Below are positions 1 to 64,000 of a stretch of DNA of 64,000 nt, in pieces. The stretch comes from Pegea sp. RAD2-039 (taxonomy: Eukaryota > Chordata > Thaliacea > Salpida > Salpidae). The stretch lies in contig JAQGEQ010000186.1 in the NCBI GenBank assembly GCA_034620365.1, positions 682,001 to 746,000 of the forward strand, read 5' to 3'. Both the position numbers and the translations under genes were made by a program. The notes beneath the pieces are model-generated. The model made no database searches. It saw nothing but the letters and a program-made list of their open reading frames with translations, and was not told the origin of the DNA. How positions within the stretch are numbered: the first letter of the stretch is position 1; each line of letters begins with the position of its first letter.

Positions 1-288
1 AAGTATTTGTAATCAATAAATCAATAAATTAAGTATTATAAACATAAAAAACTATTTTAACAACTTGAATGCTAACATAATTACTCCTTTACAAGTTTAA
101 ATCATTTTATTGCCTCATTTTATTTGTTTAAAATCATAAAAATCAGTCATAAAACTTTCAGCTATTTATAAATAGAACTTTAGGGTTACACTTTTAATAA
201 TAATAAAAAAATTATGTAAAGAAATTACAATAAAATAATAATTTTTATTTACTTTTAATAACAAGATTAATTTTATTCTTCATTTATA

Positions 289-494
289 TTTTTTTTTTTT
301 TTTTTTTTTTTTATATATATAAATGCGAAGGAGGGTGCCTAAAGAGAGCACATCTCTCTAACACACATTCTCAGGAGTTTTTTATGGTTTTTCTCAGGAG
401 TTTTATATGTCTCCACCTGGGGCCGAACCCGGTACTTCCTAGCTAGATGTACCTTGTAGCTAGGTGTAGTAACCGCTTCGCCACCAAGCAGGAC
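289..494 (-). mobile_element. tRNA-derived SINE, minus strand
   Basis: Read on the minus strand, this segment has a perfect pol III A box (TGGCGAAGCGG, plus positions 473-483) and a B-box-like GGTTCGGCCCC (419-429), spaced as in a tRNA gene. Between them lies an 8-bp inverted repeat (CCTAGCTA/TAGCTAGG, about 438-464). A non-tRNA body follows, ending in an AT microsatellite and a poly(A) run (seen as about 24 T at 289-312). The body holds a duplicated module, TTCTCAGGAGTTTT, near 369 and 391. A tRNA head, unrelated body and poly(A) tail are the hallmarks of a SINE moved by a LINE partner. The 5' boundary is approximate, no clear target-site duplication was found, and the parent tRNA is not identified. 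Confidence 0.8.
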
Positions 495-3400
495 GTATTA
501 TGATATTCAATACTTTAAATACTCCACAACTAATTCAATTAATTGAAAATAGCTTTAAAAAACAGTTTTCAAAAATTCACAAACAAAATATAAGCTAACT
601 GAAATCAAGTTAAAAAAACAACAAATTCTTAACAAACAGTTTTTAAATAGTATTTATTTAGTATCTTAAACGTTTGTTTAGATTGCTTACAGAATCACCG
701 AGGCAACAATTAGCGACATCTTGTGAGCAAAAGTATGTTCTGAAGCTAATCATTTAATGAAGAAAACTATTATTTTGTAAAAAGTTAGTTTAAATGTATT
801 GTATGTGTTTCATATCTCGATTTTCAACTATTCTAAACTTATTAATCACCTATAAATGGAAATAGATGATAATTAACAGCTACGAGTTTATACTAGCGTA
901 AGATAATTCAATATTAGATGGTGTTCCACTCACCATTAAAAAAGCTCCACAAACAAATGTAGCTCATAAAAATATCTAGGACCTTGAATAAAAAAAGAAA
1001 AGTTTATAAACAAAGATCGATTTAAAATTATAACCAGTTGAAATAACCCTAAACATGCTTCATTTTTAAATTAGATTTAGACAACTTTTTATAAATAATA
1101 TACAAGCCGCTACCGAAGTAGGTGCAAATACGAATCTTATTATCATTATCGACTGTCAAGTGAAAGATCTATCTGTTGATAAGATAGGTTTTGTTCCCGG
1201 TCAGGTTCACTTTGTATAATTCCATAGTATAATAGGAAATATAATTTTAAGTTTTATTTGTCGACCATGAGTATAAGAACTATTAAAAGGTGTTTCTAAA
1301 CTATTTCGATATTTGTAGTAAGTAATCTAACTAAGACAAGATATTTGAATACGATGATTACAGCAAAAGTAAAATAAATGAGAGACAATTAACTTTTCCT
1401 AAAAGAATATAAGACTGAAACCACAAGATTTTTATCTTAATCTATTTCAAGCCTATGTAATGATAAATTAAACATCTTAACTGTTTTTGAACTATCTTTA
1501 GTTATGACTCACATTATATAATTTAGTGACATATATTTTATATAATGTTGTTTTTGTTAACTTTAGTTAGTTTATCAATATCGATTTATTAGATATTAAA
1601 AAATGATATGATTTTTATGCTTAGATAATATAATTATTGATAATAACTGCAAGAAACCTTTAATACTTTTAAACTTTTAAGAACATCAACTATAGATACT
1701 TATTATTTTATATTTTTTGACTAGGAACTTAATACGATGAGTAACCTCACATTAAATTCTTTTTCTCTTCTTTATATTGTTACTTGATTTCCTCCTATTT
1801 TTAATGAACAGTAAAATATTTTAAAAGCAAATGACGGACGCATTAAAAATATTTTCAGTAAGTCCGTGGCCATGTAACAACAAATTCTTTTCTTTTGTTG
1901 ATTTCTATTGTTGAAAAATCCAAATCAGTTGAAAAAGTAATAGAGGCTTGTTTAAAAGGTTTTGTTTTTAGTGAAAACTTTTTCAGTTAATCAGGTGACT
2001 ATATTAAAGATTGCAAAATGTTTAACATGTTTTATTAAATTTAATATGGTAGAAAGTTATGAAAAGTTAAACCTTTTTTTGTCACCAGTGAGATAACTTA
2101 ATATGATGTTTGGCTTTTGGAAAATTTTATATACTATATAAAAATGTTTGTGTCTATCTAACAACAAATGGTTATATATAAGATAAAACTTATATAAGGT
2201 TTATTTCTACGCTTTGTATTTACCTTTTTTGAGTATCGACTTAACTTATAAACATAATTATTTAGGATTAATGATTATTTCTGAACTGCAAGTATATTTT
2301 CTTTCTAATTTCCTTTCTTATTTCCTAAAAATTTAACTAATAAATAATTAATTATTCTCTTAATTTATTATCTTAAATAAATGAGAAATAGTTTAAAAAA
2401 CCAGAATCATTTTAGTGAAGCAAAAAAATGTTTAAAAAGAAGACAGTTTTAACAAATGAAAACAAAAGAGTTTTGAATAGTTTTTGTAAAATATTAAAAC
2501 AAGATTTAGTTGAAGTTAGAACAGAACTTTACTACTAATTATGTTAATTTCATTTATAGCAAGAGGCTGCTAAATTTTATTCTTACTTTTGAAGAATTTT
2601 TGTTGACCTATTTTCAATTTACTTTAAATTTGAATTCTTATATTAGTATAGATCTACAATTTCTGACAATAAATTCTGACAATTTTCTGAGGAAATATCT
2701 TAGTAACTAAAAATATCAATATCTTTAAATAAAGAGAAAGTCTCGTTTAAAAAAATACTAAGATAGATAAAGTTTCAAAAGCTTTTTCTAATATTAAAGA
2801 TTATTGTAGATCAGTTTTATATCTTCAAATATTTTCTGATGTTGTGATTACAGTACAGAAAGTGTTAAAATGATAACTTAATCTTTGTGTGGAACGTAAA
2901 AGCAAAATTTCTATAGTTATTGAGTAAAGATATATCTAAGTTAATACTTAAAGTAATAAAAGATAAAAATTCAGTTTTAACTACTTTAAAATCTTCATTA
3001 ATTATTTATGAAATTAGAAACTCCTGAAAGTTGCGTCATGGTTTTGTTTTTAAGTTAGTTTTAGTTTCACTTAAATCTATTACAAAGTTGATGAAAAGCT
3101 AAATGCTTAATCTCTTTGTACATACTTTTTTTGAATGAAAAGTTTTTTATTTTAGGTTAAGTTTAAATTATAAAAACCAGATTTGTATTACCTTATATAA
3201 ACTTAAGTACTATGTCAATACAACTAGATACCTCAGTAATAGAATAGTCGCTCAAATGTGTAATAAAAATATTGCATCAGTCTTTAGATGGTAATTCAAT
3301 GCAATTGATGAAAGATATTTTTTTTGAAATGTAGCTTAATTGAAAGTTGTTTTATCCAGGCTTGCCTTCAAACTTTTTCAGCGTTCAATTTTATCTTCAA

Positions 3401-6400
3401 AATAAAAGGTTTTAAATTTTATCGATTTTTTTTAAATGTAGAAATGTTTTCCAGCCTTTACAGTTACTTTTCTTATTATTTATTCAGATTTAGATTTATT
3501 TTTCAGTTTAGAATAAGTTTGTAATATTTATTTAATATTTTTATTATTTATCTATTTCCGAAAACTGATTTTAAAGTATAAACAAAATAAGATATTTTAA
3601 TAATTTTAATCTTTATCAGTAAAAATAATCAAACTTTTTGTATAATTCGTTAGTTTTTATCTAACTTCTAAAACTTGTATATCTTAATATAAAGATTGAA
3701 TTGTTTTGTTTGAAAATTAATTAGAATTCACAGACTTTTATATACCAGTTACTCAGCTTTGTATATTTTACAAGATTTTTATATACTAAAAAGATATCTT
3801 TAAATACTCTTTGATTAAACTATTTGTTTAAATGCTTAAAACGAACCTTTTACCATCACTCATAAAGCTAACAACAATTTGCACAATATATTTTAACACA
3901 AACAAATTTGCTATGATTTCCACTTCCATTTTCTCCTTAAGAGTATTTATATTTTACTACTGATCAATTATTTATACTGAGTGACAATTCTGACTCTAAG
4001 CCTTGTCATGCAGCAAGCAACCCTCAAATAAATGTCAACCTCTAAATCGTAATCTGTAATGCATTTTTGTTAAAGGGTCAAAATCTAATCTTTCATTTCC
4101 TTTATCTCAGTAGACTTTCATTGAATTATTCAAACTATAATTGAAGATATAATAATCTTGTAAAACAAACTTATTGAATTTTACTTAGGGATTTTTTCCA
4201 TTTAAGATTAAACCATTTTGAGTATAGGAACAATAGGGGCATTAATTGTTATTATTGCTTACAGTTAATCAAAGTTTATTTGTAAACAAAAACAGCTTGA
4301 TGAGCTATCGAAGTAATTAGTAAAAGTTATTATTGTTTTTGGTTCATGACTTCTATTGACATTTTTGTACGAGATTTTATTATAAACCGATCCTATACTG
4401 GTTGTAGAAAAAGTATTTTAATAAGTTTTAGTTTAAATTTTTTTGATAGAAGCAATTGTGAGAATTTGAGGTTTTTATAATATTTTATATGACAAAGTTT
4501 CGAAGTTGAAGACCTTTATACTTATAAGCACTACAGTATTTGCGATACTTTTTTTGAACAGTAAGCAGTTTTCCATTCAGAAAGTTACTTTGCTAGAAAT
4601 CTTAAATCATCAAATCTGAAATCTGCCTACAAGACAAGTTTTTCTTAGCTTTGTAGAAAGGTTTTACAAATTAACGTGACTCAAGTTTTCAATTCAGTCT
4701 TTATCGAGATGTGACTTCACCAAAAAACTCCCAAATTCCTGGTGATTTTCATAAAACACTTTTGGAAGTTATCGAAAATTTAACTGTCAAATTTATTCCA
4801 AAATAGAAATTATAGAATACTTTTATAGTTACTTCTAACCTAGTATCAGTTGTTATATCTATCCTTGCATAATATCATTCATAAATTAAGGTTCAAACCT
4901 GAACTATAGTTTGGAAAAATTTGAAGTGACTTTTTAATATTTGTTCCAGACGCTCTGTAGTTTGCGCTTGATTAAATCCCACAATAATTGGAGGTCCAGG
5001 AAACTATACTTCTCAATCTTTGTTGTAGCTTGCGTATTGTATAATGAATGCTGGCTGTAGGTTTCTAAGCTTCTATATGTTAGAAAAGATTGATTTTTTT
5101 TATCCTCCACCTTTTAAGCTAATGCCAACTGTAGAGAATGGTTTTTATCATACAAAAACAGCAACATCATTATTGAAAATAATATGAGGAAAATTGTTTT
5201 GAATATATCCGTATGAGTTTTCAACTAGAAATTGTTCTATACTTTCACAAGTTGTCAGTTTCACTGACATAGTTTCGTTGATGTCTCTACTACTGTTGAC
5301 TTGCTTTCAAATGATTCTATTGATTCAATCTTAACTTATGGAAATATAAAACGATTTTAATTTGAAATTATAAGTGTCTTTCTGTCATCCTTAAGAGATT
5401 TTCGAATATTTAGACAAATATTTACAGATCAAATTGTTAAAAACCAATCTTTTAACAAGTTTTGTTAAATTATAGAAAATTTTCATTTTTTCAAATTATT
5501 TGTATGCTTTATTAGATACTTTAGAAAAATGAATTGTTTAAATTTGAAGTTAAAAATGAAAACAAATTTGAGCTGACATATTAGTTTAAAAACCAAACTT
5601 TAATATTGTACAAAGTTTAAAATTTTTTCTTATTTAAAGCTTTAGTTTAGAGTAAACAAAGTTTGTTTTAGAAATTAATAAGTTTCATAATTTGATATTC
5701 ACAGCCCATGCAAGAGCTTGATTCAATTTACTCAAAAATTTCTTTGTTCAAAAGATTCATTTACTTTAATAAAAAGTAGAACTTAATTTAATATAAAAAT
5801 CGTTTTTTTTACAAAAGTTTATTTTAGTTTTAAAGTTTTGAAAAAGGGCTTTAAAATTAACCTTGAAACTTTTTAAATGTACAAATGGTTTGAGTTATAT
5901 AAAATTGTTCATTGATTAAAATAGCTTTTGTATTTTTAAAAGTTTGCACAATCAAACTTTGTATTTAAGTGTTTAGCATAAGTAATAAATTGATCAAAAT
6001 TGGTATTTTTTCACTAAATAAAGCTAAAAATATTATGATACAAATATATTTTTTGAGAAGTCTGAATAATATTTTTAATTAAATATTATCATCATTGCGA
6101 ACAAATATAATTTTATAACTGATTAATAAATAAAGGTAAATTTATTAAATAAACATTTATTACATAATGATGTTCATATAAGTTAGACATTAAACAGTAA
6201 TTTTTACTCTTAAGTAATTTATTTGAGTTTATATAAACGTTAGAACATATCAGAAAAGTTATTTTTATATTAATTGTGTTTATTCTTTTAGCTTAGGTGA
6301 TTTGAAATTGGTTTACAGTATAAGTATTGTGTTTTTTATTTATTAAAATTAATCTAAATTCTACATTTTTTTAAGAATACAGATCTAAGTTTGTTTATAT

Positions 6401-8918
6401 TTGATTGGTTTACATTCAAAAAAGAAACCGCATTCGTTAGACAAACTTGTATTCTAAAAAATCGATTAATAATATGTCTTTCATGTTTCTATAAAAATAC
6501 TTTTCATATAGTTTGTAAATAAAACAAAGAAGTTTTAAACACACGAAAAATTAGTTTAGTAATACAATAAACACAACAACAATATAATGGATTTTTTATT
6601 GAGACTAATTTTTTTAGATTTATTTTAAGTCTCAATTCTTAGATTATCAAAAAGATTTTTTTATTTCATTTTTTATAGTTAGCTTGAAAGCAAAAATAAT
6701 TTAGTAATTTTTAAATAGTATTAGATTGACTGGAGACAAATACTTAAAAAGTTTTTATATATTAATAAAAAAATATTTGTTTTCAGCTTTTCAATTGTTA
6801 TTAAGAACTTTTTGATTAATAACTTCAGTAAAATATCTATTAAGAAATATTTATATGATAGTGTATACAGATATTTCAAATTAATTACATTTTTTTCAAG
6901 TAATTTTCAATTTAGAAATATTTTAATATCTTTAATTTAGAGGGTTTATATTCGTGAGTGTGCTATACTTGTGCAAATGTACACTTCTCAGTGACATATT
7001 GATCTTTATCGAGTTCAAAGTCATAATAATTTGAAATCGGCTCGTCATATTGAAGGTAGTTTTAACAAGAAGTATTAACTTTAATGAATTTTTGTGAACA
7101 TAAGTTAATTATGTGTCTATGTAATCAGTATTTAATAAATTAAAACCTCGTACTTATAACATTTTGTATCTTGTATTTAAATGATTAAAAAATTATTAAA
7201 ACCCATCTCTCAAAGTTAGATCTAATCTGAAACTCTTATAAACTGAAGATTAAAAGTCTCTTGCAAGGTATTAGTAAAATAAACAAAGCATTTGACAAGC
7301 TTTTAAATATCATACATTAAGCACATTCTTCACATATTACAGTTTACAGATTCTCAAATAGTAGCTCTTGAACTAGTTCTTCATCTATAAGTATGTTTTT
7401 ACAATATTTAAAGAGATATTTTTGTATAAAGTATTATCTCTATCTTCCAACCTACGCTTGCAATAAAAAAAAATAAATTCTGAAATATATTTCCGATTAT
7501 ATAACTTATTAGACAAATAGTTATTTTAAACCATTTTAATTGTCTATCGATACAATAAACAACTATTATGATGTATCAAACAACGTAATACAAATGCAAC
7601 ACTTGGTATGAACTTTGACAAGTACTTGAAAAAAAGAAAAAGTTGATATCCATATATTTCAAGCGTTTTAGCTTCAGCAAATAAGTAAGCTTTTAAAGAT
7701 GTGTTATTTGAGTAAAGTGTAGAATGTTTTAAAAATAAATGAGTTTATGATGTTTCAGAGGAAGTTTAACCATAAAATTACTTATTGTTTTCTTTGTTGA
7801 AGACTAGCTGCTTGCTTTTAGATAATGTATTTTAGTTTTTTTTAGATTTACTTGGTAGGTTGTTTTTGTGAAGTTTTATTTTAAAGATTTGTAATCAAAC
7901 TCAGTATAAAATATAGCTTTAATCTAGCTTATACTGGCTTATACTATTTACATATTTTATTGATGTTACTACTTAAATAAATTAAACTGCTAAAATCAGT
8001 CTTTAGAATCTTATACTAAATAGTTTCAAGATGTTTTTACAGTCCTCGGTTAGGTTGCTTTATTTTATATATATTCAAGACATATAACTTTTGATTTTTA
8101 TTTTAAACTAAATCTAATTTCCTCATAAAACACTAAATCAACATTTTTGGCAAAAACTAATTTTTAAAAGCTTAAGTAGTTCAGCTTGGCTAACAAAACT
8201 TGTTTAAGGTAAACTATCTAAAAATAAACTTTAATAGAATTTCCTCGATAAGAATTATTTAGAATATTTAACTAGCTGACTAAATGCTGGACTATAGTTT
8301 GTATAAATATAAAAGAGATTCTTTAAAACTGTATATTTGCTGGAATTGCTTTTAATACTTTAAAAAAACATACTTTAATCTTAATTGAAATGATTAAAAT
8401 AGTTACTCTTCACATTTTTAAAAACACAGAAGCTTTATTTTGAATGAAATTCCACAAATGATAAGATTAAGGTACAAACCCGTGAAAGTATGAGTAAAAG
8501 TTTAGATAAAAACTTTTTGTGCTATCTGATCTTATCTGATATTTCTAAGTGATTTGATAAATTCAGAACAAATTAAAGAAAGTTAATCTTTAAAAATTTC
8601 TCATAAATAACAAACAACAATTTATGTTTTATTTCTACAAATTTGAAAAATAATTCCAGTTTTAATAATCGAAATATTAAAAATATACCTAAACTATATT
8701 ATCACAAAATTAATATTTAAGTTTTGTAATAAAATTCAAACTAATTATTTAATCTTATTTTTGAAATAAGAAAGTTTTGTATATCAAGTCTTCGGTTTTT
8801 TGGTTTATTACACACCTACATACATTTCTATGATAGCTATTAACTTACTCGTATTTAATTTCCTAAAAAAAATAAATTTAGCTTTGAATTATTTTTTGGT
8901 TTAGTCGAAAAGCTGATC
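495..8918. other. AT-rich intergenic DNA
   Basis: I find no exon, RNA gene or repeat I can name in these 8.4 kb. Open frames are short, made of Phe, Leu, Asn, Lys and Ile codons expected from AT-rich DNA, and lack splice sites that would join them. The last bases, a T-rich run ending in TTTAG near 8893-8903, look like a splice acceptor just before the BTB gene, so a 5' untranslated exon of that gene may lie in this stretch. Confidence 0.55.
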
Positions 8919-10739
8919 ATGTTTTGGAAGAAAAACAGAAATGATTTTAGAATTTTGAGTAAAGATAAAACCTACATCTTTTCAATTGAAGAGCTTCAAA
9001 AGCGGAGCTTCTTCTTTAAAACTTTTTTCCAAAGCTCTTTATGCAAAGATGAAATTGAAAAAAGATGTCTATGTCTTAGTGACACTACATCAGATATTAT
9101 AGATGTACATTATTTAGATGTGATAATGAAACTACTACATCATGTTGAAAAAGAAGCTGTGACGTCATCACGAATCGAAAACTGCATCTTTAAACGAGTA
9201 GGTCTGCTTCCTGGAAATCATCGTTCGTTTGGAAGTAAAAAATTTCGTGAATGGATGTTAAATGCAGATACTTTGAAGATGCAAAAACTCCTTACAGTTT
9301 GTGATTACTTCCAAATACTCGATATTGTAAAATATCATGGATTCAACATTGCAAATATCACCAAGACGGATCTACAGCTTGCTTTAAAGATCTTATCTAT
9401 TGATCACGTGCCAGAAATCAGCCAATTATATGATGCAGCCCTAAAAGTTGCTTGTTGCAGTTTCATTGAATGTAAAAAACTTTTAAACCACCAAGACCAT
9501 CTGCTGGATTTACTCATACAAGAACGGATTACGAAGACACAAGTGTGCGGTATTTTTCGTGTTGATACCTCATTTGATGAACGAAAGACTTTTTGCAACC
9601 ATTATGTCATAGTTGCTTTTGGACCAAATGATCCTGGTAATGACAAATGGGAGCCAAAAATAGTTGCCCAATTTTTCTTGGACAATGACGAAAGAGTGAC
9701 TCAGGCAGTAAATTGGTCAGGTTACATCTACGTGTTAACTACTCAATTTGAAAAAGAAAAAAATGAAACAACAATACGAGTTCATCGTTTCAACCCATAT
9801 CTTGTAGTTTGCTACAACGAGCAAGAACAAAAAGAAAACTTTGATTTACTTCCAGAACATGACAAAATCCACCATAAAAGACCTCCTCTTAAACAAGTCA
9901 TCACATTAAGTAAAAAGAAACCAAAAAAATCCAACTTCGAACGTGGGTGGTTCAACGAACCATGTAAATTGAAAAAACCTGGGTTTGTTGACCATATCTA
10001 TGCTGAAATTCACTCATTTGATGAAAAAGAGTACATTTGTCTCCGGTATTGGACCAGGTCCAACCGGATAGTTGGCTCTGGTGATGTAGTTAGTCCATTA
10101 CCTTTGAGTGATGCCGACCGATTTGATTTAGTGAATAAGAAGTGGTCAAGATGTAATCACTGTGAAGAATATAAGAAGAAATTTAACGGTATGCATTGTT
10201 TAAAATCATTTTTTGTTAATTTCATCAATCAATTTCTATTTGAAGGTCCAGATACTCTTTCTCAAGTATTAAATTTAGAAGATGGACTTGTCTGTTCAAC
10301 CATCAAAAAGTCTTATCAACATTATGCTACTCAGCAAGAATTTTTTCGACGTAATAACCGACTTTTTGTAAAATCGATCAAAGTTGTTTACCCTGAGCTA
10401 CCAGTCTCTGATTGTAGCACAAAAACCAACAAGGTCAAATCTGTTTCTGATATCATAAAAGCAAGAACTTTAGACGGTTTCACTCATCAAGATATTCATA
10501 TTGGTGTGTTCTATCGTATCCTTATTGATCAAAGCTATATAGATGGATCACATCGTATTCAATTGACTCAATATAATCTAGGAGATCCGTCACAACATCG
10601 TGTCTTGTATGCATTAGATTATAAACCTGAAGAAAATGAGGAAAAAGATTTCAACTCAAACCAAAATATTGAACATATCCTAAGAAATTCAAACCTAGCA
10701 ATACCTGATATTATAAATCTGTCTTCTAGCTTACTATGA
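8919..10739 (+). CDS. Intronless BTB-BACK (Kelch-like) protein
   Basis: A single open frame of 606 codons, exceptional for this window, where the other genes are split into small exons. Residues about 10-75 look like a BTB/POZ fold (start ILSKDKTYIFSIEELQKRS, hydrophobic core, then LDVIMKLLHHVE). Residues about 120-200 look like the following BTB helices and a BACK domain (LQLALKILSIDHVPEISQLY, then FIECKKLL). The remaining 400 residues are basic and divergent. In Kelch-like proteins this part forms a beta-propeller that recruits substrates to Cullin-3 ligases, but I cannot see clear Kelch repeats. A Cys/His cluster (CNHCEEYKKKFNGMHC) lies near residue 410. A likely splice acceptor ends 16 bases before the ATG, so the coding region sits in one exon after a spliced leader. 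It may be a retrocopy or an ancestral single-exon gene. Family call by fold pattern only; substrate unknown. Confidence 0.7.
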   Translation: MFWKKNRNDFRILSKDKTYIFSIEELQKRSFFFKTFFQSSLCKDEIEKRCLCLSDTTSDIIDVHYLDVIMKLLHHVEKEAVTSSRIENCIFKRVGLLPGNHRSFGSKKFREWMLNADTLKMQKLLTVCDYFQILDIVKYHGFNIANITKTDLQLALKILSIDHVPEISQLYDAALKVACCSFIECKKLLNHQDHLLDLLIQERITKTQVCGIFRVDTSFDERKTFCNHYVIVAFGPNDPGNDKWEPKIVAQFFLDNDERVTQAVNWSGYIYVLTTQFEKEKNETTIRVHRFNPYLVVCYNEQEQKENFDLLPEHDKIHHKRPPLKQVITLSKKKPKKSNFERGWFNEPCKLKKPGFVDHIYAEIHSFDEKEYICLRYWTRSNRIVGSGDVVSPLPLSDADRFDLVNKKWSRCNHCEEYKKKFNGMHCLKSFFVNFINQFLFEGPDTLSQVLNLEDGLVCSTIKKSYQHYATQQEFFRRNNRLFVKSIKVVYPELPVSDCSTKTNKVKSVSDIIKARTLDGFTHQDIHIGVFYRILIDQSYIDGSHRIQLTQYNLGDPSQHRVLYALDYKPEENEEKDFNSNQNIEHILRNSNLAIPDIINLSSSLL

Positions 10740-13700
10740 AAGTAACTTTTACGGTTTTGGCTACTACAGTAGCTCGTGAGTAATGTCATTATACTTGACG
10801 AGTTTTTATTTTTTACAAACCAAACTTTTTAGCTTGCCCATTCAAAATCCTAATAACAAATATATAAATAAATTAAAAATATACAGCTCCTTAATATCTA
10901 TTGTTTAATCCTTCTACTACTATTTTTTTGTTTTAAGAAGTTATATGCTTTAAAATGTTAATGAAGATATCATAACAATCACTTGTAAGTGTTAGAGATG
11001 TAAGATTATACAAAAATTTGAAGCTAAAAAAGTTGTTTTGTATTTAGTGCGTGTCTTGATTAAACTATTTGCAATAAACAAATCATATTGATAAAGTCTG
11101 TTGATGTATAATAAGGAGATAAAGTAGAATTATTTACTAGTTTAGATAAGGTGTATATCTCATTTATTTTCTTATATAAAAATTATTTAAGTGTCAATTG
11201 TAAATGAAAGATCTGTATCAATTGATTTATAGTAACATTTTTATGTGTTTTTCTAAGTTATTTTAGAATTGTATTTGTATAAACAACATCACTTAGATGT
11301 GTAATTGTAACACCATGTTAATGTTCTTAACCATAATTTGATTATCACCAACAACTAGGAACTTTTACTTTTGGCTTAAAACCAAACATTATTTAGTGTT
11401 TTTTGGATTAACTAACATAAATAGGAAAAACAAATTTTCATAATTACCTAGAAACACAGATTTACTAATATAGAAATGGATTTTGTTATCTACTTTTAAC
11501 TAAAACCTTATTTTGTGCAGTTTATGTTCTTACATTTTAAATAATTTCAAAATATATTTTGGGACTTTTGATACAAGGTTGGATGTTGTTTATGTCACAA
11601 CATTTAATGTATTAAAAGTATCTTAATTTTGATGAAATTTCTAAAATCTGAAAAAACCTTATATGACCTTAACTATTAAATCTCTTATCTAAACAACATG
11701 ATCATCAATCAATATTAGGACATAAAAAGGATCAGCTGTAAAAAATGAATGATTAATGTGACAAAACTTACCAATAATCTCAAGTCTCTAAATTACTTTT
11801 ACAAAAAAGTCTAAAAGTTATTTTTAATCTTCCAATTTAAACCTACATCTAATTATTTTGTTGGTTCTTGTCAATAGGTCTTTAGAAGTCTTCCTAAATT
11901 TTTACAAATGAATTTAAACTGAAATATTTAAACTATTACAAAGTTTTAACTTCTTTAAATTGTTCATCATTATTAAGATCAATTTATAAGTTTTGATCAT
12001 AATTATATATAATAATAGAATATTAAAAAAACAAAATATTATATTATGATAATAAAGAGTTTATAACCAATTATAAGGAGCTTCTTGGCATGACAGGGAA
12101 GATTTCGTTGAATTTGATGATCAAAACTTGTTTATTGGTTAAGATTTCTTATAAGATAAGCTGTCATTCCATTTCAACAAGTTTTTTTAATTAAAGAATT
12201 TTTCTGATGTCAAATTAAAGTTACAACCGCTAAAACATAAGATTTCATTTTAAAGTGTCTTTGTTTAAATATACGAATAACAATTCACTGATTTTGAAAT
12301 CGCAAAAAAAATAACTCATCAGAAGACGTTTTGTAAAAAAATATTTAATTTGATGATTTATATTAAGTTTTATTTGTTTAAGATAAAAGTAACAAGAGAT
12401 ATGAATGATTTAGAGTATTAAAAAAGCTGATATCTTTGGCTCATAGCTTTAATGTATAATTGAGTCTTAAAAATACTTTTTTTTAATCTTAGTTTTTATC
12501 TTCAAACTGTGTTTACATTTCAATGAAAAGAAAAAAGTAACAAACTTATTGAAAAAACTTAAAGTAAAAAAGGTAGAGATGCATTTTAAGCTTTAATAAT
12601 TAACTTATTGTAAACGTGAGTTTTCGATAAGTTTACTTTAAGTGACTTAATTATATTTTCTGTAAAAAAACAAAAACATTAAATTTAGTTTAATTCGATT
12701 TAATTACAATTTTTTATTTCCAATTTTATTTTAACTAAATGTTCCGTATCTTCTGAAAAGCAACTGATTATCAGAAGCAAATAACTAAATTTATTAATAA
12801 TATTTTGAATATATGTTAACATAATCAAGTGTTTTCAGAACTTCTTGTTTCGAGTAGTCTACTTTTACATCATAAATAGCTGGAATTTTCTTATGGGTTT
12901 TATTAGTTGCGCCGTTAAAGCATCAATTCAATTCTGACAAATTGAAATAATTTATTTTAATTTCCAAACGATTTTAAATTATTTTTTTTATTAACTTTTT
13001 TACTTTCAGTTTATAAAAATCATAATATAATGTTTGCTTGTTCAAAAATTGATTAGTATATTTTCGACAAGTAACTACACCTGTTAGTAAATCATTTAAA
13101 AATAAATAGAAATCCCAAGACAACAAGAAAAAGTTTTGACGCTTGTAATAGTAGCTGATAAATTTTGTACTGAAATTTTTCAAGTAATAAAAAGTTCAAC
13201 GTAATTAGCAGTTGACTGTTTATTGCAAAACAATCTTTTTGTTAACCTATTTATTTCAAGTTTATTTTAATAAAACATTTTGGCAACACTGTTGCTTTTA
13301 TCACACTAGTCTAGTGTCAAAACTTATGATGTTAAACACAAAAAATAAACTTTTCAAAAATTGAGTTGTTTTGGTTATAAAAAAAAAACCTCGTGTTATT
13401 ACCGTTAGTACACGATTAACAAACATCGCAAAGTTTTAAATATTAATTTGATATGCTTCGCTTAAGCAAATTAACTGCTTTCAATAACACTATAGGATAG
13501 TCATCTGATAAAAGTTTATAACAAACAGTTTTTTGCTAAAATAATAAATGGATATAACAGTCACTTCAGCATAATGTTTTTATATTGACAAAATACTTTC
13601 CATATAATTCATATGGAGTAAATCAAAATAAGTCAAATAATTGTTTGAAATTATCAGATAATTTTTCAAATAAACAAATTATCTTTAAGCCAATTATAAA

Positions 13701-13840
13701 CAACCAATACTTTCTTAAACTTTTCCTATTTAATTTTCTTAGAAGTCTTCTAAGCTTACAGCTTAAAAACTGTTTTATTTACTCAAATTATTCAGGATAT
13801 TATTAGTGATCAATTTACTTAAGCCTGACACAATTTTGAC
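10740..13840. other. AT-rich intergenic DNA after BTB gene
   Basis: Contains the 3' untranslated region of the BTB gene (an AATAAA near 10868 is a candidate polyadenylation signal). Beyond that I recognise nothing. Open frames at 12974-13183 (-) and 13585-13806 (+) have composition-driven residues and no splice context, so I do not treat them as genes. Confidence 0.5.
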
Positions 13841-16426
13841 GTGAAATTATCGCGTTCTGCGTCATCAGCGAGTCGTCAGAAGAAATAAATTCATTTCAAC
13901 TCGCGATAAACAGCAATGGCAAAGCTGCTAATGACGTCATCGAAGTGACAGTATTTGAAGCTGTTTTATCAGTATTCGTTGACATCCATGATAACCCCTA
14001 TACTACATCTCTTCTTTTATAAAACAAATTAAGCTTTTAAAGTGATTGTTTGCTGAAAAAGTAAAATGATGTGTTTGTAAAACTTAGTGAAAATTCCAAT
14101 TTAAGAAAAGCGGTAAAACTGGCGGCTGCTTGAATTGGCGCATACTAGCTTTTGTCGTAGCGGCAGTAGCAGTAAGACGATTCTCTCTGGCATGTGTGTG
14201 CGTGTTTAAAAAGTAGGAAGAGTAAAAAAGAGAAAAAGATAAGAAAGCAAGGGACTTTCTTTTCAATCAGTTGTACCCTAAGACGCTTGGTTCTTAGGAT
14301 TAGATGAATTTCAAACTCTTAAAAATCATGGTTTGTGTGAAGATAAAAAATATGTTGGCTGAAAAATAGCATCAAAAACAGCCGAAACTTTCTCATCTAT
14401 TTTCTTGTCAGGCAACGGTAACACGTTTCAAAGTCTTCGTCATCTCAGCCGACCCCCTCTTTTTTCTCACTTATTCAATTCATTCTTTACTCTTAGTTTC
14501 CAACGAAAAGACTTTGACGGTTCAGCCTCTTACTGATAACTCCTCGTTCAAAGCCAAGCGTTAAGCTGTCTGCATTGGTTGTTTTCGTCAACCAGAAGCA
14601 ACCAGTACTCAGACAGCAATTTATTGATGATGACAAGCAAGCGAAATTTTTTTGTTTTCTAAAAAGGTTTTTCAAAGTCGCGCGATTTATACCACGGAAC
14701 GTTTTTTTTTTCATGAAAGTTAAAGCTTGTGTTTATGCGATTGTTTTTCTCGCTTTCACTACAGTTCAGACGTTAGCAAGAAGTTTTTAAAACACTGAAA
14801 ACTATCAATAAGAATTAGGAAAGGGGAACTACCGGTAATGAAAGCGCTACAAAAGCCTTCCATGACCATTTCAACTTTTCCACGATAAATCGTTACGCTT
14901 CACCGCACAGCGAATAGCGCAAACTTTTTTCGCGTATTTTCCTATTTTGACGCGATATTCGCGGAGGTCGTTTTGTTTGAAGAATCGAACTAGTGACGTC
15001 TAGTTACGTCATCTGCCTCGCTTTACCACCATTCGCGTTATCGATTCGTTCTTCTTTTCGTCGCGTTTTTAATTCGCCGCTTTTCGTCGTTACTTCCATC
15101 AACAACTATGTTTCGGACAATTCTATTATTTCCTGGTGCGCGCGCCGAGTCTGTCTTCTCCACTTCTAACTTTTTTCTTTTTATTTTCGTATGGCGATCC
15201 TGAAACACGGCCGAGATACGTTCTTCAGTTTCCGGTTGGTCGTGTGCGCGTGCTGCACACCCATGTAGCTTGATAAGATGGTTTTGAGACAATACGACGT
15301 TAGAAGCAATCTGATATAGCAGGAGGGTTCTTAGGACAGATTATTTGTTGGTAGCAACTAGTTGAGTTTGATATTTTCACTAAATTAATTGATTTATTTA
15401 CAATTTCCAAGTCTGAAATTCATCATTCAGTTTTTGTAAATATTCAAGACTCGTTAATTTTTTTTTAAATTCAATAATTCTTGTAGAAAAGTCGTTTTTA
15501 GTCTTCTCAATAATCATCAAATAGAAAATTCGTTCGTTTCAAATTGAATAAATTCCAAAATTCGTTTGTTGTTTACTTTCGGATTTCTACCAACAAATTT
15601 ACATTACGCTTCATAGCGGTGATGACGTCATAGCAGTTCTTGTATCATCAGTAGCGTCAGGATACTATCGTGTCAAATCTACCCTTTCATGCCAAGGCAG
15701 CTAAAAGCTGCTTGTGTGTGACGTCATATCAGCGCGTCGCAATTAGTATCTGTTAGTCGCGTAGTTATCATTATTCACTAAGAGCAGAAAATTTTTAGAA
15801 ATCTTTTTTTCGAATTCTTTTTAGTTTTTTAGTGTTTCAAAATTAACTTCGAATTTCTTCAATTGGTTTCTACAATTCGGGTTATATGTTTGTTCTGCGC
15901 ATGCGCAGTAAGCACCCGTTGTTTATCAAGAACGCTTAAAACTGCACGACTTTTGGCTAGTTGTGATGAACGAGTCTTCGAGATAAGCGAGAGTAGACAC
16001 CCCCCTTTCACGGCCGCTTTTGCATCTCATTTTCTTCTTTCCTTTTTTACTTTCGTAAGCAGAGAGCTTCTGAGAAGTTATGCCGTCGACGAAAAATACG
16101 GCGCGCGTGTGCGCGTGCATTATGACGCATGCGCGCACGCGTAGTCACGTGTGTGAGCGCACGCGTTGGTGACAAATGAGAGATGTGAGTTTCGTAGCGA
16201 TATGAGCGCCTAGAAAGAAAAAAAAATCAAATCTCGCGTGGTGACGATGTTTCTAGCTTTGTTTCTAGACGCGCCTCGGTGTCTTGATTACAGTAAAGCG
16301 AAAACTCGCGAAGTTTATCTTTTAGCTTCTACAGTTTACATCAACTTTTATTTCTTTTGAACAGATTGCCAGATTTGTTTGAATTATTGTTAGTTGTCAG
16401 GGCAACGGACAGAAGTTTGCCGAAAA
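13841..16426. promoter_or_regulatory. CpG-rich promoter island of SAND-SAM gene
   Basis: GC and CpG content rise abruptly from about 13.84 kb and stay high to the first exon at 16427. The island holds full CRE palindromes TGACGTCA at 13932, 15623 and 15719, partial ones near 14993 and 15003, a perfect TGCGCATGCGCA (NRF1-type) palindrome at 15896-15907, a second GCATGCGC cluster near 16126-16140 and CACGTG E-boxes near 16146. In animals such motifs mark TATA-less, broadly active promoters; that function here is inference. Transcription start sites cannot be placed. The island is long, about 2.5 kb, so it may also contain untranslated exons or a second, divergent promoter. Confidence 0.6.
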
Positions 16427-19400
16427 ATGCCAAGCGAACAAACATCACGTGATGAGAAGCAGCAAATGGCGGCGACGTCCTCTTCAAAAAATTTTCTAAA
16501 CAACTTGGACATGTTTCAATCAATTGATGGATCAAATCCTGCCATGACTCTAAATGAATATCAAATCGCCGTTCAGCAAATTCTTCTTCAATACTCGATG
16601 CAGCAACAAGCATCTTATAGCATGTTAGGGACAACAGCAATAAATAATGCACAAGCTGATATTTTAACAGGCTCTAACAGTCTTCCATCTTCTTATGATC
16701 CTGCTTCGATCTGTGAGACTTATCAGACGTGGTAAGTTTTTCTTTTTTATTTTCAGCTTGTTTTTTTCTGTTCATCAACTTAAAAGTTAATCAAGAATGT
16801 CTTCGAATACTTTTAAATGGTTTTGGTCATTATCTAACTGTTCGAGATTGGTCACGCGCCACTGATTCCACGGACCACAATTATATTGTGCCTTTTGGAA
16901 ATCACTATAAGCTACCAGGATGTCATAAAACGAAAATTAAGACTGAACATTAAAAACAGCGAAAAAAACAAGAATAAATAGAAAGGAAAAAGATAAAAAA
17001 GTTTCTATTCTTTAAGTCAGTCGTCGGTTTTTTTATCACGCTAAAATTCTTGGTTATTCCGGTAAAAATAGAGGGGGAGGTGTTAGCGCGTTTTCACCTT
17101 TTGATCATTTCGAACGAGTGCTACCGCTTCTGCGCATGCGCGCGGCGTTTCTTGCGGTCTTGAAGATAGCAAATGGCGTTTTTTGGGCATGAAAAGGATT
17201 TTAGTTTTGAGAAGTTATTGATGCTTTGATGAGATCGGCAGATCTTAAAAAGATTTTTCTAAATTTTCACAATTCAAATTTTAGGACAAATCAAATGATG
17301 ATGTTGTATCCTCTATTGAGCAACTTCGGATCCCGTGGAGTCAAGACTGAGAGTCCGTACGACTTGAGTACTTTGGAAACAAATTCTGATCCTTCAATTA
17401 TTAATCTTTTATCGTGAGTTTGATTCGTTTTATTTTTAGATATCTTCATCTAATTTAAGGACTTTTAGGATGTCAGCAGCAGGCTCACAGTTGACATCAA
17501 CATCACAACAACCAACAACATCAAGTAGTGACGTCACCACATCAGTTCCAAGTCTTGTCAATCCTTTTTCAAACGGGAAGATACTAGTAGGAGCAAAAAG
17601 CAGTTTACAAGCTTCAAATTCTTCCAGCACAAGTAAGTGAACAACAATTTCATCAAGTTTTCAAACTGAAATTTGAATATTTTTTCGTGTTTTTTAACTT
17701 CAACATATTTGACGATTTGAATATTTTTGGTGGAGTAGCTTTTAAGACTATTAACTTTGATGGCAATTCTGGGCCAGGCTATTGAAGCATGAAGCCAGAA
17801 ATGTCCGTTGAAACCAACAAAGTTTTCAACTGAAAAAAATTGAATCGAAAATTTAGCAACACGCCACCAAAAAAAAAATTCTCTAAAAGTTGCGCTGTAA
17901 AACGCGAGAAGCAGTAGAGGTTGGCGAAGAACAAATTTTTCCGGCTTCACCTCGTCACTTTACACGGGCCCACCGCACACGATGTTGACGTCACAACGAT
18001 GGGAGGCGCGCGGCACATACACGTATCTAAGGAGTGGGTGTGTGTGTGCTGCACGCGGGTGTAAAAGCGCCAACAACTAGTACATCGAGAGTGTGGCACA
18101 TGCGCACAAGTTAGAAGCTACGACATCGACCGCGAAAAGTAACCCAATTGCGAAAAATACTAAACATCGCGGCAACAGCGCTATGCGCGTCTCTTTCATA
18201 TGACGTCATAAGCGTGCGGTATAAGCTTCATGCACGCGTGCAGTAGGACAGATATGTGTGTGCATATGTGGTACGATTTCCACTTGTGACGTCATGGTGC
18301 GGGGTTGACGAAGAATACCGATGATTTGTTGACATTTGAATCACGTGACTTTCGAGTTTTCGTGTTTTTTTGTTTGTGTGAATTTCTGAGAAGTAGACGA
18401 AGCAGTCGCTTTTGCTGTCATATTTTCAAATTGCTGTTAAGACTGTCGCAGGTAAAGATTTGGTTTCAAACTAAACTAAAACAAACATCTTCAAGTCCTA
18501 TAAATCTGTTTATCTTGTTGTCATTTGTTCTTTCTAAATATATTTCAGATCTTTCCCTGTTTTTCGTTTTCTGTTTTTCTAATTTAATAAAACTGTTTTT
18601 AATCACTTCTTGTAAAACTAATTCGAAACCAGCCACAAGAGGACAGCATTGAGTAGTCGTTCGTAACTCAAAAGCTGTTAATTACGGAAAACAACTTTCG
18701 AAGTTTTATCTAAATAATTTTCCTTCTACAGATCTTATAGCCAAAAATGGTCGTTTACGTTGTACGCGCGGAGCAACCTCTTCGAGTCAAATTGGTTTTG
18801 ACGGTTTCTCAATGAGATATACGCTAAACTTACCAAACGGACATTCTAGCTCTGATATTATATTAGAGCCAAATGAAGAAGGAGAAGATATTTTGAAGGT
18901 TGAATGTGGAAACAACAAAGCTCTTTTATATATTTCAAAGTTATGTCAGGGTAGCAAAGGTATTTGAAGGACTTTTTTCAGATAAATTAAAAACATTTCA
19001 CTCTCTATATATCATTTGTAATTACAATTTTCTTATTGATTTTAGGAAAAGCTATTCTCTACAAAGACGCTTGGTTTTGCCCAAATGAATTTCAGTCTTT
19101 GAGTGGAAGAGAGACTGCTAAAGACTGGAAGAGAAGTATAAGGCACGGTGGAAAGAGCTTAAAAGTTTTGATGACGAAGAAGCTACTAATCGCTCATAAT
19201 AATGATTGTAATTGTAACTGGTGTACACAAAGTTGTACATTTTTTTCTGAGGTAATCATCTGTTATAAAATCAACATCAGTTTCTATATCTTGTGTAACG
19301 TTTTTTCAATTATGGTTTCGACTATTGAAATATGTTTATGTAAAAATATAATTAGTTCCTTTAAAAGTTTCTTTAATTTTATTGCTTAATTAGATGAACA

Positions 19401-21631
19401 GTGTGGATCATAAAAAACGGCTTACGAGTTCAGCACCAATAAAATCTCTTGGAATACAAAATAAAGCTCTAACCTGGTCTATTCCATCAGTCGACCAATC
19501 AGTAACAAGTTCTCCAACTCAAATGTCAGATAAAAGTGATATTGAAAATCATAAAAGTAACAGGTTGGTTTCAAATCTAATATTACATAAATATCTATTT
19601 ACTTTTCTAGTAATCACTTTTTATATATATTCAATCTTTCTATTTGGTAAACATTTTAACGTTCAATTTGGTTTCCTATTCATCTAAAGGTTATATTACA
19701 GTAAGTTTTAAATAGCCTATTATAAAGTGGACGTCGTCAGTAACTAGAGTCTCATCTAAGAAAACTTTAAATCACTTTTTCATTAAGAGACTTTTTTTTA
19801 TAATTTTTTTTTTATTTTTTAGTTGCACACAAAGTCAGGCAGATGTTCAAAAGAAATCCATTTCAATTGTAGATCCTGAAACTTCCTGTGATACTATTAA
19901 ACGTTCTTCTTGTAAAAGATTTCTAATTGATAATTCTGTTCAGGTAAAATCCTAAGAATTTAGATAATTAGTTTAGGATATCCACAAATTGTATAAAAGC
20001 ATTGGCTTTATTTAGAAATCAATTTATTTATCATAATATATTTTTTTTCTGTTTTTTTTAGAACATAGAAAAGTTCCCTCCATCAAAACGACTATTATTA
20101 TCAGAAAAGTCAGGTATTTTGCTTATGTTCTATTTAAGAATTGTACAACTAATAATAGAGATTAAATTGATTTCTTTCGTCAGCTATGTTTGCTTTAAAA
20201 AATATCTTATTACAGATTCAACTGCGAAGGGTTCGTCAGTTCATAAGTAAGTTTAATTGTGAAAACTAACCAATAAATCATTTGAAGTGTAACTATAAGA
20301 TATTTCCTTATAGAACTAATTTATTTTTAAGTCTCAGAATTTATAAGATTTCTAAAATTAAATAAGCCATTTTGTTACAGAGATATATCTTTAGTAAATG
20401 AAATCAGTAAGGCAAACGAAGGCTTTATAAAAGTGGAAAAAACACTCAATTCTAAAATTGATGAAGTTCGAACTTCAGAGCGCTCTAAGATACAAGCTTG
20501 TAAAATTGGTGATAAAAATCAAGTGTTGGCAATAAAGTACATCAAATTGACAGAGAATAGCAAGCTCGTTAACAGGTTAGCATATTTGCAAACTTAAGAA
20601 ATATTCTGTAAATGTCAAATTAGAGCTTTTATACCAACACATATCTTAAGTTTAAATCATGTAATGCTGAATTTGTAGTGAAGCCGAAGATAAATCTAAA
20701 TCAAATGATGATAAAGTTGAATGTACTGATATGACAAATGGGAATAAAAATAATTTCTTTTCAAGAAGCCAAACATTTATCAGGTTAGAAAGAATAAAAA
20801 TAATTTCAAAATAAGAAAATAAATTCGAATATTTACAAAATTGCTTTTAAATTATTCTTTTTCTATTAATGTTTCAATACAAAATAGAAGAAAGCTTGTT
20901 TGACAATAGATAAATATTTTGTAGAAATAAGAATAGAAAGGTGAAACCAAACCCTGAAAGCCATGACAAGTCCAGAAGAAAATCAGTTAGTGCCCCAGCC
21001 TCACCAACCAATGTGTGAGTTGAAAATGCTTGACGAATAGAAATAGTATCAAGTTATTAATGACCCTTCTTATGTCTACAGATATGAAATGTCAAATATA
21101 AATATAGAAGATAATGAAAATAGATATCATCCACCCTTAAGTCCCTCTAGTGGTGATAATGTATCAGTCCACTCTGCTCCTATATTTACATTCACACATT
21201 CATTGGATTCGTTACGTTTTCTTCCTCGTACTAATTTCAGTCTACAAGACAAATCTCTTTTAGAAAGTATTAGTAATGCAGCTGCTGAGATGTCAACTTG
21301 GGATAATGGAAAAGTCTGTGACTTTCTTGATAAGATTGGATGCGGAGGATATAAGCAGGTTAGTTTGACTTCATTAGATTCACAATTACATTAAAAAATT
21401 TGCATATTCCAAATCAACATCCATGTTTGTTTACAGGCTTTTCAAGAACATTGTGTAAATGGACATTCACTACCATTTCTTCGTGAAGAGCGTCTCATCA
21501 AGATGGGGATGAAACTAGGACACGCTCATACGCTCATGGCAACTGTTCATCGCTTGATCGGAAGCTATTCTATGATACTTGAAGCCCACCATCGAGCTTC
21601 TTCAGAGCCTTCAACGCTTATCACAGAATAA
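16427..21631 (+). CDS. SAND and SAM domain transcription regulator
   Basis: Fourteen exons join in frame to 755 codons: 16427-16731, 17285-17413, 17469-17632, 18732-18959, 19046-19251, 19394-19563, 19823-19943, 20062-20113, 20216-20246, 20381-20575, 20679-20783, 20925-21014, 21082-21358, 21437-21631. Residues about 254-335 form a SAND domain: VECGNNKALLY, SKGKAILYKDAWFCPNEF, then the DNA-binding KDWK motif in AKDWKRSIRHGGKSLKVL, followed by a His/Cys-rich stretch (HNNDCNCNWCTQSC) as in DEAF1/GMEB-type SANDs. The middle is Ser/Lys-rich and probably disordered. Residues about 669-740 are a SAM domain of the Polyhomeotic/Scm/MBT style (GHSLPFLREERLIKMGMKLG), a polymerising or partner-binding module. 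The likely role is nuclear, sequence-specific regulation with SAM-mediated oligomerisation (inferred). The ATG at 16427 is the first in-frame methionine. SAND together with SAM is an uncommon pairing, so I give no symbol. Exon 4 and 6 donors (GTATTT, GTTGGT) are weak but keep frame. Confidence 0.85.
17940..18330. promoter_or_regulatory. CpG-rich element inside intron 3
   Basis: Within the 1.1-kb third intron of the SAND-SAM gene, a short GC-rich block carries three CRE palindromes (17986, 18201, 18287) among many CpG and GCGC words, with a CACGTG at about 18343. It resembles the upstream island and lies just before the exon coding for the start of the SAND region. It could be an internal promoter for a shorter isoform or an enhancer. 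The sequence shows only the motif cluster; the function is inferred. Confidence 0.4.
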
Positions 21632-22178
21632 GCCATCTTCAATTACATCACATTTCTTTGTGTTTTTCATCTTTTGTTTATTAATGTCATAATACGTTTG
21701 TTTTGTGCCACCCAAGAAACTTCTTCACTCAAATATTTGATGGACTGTGAAAACATCAATGTAAAATTGAAAATATCAGTTGAAGAGACACTAAAATAAT
21801 TGTAATGTTTGGAAATTTGTTTCAATCCAATCATACTCTTGAAATCTTTGGTGAATAATTGATAAAGATGATAATATAAAAGATAACTTTGTTTCAACTG
21901 CATTTTGTATTGCCTGTGTACGTTAGAAACGTTTTTATTAATAATATGGTATTTTCAAAGTTTGTATTTGCTTTTTGCGCTACGATAAATTATCTGTTGT
22001 GTGTAGTAGTTGCTTGTGTTGTTGTGCTTTATTATTTCTACATTTTGGCGTGCTTTTTATAAGATTATATATAACCAGTACAAGGTCTTTTTAAGGTTCA
22101 TTACAAATCCCTAATCAGATACCAGCAAACACTCTTCAAAAGTTTTACTTGCATTATAAAACGTTTGCACTATTTCGA

Positions 22179-22197
22179 AATAAAGTTGCTTAATAAA
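22179..22197 (+). promoter_or_regulatory. Candidate polyadenylation signals
   Basis: Two overlapping-range AATAAA hexamers (22179 and 22192) lie about 550 bases after the SAND-SAM stop codon. They are plausible cleavage signals for that transcript, implying a 3' untranslated region of about 0.55-0.6 kb. AATAAA is frequent by chance in DNA this AT-rich. Confidence 0.35.
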
Positions 22198-22199
22198 TC

Positions 22200-25100
22200 A
22201 CTCAGAGTTTTGAAAGTTAATATCTTCAACATTTTATCAGCTATATCATTACTAACAAATCTGATAGTTCAAAAAAAGAACTTTTATTAGCAGCTTGGAT
22301 ATCATTTTTGTTAAGCTTTTATTTTGTCCCTATTAAGATAGTGTACAGTGTATTTTATATGATCTCTAAATTCACTAGCAAATAAATTACGCTTTTAACA
22401 TCATTTAATGACTGTCATATTTACATTTTATCCGTCGTTAATACTAATTCATTAAATGTTGATAAATAAAAATCTTGTACTTGGTATCTTCGTGATGAAG
22501 TAAAGTTAATAATACCTTAAAACAAAGACACAAGTCAAAAAATTGATCTATATCTTCTTATAAGGTTAAAAGCAAGAAAGTCAATACTTTTCAAACTCAA
22601 AAAATACAAAAAGAAGTTAAAACAGCCAAGATGGATTTTTTGTTTAAGTTGTTAATATATTTTACAAACTGAACCAAACGCTTATTTAGGGTTGCATATA
22701 AAATATTTTTCTTGTAGCTTATCAAATATATATTCACATTTAATCTCTGTTTCCTTATGATGAACTAGTTTTATTAGAAACGTTAAAAGCATGTATAACA
22801 ACCTAGTAAAAGTAATATTGAAACTATTGGGATAACCAATAAAAAATAAAGTTGAGATATTGATACAGAAAGATGTAGTTTTTTGCGAACTTTGATATTA
22901 GGAGATATTTGTAGTGAACTGTGATGTGATTATTTGAATTTCTTTTTACAATAATCTATCATTTCAGGTCCAAAATTTTGTTGATAAAGGAAAAAGTTTT
23001 CGATTATAACTTAAACTTATTTGATCCTAAGTTTTTGTTTGATTACAGAACAGTTTTCCTTTTTGATCTAGAGGATACAGCTAGAAGAATTTTAAAATAA
23101 CAATTTATCTATAAAAAATGTTGAAAATAGTTTTTAAATGATTAATGTAACACATTTTACTGACTTTTTTACATCGAAAACTGAAATAAATTCTTTAAAA
23201 AACCACAAACTGTATTTTTTAAGGATTATAAATAATGAATTAAAATTATTTTATTGTTTGTAATGAATTTTTATTCACAGTTTTAAAATGAACTCTTCTG
23301 CTTTCACTTATTCCATTTTAAAACAAATGTTTCTTGATTGTGACAAACGAACAACAAACAAATCAATCGAAAATAAATCCATCCAATTTTTCTGAAGTTT
23401 TATATAAAGTTTTTCAGTGAGAACAACCAACAGCAAACAATTGTATCATATTGAAATATAACCTTTTACAGTAGATAGTTTTTTAAAAAAATTTTCTTAT
23501 ATTTTAATCAGTAGTTTACTTTTTTAAAATTCTAATAAATTAAAATTTTAATAGACTCTGACAAATAAATTGCAAAGTTTAAAGAGACTTGTTTATCAAG
23601 ACTACCTCTTTAAAGCATCTTCCTATGGGTCCCAGAAAACGATGGACTCCTTAAGTTTTTGGCCTGAATAATCAATACAAGAAAGAAAATTTGCAGATAA
23701 AATTTTATTGCAAATTTGGCTGCTGCATAGATTACAAAAATTTATTTTTGTTCTTTACTTGATCAAGTCTATATTTAAAACACCATATTTTAGAAGCCTA
23801 TCTTTTAGGACACAAATTTATGAATATATTTAAATCGATGCTATTGCAGTTTTCTTTAGTAGATAAGCTGCATATATTTGAAAATAAAAATTGATTTTTT
23901 TTACAAAAAGAGTTAAAATAACTGATGAAACTAATTTTGCAATGAATTGTTGTTAAGGCATTTGAAGGTATGATTCAGTAAAATTTCAGTTTAGTAAAAT
24001 CATTTTAATTTAATTTTTAATTTTTAACATTGGAATAAGCAAGTGCTTTACACAAATATTTTCTTGAACTTGATTTTTATATATTATAATAATTGAAAAT
24101 TTTGAACTATTCAAAAACTTTTTTAATATTTTTCTGTTATAAATAACTTTGTATTAAAAAAAGATATAAAATTGTCATAAAGTAGATAATATTCTTTAAG
24201 TGAATTAGTAAGGGATTAAAATATATTATTTTTAAGCCCTGATATTAAACAAAGGGCTCATAGAAAACTGAAGATAATTGTTTTCATTTTAAATCCAGCT
24301 GACAGCTCTTATTTGTAAAATGATAAAGTCTTTAGTGAAAAAGAGATTTTATTTTTAAAGTAACAAACGTATCAAAACTATAAATCTGAAATAATATCTC
24401 GTATTTTCCCTGACTAATATTTTTAGTAAAAAGTAACGTTGGTAATTCTTCTTAACTAAAGAAAGTTTAAAAAGTGACCAGTTCTCACTGATTTTGTTTG
24501 AAAATGACATCACCATTTACAAACCACTGAAGTGTAACTGTATCTGCGATATGCACCAGTAGCAAAGTGGGTTAGAGAACGCAGATAAGTATTAGTAGGT
24601 GAGATATTTAGTTTATTTCAAATGTAGTTTTACAACTATGATAAATGATTTTGTTTGTGACTTTTATTTATCTGAAATAATCAATTGAAAACCGATTACC
24701 TTATAACTAAAATGATTTTATTAATAGAAGTTCAAAGAAACCTAAACATTTCAATTCAAGAAATACTTTTATTTATCTGAAATAAATCCTTAGCATGTCA
24801 CCTTATAACTAATATAGAATTTGATATTTACATCCGATCAAATAAAAACATAAGAGGGCTGTTTGCATTTGAAATGGTTTTAATTTGTAGGAATCAGACA
24901 AAATTCAACTTTATTTTGTAAGACTTTAATAAAAGACTCTAATAACAGACAACATCTAATTTGCATAATCTTCAATATTAATTTTCACAAGGATAAAAGC
25001 ACTTCATCTACTGTTTAAGCTTTCTGTGACTCTGTTTAACTATTTATAAGAAGATTCAGAAGATTGATACACTATACTCAGTCTTTGTAATCTTTAACTT

Positions 25101-26015
25101 CGGTGTACATTTAACTAATTTGATGCCCCGAATGTTGATAAAATTCTTGGGTTGAATTATAAACTTGATTTATCAAATATTTTTACAAATGAGTTTATAT
25201 TTGTAGACAAGTTTGTAAACGACTAGATGGTTTCTACCAGCGGCTGTTTCTCATAATAAATGGTTGCATTTCAAAAAATGGTTTTGAAAAACTTCTTAGA
25301 TATTTATGAATAAAATATTTCAATTTTTTTAATTTTAAATGTATTTTTATTTCTAACTAAGATAAATAAAACTTAGAATGAAAAAATAGTTTCAAATTTG
25401 GCTTTTTTTTATTTGTAAATTTAAAATATTTTTGAAAATAAATCTTTTAATTATTATTTTAAGTTTGAACTTTAACCTTTTTATTTGTTAAAGATCTTTT
25501 AGTTGGTGAATTGCTATGAGAATAATTATTTGAAATGTATAAATTAACAAAATCTTATTTGCTTAATAAAAATGCATGAAAGTAAATCATCTATTTATTT
25601 TATTATGAAGTTTTTACAAAATAGTTTTGAAAGTAATATATTTCAAAAAGTTTAGAGATATCAAATACCATTTCATGACCTTTAAGGTGTAACCTTCTGC
25701 AAAAAATACATAAATTAGGCTAAAATTGGAAACAAAAATATTTAATACTCAATATAAAGACTTAGATAGACTTACGATCGTAAAAAAAGTGTTATTCGAT
25801 GACAAAATCATAAAATCAAGTTCATTTTCACCATTTATATAGCTGAAGGCTCAACAAAAGTTACAAATCATCTTCAAATTCACAAAGTTTTGTTTCAATC
25901 TGCTTTTTCAAATCAGAAGAGAATTTTTTTTCTTCCTTGATGAAATGTATTTGTGGTTCTATTTGCCATATAACTATGTAAGGTATTTGTGATAAATCTT
26001 CTATTTATTTACTTA
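22200..26015. other. AT-rich intergenic DNA
   Basis: No exon or known repeat recognised. A tRNA-like A-box word (TAGCAAAGTGG, 24560-24570) in a locally less AT-rich stretch (24540-24605) has no B box after it, so at best it is a decayed SINE or tRNA fragment. Confidence 0.5.
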
Positions 26016-26740
26016 ACGCATGGCTGCAAATGGTTTGCTTCTACAGCAGATAGAGAACAATATGATTATACATAAAAAACGAAAGATCACAAGAGCTGTG
26101 GAGGAAAAAATGGGATTACTGGAAAGAGAAATTTATGCAAATTATAATATAGTTAGGAATACAATAAGGAAAAAAATAATTATACAAGAAGAAAAAAAAA
26201 ACACCTTTAAAGAAAAGAAACCCTAAAGGTTTTTTCTATTATATTTTACTGAGTCTTTGTCGTATATTTTCTCCACATTTCACTGTATTATGTTTTGATT
26301 TTTAACATTATCACTCAGGGCACATTCCACATGTCTGTTCTCGGCCGAAGTAGGCCTTTATATGAATGAGTATATATACTCCTTTCAAAAAATCTTATAA
26401 AATGTGACAGAATTTGCTCCAGTGATGGAGACAAGAAGAAGATTCCACACTGCGGTTGTCCTCTAGGTTATCACTCTAGTTGGTGTATATCTAATAATAA
26501 CTACTAAACAATAGTTTGAAGTCAAATAAATGGTGTTGATACTGTAGAGATTTAATGTTAAGTTTTGAAAGCATGTCTTTGTATGAAGAAAAGGTTATAC
26601 CACATCTAAGGAAAGCTTTTTAGTAAAAAATCTTTGAACTGATTCAAGCCTTTTTGAGGTGAGAACTCCGTACAGAAGAGTTGAAATCTACCTTAAGACG
26701 GATGACAAGTTTCATCAGTATTCAAAAATTTTGGGTTTCA
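26015..26740. repeat. Unnamed interspersed repeat, copy A
   Basis: This copy shares ordered blocks with segments near 44.5 and 53.6 kb: TAACGCAT at its start, then TTAGGAATACAATAAGG (about 26151-26167; cf. 44587 and 53728), then GTGACAGAATTT followed by AAGAAGAAGATT (26404-26440). Blocks shared with copy B include CTAAGGAAAGCTTT and CTGATTCAAGCC (about 26606-26650). Spacing between blocks is similar in the copies while the bases between have diverged, as expected for old insertions of one element. A 68-codon frame (26020-26226) covers the first part but is not open in the other copies. No transposase or reverse transcriptase motif was recognised, and the right end may reach past 27 kb. Confidence 0.5.
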
Positions 26741-29410
26741 AAAGATTTGAGAATTTGGTATGAAGTATTTGAATCAACTCTGAATAAATCATTTTCGATG
26801 TGAGCTCGGATTAAATCATAAGAAAGTCTGTAATGGCAAGACATTAGGAATTCTATTGTTTTTTACATAAAAGTCAGATGATGTTGGGTTAGGGTTTGAG
26901 GGCTCATTTATTGACAGAAAACTTCTGCGAGTAGCTTACTTTAGTTATTTAAATTGAAGCTGTAAAGCAATCCGAAGAGCATTGCAGATTAACTGATCTA
27001 ATACTGAAAAGTTTGGCATCGCCGACAAAAAAATTGAATTTCCAGAACCATTTCGTAAAGGAGAACAGTTTGGATTATATTTGCTACATTGATATAAATA
27101 TTGAGGAAAAGGGCACCAAGAAAAGAGGACCCTAAAAAAACTTGACACAAATTAATTGATGATGACTTATTGTTGTGTATCTTTGAGTGGAATTAACGTT
27201 AACTATTTGAGAGTTTTTACTAAAATGGGGTGAACCTGAATCAAGCGCTGTGCAAATGTTGTCATAAATTATACCAGTAGTTAGATTATTTGCTGAGGAG
27301 CATAGCCAGTGGTGGATGCAGGACAACAGCTGATCACTGGAAAGATAAGGAAGATCCCAAATTGATAATCAGAAAGTAAGTTGTCTAGAAGAATAGGAGG
27401 CAGAAATTGTTATGGAGCAATTGAAGATTAGACAGAGGCTACTAGTTTGAGAAGTTGATTTAGTGGTTTAGTTTCATCTCCTTTTTAATGAACTGAGTTA
27501 ATGATCGAACTATTTTATTTGGAAGGTATGAAACTAGAGGATGATGAAGAATTAAAAAAATACAATACAGGTTGTGTTACAGAATTGATAGAGTGATTAA
27601 CAAAATAAGATTGATTTCATTTCAGGTGCACTGGTTAGTTTGTATTTAATATTGTGAACGGCAATCAGAATTTTCTGTTTTAAGATTAAATTTGTGGAAT
27701 CTTTTTCTTTGGTGAAGAGTTTTTGAAAGTTTAGGTTGTAAAGTTCAGCTTTTGTAAGATCACTGAGATACACATTTATAATTTCATCAATAAGGGGTGG
27801 TGTATAAGCGGTAACTTAATTTAGATTCAAGAAATTTATCAAACATATTTAATGACAGCTTCCGCAAATTTCACTTCCTCTGTAATCATGCAACTTATTA
27901 ACTTTGATTTCATATTCTTTACACACCTTTTATAGTACTTTATACTAAACTTCGACTTTCAATTACTTTTCATTCAACAAGGGTTTGAAGTGTAGTTAAG
28001 TTTTAATGATTGGTTTATTATAGATAAGGTCTCAGCTATTAAATCATTTAATAATCGATTAACTGATATTCAATATAAAGTATATACTTAAATATACATA
28101 TATATATACTTAAAGTATTATACTATTATCTTTTAGTTGACAATTCATCATGATAAAACTTTTTTTTAGATATAAATGTCTATTTTAATCCGTAGTATCT
28201 GAACTGAAGTAAAGCTTTCAGCTGCCCTACATATAAAGATAAAATATAAATAATCTCTAACTGTTTAAGTTTTTAAAGGTCGCGTAATAAACAATTTTAT
28301 TTGTAAACTATTTATATACTTGTTTGTATAGAAAGTAAATCCTGAAAAAACTTCTCGGCAAACATCACAAAATTATTTAGGAAAATTGGATGCACATAAA
28401 TCTTCTTCTGAGAGATCAAGAGTATGGAGGAGACTTGCAATAAATCAGCCAATCAGCTTGAAGTATTTAGGTTCTAAATAATTTTAGTTTGGTTTGCATG
28501 AAGGTAACAAATTAAGAACAAATTTTAGGAATGAATCTTTTAAGGTTTTCAACTAATAGAAAAAGGCAGGTTATATGGTAAATAGAAAGACTTCTCAACC
28601 AGTAGAAAAACCAACTTTTTACATCCTTGAAATTTATTAAAAGTTTTTAACAAATCTTTTATTGAAAATTTAAAATAGAAAGTCTCAAATTGTTTGTTAA
28701 TAGATATAGATGTCAGATTTTTATTCCAAGTACGCTATTAGGTTTTAAACATGAAGTAACTCAAGCGTTTTATAATATTAAAAAGATAGTAAATTCAGTA
28801 AAAAACTTATGATGGTAGTAAAAGAGATTAGTTTTAAAAACTCTGTAAGATACCTGATTAAAAAAACAGAATTTAACTTTTTAAGTTGTTTCAACTGATA
28901 ACTTTTCTGAGTTGACCTTATGCGTTTATAAACTTATTATTCATTTTAACTTCATAGAATATTTTAAAGATATTAATCTCCCATACGTTCTCACAAGCTC
29001 TTCATTTAAAATTAAACCTCTCAACAACTTTAATAATATCTAGTGAAGTAATAGCTTTTTAATTGGGTAACCAAGGTTTGGAATTCCCTTTTTAATTCCA
29101 TCACTACATCTAAATTTACCCTATCTCTCCAAATTTGTTTAAAAAAAGAATTAATGATCAATTGACATTTAACATTACCAGTTTCTTCAATTTTATCATA
29201 CTGAATTCTACAGTTTTTATTATTTCTATATTAATCTTAAATTGTGATACCTAAGACCTTCCAACTTCCTTTTCTCGTAGTATTCGGTTTTTGTTCGATA
29301 TAAGAGCTGTTGAATTTGTAACCCGCAGCCACGCGTTAAATAAATATCCGCTGAATTGGCCAAATTAAATCTGAAATTGGCAATGTTGCCAAAATCAACG
29401 AGAAAACTTT
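26741..29410. other. Intergenic DNA, possible repeat remains
   Basis: 26.7-27.9 kb is less AT-rich than its surroundings, with scattered short open frames on both strands but many stops in each frame. It may be the decayed continuation of repeat copy A. I cannot assign a family. 27.9-29.4 kb is plain AT-rich sequence including a TATA-type microsatellite near 28080-28120. Confidence 0.4.
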
Positions 29411-29579
29411 CTAGTTTATCAATGAATTTGCCACATAGGCCTCAGTGGTCGGTGATTCCAACTCTGAAAAAGATGTTAGCATGATGCAGCTTCTTGCCAA
29501 GGGTTTCCGACACGCTCAAGAAACTTACTGTGAACCGTGAAAACAGAGAAAGCAATGACATCATCTGTAATGTGTGGGG
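29411..29579 (-). other. Possible alternative 3' exons of UBE2E gene
   Basis: On the minus strand, an acceptor (CTTTTTTAG) precedes a 51-base exon at 29529-29579 ending in a consensus donor GTAAGT. After a 65-base intron ending in TTTTTCAG, a second exon at 29411-29463 closes with TAG. Joined to the phase-1 end of the penultimate UBE2E exon (30817), both stay open and would add a 33-residue tail beginning APHITDDVIAF in place of the normal last 32 residues. The coherent phases, good splice sites and typical intron length support real exons. They could equally be untranslated sequence or belong to another transcript. Confidence 0.35.
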
Positions 29580-29904
29580 CTAAAAAAGATGCTGAATAAA
29601 TATGATAAAAGCAACTTTTTTATTCTTCAAAATACAACGAAAAAAAGCAACAGGCAAAATTTGTTTAGATAATTGGTGAAAATTTACTGCTTCTGTAAAT
29701 CAACAATACTCTCATAAGTATATAGCTACCCGAAGCAAGAGTTATCAAAAAAGTTGCCAAAAAAAGGTCCAATATCCGTTACATACATTTATTGGTAATT
29801 TGCAGATAAATTAAATGAAAAACTAAACAGTTTCGCCGCTACAAATCAAGGTCTTATGAATGTGACAAAAAATTGTTGCATGATCGGTTGAGGGGGGGAT
29901 ATGT

Positions 29905-32316
<2,412 letters not shown>

Positions 32317-35300
32317 TTCTCAATTAGCTATGAGTAAATTATCTTTAAAAGACTATTGAACAAATTGTTTAAAAGATTTTACATAAAAGAAACTGTAGTT
32401 TTTTTTTATATATGAATATGATTTGCAAATAAATAATGTATAAGAAAATATAATGAATTTATAAATATTAAAAGTATGAAACCAGCTAAGTTTAAATAAA
32501 AGTTAGAAAACTAAATTTATATACTTTGGATATGTTACTTATAAAATAAACATAAAACATTTTTAAGTTTTATAAAAATAAGGTTTATGAAATAACCAAA
32601 TACTAATAAAGCTTTTATTTACTACATTATAATGAAATATTAAAATAAAATATAAAACTACAATAATAAAAGCCTGCTAAGAAATCAACAAATAAAAATT
32701 TGACCAAGGTTCTAGAATTATAAAATTATACTTTAAAACATCTTTAAAAAAGTATAATAGATATCATAATAACATTCATAAATTGAAACTTATGGTTATA
32801 ACCAAATTATGGTTATAAAAATGGTTTTCAAAGAGTAAAAAAAATCTTTGAAAAACTAATAATTTTTTCGTATAATTTATATACACAAACGATAAAAATA
32901 TAACGTTTGAAAATAAATCACAAAATGTAATTAAATATTGATGAAAATATTTCTACAAAAGTTTATTCGTAATATCAAAACCAAAATAAATATCATTAGA
33001 ATTTACTTAAGATGAAAGAAAAATGCTTTAAAAGACATTAAAAGTCTTAAAAACAAAAAATACAACAAGCAAGTAAGATTAAGCTTATACTACGAAAAAA
33101 ATCATAAAATCTCAAAATAAAGATTTAAAATAGTGTCGCTTACAAAGCATTAAACGTACTTATCAAAGATCCCATTTTTTCAAAAGGCGAACCTACGCGG
33201 TTTGGTTAAACGAAAAATGATTCACATTTCACATGTGTCAATAGCGGAGGAACACTAAATTAACTTTTATTTTAATTAATAAATTGAGATTGTCAAGTTT
33301 TATAATACACTTGAAAAAAATGAAGAAATACTTATTTAAAAATTTTCTAGATAAATAGTCGATAAAACAACTTTGTTCAATATTTTTTGATAATATAGCG
33401 ACGAGCTGAGATAAAATAAGGAAGGACGGAAATACAGTTTCGCACATTTAATGATTATTTTAGGATTTCCAGTTCATGAGTTAAAATAAAAGTTCAACTT
33501 CAACTAAAGTAACAATCTAAAATATCTATTAGATGCGCTTTGACTAAAAAATCTATTTGAATAAGGTTATAGATGGTAACTGTTGAATAAGGCTTATAAT
33601 TACTTAAATATTTTAAATGATTTTTACAGTTTCTGGTGATATGGAATCATTAAAGAAAGATTCTACTGTAGCAATCACTTGTGAAGCGTGGAGTCATTTT
33701 AAATGCTGTATGACAGAATTAGTATTAATTAAGTAATTAATGTAAATAATGAATCAGATGAGTTTGTAGCTAGCAGCTAAGCTTTAATAAATAAATAAAA
33801 ACTGAAGCAATACTTTCAGTTTATTCAAACTGTTAAACAAGTTTCAGTGACAAACTTTAAGGCCTCTAACTAGTATGAGCCTTTTATAAACTTACCATCT
33901 GTAAGGTTAGCCTTATAGGTTGTGTGCTGTCATCTATAAAAGCAAAGTCTTTTATAATTAAAGTGCTGTGCTGTATGACTCGTGAAAGAGCTTTTTCCCC
34001 CGTAAAATGTGATCAAAATACGAAGGAAGGTAATTTTCACAATAAATACCAAAAAGGGAAATCATTTATAACACTGAGGTGATTATAACAAATCCTTTTC
34101 CTTGATACAGAATCCCAATCTTCGATTATGGAATCATTTTAAATGTTTCTAATGAAAATAACACTATTCAACTATAGTATTGCTGTGAACGTTACCAAGC
34201 CACCCAATTAACACACGCAACAACTGAAAAAATTTCAAGCTAGCAATGATTCATTCCATTTGTCTTAATAAACAAAGTTGAAATTATAACTTTTGACTAA
34301 CATGATGTACAAAGCCTTAAAGATAGGGCTTTCTCAGTACAAAATGCAATGTAGCCATGCCACTAGTGTAATGATAACAACTATTTTTTAAAGAGCTGTA
34401 TTTTATTGTAAAAGGCGGCTAAAATGGTAAGTAAACAAGGTAACAATAACAACGGTAATCATTCACATAAACTACAACTAGATAACTTAGTTAATTTCCT
34501 CACGTTAATGGTTAAGGAGTTCTTAAAATCTCACAGAAAAAATTAACTTTATACCTTTTAAAAGGTTGAGAAATATAAAGATTAGCTTTTAACTGCAATC
34601 CATAAACGTAATTATTCTAAAATTAATTGCTAAAATGCAATAAAAACTGAATACTTTTTATGATACTTTGTATCTAAATACTCTTTAGAAGCACTATAAA
34701 AGGAAATAAATCTTTTTACAACAGTCGGTAAATGTGGTTACAACTTTCTTTCGTAACTTTTCACATTTAAAAAAATAACTTGTAATAGTCAAAAATATTA
34801 GGAATTTGTTTACAAACTTTAGTTCACTTTAATATTTACCAATATTTCTTTAATATATTCATTAAAAAAGTATAAAAATTGTCTAGCTTATAAATAGCTA
34901 CTTTAAAATAGTTTTGAAGACTTATTAAAATCTTCTAAATTTTTATTGAAAATTTTTTCATTCATTTTGTATATTTCAACTGGTAAAACAAACTTATTTA
35001 TTTTCAGCTGTAATGATAATCATTTTGTAAAACAGCTTCATTCTAGAATAAAATGTCCACAACAACGCTAGGTAACAATGAATAATCCAGCTCTAAGTAC
35101 ACAAAAAACCTATAAACAATTTTGTGATCGTATACCCGCCTTCAAATGACATTTACGTATGTGGTAAAATAAGCTTTTATTATACATATATCACATCCTG
35201 CCTAACCAAATAATTTGATCGTAAGCTACAAAACCGCGACCACAGTTAGATGATCCAACTATTTTTTTCCTTAAAAACAAGAAGTATATCGTATTATGGT

Positions 35301-36032
35301 ATATTTTGAGCTGAGTTTGTAAAACTATATTATCAATATTTAAAGCTACAAAATTATTTTTTATATTTAATTTTTAATATGTCAGACTATTTAGTACCAA
35401 TTAAAAGGACTATATTTTAACCAAAATGAGCTATTTTATTTTATGTAAATAGTTTAGAAAACGCTTTATAAACGATTGCATCTAATCTTCATTAAAAAAC
35501 AAACTTCATCAGAAGATAAAGATCTTTATAAAAGAAAATAATTTAAAAACTTAGCACTTCTTTCAAAAAACTTTATTGCTTAGCTGATAATAGTAAATAC
35601 ACTTTGTAGTAATTATTCTTATTTATTTAGAATTTGCGATGACAATTTCATATCTTTACACATCATCAACAAATTGTAAAGAGCGTCTTCAGACAGTAGT
35701 AAATAAACTTGAAGATTTTAGCAAACTTTGAAGCCAACAACGGATGTTTCATCTTTGTTAGAATTAGTTAAAGTTACAAAAATACTCAGTGATAATCAAT
35801 ATAAATTTAAGAACAATTGTAGATGTTTAATCAAAATATTTAAACAAATAAATTGAAGTTTTTACAACGAATAAAATCTCAACGACTTAATTATCAGAAT
35901 TATTCTTTTTATTAACTTTGATAAAATCAAATCTTTAATCAAATTTTTACGAAACTTTTCCAAGAAACTTTAAAAGAGTTGTAAAAGAATACAAAGTTTT
36001 TCGTCCCTTCATCATTCTTGATGAAAAGGTAT
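32317..36032. other. AT-rich intergenic DNA
   Basis: Lies between the heads of the UBE2E-like gene and the tail of the SLC6 gene. The UBE2E promoter must lie just right of 32316 or near the slightly less AT-rich patch at 33.13-33.25 kb, but no clear motif marks it. A TTTATT (35572-35577, AATAAA on the minus strand) is a possible polyadenylation signal for the SLC6 transcript. Nothing else recognised. Confidence 0.5.
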
Positions 36033-39000
36033 CTACAAAATCAGGTTCCCATCCTTATCATATTTATTTTTCCAAAACATGAGGTTGTTGAAGGTCCACG
36101 ATTTTTCACACAAAACTCCTTTGTTTTCAGAATCATCTTTGCGTTTATGTGAAATGTAACGGATTATCCAAACCAAAGGGATGCATATTAGAGGTAAGAT
36201 GATAAGCAACAAAATCACCATCACTCCGAACCATGGGTATAATAAAGTTTTCTGTAAGGTAAAATTCATTCAATAAATCTTTAAAAGATATTCAAACTGT
36301 AATAAAGCCAAAAAAGTATATTTGTCTTTGAGTAAAAAGTATGTATTTAAGCACCAACAAAATGTATTTGAGGAAAATGTTGAAACATAAGATCAATTTA
36401 TCTGAACTTATAACCAATTACTCAGCTAACAAAAGTAGATTGAAAAATAGGTTTGTTTTGTAAACTTCGGTTGTACAAATAGCTACTTTACAAGAGCAAT
36501 TAAAGCTTTTCTGATTTAGTAATATTAAATAAAGCACATGATCAAATAATAATGTTGATGTTTCTCAAAAATTTAATATGAAAAGATAATTAAACCGAAT
36601 CAAGTCCAACTGGATCTAATCCTTTCCAGACTTCATACTCCAAAGTTGAAGAGGCAGTTACATAAATGTAAGCTACAAACACCACCAGTAAGATAACAGG
36701 TGACAGAAAGGTCCAACATATACGGAAGTAGTAATGAAGAATCCAACCCATTACTGTCTTTGGTCCGCCTATCATCCAAGTTAAGTCCTCATCAAATCTT
36801 TTTAAAGAAGAAACATTTTTATTCGGAAACTTTATCACTTATCTACAAACAACAAAATTACCTTCTTGTTCCATAAGCGAATGCCACTACTACCAATTCA
36901 CTGAACGTTACCACAAGTAGTGGTATAGATCCGGCATAATCATTAAAAATTGTCAACCAATAATTACCAGAACCTGTGGTAAAGATTAAGCCCAAGCAGC
37001 ACGAAATAAAGGCAATAATTCCTACATAAAAATAATTTTATAAATCGCGTTTTAAGTTGAATAAAATTAACGTATTTTATAAGAATTTATTCGCCTTGTT
37101 TTCGAGGAAAGTTTGATCTTATGTTGGAGATGATGTAAGTGTTCAGAGCAAATATTTTTAGTATATTTACAGCTTTTTGGAGTTTGGTTTTGAATTAACC
37201 CGTGCAGTTTTTAAATGAAAAATTTGAAGTGTTTGTTTATTCAATTATGAAATTTTATGAGCTTTTAAGCCTTGATACTGTTGTATATGTTTTTCTTCTA
37301 AATTATTTTCAAACTGAACAAGGTTAAACAAATATTTACTTTTCTAATTTTTATAATTGCTGTTTAATCACATTGTACTCAAATTTATAGAAAGTTTTAA
37401 CAAACGATTTATCTTAATCTTGGAGACAATTTGGTGACTTTTTGTTTTTAAAGATTCATCTGATAATATTTTACCGATTGTAATTTCTTTTCGTAACTTT
37501 AATCCAAGATCGTTAAGAGGTGCCATAACTCCTTCAATAGTCCCAAACATTGTCCCTAATCCTAATGATAGAAGCATTAAAAAGAAGAGAACAGACCAGA
37601 CAGGACTCCCAGGCATGTTTATGATTGCTTCAGTGAAAACAACGAAAGCCAACCCCGTTCCCTCTGCTTTCTGTCAAGATCAGAAAAACTATTTTTTACT
37701 ATAAATATTTGCAAGGTGTTCATTAAATGTCTTAGTCTTGATGTAAACGTATCTTAAGCAACAAGTTAAAAAAAGTTTAAATAATATTGTTGAATAAGTT
37801 AATAAAAATTACTGAAATCTTCTGCAAATTGAATTATAAATTATGCACTCTAGTTGAAATGATTTTTACTTTGCACTTTAACACAAGCGGCAACCAGCAC
37901 TTGAAAATACCACCCTAAGCCGCACAAGAAGCCGCCACACAAAGATCACACAATCTTTCACAAAATGTTTTGAAATTGAACACATTCATCTCTTTTTTAT
38001 TGTATGATATGATTAACATCTATTATCTTTCTTGCCAGAGCAAGAAGCTGACTAAAATTTACTTAAACTATTGTTAAATGACGAATGCAGATTTCTAATT
38101 CCAAAGCCGCTTACAATCAGCTTTTTTTGAATCAAACCAAAAAAATCCTATTGTCAAACAAAAAAAAGTTTATTGATAACTTTTTATAGAAATACTTGAA
38201 TGAATAAATAAAGATTTTGGATTTAAAACTTTGATAAGGATTTTGTAAAGTTGCAGTCATGAAATTTACCATAACAGATAGAAAAACATTTACATGTGTA
38301 CTAAGATAGGTAAGGAATTATTAATTACATTTTCAGAAAATGTTTGTTAAACTCTATTATCTGATTATTTTAGCTACTAACACAAATAAGTGACAAAATA
38401 AACAAAATTAACAAACACTCGTTTGTAAGTAACTGAAAATTGGTTAATTATTTAAACCAAGTAGATGCAAATTAATGAAACGAAATAAATGAAGCCAAAT
38501 GAATGAAACGATTTAAATGAAACGATTTAAAATACCTTGATTAAGAACAAAAAAATTTGTTAGTAAAATAATGTGGCATTTAATCCATGTTAAATATTGT
38601 ACAAACTTGCCTTAAAGCAAGTAAACAAACTTTCAAGTTTTTTCCAAAAACTCATTTTCAATTCCAAGGTCATTTTTGTGATGTGGAATTTTTGTGTTGA
38701 AAAAAGAGTTATTTGATTTCAATAAATATATAATCAACTTTATTTTGTAAAAATAAAGCAAATGGGTTTTGTTATAAAGTTAAGCACAACAGTTTAATTG
38801 ACTGCTATTAAAGTCACAGTACTGAGTTCTCCTAATATAATAAATTAGCTCTAATTACAGTTATGGTTAACTTTCAAGCTGAGTAAATTTGCTGAGTAAT
38901 AAATGCTCATCAAAATCTTAAATAATTTACAGCTCGCAAACAAAGATTGTATCTTTTAACAATTGCAGAAGATAATTAAAACAAAAGATAATTGTTCAAA

Positions 39001-41092
39001 GTGCGATTAAGTTATAGTAGCTTCAATATTAAGATCTACTTGTATTGTAACTTGAAAGTATTTTTAAAATATCAAATGACTAAATTAAAATATAATGTTG
39101 CATCTTTGATTATTGATGTAAATAAATGTAACTTGCCTCGTTAAGATAACTATCTAGATCACATGTTTCAAGCGCTCTTGAGTGAGTTTCGTTATTGTAT
39201 CTTTCTTCATAAAGATAATAGTTAGAGTCCTTATCTATGTAGTTTTCAGGAAGGTTGTAAACATCTAGCATTATCTGAATGTTGCTGAAAAAAATTAAAA
39301 TGTGAATATAAAATAAAATAAAAATTATCCTTACCCCTCAACACAAGTATTGAATTTAACAGCTGCTTTATAACCAAGAACAGAAAAGATGACAATTGAA
39401 GCAAAGATAGAAGTAAAAGAGTTAACAAATGATATGATTAAAACATCACGCTGACAGTCTTGTTTACGAGGGTTGTAACTCGCAAATGCAATTACTCCAC
39501 CAAAACCGACGCTCAACGAGAAGAATATTTGGGTTGCTGCGTCTAACCAAACTCGGGGATTACTCAAAACGTTAAGCTGTTGAAATATGATGTCACAAAA
39601 GTAAATAATATCAATTTAAATTCACATCTGGAGTGAAAAGATACTTCAAGCCTTCGCTTGATCCTTCTAGAGTCAGTCCTCGACATAGGAAGATGAGGAG
39701 AACGACATAAGGAAAAGTAGCGGTAAAGTACATCACCTAGACAACAAAACAGCTGATAACATGAAGGTGTTGACCTTTAGTTACCTTTCCTGAACTTTCA
39801 ATTCCTTTTAACATTGCACACCAAACTGTCACCCAGCTTAGTATCAAACACAACACAATCCACCATTTTAGACCACCAGTTTCTTCGATAGAGCTAGTCA
39901 TTTCTAAAGTATCTGTGTACCAAAAGTATTCAGTGGGACCTGTTGCAGCGCAGATAGCATTTATTGCCGTCTTGTTTTCATTCAGAGGACATTTTGCATA
40001 AGGAAGAGGATCCTAGAACAAATTTAAAATTATTTTTAACGAGTTTTATTGTTTACTAAAAAAAGATTTTGAGTTTTAGTGACTTAGCAATAACGACTAT
40101 TTATTATTTTGATAATTTTTAATGAGAAATGTTCACCTAGAATTTCACTTTGAGTAAAACCTGTTTTTTAAACAAAATGAACAATTTTATTTGCCTTATT
40201 ACGAGACTAATATTTCTCAAGTTTTAACACCTTTGAAGTTTAAAACTGTGTACTATTAACATAAGGAATGTTTGTACAACCTTTTTTCTAAGTCAAACTT
40301 TATAGAGTATTTGATTAAAAATGATTTTTTGTTAAAGTTCTGTGGTAATCTATTTATTCGAATGACGTTGAAATGGAAACAAAATTTATAATTTAAAAAT
40401 CTAAAACAATAAAAGTTTTTTTGAATGTTTGACAAAATATTTTATCAATCTTCAAATTACTGTAAAGCGTTTATTAAAAGCTATGAAAGTCATGAACAAC
40501 AAACCTTATAAGCAAACTTTAATTAAAAGAGGAATCTTACCGTAAAAGAATTGAATAAATACCAAAAACACCAGGCGACGATCGTGTTGTAATAAAGACC
40601 GACTAAAAATGATGTTAAGATACTAGCAAACCCAATTCCAATCAGATAAGGATGAAACTTGGTCCATACTTTAATGGGGCCACAACGCATACGTTGACCT
40701 ATTGCAAGTTCTATTAGAAACAAAGGAACTCCTTCAAAAAACAACATCAGAAAATAAGGAATAAGAAATGCTCCTGAAGAATAATTCTGTGAGTTTTTAA
40801 CTCAAAAATTTAAGCTTTTAAAGGCACCTCCACCGTATTTTTGTGCTAAATATGGAAATCGCCAAATATTTCCTAGCCCAACCGCAAATGCAATACAAGC
40901 TAATAAGAACTGGACTTGATTGTCCCATGCTGGCCGACTTTCGTCAGTTTCCTCTTCTAGATATTCACCTAAACCATACTCGTAACCAACATCTTCCTTT
41001 TCCTTTAGCTTTTTTTTCACTTTTGTTTCAATGTCATCCATCTCAAACGCTTCATTAACAAACTCTTCCATCTGTTTACTTGATTTAGTCAT
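36033..41092 (-). CDS. SLC6 Na+-coupled amino acid transporter
   Basis: Ten exons on the minus strand: 40828-41092, 40541-40773, 39785-40012, 39626-39736, 39335-39576, 39137-39284, 37475-37670, 36862-37021, 36596-36797, 36033-36251; 667 codons in frame. The protein shows the SLC6 landmarks: a charged N-terminus, TM1 with the sodium and substrate loop [30 protein letters not shown]-like [13 protein letters not shown], the TM6 motif [30 protein letters not shown], and [12 protein letters not shown] at TM8. [18 protein letters not shown] and the EYFWY loop point to the SLC6A15-20 branch (neutral amino acid or imino acid transporters) rather than monoamine or GABA carriers. It would carry amino acids across the plasma membrane with sodium. 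One N-glycosylation sequon (NKT) lies in the large extracellular loop. The intron after exon 6 starts with GC instead of GT. Exon 9's donor (GTTTAA) is weak but frame and family both support it. Confidence 0.93.
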
Positions 41093-42843
41093 TTTTAAGT
41101 TTATAGTTTAACCCTTACTATAGTTCAATCCATAAGATAAACTAAATTAAAGTGAAACAAATCATAAAAAGTTGAATATTAAAGTATATAGAGCAAAAGG
41201 CTGTGTAACAACAAATGATGTTGTTTAAATATCATTATAAAAAAAAATTTACATTTCAAACTTACATCTATCTTAAAATTAAAGCTAATTTCATAATAAG
41301 TCGCTTTTTAATGAATGATAGATCTTTTTTATAGCAAGTTTATGAAAAAGTTCGCATTAAACAAACAAATCGCCATCCAGTGTTAGAAGTTCACTCGTAA
41401 AGATCATGCTAACATTGTGTAAACAACTTTTTGTTGGACAAAATACTGGAAATCTTAATTGACTTAGAATAAAGCAAAAATAAAAGGTAAACTTTTAGCA
41501 AATTTAAGGATAATATAATTTGCTTTATGAAAAAAAATTGAATCATTGTTTTGGTGTTTTAGTATTTTAACTTAATAACAAAATAATCAAATAATTATTT
41601 TTTATTGTTCATGAGTCTAGCACATAGTTTTTTACTAAGTTTAACAAAACTAATAAATCAATTATAATAATTGAACTATTTCCGCTTCAATATTAATATG
41701 TAGCTTATAAGCTTGCCGACAGGTTTAACATGTTATAAAATACAAAGTCAACAAACAATTAGCTTGCAAAATTAAATTCATAAGCTTTGAGCTTAGAACA
41801 CTGCTGTAAAACTCGATAAAGTTACTTTAAAATAGTTTTAAAAATAACAGCTTAGCAGGATTTGAATCTAGATAAGTTCTTTTAAATCTAGGTTATACTC
41901 CAGCGTAAATTATCTCTTTATATCTGATGTACTTATATTTGCTTTGTGTTCAGCTTTGTTGTAATTATTAATTTATAGATATTTTGCAGAAGAATGTAAA
42001 ATAAACTGAAATAAATTTACTGAAATGATTTTTGAAAAAAGTTGTCTTTCATTTTCATTTGGTTGATTTCTTATAAAAGTAGTTAAAACTTTTGCATCAT
42101 ATCGTACAAAAGATAAGTATGATTTATATAAATCTCAATCTAAATGCAATTTAAGATCTGTCTATTTTAAAGCTGTTTAAAAAAATCAAAAAAAGAGGTA
42201 CATAAATATATTGACTTGAAACTAAGGAGCCTAAAATTTAGTGAAAAATTAACTGCATCCTACATATAGAACAAAGACCTTGAAAAAATGTTCATCATTG
42301 CTACAATTAAACTTTAAACATATTTCAGTTTAAAGTTTTATTACTGTTTGTAAACTAGCAATTTAGTCGGTACTTGAAAAGGTAGAGACTAATTAAACAG
42401 TTTAATCTTTGTAAAAATCAATCACAATACCTAAAAATGCCGAAAATGTATTTAAACTGTCTCTTATCCAGATAGCCATGTTTGACTTCTGTCGTATTTT
42501 ATTTTTAAATAAACTTCATCACCATCAACAACTCTTCTCTTACTTGATTGTAAGAAAGACTGTACAGCATTAAATCAAAGCTTTATAACTTTAAGTATTT
42601 TTAAAGGTTTATGATAATAAAGTTTTAGCATAAATATTTGTTTATTAACTACAAGCATATATTTTTCTGACTTGTTTCAATAATTAATTGACTAAATGCT
42701 AGTCTTTTTATACTCACATACATATGATAAAATTCTAAATAAATAATCTAGAATAAAAAATTGTTTTTGACTGCAGTCTTAAAACTATTTTGACTTTATA
42801 TTGACATTTTCTATATAATGGTCTGATTAGGCAGAGAACAAGC
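41093..42843. other. AT-rich DNA upstream of SLC6 gene
   Basis: Should contain the SLC6 promoter and 5' untranslated sequence on the minus strand, but no distinctive motif stands out. A TATATAA word at about 42812-42818 precedes the small plus-strand candidate gene. Nothing else recognised. Confidence 0.45.
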
Positions 42844-43188
42844 ATGCTGAGTGTGCTACAGAAGTGTTGTCAGAAACAAAAGAAAACACAAAGAATTAAG
42901 AAAGTTTGTAAAGCTTTTTCTTTGATGGTGGTTTTTCTTCTCTATTCTTCAGTTATCTACAGAGTAGAGACTATTTTCTATAGTGGTTAGTCATATATTA
43001 ATCTGGGTATTATAAATAGAAATAATGTAAAAAAGTTTTCAGGCGACTTACATGTGCATTTTAACAGTAAGTATTAATGCAATCTTTGATTACAAGGTTT
43101 ATAATTATAATTTGGTTTTCATTTAACAGGGATAATCACCAACTATTCTAAAAAAATACTAATAACTACCATCTTTTTCAAATCATAA
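42844..43188 (+). CDS. Putative small single-pass membrane protein
   Basis: Three short exons (42844-42985, 43043-43066, 43130-43188) join in frame through GT-AG introns of 57 and 63 bases to 74 codons. The start is rich in Cys, Lys and Gln (MLSVLQKCCQKQKKTQRIKK). A hydrophobic stretch of about 20 residues (AFSLMVVFLLYSSVIYRV) follows, as in a signal anchor, then a short polar tail. A TATA-like word lies about 30 bases before the ATG. Intron sizes match the confirmed genes of the window. Without splicing the frame closes at 42988 after 48 codons. I do not recognise the family. The middle exon of 24 bases is very short, and the locus could also be the first exon of a longer type II membrane protein or a chance arrangement. 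Confidence 0.35.
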
Positions 43189-43385
43189 ATATCCTAAAGG
43201 AGAAACTGCCCTTTTCAATCTTATGATTGTTGGAGTTGTTTATGAAGCGCCTACTTGAGAAAAACCGTTAATGATAATTGGAAGTTTATTAAAATATTTC
43301 AAATTTCTTGTCTTATAGAATAATACACTCCAACAAATTGTAGAAAATTATTTAAATTATTTTATTTTTATTTGAGTACTTTTAC

Positions 43386-44345
43386 CTGAATACTGAGCTC
43401 ACTTAATTTCCCAAGAATCTGATCCATGCCAAGATATTTGTCTCTATAGAGGGTTGAATATTCAAAGCACTTATTTATACTAGATCCTTGAAGAGTTAAA
43501 TAATCAGATCTTGAAGATTTACAAGGCTCCAAATCAATTGGAAGTGGAAATCACTTAGTTGTTTAAGGTTAAAAAAGGACATTATAGCGGGGTATGTCAT
43601 CTTTAGTAAGAGTCTTCAAGAAATAGTCAGGTTGACAAAGAAATAAGAGAACTGCACTGACTATCTAATTATCTGAAGTACTTGAAGTTTTACACGGTGG
43701 ATATTAATACATAAAAACTACGCGACTTATGAAAAGATTTAACGTTGATTATAAGAGCCTTCAATGCTCTTAAATTGCAAGTTGTTCCTGTGCATTGTTG
43801 ATGAGTTTTCGAGATCTCCTTTTTGTTTTCATGTGCTAAAGTGGATAAAAACATAGTAATAACTGTTCGAAGAGAGTATTTTCGCTTTTTGAAAATTGCA
43901 GTCCCGAAATTGAAAGAATTATCTATCAGAAAAAGAAATTTTAAGCAAAAGGACAACTCCATTCCACTTACATGATAATGGTAGATGAGTGCAAGGAAAT
44001 AGTCTGTAGGGCAGTAAGGTGCACCCTGAAGTCTAAAATGATACATATTAAAGATTAGGAATGATGTTACCAGAGCCGGTAAGTGCTTCCCAGTCTTTGT
44101 TGTGTACATCGACGAACAAAACTCCCCGAGTTTTTCTCGAACAAAGAGCCCCTCTGAAACGCAACCTACCAGATTTTTCTCATAAGCCAGAAGCAGTACT
44201 TTAATGAAAATATACGCAGAAGCAAGGATCAAGAAGTAAACATGGTTGAACTATTAATCCTTCTAATAAAGTTTGCTATCCAGATAATAGTGAACCTCAA
44301 CTTTTCATTGAGAGATTCAGCTAAATACCCACGTGTAGAGAATTT
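43386..44345 (-). other. Unidentified multi-exon candidate or relic
   Basis: On the minus strand several open blocks with splice-like borders lie in order. About 44345-44240 reads GYLAESLNEKLRFTIIWIAN. About 44215-44070 reads AYEKNLVGCVSEGLFVREK and SSMYTTKTGKHLPAL before GTAACA. A block then opens with GAPYCPTDYFLALIYHYH and ends in GTAAGT. A later one reads VSAVLLFLCQPDYFLKTL, and a last one ends DQILGKLSELSIQ at 43386 before GTAAAA. The composition looks like a helical-repeat protein and is far less AT-biased than surrounding noise. Several joints need poor splice sites, and I find no start or stop that frames a full gene, so it may be a partial or decaying gene. Family not recognised. Confidence 0.35.
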
Positions 44346-44449
44346 TTTACTAGTAAAACTTTTTACATAACTAAATTTTTAGAATGAGATAGGACAGCTG
44401 GTTAAATTCAGTTATTATTTGTTTTAACGCAAAACTGGAAGTAATAAAT

Positions 44450-45080
44450 TATACAGCTCTTATAACGAACATAAAACAACGTGAGAAGAAATGTTGAAAA
44501 GTCTTAAGTACCACAGTTTAAGTAAAGTAACGCAAAGAAAAAAGTAGGAGCACTGCTAAGGCAAATTGATGCAAGGTGTGACAAAGCTAGGAATACAATA
44601 AGATAAAAAATAAGAAGAGAAAAGAGCATTATATATAATTTGTCAAGAAGCTACTAAAGTCTTTTAGTATACTTTTAAAAGGGTTGGCAGCATTTTCTGT
44701 AGTTATGGAGTTAAGAAGATTAAACTGTGATAACTATTTTGAAAAAGCTGTTAGTCAACTGGATGTTGAAAAAGTTATTAATTGTATTAGTTTTAAATGA
44801 CGAGTCTCTGAGGACGCATGAAAGATTACAGTCTCTAAAGAAATCATTAATAATGTTAACCAATTGTATGATACTTAAGGCATTGTATAAATTTAATACT
44901 AAGATGTGCGAAACAATATTTGTATTTGGAAAAGACCACGTTACTTCTAAGGAAAGCTTTCCTAGAAAATGTTTTTTAAAACTGATCCAAGCTAATTGAT
45001 CCAATTAAATATCAGATTTTTTAGCTATTAGATATCTTTTTAAGGTGGGAAATCCACACGGAGGTGTTAAAATTACGTTT
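44450..45080. repeat. Unnamed interspersed repeat, copy B
   Basis: Shares the ordered blocks of copy A: ATAACGAACATAAAA at the left, GCTAGGAATACAATAAG at about 44586, an AAGAAGATTAAACTG block at 44714, then TCTAAGGAAAGCTTTCC near 44947 and CTGATCCAAGCTAATTGAT near 44983. A 90-codon open frame (44727-44999) covers its middle, but the other copies are not open in the matching region, so I do not call a protein. Confidence 0.5.
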
Positions 45081-46813
45081 ATCTTACCAGTGTTCATTGA
45101 AATTAATAATGTTTATCAGTTTTGGAAAAACATGTATAATCATAGTCATGGTATTAATCTTAAAAAAAAAACAAATAAGTAGTAATATTAGTAGTAACAA
45201 AAAAATAAAAATGATTAATTACAAGGAAAACTTGAACGATAAGATCTTCAAATTTCATTACAGTTGATATAAAATTACCAGTCGAATATACCGTGAAATA
45301 TGGTCGGATACGGGATACAATTTGCTTGCATGCATCTTAACAGGCCAATACAGAATTGAATCTTTATAATTATTCAAATCTTACCAAAATTATGAAAATT
45401 TTTTTTAAACTAAGCAATTAAGTCGATTCGGCATCTCAAACCCTTAACATCTAGTTGTAAATCGAGCTATAAAAATACTTATAAGCCACATGCAAGACAA
45501 ATTTTATCAATTTCTGAATCTTTTTGATTTTAGAGTTTGAATTTTTTTTTTGTAAAATTTTTATCAATAAGTTCCAAAAATTTACTTAATGCATTTCCAA
45601 ATTTTTCCGATTCAAATGCTAGATAGAAGTGCGCTTGGCGCTTATTGTTCAGCCAATTTTTAAACTTTCTCTTCGTATATAATTTGTTTAGATTTTTTAG
45701 TCAGATCTTTATTTAGTTTTTTATTAATTTTTAAATTCTTTCATTAAACTAACATGCTTACTATAAAAAATATTTTTAAACTATTATTATGCAAATAAGA
45801 ATTTATTTGTAGTTATTTTATTACTTGAAAGCCTATATCATTAAATATATTAGATGAAATTGTAAATTTGTTTAATTTACATTTATTTAGAATAATTTAT
45901 TTATACTTTTAATTTATTTTCTTGATTAGTTATAAAAATATTTTTCTTTTTTTCTTTTAAATTACATTGTATACTGTTTTTGAATAATCAAAATTTAATA
46001 ATATTTATCCTAAAAATTAATTTATGAATATTACTTTGCAGTTTTACTTTTATAAAAGTAAATTATAATTTTAAATATTTTTCAAATCATTTATTTAAAA
46101 TATGTTTACATTATTGGGTCTGCTAAAACATAAAAACTGTTTATTAAAATCTAAATATATATTCTTGTCGCTTTAATTTTTTAATCTTTTTAAGATTTAC
46201 TTAACATTCAATTTTTATAATTGTTCCAAATCATTTATAAGTTTATTTAATCTATTTTAAAGAAATATTTAAAAAAAATCTTTGGTAGACACTGGATTTG
46301 AATCTGATTCAATTTTTAGGTTAAATTTTTAATATTATTTTTTTGTATAAATTAGTATTTAATCTTTTAATTGAAATTTTTAGTTCTTGTTTAAGTTCTT
46401 AGAACTAATTCTTGAAAATAAAACCAAAGTTTTCATTAATATTTTTCATTATTTGTTATTTCCTGCAAATAATTTATTAAAATATTAACTATGTTTTCTA
46501 ATTAAAAGTTGTTAATATAAGAATATTATATCTAATTCCTTATATGATTTATTTATCTTATGTATCAATATAGTTTTTATCATTAATAATTAATTTTTAA
46601 GTATTATCGTTAAATAATATATCTGTTTTTTTTTTATAATATCTGCATTCATAAATTACTTTATAAAAATATTTTGATTTTTAAATTATTGTTTATGAAA
46701 AAAATCATCTTTATTATTTTTGAAATTATAAAAAAGTTAATTCCAGAATTTAAATATGCTCTTTCCAATGAAGTTATTTTACAGGTTGTAGCTATAAAGC
46801 AGTTTTAAAAAAG
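45081..46813. other. AT-rich DNA before RAD21
   Basis: Extremely AT-rich with no exon recognised. A splice acceptor (TTTTACAG, ending at 46784) 29 bases before the RAD21 ATG implies that a 5' untranslated exon and the RAD21 promoter lie to the left, but I cannot place them. Confidence 0.5.
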
Positions 46814-49800
46814 ATGTTTTATGCACAATACGTTTTAAGCAAGAGAGGGCCATTAGCACGAATATGGTTGGCTGCTCACTGGGACAAAAAACTTACAAAA
46901 GCTCACGTATTTGAAACAAACCTGGAAGATAGTGTAGAAAGTATCATCACTCCTCAGGTATTCTAATAAGTTTCTTTATATTTTATTATTTATAAATATA
47001 TTTTTGTAATCTTTGATTTTAATATCTTATTGGTATTCAGGTAAAGATGGCTTTGAGAACTTCTGGTCATCTTTTGCTGGGCGTTGTACGAATTTATAAT
47101 AGAAAAGCTAAATATTTGTTGGCAGATTGTAATGAAGCTTTTGTGAAGATTAAAATGGCTTTCAGGTAAACCAACAGTTTATTCAGCTCTTTAATACCTA
47201 AAAATTTTCATAAAATTTAAAAATATTTTTTCTTTAATTCTAAAGTGTAATTTTAATCAAGTTCTATAAATTAATGAAAATTTTATTAAAACTATCAAAT
47301 CATCTTGTTTAATAAAGTTGGTATACTAACAGGGCTGGTGTGGTTGATCTGCCAGAAGAAAGCAGAGAGGCCCAACATAATCAAATATACATCGTCGAAG
47401 AATTTCCAAACTTTGACACTCCATTGCCAGACATCGGGTAAACTGATTTCTTCATCAAATGTTATAATAAACTAACTTTCTTCTTCTTTTCTAGAGATTT
47501 TGATGTTAACCGGCATCTAACTCTTAATCAATCAAGAATTGATGAAATTACCATGCCAGATGAAGCTCCTTCCTCTTTACCTATGGATGAAGGTTTTGGT
47601 GAGTTGATTCAACTAACAACTGATTTGTTTAATAAAATTGATTTGTAGGAGTTATTATGGGAGGTGACGTAGATGACGGACAGTATGATCTTCACAGAGT
47701 CATGTATAAAGATGATGGACATAGTAAGTTGTATCTTCATATGGTTTTCAAATGTTAATTATAGAATTGATAGAAGCAGGAAAAGACTACAGCTTTATTG
47801 GTGACAGTGGAATGACTGAGCGTTTTGATGACATAGATGAAGGTTTGATTTGTAGATGTCAATCAAACTGAACGCTTTATTTTGTTCCTGTTTAGGTGAA
47901 AGTTTTATTAAAGATGTTGGTTTGTTTGGTGAGGGCCAAGAAAATAGTTTATTTGGTGATGGCTTTACACGAAAGGAGAGAGATGGTCTGTCATCAACCA
48001 ATCGTCCCATCGAACTAACCAAGGCTTTTTTTGTAGTTATTGCTATGGATACCACAGATAGTGTGATGGATAACCAGATTATGTCTCCAGCACCTCCACA
48101 AATGCAAAATGATGATCTGAAAATTGCTCAAGAAAAAGTCAGTGATTTGACGAGAAATTTATTTCAATTTTTAATTTCTTTTTTTCACTTTCCAGCTTCC
48201 TGCCAATTTATCAACTATTGAGACTGAAAAACGTTCACCTGTTGCTGAAGCAGCTGTCGAAAGTGCAGCACACGTTGAAGCACCAACAGAACCATCAATC
48301 ACCCATCAACAAATCAAAGATCCCCAACAAGTAGAAGAAGCTGTTTCAAGAGCTCCTGAAGCAACTTTTGTTCTTGAACCTCTGGATGTATCAGGTGATA
48401 AACAACAAATCATAGATCAAAACCATCAAATTGATCACTTGAAGGAGTTCGCGACGTAAGAATTCGACGCAAACGAAAATTGATTATCGATCCAGTAATT
48501 GAGTTGGATGGAAAAACGATGAGAGAACAATTGAAAGATTTCGATGATATTGTGACCACATTAGACATGGCGCCACCTACTAAACGTCTGATGTTATGGA
48601 AAGAGATGGGAGGTGTTGATAAACTGTTCTCACTTCCTTGTCAGATGACTGGAGATGCAGTGAACTCCGTTAGTTCATCTCTACCTCAATCCACCTCCTC
48701 TCAACTTTTTTTATTACAGATTTTCAGCTTGAATCTTCATCATAACATTCCACTTGATCTGATCGATGCAACTGGAAACCAACTTCACGAACGTTTCGGT
48801 GACTCAATCGTTGCTGCTAATGTTAGTTGTAATCGCGTTGATGACGTCATTCACTCGTTTATGCTTCAACAGGCTAGTCTGTCTACACCAAACTTGACCA
48901 CCTCTAGCATCCATACTGGTCGAAACCCTAATCAATCACGAATTAGCTTGAATGTGTCAACTTTTCCTGATGATGCTAGTCATCAAGACAAACTCATCGA
49001 TAAAAGTGGTGGCGACCGTTGCACGGCAACCATGAACCTCATCAACGCGGTAAGCGCTTTTTTATTTCTTTAGATACTGTACTAGTGTGTCCGTTGAAAT
49101 CCATTCAACTTGATCTGAATCGAAGATGCTGAGAGACTCGTTATGAACAACACTCAGAAAGTTTAACGATTGATTTGGTTGCTAGGTGGATGTATCCGAT
49201 GATGACTATGATGGTATGGACGGCCCTCCAAGTGTAGGTGACAGTGTTGGAGCTCAGAGTCCCTCAATGAATTTAGCTGTGGAATGTTTATTAAATATGG
49301 AAAGCGAATATGTTCTCGATCCTCAACAACACCTCAATGACCCTCTCTCCTCAGCTTCAGTTCCTTCAACTTCTCAACCACTTGTATCAACTACTAGTAA
49401 AGAACCTGAACCTGGTAACTTTATATTCTTTATTCAGTATGATTGCAGAACTTAATGAAAAAAGAACTGAATTGGTATTGTTAAGTGTATCTTCTCAATA
49501 AAATTATTTAAATCTTATTTTCTTGACAAAGTTGTAAAATTAATTTACAGAAGGGATCGCTTATGCTGATGATTTGGAAGATTTACGTTGGAATACTCGT
49601 ACTCAGAGACTAATTAATGATTTAGACGTGAGTTGATGATGTTTAAAAACTTCTTTTTCATCAAAACATCTTTTTGTAGAGAAAATTCAGAACCGAAACA
49701 GAAGTCTCATTCTTTCGTTTAAGCGATGGAATAACCAGAAAGCAAGCTGTGTCTAAGTTTTACTCTCTGCTTGTTCTAGCCAAGCAAGAAGCTGCTCATT

Positions 49801-49871
49801 TGTCACAAACTGAAGTCTTTGGAGCAGTTTACATAAAAAAGGGACCAAAATTCGATACAGTATTGATGTAA
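46814..49871 (+). CDS. RAD21: RAD21/SCC1 cohesin kleisin subunit
   Basis: Thirteen coding exons: 46814-46957, 47041-47165, 47333-47437, 47495-47598, 47649-47723, 47765-47842, 47896-48137, 48196-48394, 48445-48659, 48720-49049, 49186-49414, 49551-49627, 49680-49871; 704 codons (human RAD21 has 631). The N-terminal kleisin domain that grips SMC3 is almost identical to vertebrates: [40 protein letters not shown]. The middle has the conserved [26 protein letters not shown] and [10 protein letters not shown]. The C-terminal winged helix that binds SMC1 is present ([20 protein letters not shown]). The protein closes the cohesin ring around sister chromatids and is cut by separase at anaphase. A DLHR site near residue 176 sits where human RAD21 is cleaved. 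Unlike the meiotic paralogue REC8, the central kleisin block is RAD21-like. The intron at 48660-48719 is 60 bases without stops, so its removal is my choice. Confidence 0.96.
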
Positions 49872-50270
49872 CTTCCTACAATGTTGTTTTTCCATTGCAA
49901 GTTGAATGCAGTTTAGTGAAGAAATAACTGCAACTGAAGTAGTGAAGGGAGTTACAAACCCTGTTGAAGTGGTTGAGTTGAAGTCACCTGCATCAAAAAC
50001 TTCTTTCTTTTAGCCGTCTAAGTGATGACTTTTAAACATTCTTTACTCTTATCATGCTCTTTGGCTCATTATTTTACTTTTTTAAACATTTCGTTCAAGT
50101 ACCATCTCAACATGTTACTTCTTTTACTCCATGATTCGTTCAATGAAATGTTAACAACTCAACTTTTTAATGTAACTTCTTTTCCCATTTTTATTTAACC
50201 TACCAAATTTTTATTTGTGTTATTAACTGGATGACTGGGAAAATTTAATTTGTTCGAATTTTGCTAATTG

Positions 50271-50276
50271 AATAAA
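50271..50276 (+). promoter_or_regulatory. Candidate polyadenylation signal of RAD21
   Basis: AATAAA about 400 bases after the RAD21 stop codon, following a T-rich stretch. It is the first canonical hexamer after the stop that I noted, and gives a 3' untranslated region of usual length. Confidence 0.4.
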
Positions 50277-53200
50277 TCTACGAACGTTTTTTTATTGTAA
50301 CATTCATAAAAGTTTGTGTAAAATTTTTTACAGATTTTTTGATTGAAGTCTGATAGAAAATTTTGTAGAATCAGTTTTGAGTTGAAATCAGTTAATTCAA
50401 AAGTAGGTCTTCATCCACTAATTCAGTTGGATGATGATGCTTAAGACTTTTTACAAATGGTAGTTTGGATACTTTTAAAAACCTTTAAAATAAGAAAATT
50501 TAGAAGTTGACACAAATATAAAAACAAACAGAAGAATTTGTCACAATAGATAGTCAGATTTAATTCAAAATTTTTTATGAAAAATCCTAAGATAGTATAA
50601 AAAAGCAGCTGACGTAAACAATTCCATAGATGGTTGCCAAGCTTAATTCGATTCTATGAAGTAAACTTTCTTGAGAGAATTTCTGACTAAAAATTTGTAA
50701 TAAATTTATTTTTTTGTCATTAACAAAGTGAATGTTAATTTATGTTCGTGGAGAAGTAATGTTGCTTCAAACTTTTCGTTTAAGATCTAATCAAAATTTA
50801 AGTTTATTATATTTTCGGCCAACAAAATCAAACCCAAAAATATTTTTTGACAAATAAGTCTTGTGCTAAGGAGTTAAAGGTGATTAGAAGATGCGCATAA
50901 GACATCTGTGCGAGTTATTTTCTATCAAAGCTAATGAGCTACGTTTCATTACCAAAGTTAGTCGAAAACAACAGATTTGTTAGTGACAGTCAAACACTTA
51001 AAAGCTGAAATTCACTTTTGATTTGTAATGCTGAAAATCAAGAAATAAATTAATGTTAGCAGGATAACCAACACCTTAAAGTAAACTTCTGTCATATTAT
51101 AAAAGGTTACTCTATTGTCTAACATAAATTCTGACTAACAATTCTATTAAAGATAAACTCTCCAAATTTACTGATAACAAATATGATCAATAATTTTATA
51201 ACAAAACACTATCATGTCATAAATATTTTGGTCATTTAAAGCTTTTTAAGCATCATCGTATTAACTTAAAATTTTACTTAAAAAATTGATTATTTTGAAA
51301 AGCATATCAAAAGCAACACGAAACGGAACTCTGAAATTAAAATATTGATTATATGAACTAATCTTCTTTTTTACTGACTTAATGAAATGTCATTGTCCTA
51401 AAAACTGCTTCTGTTAGACTATACTCATTAACTTATCGGACTGACTTTGACAAGCTTAGATCTATGGTTCACTAAGAATTACTACAATAATCAGTATTTT
51501 AGGTTAAATATTCCATGATTTTGTCACAGAAATAAAAAAATATAGCAATCAGGGGTCTAGGAGTATTTTGAAACGGAGCCTTAAAGGATTTTGTAGATAA
51601 TCTTAACCACCTAATTGTTTGTGAAGTCCTTTCACGTGTCTCCAGTTCTTGAAAACCTGTTTATCCTTGTAATTCAGGAGAGGACATCTGTTGGTTTCAT
51701 TAAAGAGTCGAATTGGGTCCCCTCTTCTCCTTATCAATACTTGATGATTCTTCACCAGCTAAATTCTTGCTGAACTTTTTACGTAATCAAAGCAAGTCAC
51801 AACATCTCATGACCAAATTGTTTGAAAATTCACTTCTTCATTTGAAGATTGTTGCACGAGCCTCATATTGATAAATAAATGCGATTAATCTTTAACTGTC
51901 AATCTTAGCCTCCTTACTTTTATAAATTTCTCAACTGAAGTTAAGAAGGAGCAAATATAAAAATTTTGTACCTTTATTAAAAAGACCTTATTATTTTATA
52001 TAAGTTTGTTTTAAAAGAAAAGATTTATCTTTTTATTCTGACAAAGAAGATGACCTAAAAACTAAAAGAATGAGTTGCTAGATAGTATTAGTAGCATTCG
52101 ATTATATTTTTAGGCGAGAGATAAAAAATCTCTTAATAAAACTGGAAAAGTTATTCTTTTAAACTAATAGCTTCTTAGTTTACTCTAAATATTGTAAAGC
52201 AGTTAAATTATGCTGAAAAAACTTCAGTGGGGGCATTTGAACAAACATTTGAACTAGTTTAAAAGTTAGCATAGCCTTTTAAAAGTGTTTACAGATTATA
52301 TCTCAGCAAAAAATAGAAATATTTGTTACAGGTGATGTAAGAGTAACCTTGCTGTTTAATTAATTAAAGAGAGTTGAGATGATTTTATTTTTAGATCAAA
52401 TTTAAATTATTACCGATTTAAATACTGATTAAAAACATAAAAAGTTAGTAGATGTTTACCATTTTTTCAGCTGAAATTGACAAATGACTGACATAAATTA
52501 GTTAAACCAAAATGTCTTATAAAAATTCTATTTGTAAATTGACTATTTTGAATAATTATTAAAAAGATCCCAAATTAACTTTAAGTCGTTTTATTAGCTT
52601 TCTATGATAATCTGATGAAACAGATACTAGAATAGAAACCAATTAAAAAGATTTAAAACAAACTAGAAATTATCGAAATACTTTTAATAATTGTAAATTG
52701 AATCATTAGGTAGCGGAACTTTTTACATAAAAATAACTCAGGTACACACTACCGCTTTCTATCTGACCTTATTACTTGTTGGTCATATGTCAATAAACAG
52801 TTTTTATTTTGGATCAAGGATAAGTCAAGAAACCAAATCAATCAGATTTTGTGTCAAGCGTGGAGTCTTATGCGAGATTTAGATCATATTTGAGCAAAAT
52901 TATGACACAGTTATTGGTTATGTTCAATACTGGCCGTGAAGACTTCTTGTTATTCTTGAATAGATGTTAATGTAGTCTTTAAAATTCTTATGCAAACATA
53001 AAAGTCTTCAACACCAAGAGTACAACTTCTGCATTTTGATCATCAAATCTAATTTATTTTGCACTAAGAGTTAAATAGATGGTATTAAAAAGTAGGAGAC
53101 ACACATAAAAACTCAAATTATTTGATTTAACTAGAGGGTGAATAGGTTGAAATTTCTGGCTAAGTTTAAACAAAACAAGAATGTTTAAAATGGAATAATA

Positions 53201-53391
53201 AATGTTTATTGTTACTACGAAAGAACTTCAAATGTAGTTTAAAAAAAGCTTTTATTAAATCAATTTACAAATATCAAAGTTGAACTTGCAAGTTGAGAAT
53301 AAAGCTTTAAAAATATCTAAAATTATATTAAATTTGATTTAACATCATATTCCGTGAAATATAGATGCTAAAGGTAAGCTTTGAACATAAG
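50277..53391. other. Intergenic DNA between RAD21 and TMEM258
   Basis: No exon recognised. 51.54-51.80 kb is somewhat less AT-rich, with short open stretches on both strands broken by stops; it may be an old repeat. Minus-strand AATAAA words (TTTATT at 53205 and 53251) are candidate polyadenylation signals for TMEM258. Confidence 0.45.
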
Positions 53392-54909
53392 CTAAACATA
53401 TATTCCAACCCAAAGCATAAGGAAAAGAATTCCAAATCCATTAAAAATGGAGCCAGAAAAACCCATAATCAATTCCTTGTAAAGATCTCTCGTATACTTA
53501 GTTGATGTCACCTATAAATTCAGCACAATGAAAATAAATATTCATAGCTTTTATAAAGCTTTAAAAGTAATGAACTATAAGAATTTGAGATTATATTTAT
53601 GTAACGCATACAAAAAACTCTTATAAAACACAGAACAATAAAATGTTACAAATACCATAGTTCAACATCTGAACTACATAATAAAATAAGAACCTTACAA
53701 GGACAAGTCTATGCAAAGTATAATTAAGTTAGGAATACAATAAAATACAAAATAAGTAGAAAAATTGAAGAAAATAGGAGCTTATACTATTTGTCAGTAA
53801 ATTAATGAAGTTATACTCCTTTGGAATAATTTTAAAAGAAATGACAGAATTTGGTCAAGAAGAAGATATAAAGTGTTTCTATCTTAAAAATTATTTAAAA
53901 AATTTTTTAGATTTAAATTGATGGAATATTTAACTTACTTCATAGACAAAAAACCAAGCTGTAAAAAACAGACCAATGGTAAGCAAGACCAAGGTAAGTT
54001 GTGGATAAATGGCAGGATTGATTGGAGAGACATATCGAGCCATTGAAGCAATATCCACAGAAGCCTATAAAAAGATCAGAGCAAATGAAAATATGCAAAA
54101 TGAATGAATTGAAATTACTCTTAACTTAATTCAAATTACTCTTAATTTATCAACTAATTGATTCAAAAGATATCAATTAATAGTTTATAAGATAAAAATA
54201 TAAAAAAAATAGAAAAAAGCATTTGTTTTAAAAAACAGCTTTTATTTTATAGATGTTGAATAGCTAAACTTATATAACTTGAAATATTTTAAGTTTTTCA
54301 ACAAATGAAAAATTTTAAGAAATAATTCTAAAATTAAGTTTTTTTATTATCTGACTGAAAAATTTATTTTTACACTATCTTAGTAAATGACAACGAATTA
54401 TTCAAATTGAAAACTTTCATAAATAGATGATGATAAATTAACTAAAAAAATTTAAAAATTACATTTTTAAGTTTAAATTAAATTTTATTTATTTAATCAT
54501 TTGAGAGCTTATAAAGAGAAATTTGTTAATAATAATTATAAGCTTCAAAAAATATATATTTCTGAAATTATAATTTGTTCTAAATATGTATTATGCAAAA
54601 AAGTAATTAATTTAATATCCAATATCAGATGTTTACTTCAATTATTTGAAAATTTATTTTTATATTCTATAAAATTCAAATTAACTATTTAAAAGAATAA
54701 GGTCAAAACAAATGATAATAGTAACTCTCTAATGTTACTAAATATATTAATTAATGATAAATAACCAAAGACCATAAAATAAAAATAATTGAAGAAAATA
54801 AATATTTTACAGATATAACTTAAGATATATTTATATTAACGGCGAAATTTGCTATTTAAATATCTAATCATTTTTATTGCATGAAATACAATTAAATTAA
54901 TCTTACCAT
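53392..54909 (-). CDS. TMEM258: TMEM258 oligosaccharyltransferase subunit
   Basis: Three exons on the minus strand: 54907-54909 (the ATG alone), 53939-54064 and 53392-53511; 82 codons including the start. The protein has two transmembrane helices and matches vertebrate TMEM258 closely: [45 protein letters not shown], then a C-terminal helix ending [15 protein letters not shown]258 is a small core subunit of the endoplasmic reticulum oligosaccharyltransferase that N-glycosylates nascent proteins. The first exon ends directly after ATG (ATG then GTAAGA), with an 842-base intron to exon 2. An internal ATG in exon 2 (before ARYVSP) could serve if that exon is skipped. The 427-base second intron contains repeat copy C. 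Identity is certain; only the first exon rests on splice reasoning. Confidence 0.95.
53610..53885. repeat. Unnamed interspersed repeat, copy C
   Basis: Third and shortest copy, lying in intron 2 of TMEM258. It carries GTAACGCATACAAAAAACTC at the left, TTAGGAATACAATAAAAT at about 53729, GAGCTTATACTATTTGTCAG (cf. 44626 in copy B) and ATGACAGAATTTGG followed by AAGAAGAAGATA (53838-53865; cf. 26404 in copy A). Orientation is the same on the plus strand in all three copies. Confidence 0.5.
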
Positions 54910-57900
54910 TTTAATGATTTTTAGAAATTCTTCAAATGAAGCTAAATTGTAATAGAAGTTAATACAACAACGCTTATAAATTATGATGACGATGAAGGGT
55001 GAAGTCCCTTACAACAGTACACGTAGTCGAAATCAAAAGCAAAATTTAAAAAAGACAAATTAGTTACTTTTTTTCTTGAAAATTTATTAAAACCACTGAT
55101 TATAGATAAAAAAACAGATTTTTTGTCTATTATGAGCTTACAGAAGTTAAAGTAAAAATTTTAAATTATTATTTTTCAAAGTTATTTGTATTATAAAAGT
55201 TGATTTAAACTCTAGACTGAATTAAACAAAAATCAAATTAAACTTAGAAAAGTAAAATACTATTTTCTTTTTAAATATGTTTTAATAAAAGTATAAACTT
55301 TTAGTATCCTTGACTAACAATTTCATATTTCAATATCATTTTTCCCGAATATCTACCAGGCTAATTTCCAAAATGTTTTGGTGAAATAAAAAAAAGTTTT
55401 TTATACTCGCAAATTCAAAATATATAGAAATAAAGTTTTTAAATCTAAAAAAACTATTATCATACCGAAAAAGAAAGCTATAAATCAATTAATAAAGTTA
55501 TAATCATAAATACATAAATTATAACTTGTAATATGAGTTTGTTTTTCTTCTTTTATTCATTGTAGGTTAAAACTTATTTCAAAAACGACTCAATAGTGAA
55601 AATTCTATCTAACGAAAATATTAACTACAAAAATACCAACTAAACTAAGTATGATGAAGTTAGATTTATCATCACTTATCCTAAAACTATTAAAAAGTCT
55701 GTCATAAAAATAATTAACTATTAATAAAGTAGTGTATGTTAAAATCGAAAAAAATCTATCAACACTTTATTTTTAATAAGATTGGATGAAAAGCAAAATT
55801 GTTAACTTGACAAAACATGTGTTTCTTTATCCTTAAAAAAAGAGTTTAATTACTTTTTTCTCTATTATAAATGTATCCGATTAGTTAAGAGAATTTTTTT
55901 TTGGATGGCGAAAATATTTTTAAGGACCAACCACTACAAACTTGCCAAGGTAACCGGATAGACGTTGACGTCATTGTAACTTCATGGTTACGCTGCTCTA
56001 TTGATTTTAATAAACTAAATTGCCCCTGTGATCTTTTCCAAAGTTCTTCGGTAGATTAATAATTTCTCCGTTGAGTGAATAAAAATAAATCACCGATGTT
56101 TTTGCTAAAATAAAACATATTGCTTTGACCTGAACTTTAAGGAAATCAAGTTCTTAATTAAAAGTTTTTACATATAAGTTGTATAGATTTACGTAACTAA
56201 ACTTGTTTATATTGTTTCTAATTTAGAGAAACACTCACTGATTAAATATAGTTCAATTTTTATAAAAAAGAAGTATTTGGAAACTCTTGTTTATCAATGT
56301 GCCTTAAAATAAAATGAAACAAACTATCTAAACATGACTTCAATTAAGTAATTGGATTAGATAAGTCATTGCTTACTATGATACAGAAAACAAAATTTAT
56401 TAATAACTCTTATAAATAATTCAAAAAAAAAAGTAAAAAATAATTTAAAAATATTGTTTATCAACAAATTAAATTGAGTTAGTTTATATATTTTTATGTA
56501 GTCCCACAGTTTATAAAGGTCAAAAAGACCTATTCTAAATGGACCAATTATTTCAGCCTTAATTGTATGCTTTATTATAGAAAGTGTATTTTATTTAAAA
56601 TCATATCAAATGACTCAAATGACTTTTTTGGTCTTACTGTTTATTTTATAATGTATTAAACATTTTTTTACCGATAAAAATCTGAAATAATTTTTATGAC
56701 TTTTATTAAGTTTAAGTCTGAACTTAATTACGAAAACGTATCTTTTAACATTAAATATGCTATTTCTAATGAAAAATATTTATAACTTTTAATGAACTAT
56801 TTCAATAAATAAACTCTATGGTGATTCTTACATAATTTATTATTATATAATCAAACATTTCTTCATGCAATTAGAAAAAAAAGATTTTTGATATGATAAA
56901 ACTAAAACTATCACAGAAATATAATAAAAGTTTTGTTCAGACACAATTCATGTTTGCTTAAGATTCTTAAAGTATACAGACTTATACATGTAGTGTATTT
57001 AAAGGTTTTTCCTGTATTTTAAAATCAAAGGCTTGAAAAAACTTTTAAACAGTCTGATGTTAGACTGGAACAAATACAAAAATAAAATCATTAAAAAAGG
57101 TGGTGCTCTCGTGCAATTGTTTCAAAAACGATAAAAAATATTTTAAGATAATAACTTCCAAATGATAAGTACACCACAAAATATGTTTTCAGGCTCTAGA
57201 AGTTATTTATTTTTAATTATATTTTGAAGTTATTTAATTTTCTGTACCATTCACTGTCATATCTGTTTGTATTTGTGATATTATCTTAATTGAATTTTTG
57301 TATAATGATAAACGTCTTATAAAAAAAAACACTTAGGAAAAAAACTCGTCTTTGTAGACGTGAAAGAAACTGTTGTGTTTCGTTGAAGTTGAAAACTTAA
57401 AAACAGCAATTACCTGTTGTTTGAATAGCAAAGTTTCAAAATTTTAATTAGATTCCCTTTCTTTTTTTGTTCTGGAAATAATTTCATTGAAATAGAAATT
57501 TCTATAAAGAGCTTAAACATTTAATTTATAACTAACCTTTAATTCTCAAAAATTAAAAATCTACAAGAGCAACGCTTAAAGCTTAATAAAATTTTAACAA
57601 TTTAATTCGAAATTTTTTTTAAACTAATTACGTTCTATTTATAAATCTTTTTAATTCAAGTTTATTGACCTCAATAAGATCGAATTATTGATCAATTTAT
57701 TTAGAACACTTTCATTGATTTGATAGAAAAGCTTTCTTTAGATAGTATTTATATAATTAATTTGAAGTAAACTTGAATAAACAGGTCTTGTTTACAATCA
57801 TTGTAAGTTCATTAAACATAATTTTTAAGTCTTAATCAATAAAATAGAAGATATTAACTATAAAAATTTAAATAAAACAAAACATCTAGTAAAAAATTGC

Positions 57901-59955
57901 ATAAAAATATCAACAAGGATAATGAATAAATATATAAATAAATAAACTATTAACCGTCTATAAACTTTTAATAAGAAGTTCAGACAAATCGTAATCTAAT
58001 ACTAGAGTTTATTATTGTCAGTCTATAAGCAATTCATTTATAATGCTGCTAAATTTTTAGATAATTACACGCTATCAATAAAGTCTTGATTTGATTTCAA
58101 TGTTAGATTATGTTCGACCTATTCTTACAATTTTGCAAATAGCTTGAAGTCTGATTATTTTTCGCAAACTAAATGTCTGTTTTAGAATTATGCTATCAGT
58201 TTTCAGGAGTAAAAATTAAGGGCAAAAATTCGGTCTACACTTATATTATAATTTTTTTAATGTTATCGAGTGATAAGAAGATCAGTAACAAACTTTTTGA
58301 ATTTATAAGAATCAATCCTATTCTAATTATTGTACTTCATTTCTACAGTTAAAATTATTTCTAACTTTTTGATATATTAGATGCCATTGTAAGATATAAA
58401 ATAAATAATCAACTGTTCCAATCTATAATAGAAGTATTCAAGAAAAATGAATTAAAAATACTTAAATTTAGACAAGATGCTATTAGTAAAGAGTATTAAG
58501 AACTTACTTACAAGTACTGAAACTTAAAACAAATCAAATTTGTTACTCAACAAAGACTTTAAGATTATAATTCACTTGAAAGCTTAGAATAAATTACTAA
58601 TTGGTTTTTCTAAAATAAGCTTTTTGATGACTACAGGTGTAGTAGTTATGCAATGGTCTTAGTTTACAAAATAAAAATGTGTTTTGAATTAATTGAAATT
58701 AATTCATAAAAAAATAAAAAGAAGTTTAGACAAAGACCTATTCAAATTTTCTAGAACCTTTTTTAAATTTATCTTTTATCTAAAAAATTTAAATCTAAGT
58801 ACTTTAATGTTTATGAAACTTTATATTAATAGTTTTATTTTGGTAATTTAATAAAAAATGAATAATACTGCAAATGTTATGATTGATGCCTTCTTGTTTA
58901 GTTGAAGTTTGCTAAAAGGCAATGATTAGTTCCATTAATTACCTCCTAAATTGACAAATATTTACAAACTTTAAATAAATAACTAAAACTTGTTTCTGGT
59001 AACAATTAAAGTTTTCTGATAAATTTAAAATTATTTTGAAATACACTAAGTTTTAAAGTAAATCGAATAAAGTTACATAACATCATAAAATAATTTTCTT
59101 TTTCGACCTTAAAAATATTAAATTTTAAAATTAAATTTCAATGCTTATACAGTTCCTGATTTTTATTCAAATTATTTTCATAACTTAATTAAATCATATT
59201 AATTAGTAATTAAATCATTTCAACTGACCGTTTGAAGTTTTAAACTTATAATTTATAGAAATATCTGAGGATGATAAATTAAATTCAAAAATTTTCATTT
59301 AGTTTGAAGTGAATATTATCAATTAATTAATTTTTATAAATTTAATTAACTAATTAAATGAATCCTATTTTCTTTTATAACAAATCAAATCTTTTATTAA
59401 ATTTTTCTATCAACCTGTCGATAGCGTTTAAACCTAATTAAAATTTAGCTCCTCATCCTAAAATCTTTTCCAAAATTTTCGATTTTTAAAAGTTAAGATT
59501 GAAAAAATGACTTTATTGTAATTTTCTTCAACAATTTTTATAAAAATTTTTCAATTAGAGTTCTTTTGTTTTAGTTTTAAATTTTGATCAAAACCTTGAT
59601 ATCCACTAAGATATTTTTTTGTAGAGAGCAACGTTTAATTAGTTGCTTGGTTTTTTTATTCCCCAATGGTTTTATTACGAAATCACAAGCAAAATAACGT
59701 ATGAAGCTTCAGCAAGAGTTACAATTTAATTTGAAGTTTTTAAAGTTACAACAAATTTTTAGAAATCGTTAAAAAAAACGAAATGAAACCCAAAAGCATT
59801 GTTGAAAAACATAAACAAAAAAACCCATTTTCGGCCTGTTTGAAACTTCATCTTCAAGTTTCTATTTTACGAAAAAGAGACTTTCTATCGTTAATTGTAG
59901 AATAAAAAATTCAATACAAATACAGTTAGTGACAAAATTATCGATCGAAGTCACT
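54910..59955. other. Intergenic DNA with a CRE-bearing patch
   Basis: Mostly very AT-rich with nothing recognised. Two less AT-rich patches stand out: 54.98-55.03 kb, directly before the TMEM258 first exon and probably its 5' untranslated region, and 55.92-56.06 kb, which holds a full TGACGTCA at 55966 and could be a promoter or enhancer for TMEM258 or an unseen transcript. 56.1-59.9 kb contains no feature I can support. Confidence 0.45.
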
Positions 59956-62611
59956 TCATTCAAAGTTAGTAACCTCTAAAACTGAGTCTCGGCTGGATAT
60001 ACTACTACGAGAAATCGGCAACTTTGGCGGGGATTTGGCCGTCAGTTTTCGGCCAGCTGAAGTTTCTTCGCTCGAGCTAACACTTCGTTGTTTGATGGAT
60101 CGTGGTGCTGTCTTATAATCGGGCGTCATTTCGTCTTTGATTGTCACCTGGACACCACTAGTCGATGACAAAGTGCGCAGCAGATGTGGCTTAGATGACG
60201 TCATAGACTCACGAGATTTCGATGATTTTTTTCGGATTAATCCAGTAAATCCTCGAATGCTTCCAGCAGATCGAATACTTCCGTTCAATGTCTTGGTCGA
60301 CTTCCGCTGAGAAGGGGGATTGGGAGTGCCGGGAATTTGGTCGATGTTCAAAGACGTCAAATCAGTATCTTGCTTAGCAACGATCTTGTAACCAGGACGC
60401 TTCATCTCGTCCTCATTAGTTTGCATCCGGTAAGAGTCTTTTCTCCCCTGTAATGAGTAACTGATGAAGGTGTCATTGATGACGTCATCACTCACCAGCG
60501 AGCGACGCTTTTTCAAACTGCCGATGTTGTGAGTGAAGCTATGATTACGAAGCGAAGATTTGCTCCCGAGAACCATCTCCATCCAGTAATCTCGGATGTC
60601 CTTTTGTCGGATGCAAAAGAGGTACAGAAGTAGAACGCCCTGTGATACAACATGATGACGTAATCAGCTCAGTAATGACGTCATTGATGACTCACTAGTC
60701 CGATTGAAACAGCTGAGAAGAGAATGACAAGTGAGAAGATCTTTCCTCTGTGATTCATCTTCTTAACGACAGGGATTATGGCGGAGTCCAAAATCACTGA
60801 GGAAGAAGAATTTAAAATCAAGCTTTAAGATCTTCACAAAGAATTTCAATTTTTTTAAAAAGTTTTTCTTGTTTTTATTGAAACTTGTTACTTTTATTTA
60901 CTGTTAATTTTTTTCTGTTTTGTTTTCTCTTGTTTCCTACAATTTTCATCACCAGTTTTTTACAATTTTCAAGTACTTGCAACAAAGAGTAGATAGAGAG
61001 AAAAAAGATGCCAGTAGTGATCAGTATTGATGTAAATTTATGAATAATTTACGAATAACCAAAAACCAGTTTTTAACATTTTTGGAGAGAGAGAAACTTC
61101 GCCATATCATTAAACGTTTCTTTCGAAAGTTTTTGATGACGTCAACAGCGGTGAAAGTCGAGAAATTTAAATTTGAAAGCTTAAACGAAGACTACCGAAA
61201 ACAATTTTGTTTTGAATTTTGATTTAAAAATAGTCACGTGAAAATAATCTATGTTTTCAACATCACAATAGACCCATTTTAATTGAAGAATTCTATCAAA
61301 AAACTACTTACACAAAGCTGTCAGAAATGTGATAACCGAAAGCCTGATAAGATGGCTCTTGACTCGATGTAGTTCATTTAACTTCTGCTGAAGTTGTGTA
61401 CTCTTTTCGCTCTTTGCATGATACAGTCCTCGTAGCACAGAAACAAAAATAACAACAACAGGAATAGTGGAGATAGCAAAAGGTAATATCAGCCCGAAAT
61501 AGAGATAGTAATTTCCTACAAAACAGCTGAAATAAAAGTCTTATGGTTATAAAATTAATTAATAAAAGTCTGAAAGTCTACTCATACCTAAAATAAATAT
61601 TTTAACAAGCTCATATAGATATAAATAAAAAAAAGTTATTACTTTGAACGCTAGAAGACATTTAACGACCTTTAGATATTATAGTCGTAAAAGCTTTTTG
61701 TTTATGACTTGAAAGAACAAAATTGTTAATAAGAACGATTGTTTGATAATTTTTCGATTGTTTTTAATGATTCAATTGATGTCATTAATGTTGATGCACA
61801 TTTGCTTGTTATAATTCTATCATTGCTCATATTTAACAAAGTATTTTTAAATCAATTTTTCAACTTCAGTAAACTATTTGTTGTAAAATATTATTACGTC
61901 ATTTATTTCAGTTTATTGAATTTATAAATATTTCAAAACAATTTTTCTCACAATTTTAAAAAGATTTTTAAGATTAGGAGAAAATGATTAATAGTGGTTC
62001 ACAGGAGTTATGAATTTCACATTTTTTTAAACTAAAATTTTATCCATTCAAATATTTTTATTGAAAATGAAACATACTTTTATAAACTTGCTTTGATAGA
62101 AAAATACATTTCATTATTGGACTTTTAGAGAAATATAAAAGTTAGTGATTTGATTTATAATAACTCAAATAGTTTTTAAACTCTACAAACTAACTTACAA
62201 AATTAATTGTTTAAGTAAGGTAACATTTTAACTAATGAACTCTAATTTTTTAAAGTTACATAAACTAAATCAACTTAATTTGTTTAATTCATATTTTATG
62301 AACAGTTTTCAATTAACATAATGAAATGTACAAGAGCAACCTGATTATTCAACAAAATAGATTTCGTAAAACTCACGCGTTAGTTGCATATCCCAAATCA
62401 CCAGAAAATTTTATATCTCCAGCAAAATAAGCAACTATGATTCCGACCAGAGCAAAGCAAATAGGAATACCGTAGCAAGGTATGGACGATTTGAAGACAA
62501 AGTGACTAACATGGCCGCCCATTGGTTTTCTATACATGATTAAAAGTATAAACCAATAAGCTGTTAGCCACAGCCACACACTAAGAAGAGATAGGTGACA
62601 AAAAAAAGCAC
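59956..62611 (-). CDS. Seven-TM receptor, class B2/F-like, C-terminal part
   Basis: Four minus-strand exons (62377-62611, 61312-61526, 60696-60796, 59956-60639) join in frame to 410 codons up to a TGA stop; the start lies beyond the window. In order they give TM3 (AFFCHLSLLSVWLWLTAYWF), TM4 (YGIPICFALVGIIVAYFAG), a second extracellular loop with Cys (NACFVGNYY), TM5, a basic and coiled-coil-like third loop (STQLQQKLNELHRVKSHLIR), TM6, and TM7 ending GVLLLYLFCIRQKDIRDYW. The TM7 exit resembles adhesion (class B2) receptors, while the loop CFVGN and preceding GDL recall Frizzled (class F). A tail of about 210 Ser/Arg/Lys-rich residues follows, probably a signalling and phosphorylation region. 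The extracellular part is not seen, so ligand and exact family stay open. Confidence 0.75.
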
Positions 62612-64000
62612 CTAAAAAGAAATTGAATCTGTTTTAAAAAGTTTCTTTTTAAGTAAATTAATTTTTAACTTATTTTTAACTTTCTATTAAATGTGTACCA
62701 AAAAAAAACAGTAAATTTCAAAACTGCTTTAAAATCAAATGCTTCGATTCTAGGTTTTGAATAATTTGTATTTCACTAATTCTTTAACTACAAATAATTA
62801 TTTAAATAATTATAAAAGTCATTTAAATGAGTTTTTATTTGAACTTGAATATTTTGGATAAAATTCATCAATTTTTTAGGTTTTCAATTTTAATTTGAAC
62901 TTCAAAACATATTTATTGGAAAATTATTTTTCATCTTCAGTAAAATCTGGCACAAAACTTTTTTTAAAGCACAACTTTTCAGTAATTTAAAGAAAAAAAT
63001 TTACATTAAAGCTTTATTACTTTTCCGTAAAATAATTTTGTCTTCTCAAATATAAATGAAAATAAAAAAATATTTGAAAAAGGAGATTTTTTTGGAGTTC
63101 TAAAGCCTTACTAAATCACCTTTGTAAAAAAGCTGTATATATTTCGAGCATAGAAAAATTTTTTATTTGATTTTATAAATAAGTAAACAACAAAATGCTC
63201 ACGCGTTGGTTATTTTTAACATATGTTTTAATGATTGCTTAGTTTACAAACCAGTAATTCTAGGAAATAAAAATTAGAAAAACATAATGATAAAATTTGT
63301 TCAGTTAAAATAAAACAACAGTAAATATTATCTTAATTTTTGATGTCAACTTATTAAAATAACAACACATGGTTTTATTTGATCGAAAATTGCTATTAAA
63401 ATTTATATTCAGTTTTAAAAACACGATAATAATGAAAACATGTGCAGTAAATACACATTGGTAGCAGGCTTTTTATTTTTCTATGTACTTTTATGGCTTT
63501 TAATTTTAGTACCGCACAATAACATATTTTTAAAACTATGTAAAAGTTGATTAAGTGATTATAAGTAAAACATTTTTCTTTAATTTTTTAACTTTTGACT
63601 TGAAAACGCTACATTTAATGAGTTTACTAAACTAAAGCAGTCAAAATTTCAAAACAAAAACAACTTTGTTTATTAGCTGACAGTATACTGACCAAAACAG
63701 TTTTTCGTTTAAAAAGACTCAAATTTTGAAATATATTAAACTATCTTACTTGAAAAATAAAGTTTCCGATAATTTGATCATTTTTTCAGATGTAATACTT
63801 TAGATTAAATAGTTTAATTAAATTAATATGTTTGGCAGAATTTGTTGACCTTTAAACTTCTTAAGTTTTTGTTTGATCAGCTTTATTGAGAACCTTGCAA
63901 ACTTGAGGTGGATTAATGGATTACCGGTTTAAATTAATAGATTCACGAAAATAAAAAGTAAACTTATAGCTGATTCTAAGAAATGGGAAATCTAAACAGC
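62612..64000. other. Probable receptor intron, AT-rich
   Basis: The first receptor exon seen begins after an acceptor (TTTTTAG) at 62612, so this stretch to the window end should be intron of that gene on the minus strand. I see no further exon in it. Confidence 0.5.

Follow-up and report, generated by a model that had tools for sequence, protein, structure and literature searches.

The window analysed here, by which we mean the whole stretch of 64,000 nucleotides (C8:682001-746000), contains on its plus strand, at 16427..21631, a gene whose product joins a SAND domain in its N-terminal part to a SAM domain near its C-terminus. We regard this gene, with good confidence, as an animal chromatin regulator of the SAMD11 type, probably from an invertebrate, whose SAND domain would bind DNA and whose SAM domain would assemble PRC1-like repression. 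Judged from their sequences, the gene and its three paralogues in the same genome are likely to be new members of the SAND-SAM family represented by SAMD11, which is a known kind of regulator. The main value of the locus lies in what it suggests about the age of the SAND-SAM pairing and about its local expansion, and it adds no new kind of regulator to those already described.

Gene model and domain content

Rebuilt from splice sites and open frames, the gene comprises 14 exons on the plus strand and encodes 755 residues ending in a single terminal stop, the same length as in the original prediction. All 13 introns are of the GT-AG type, and their phases are consistent across the model. The start codon, predicted in exon 1 (16427..16731, donor GTAAGTTT), and the 5' exons of the model have the open frame alone as their basis; exons 2 (17285..17413) and 3 (17469..17632) follow. 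The first part of the SAND domain, as placed by Pfam on the model, lies in exon 4 (18732..18959), which ends in VECGNNKALLYISKLCQGSKG and is followed by a phase 1 intron, and the remaining part, with SGRETAKDWKRSIRH and a cluster of the form HX3CXCX2C, lies in exon 5 (19046..19251). The linker between the two domains is encoded by exons 6 (19394..19563), 7 (19823..19943), 8 (20062..20113), 9 (20216..20246, the shortest, with only 31 bases), 10 (20381..20575), 11 (20679..20783) and 12 (20925..21014), while exon 13 (21082..21358) holds the end of the linker and, again by Pfam, the first part of the SAM domain with W672. After a phase 0 intron, exon 14 (21437..21631) supplies the remaining SAM with G719, a short tail and the stop. 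Neither an Rfam match nor a tRNA was detected in the window.

The original prediction had proposed running SAND and SAM_1 profiles on the translation, and both families were found above their cut-offs. Pfam places SAND at residues 251-323 (E 6.8e-26; 90.2 bits, cut-off 22), and the SAM domain is recognized both by SAM_1 at residues 671-731 (E 1.7e-11; 44.7 bits, cut-off 23) and by SAM_2 at residues 670-731 (E 1.4e-10; 41.6 bits, cut-off 20.5), with 24 residues following it. The predicted KDWK motif and His/Cys cluster are both present, the latter as HX3CXCX2C at residue 326. Only SAND and SAM families matched the 755-residue protein at E ≤1, in a search whose filters dropped most matches with E above about 0.1; MYND, HSR, PHD and bromo domains were absent, as were ankyrin, SH3 and PDZ domains, and no family of NCBIfam, with its bacterial and archaeal models, was matched.

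Against the PDB, the SAND domain of the window protein matches SP100, GMEB1 and SP140. Its SAM domain, when used as a single sequence, has SHANK2/3 as the top matches, with SHANK2 (E 1.3e-6) ahead of Polyhomeotic (Ph; 7.8e-6), whereas a profile of the four SAM domains of the SAND-SAM genes in this genome has Polyhomeotic as the best match (E 4.1e-12), followed by Liprin-beta-1 and SHANK3; PHC3, L3MBTL3, Sfmbt and Scm rank lower among the best 50 PDB matches listed. The claim of a C-terminal Polycomb-type SAM is supported by the profile, and the domain may be termed Ph-like with the reservation that the single sequence favours SHANK2. Those single-sequence matches are what would speak for a scaffold SAM of the SHANK type placed beside a SAND domain, with a cytoplasmic or synaptic role. 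We consider such a protein scarcely credible, as the four-member profile, the missing ankyrin, SH3 and PDZ domains, and the SAND domain itself, which points to the nucleus, all stand against it.

SAND-SAM paralogues and SAND-only copies in the genome

The genome searched (105.7 Mb, 387 contigs) contains at least 33 SAND matches, made up of four SAND-SAM genes, two exons of a GMEB-like gene and 27 others. The window protein was compared with ORFs from all six frames of 31 loci, a set that includes the window itself (L002), and three further loci were found to carry a SAND and then a SAM domain on the same strand, namely on C8 at about 1.790 Mb, on C43 at about 0.66 Mb (minus strand) and on C38 at about 0.105 Mb. 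The distance from SAND to SAM is 1.0, 3.7 and 1.7 kb in these loci, respectively, versus 1.8 kb in the window. Since the two domains occur close together, in this order and on one strand, at three additional places in the genome, a chance pairing is excluded.

In the ORFs of the paralogue loci, the match to the window protein is interrupted within SAND, after GSKG, at window residue 275/276, and within SAM at residues 691-693. As the breaks fall at equal residues, the two introns that split the domains, at joins 4-5 and 13-14, recur in the paralogues, and GT-AG joins at both breaks restore SAND and SAM in all three; each join is the GT-AG pair with the best score against the window protein, which means that the exact fit is partly built in. 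Because these domain-splitting introns recur in three genes with SAND and SAM, the two domains very probably belong to one gene. The model is a prediction from the DNA, exon 9 is short, and the linker exons 6-12 had no blastp match in the paralogue loci at E ≤1, all of which would suit a false merger, in the model, of a SAND gene with an adjoining SAM gene. Such a merger is nevertheless very improbable, for the frame runs unbroken through the 14 exons and their introns, the close same-strand order is found in 4/4 loci, and human SAMD11 has both domains in one protein (PMC11450717). A SAM_1 search of the genome returned 17 matches. None of the four SAND-SAM genes was among them, an absence presumably due to the intron that divides each of their SAM domains.

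The SAND domains of the three paralogues are 76, 54 and 53% identical to that of the window over 85 columns, and their SAM domains are 44, 45 and 47% identical to it. In all eight comparisons pN is lower than pS, and in five of the eight dS is saturated and not computable; thus, the copies are old, selected and protein-coding. The KDWK core is intact and HX3CXCX2C is kept in all four SAND-SAM copies of the genome, as are the sole Trp of each SAM domain and the Gly of LG(H/P)A.

Of the other 27 SAND matches, eight lie on C322, 17-45 kb apart, and 19 on other, often small contigs; many sit on repeated contigs. Six of the 27 were read (C106, C154, C297, C119 and two on C322), and in these KDWK is replaced by NDWK or HDWK. 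No SAM domain was found near the five that were searched, over 3.7 to 9.8 kb downstream and at E up to 0.5-1; the copy on C154 sits at a contig end. A GT-AG join at the place and in the phase of the window's SAND intron is possible in each of four SAND-only copies checked. Two stretches of C322 are 92% identical across 8.9 kb, and C297 and C119 are about 98% identical. The separate GMEB-like gene, so labelled by eye against GMEB1, lies at C1:1526 kb and has a different SAND intron. In addition, arrays of TTAGGG occur on C108, C125, C139 and C342, and among the matches listed all were TTAGGG and none TTAGGC, which, given the telomere types of these groups, speaks against rhabditid nematodes, arthropods and bdelloid rotifers. 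A search of the assembly for COX1 found no match.

Relationship to SAMD11 and proposed function

The SAMD11 sequence used for comparison is a provisional one, in which the 681-residue reference appears to start within the SAND tail and is preceded by an N-terminal stretch of 179 residues, giving 860 in total as opposed to 844 for the long isoform; this stretch, with most of the SAND, is therefore uncertain. The 681-residue part of the provisional sequence agrees with the published length and with K45, R168 and R630 of a 2016 study (PMC5062157). The SAND domain of the window protein is identical to that of the provisional SAMD11 at 52/82 positions (63%), all but the last 18 SAND residues lying in the uncertain stretch, as compared with 33/71 (46%) for SP100, 30/82 (37%) for GMEB1 and 28/67 (42%) for SP140. 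For the SAND domains of the three paralogues, the corresponding values are 69, 54 and 57% with the provisional SAMD11, 44, 38 and 35% with SP100, and 35, 27 and 30% with GMEB1. A 12-row SAND tree, with the C106 row read through its intron, does not settle the grouping with SAMD11, five of its nine inner branches being open; by path, the provisional SAMD11 is the nearest row to the window after C8b. HX3CXCX2C is also present in the provisional SAMD11, within the 681-residue part that agrees with the published data (PMC5062157).

For the SAM domain of the window protein, identity amounts to 27/68 (40%) with the provisional SAMD11, 22/65 with Ph and 19/61 with SHANK2. By alignment score, the provisional SAMD11 exceeds both Ph and SHANK2 in each of the four genome copies (SAMD11/Ph/SHANK2: 124/93/95; 159/123/86; 112/84/102; 101/80/71). 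By percent identity, the case that SAM makes for kinship with SAMD11 is weak, two of the paralogues being tied or nearly so (C8b, 45% to SAMD11 and to Ph; C43, 40% to SAMD11 and 39% to SHANK2). The spacing from Trp to Gly is 47 in the window SAM and 49 in Ph and in the provisional SAMD11, and by this spacing W672 and G719 would be equivalent to W404 and G453 of mouse mr-s (Samd11), which were mutated there to weaken self-association (PMC1435744).

Human intron 13 (c.1801-2; PMC5062157) interrupts SAM at a position different from that of the window's SAM intron, which lowers the case for close orthology only slightly. The repressive tail of mr-s, of about 80 residues (PMC1435744), has no counterpart in the window protein, and the gene is therefore filed as SAMD11-type by architecture and not as a proven orthologue, although orthology appears likely from the sequences. 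The differing intron position, the modest identity of the SAM domain and the open branches of the SAND tree would also be expected if a SAND gene of this lineage had captured a SAM domain apart from vertebrate SAMD11, the pairing being convergent. We hold such an independent fusion to be quite unlikely, since SAND is nearer to the provisional SAMD11 than to the other SAND domains compared in 4/4 copies, the domain order is that described for human SAMD11 (PMC11450717), and the pair has a long history in this genome, with four divergent copies and saturated dS in most comparisons.

Under the preferred reading, that of a SAMD11-type regulator, the SAND domain with its KDWK motif and His/Cys cluster most likely holds the protein on DNA, and the SAM, which resembles that of Polyhomeotic, most likely links copies of the protein to one another and to further SAM proteins, including those of the Ph type. 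A bound site would thereby be tied to PRC1-like repressive assemblies and would be repressed. The mouse protein provides the available precedents: mr-s self-associates mainly via its SAM region (PMC1435744), and in HEK293 cells tagged Samd11 co-precipitates with itself, with Samd7 and with Phc2, a subunit of PRC1 (PMC7892874). In a GAL4 fusion assay, mr-s was described as repressing mainly via its tail, with SAM largely dispensable (PMC1435744), and as this tail is absent here, SAM partners would have to contribute a larger share of the repression than they do in the mouse. The earlier idea of a regulator placed on DNA and assembled by its SAM domain gains support; that the Pegea protein binds DNA, assembles through SAM and represses is inferred.

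Age of the pairing and comparison with known SAND and SAM proteins

The original prediction had regarded the gene as a member of a lineage-specific or lost ancestral family. A 2024 retina study describes human SAMD11 with SAND at the N-terminal and SAM at the C-terminal end (PMC11450717), so that neither a lineage-specific nor a lost family can be upheld; the pairing, being described in a living gene, comes close to the well-catalogued common family that the prediction had itself named as counting against it. The ancestral part stays plausible if the source animal is an invertebrate, as its assembly of 105.7 Mb suggests. As for the partner domains expected of SAND proteins, MYND, PHD, HSR and bromo are indeed missing here, but SAMD11 had been omitted from the comparison. 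This omission is understandable, because a 2016 study of SAMD11 in its 681-residue form recognized no obvious domain for DNA binding (PMC5062157), and the start of that form inside the SAND tail may explain why.

If the source animal is an invertebrate, the SAND-SAM pairing predates vertebrates, and in humans the SAMD11 isoform with SAND would be the old form and not an oddity. According to the retina study, all SAMD11 isoforms detected in the retina lack SAND except ENST00000618323.5 (PMC11450717); if the pairing is old, the SAND-less ones would be without the ancestral DNA-binding half. A broader scenario, which we regard as rather doubtful, would combine an ancient animal SAND-SAM pair, the dropping of SAND by most human retinal isoforms, the four-gene expansion seen here, and the 27 SAND copies as derivatives that have lost SAM. 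In that scenario the SAM-less SAND domains would lack the repressive arm and might possibly act as competitors arising from amplified DNA. In a sea-anemone transcriptome, a SAND-domain protein is named among putative transcription factors and, separately, an uncharacterised SAM protein is named (PMC5288695); our searches of an open-licence library brought up no account of SAND and SAM together in a single invertebrate protein. Viral contigs were also scanned for a SAND domain, and no relative was confirmed.

Among known proteins, SP100/SP140, GMEB, DEAF1 and AIRE have a SAND domain in common with the window protein and carry partner domains other than SAM; SP100, SP140 and GMEB1 have a lower SAND identity to it than the provisional SAMD11. 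Polyhomeotic/PHC, Scm, L3MBTL and Sfmbt share the type of SAM, and neither they nor SAMD7 are known to contain a SAND domain. SAMD7 has a SAM related to that of SAMD11, with 69% mutual identity, and a link to PRC1 (PMC7892874), and samd7 and samd11 are both reported as rod-enriched in a study whose excerpted text leaves the SAND domain unnamed (PMC9901936). SAMD11 (mr-s) itself resembles the window protein in its N-terminal SAND and C-terminal SAM and, in the provisional sequence, in the HX3CXCX2C cluster and in the Trp and Gly discussed above; it differs in having about 80 residues after SAM versus 24 here, a SAM domain two residues longer and another position of the SAM intron, while the Pegea genome holds four SAND-SAM genes.

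Other genes in the window and assembly-level observations

Besides the gene that joins a SAND to a SAM domain, the window holds several frames that were assigned to families by eye, including, on the plus strand, an uninterrupted frame of 626 codons with the appearance of a BTB/kelch-type protein (8859–10736) and exon-like frames resembling cohesin RAD21 (47.8–49.5 kb). On the minus strand lie likely-looking exon frames of an SLC6-type transporter (37.4–41.1 kb) and exon-like frames resembling an adhesion-type GPCR (60–62.6 kb). In the genome assembly searched (G000), TTAGGG arrays were seen on contigs C108, C125, C139 and C342, those of C108 and C125 lying right at the contig start, and a search of the assembly for COX1 gave no match.

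Further SAND matches

A profile search of the genome returned at least 27 SAND matches in addition to the SAND-SAM and GMEB-like genes, distributed over contigs C322, C119, C297, C288, C106 and others (extracted loci L023 and L028–L031). Where compared, these copies are near-identical repeats (92–98%), and those that were read carry NDWK or HDWK in place of the core motif KDWK. No SAM was found in any of the five of their flanks that were searched. Long tandem repeat arrays adjoin two of the C322 copies (L029, 7769–9565; L030, 7820–9768), and another copy is adjoined by a minus-strand frame resembling, by eye, a divergent nuclear-receptor zinc finger (L031, 6146–6406).

SAND-SAM paralogues and their introns

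Three more genes combining SAND and SAM are present in the assembly, at 1.790 Mb of C8 (L019/L020), 0.66 Mb of C43 (L021, minus strand) and 0.105 Mb of C38 (L025/L026), and comparison of open reading frames showed that each has the domain-splitting introns of the window gene, one inside SAND and one inside SAM. The SAND intron of a gene labelled by eye as GMEB-like (L027, C1 at 1526 kb, minus strand) lies at another position.
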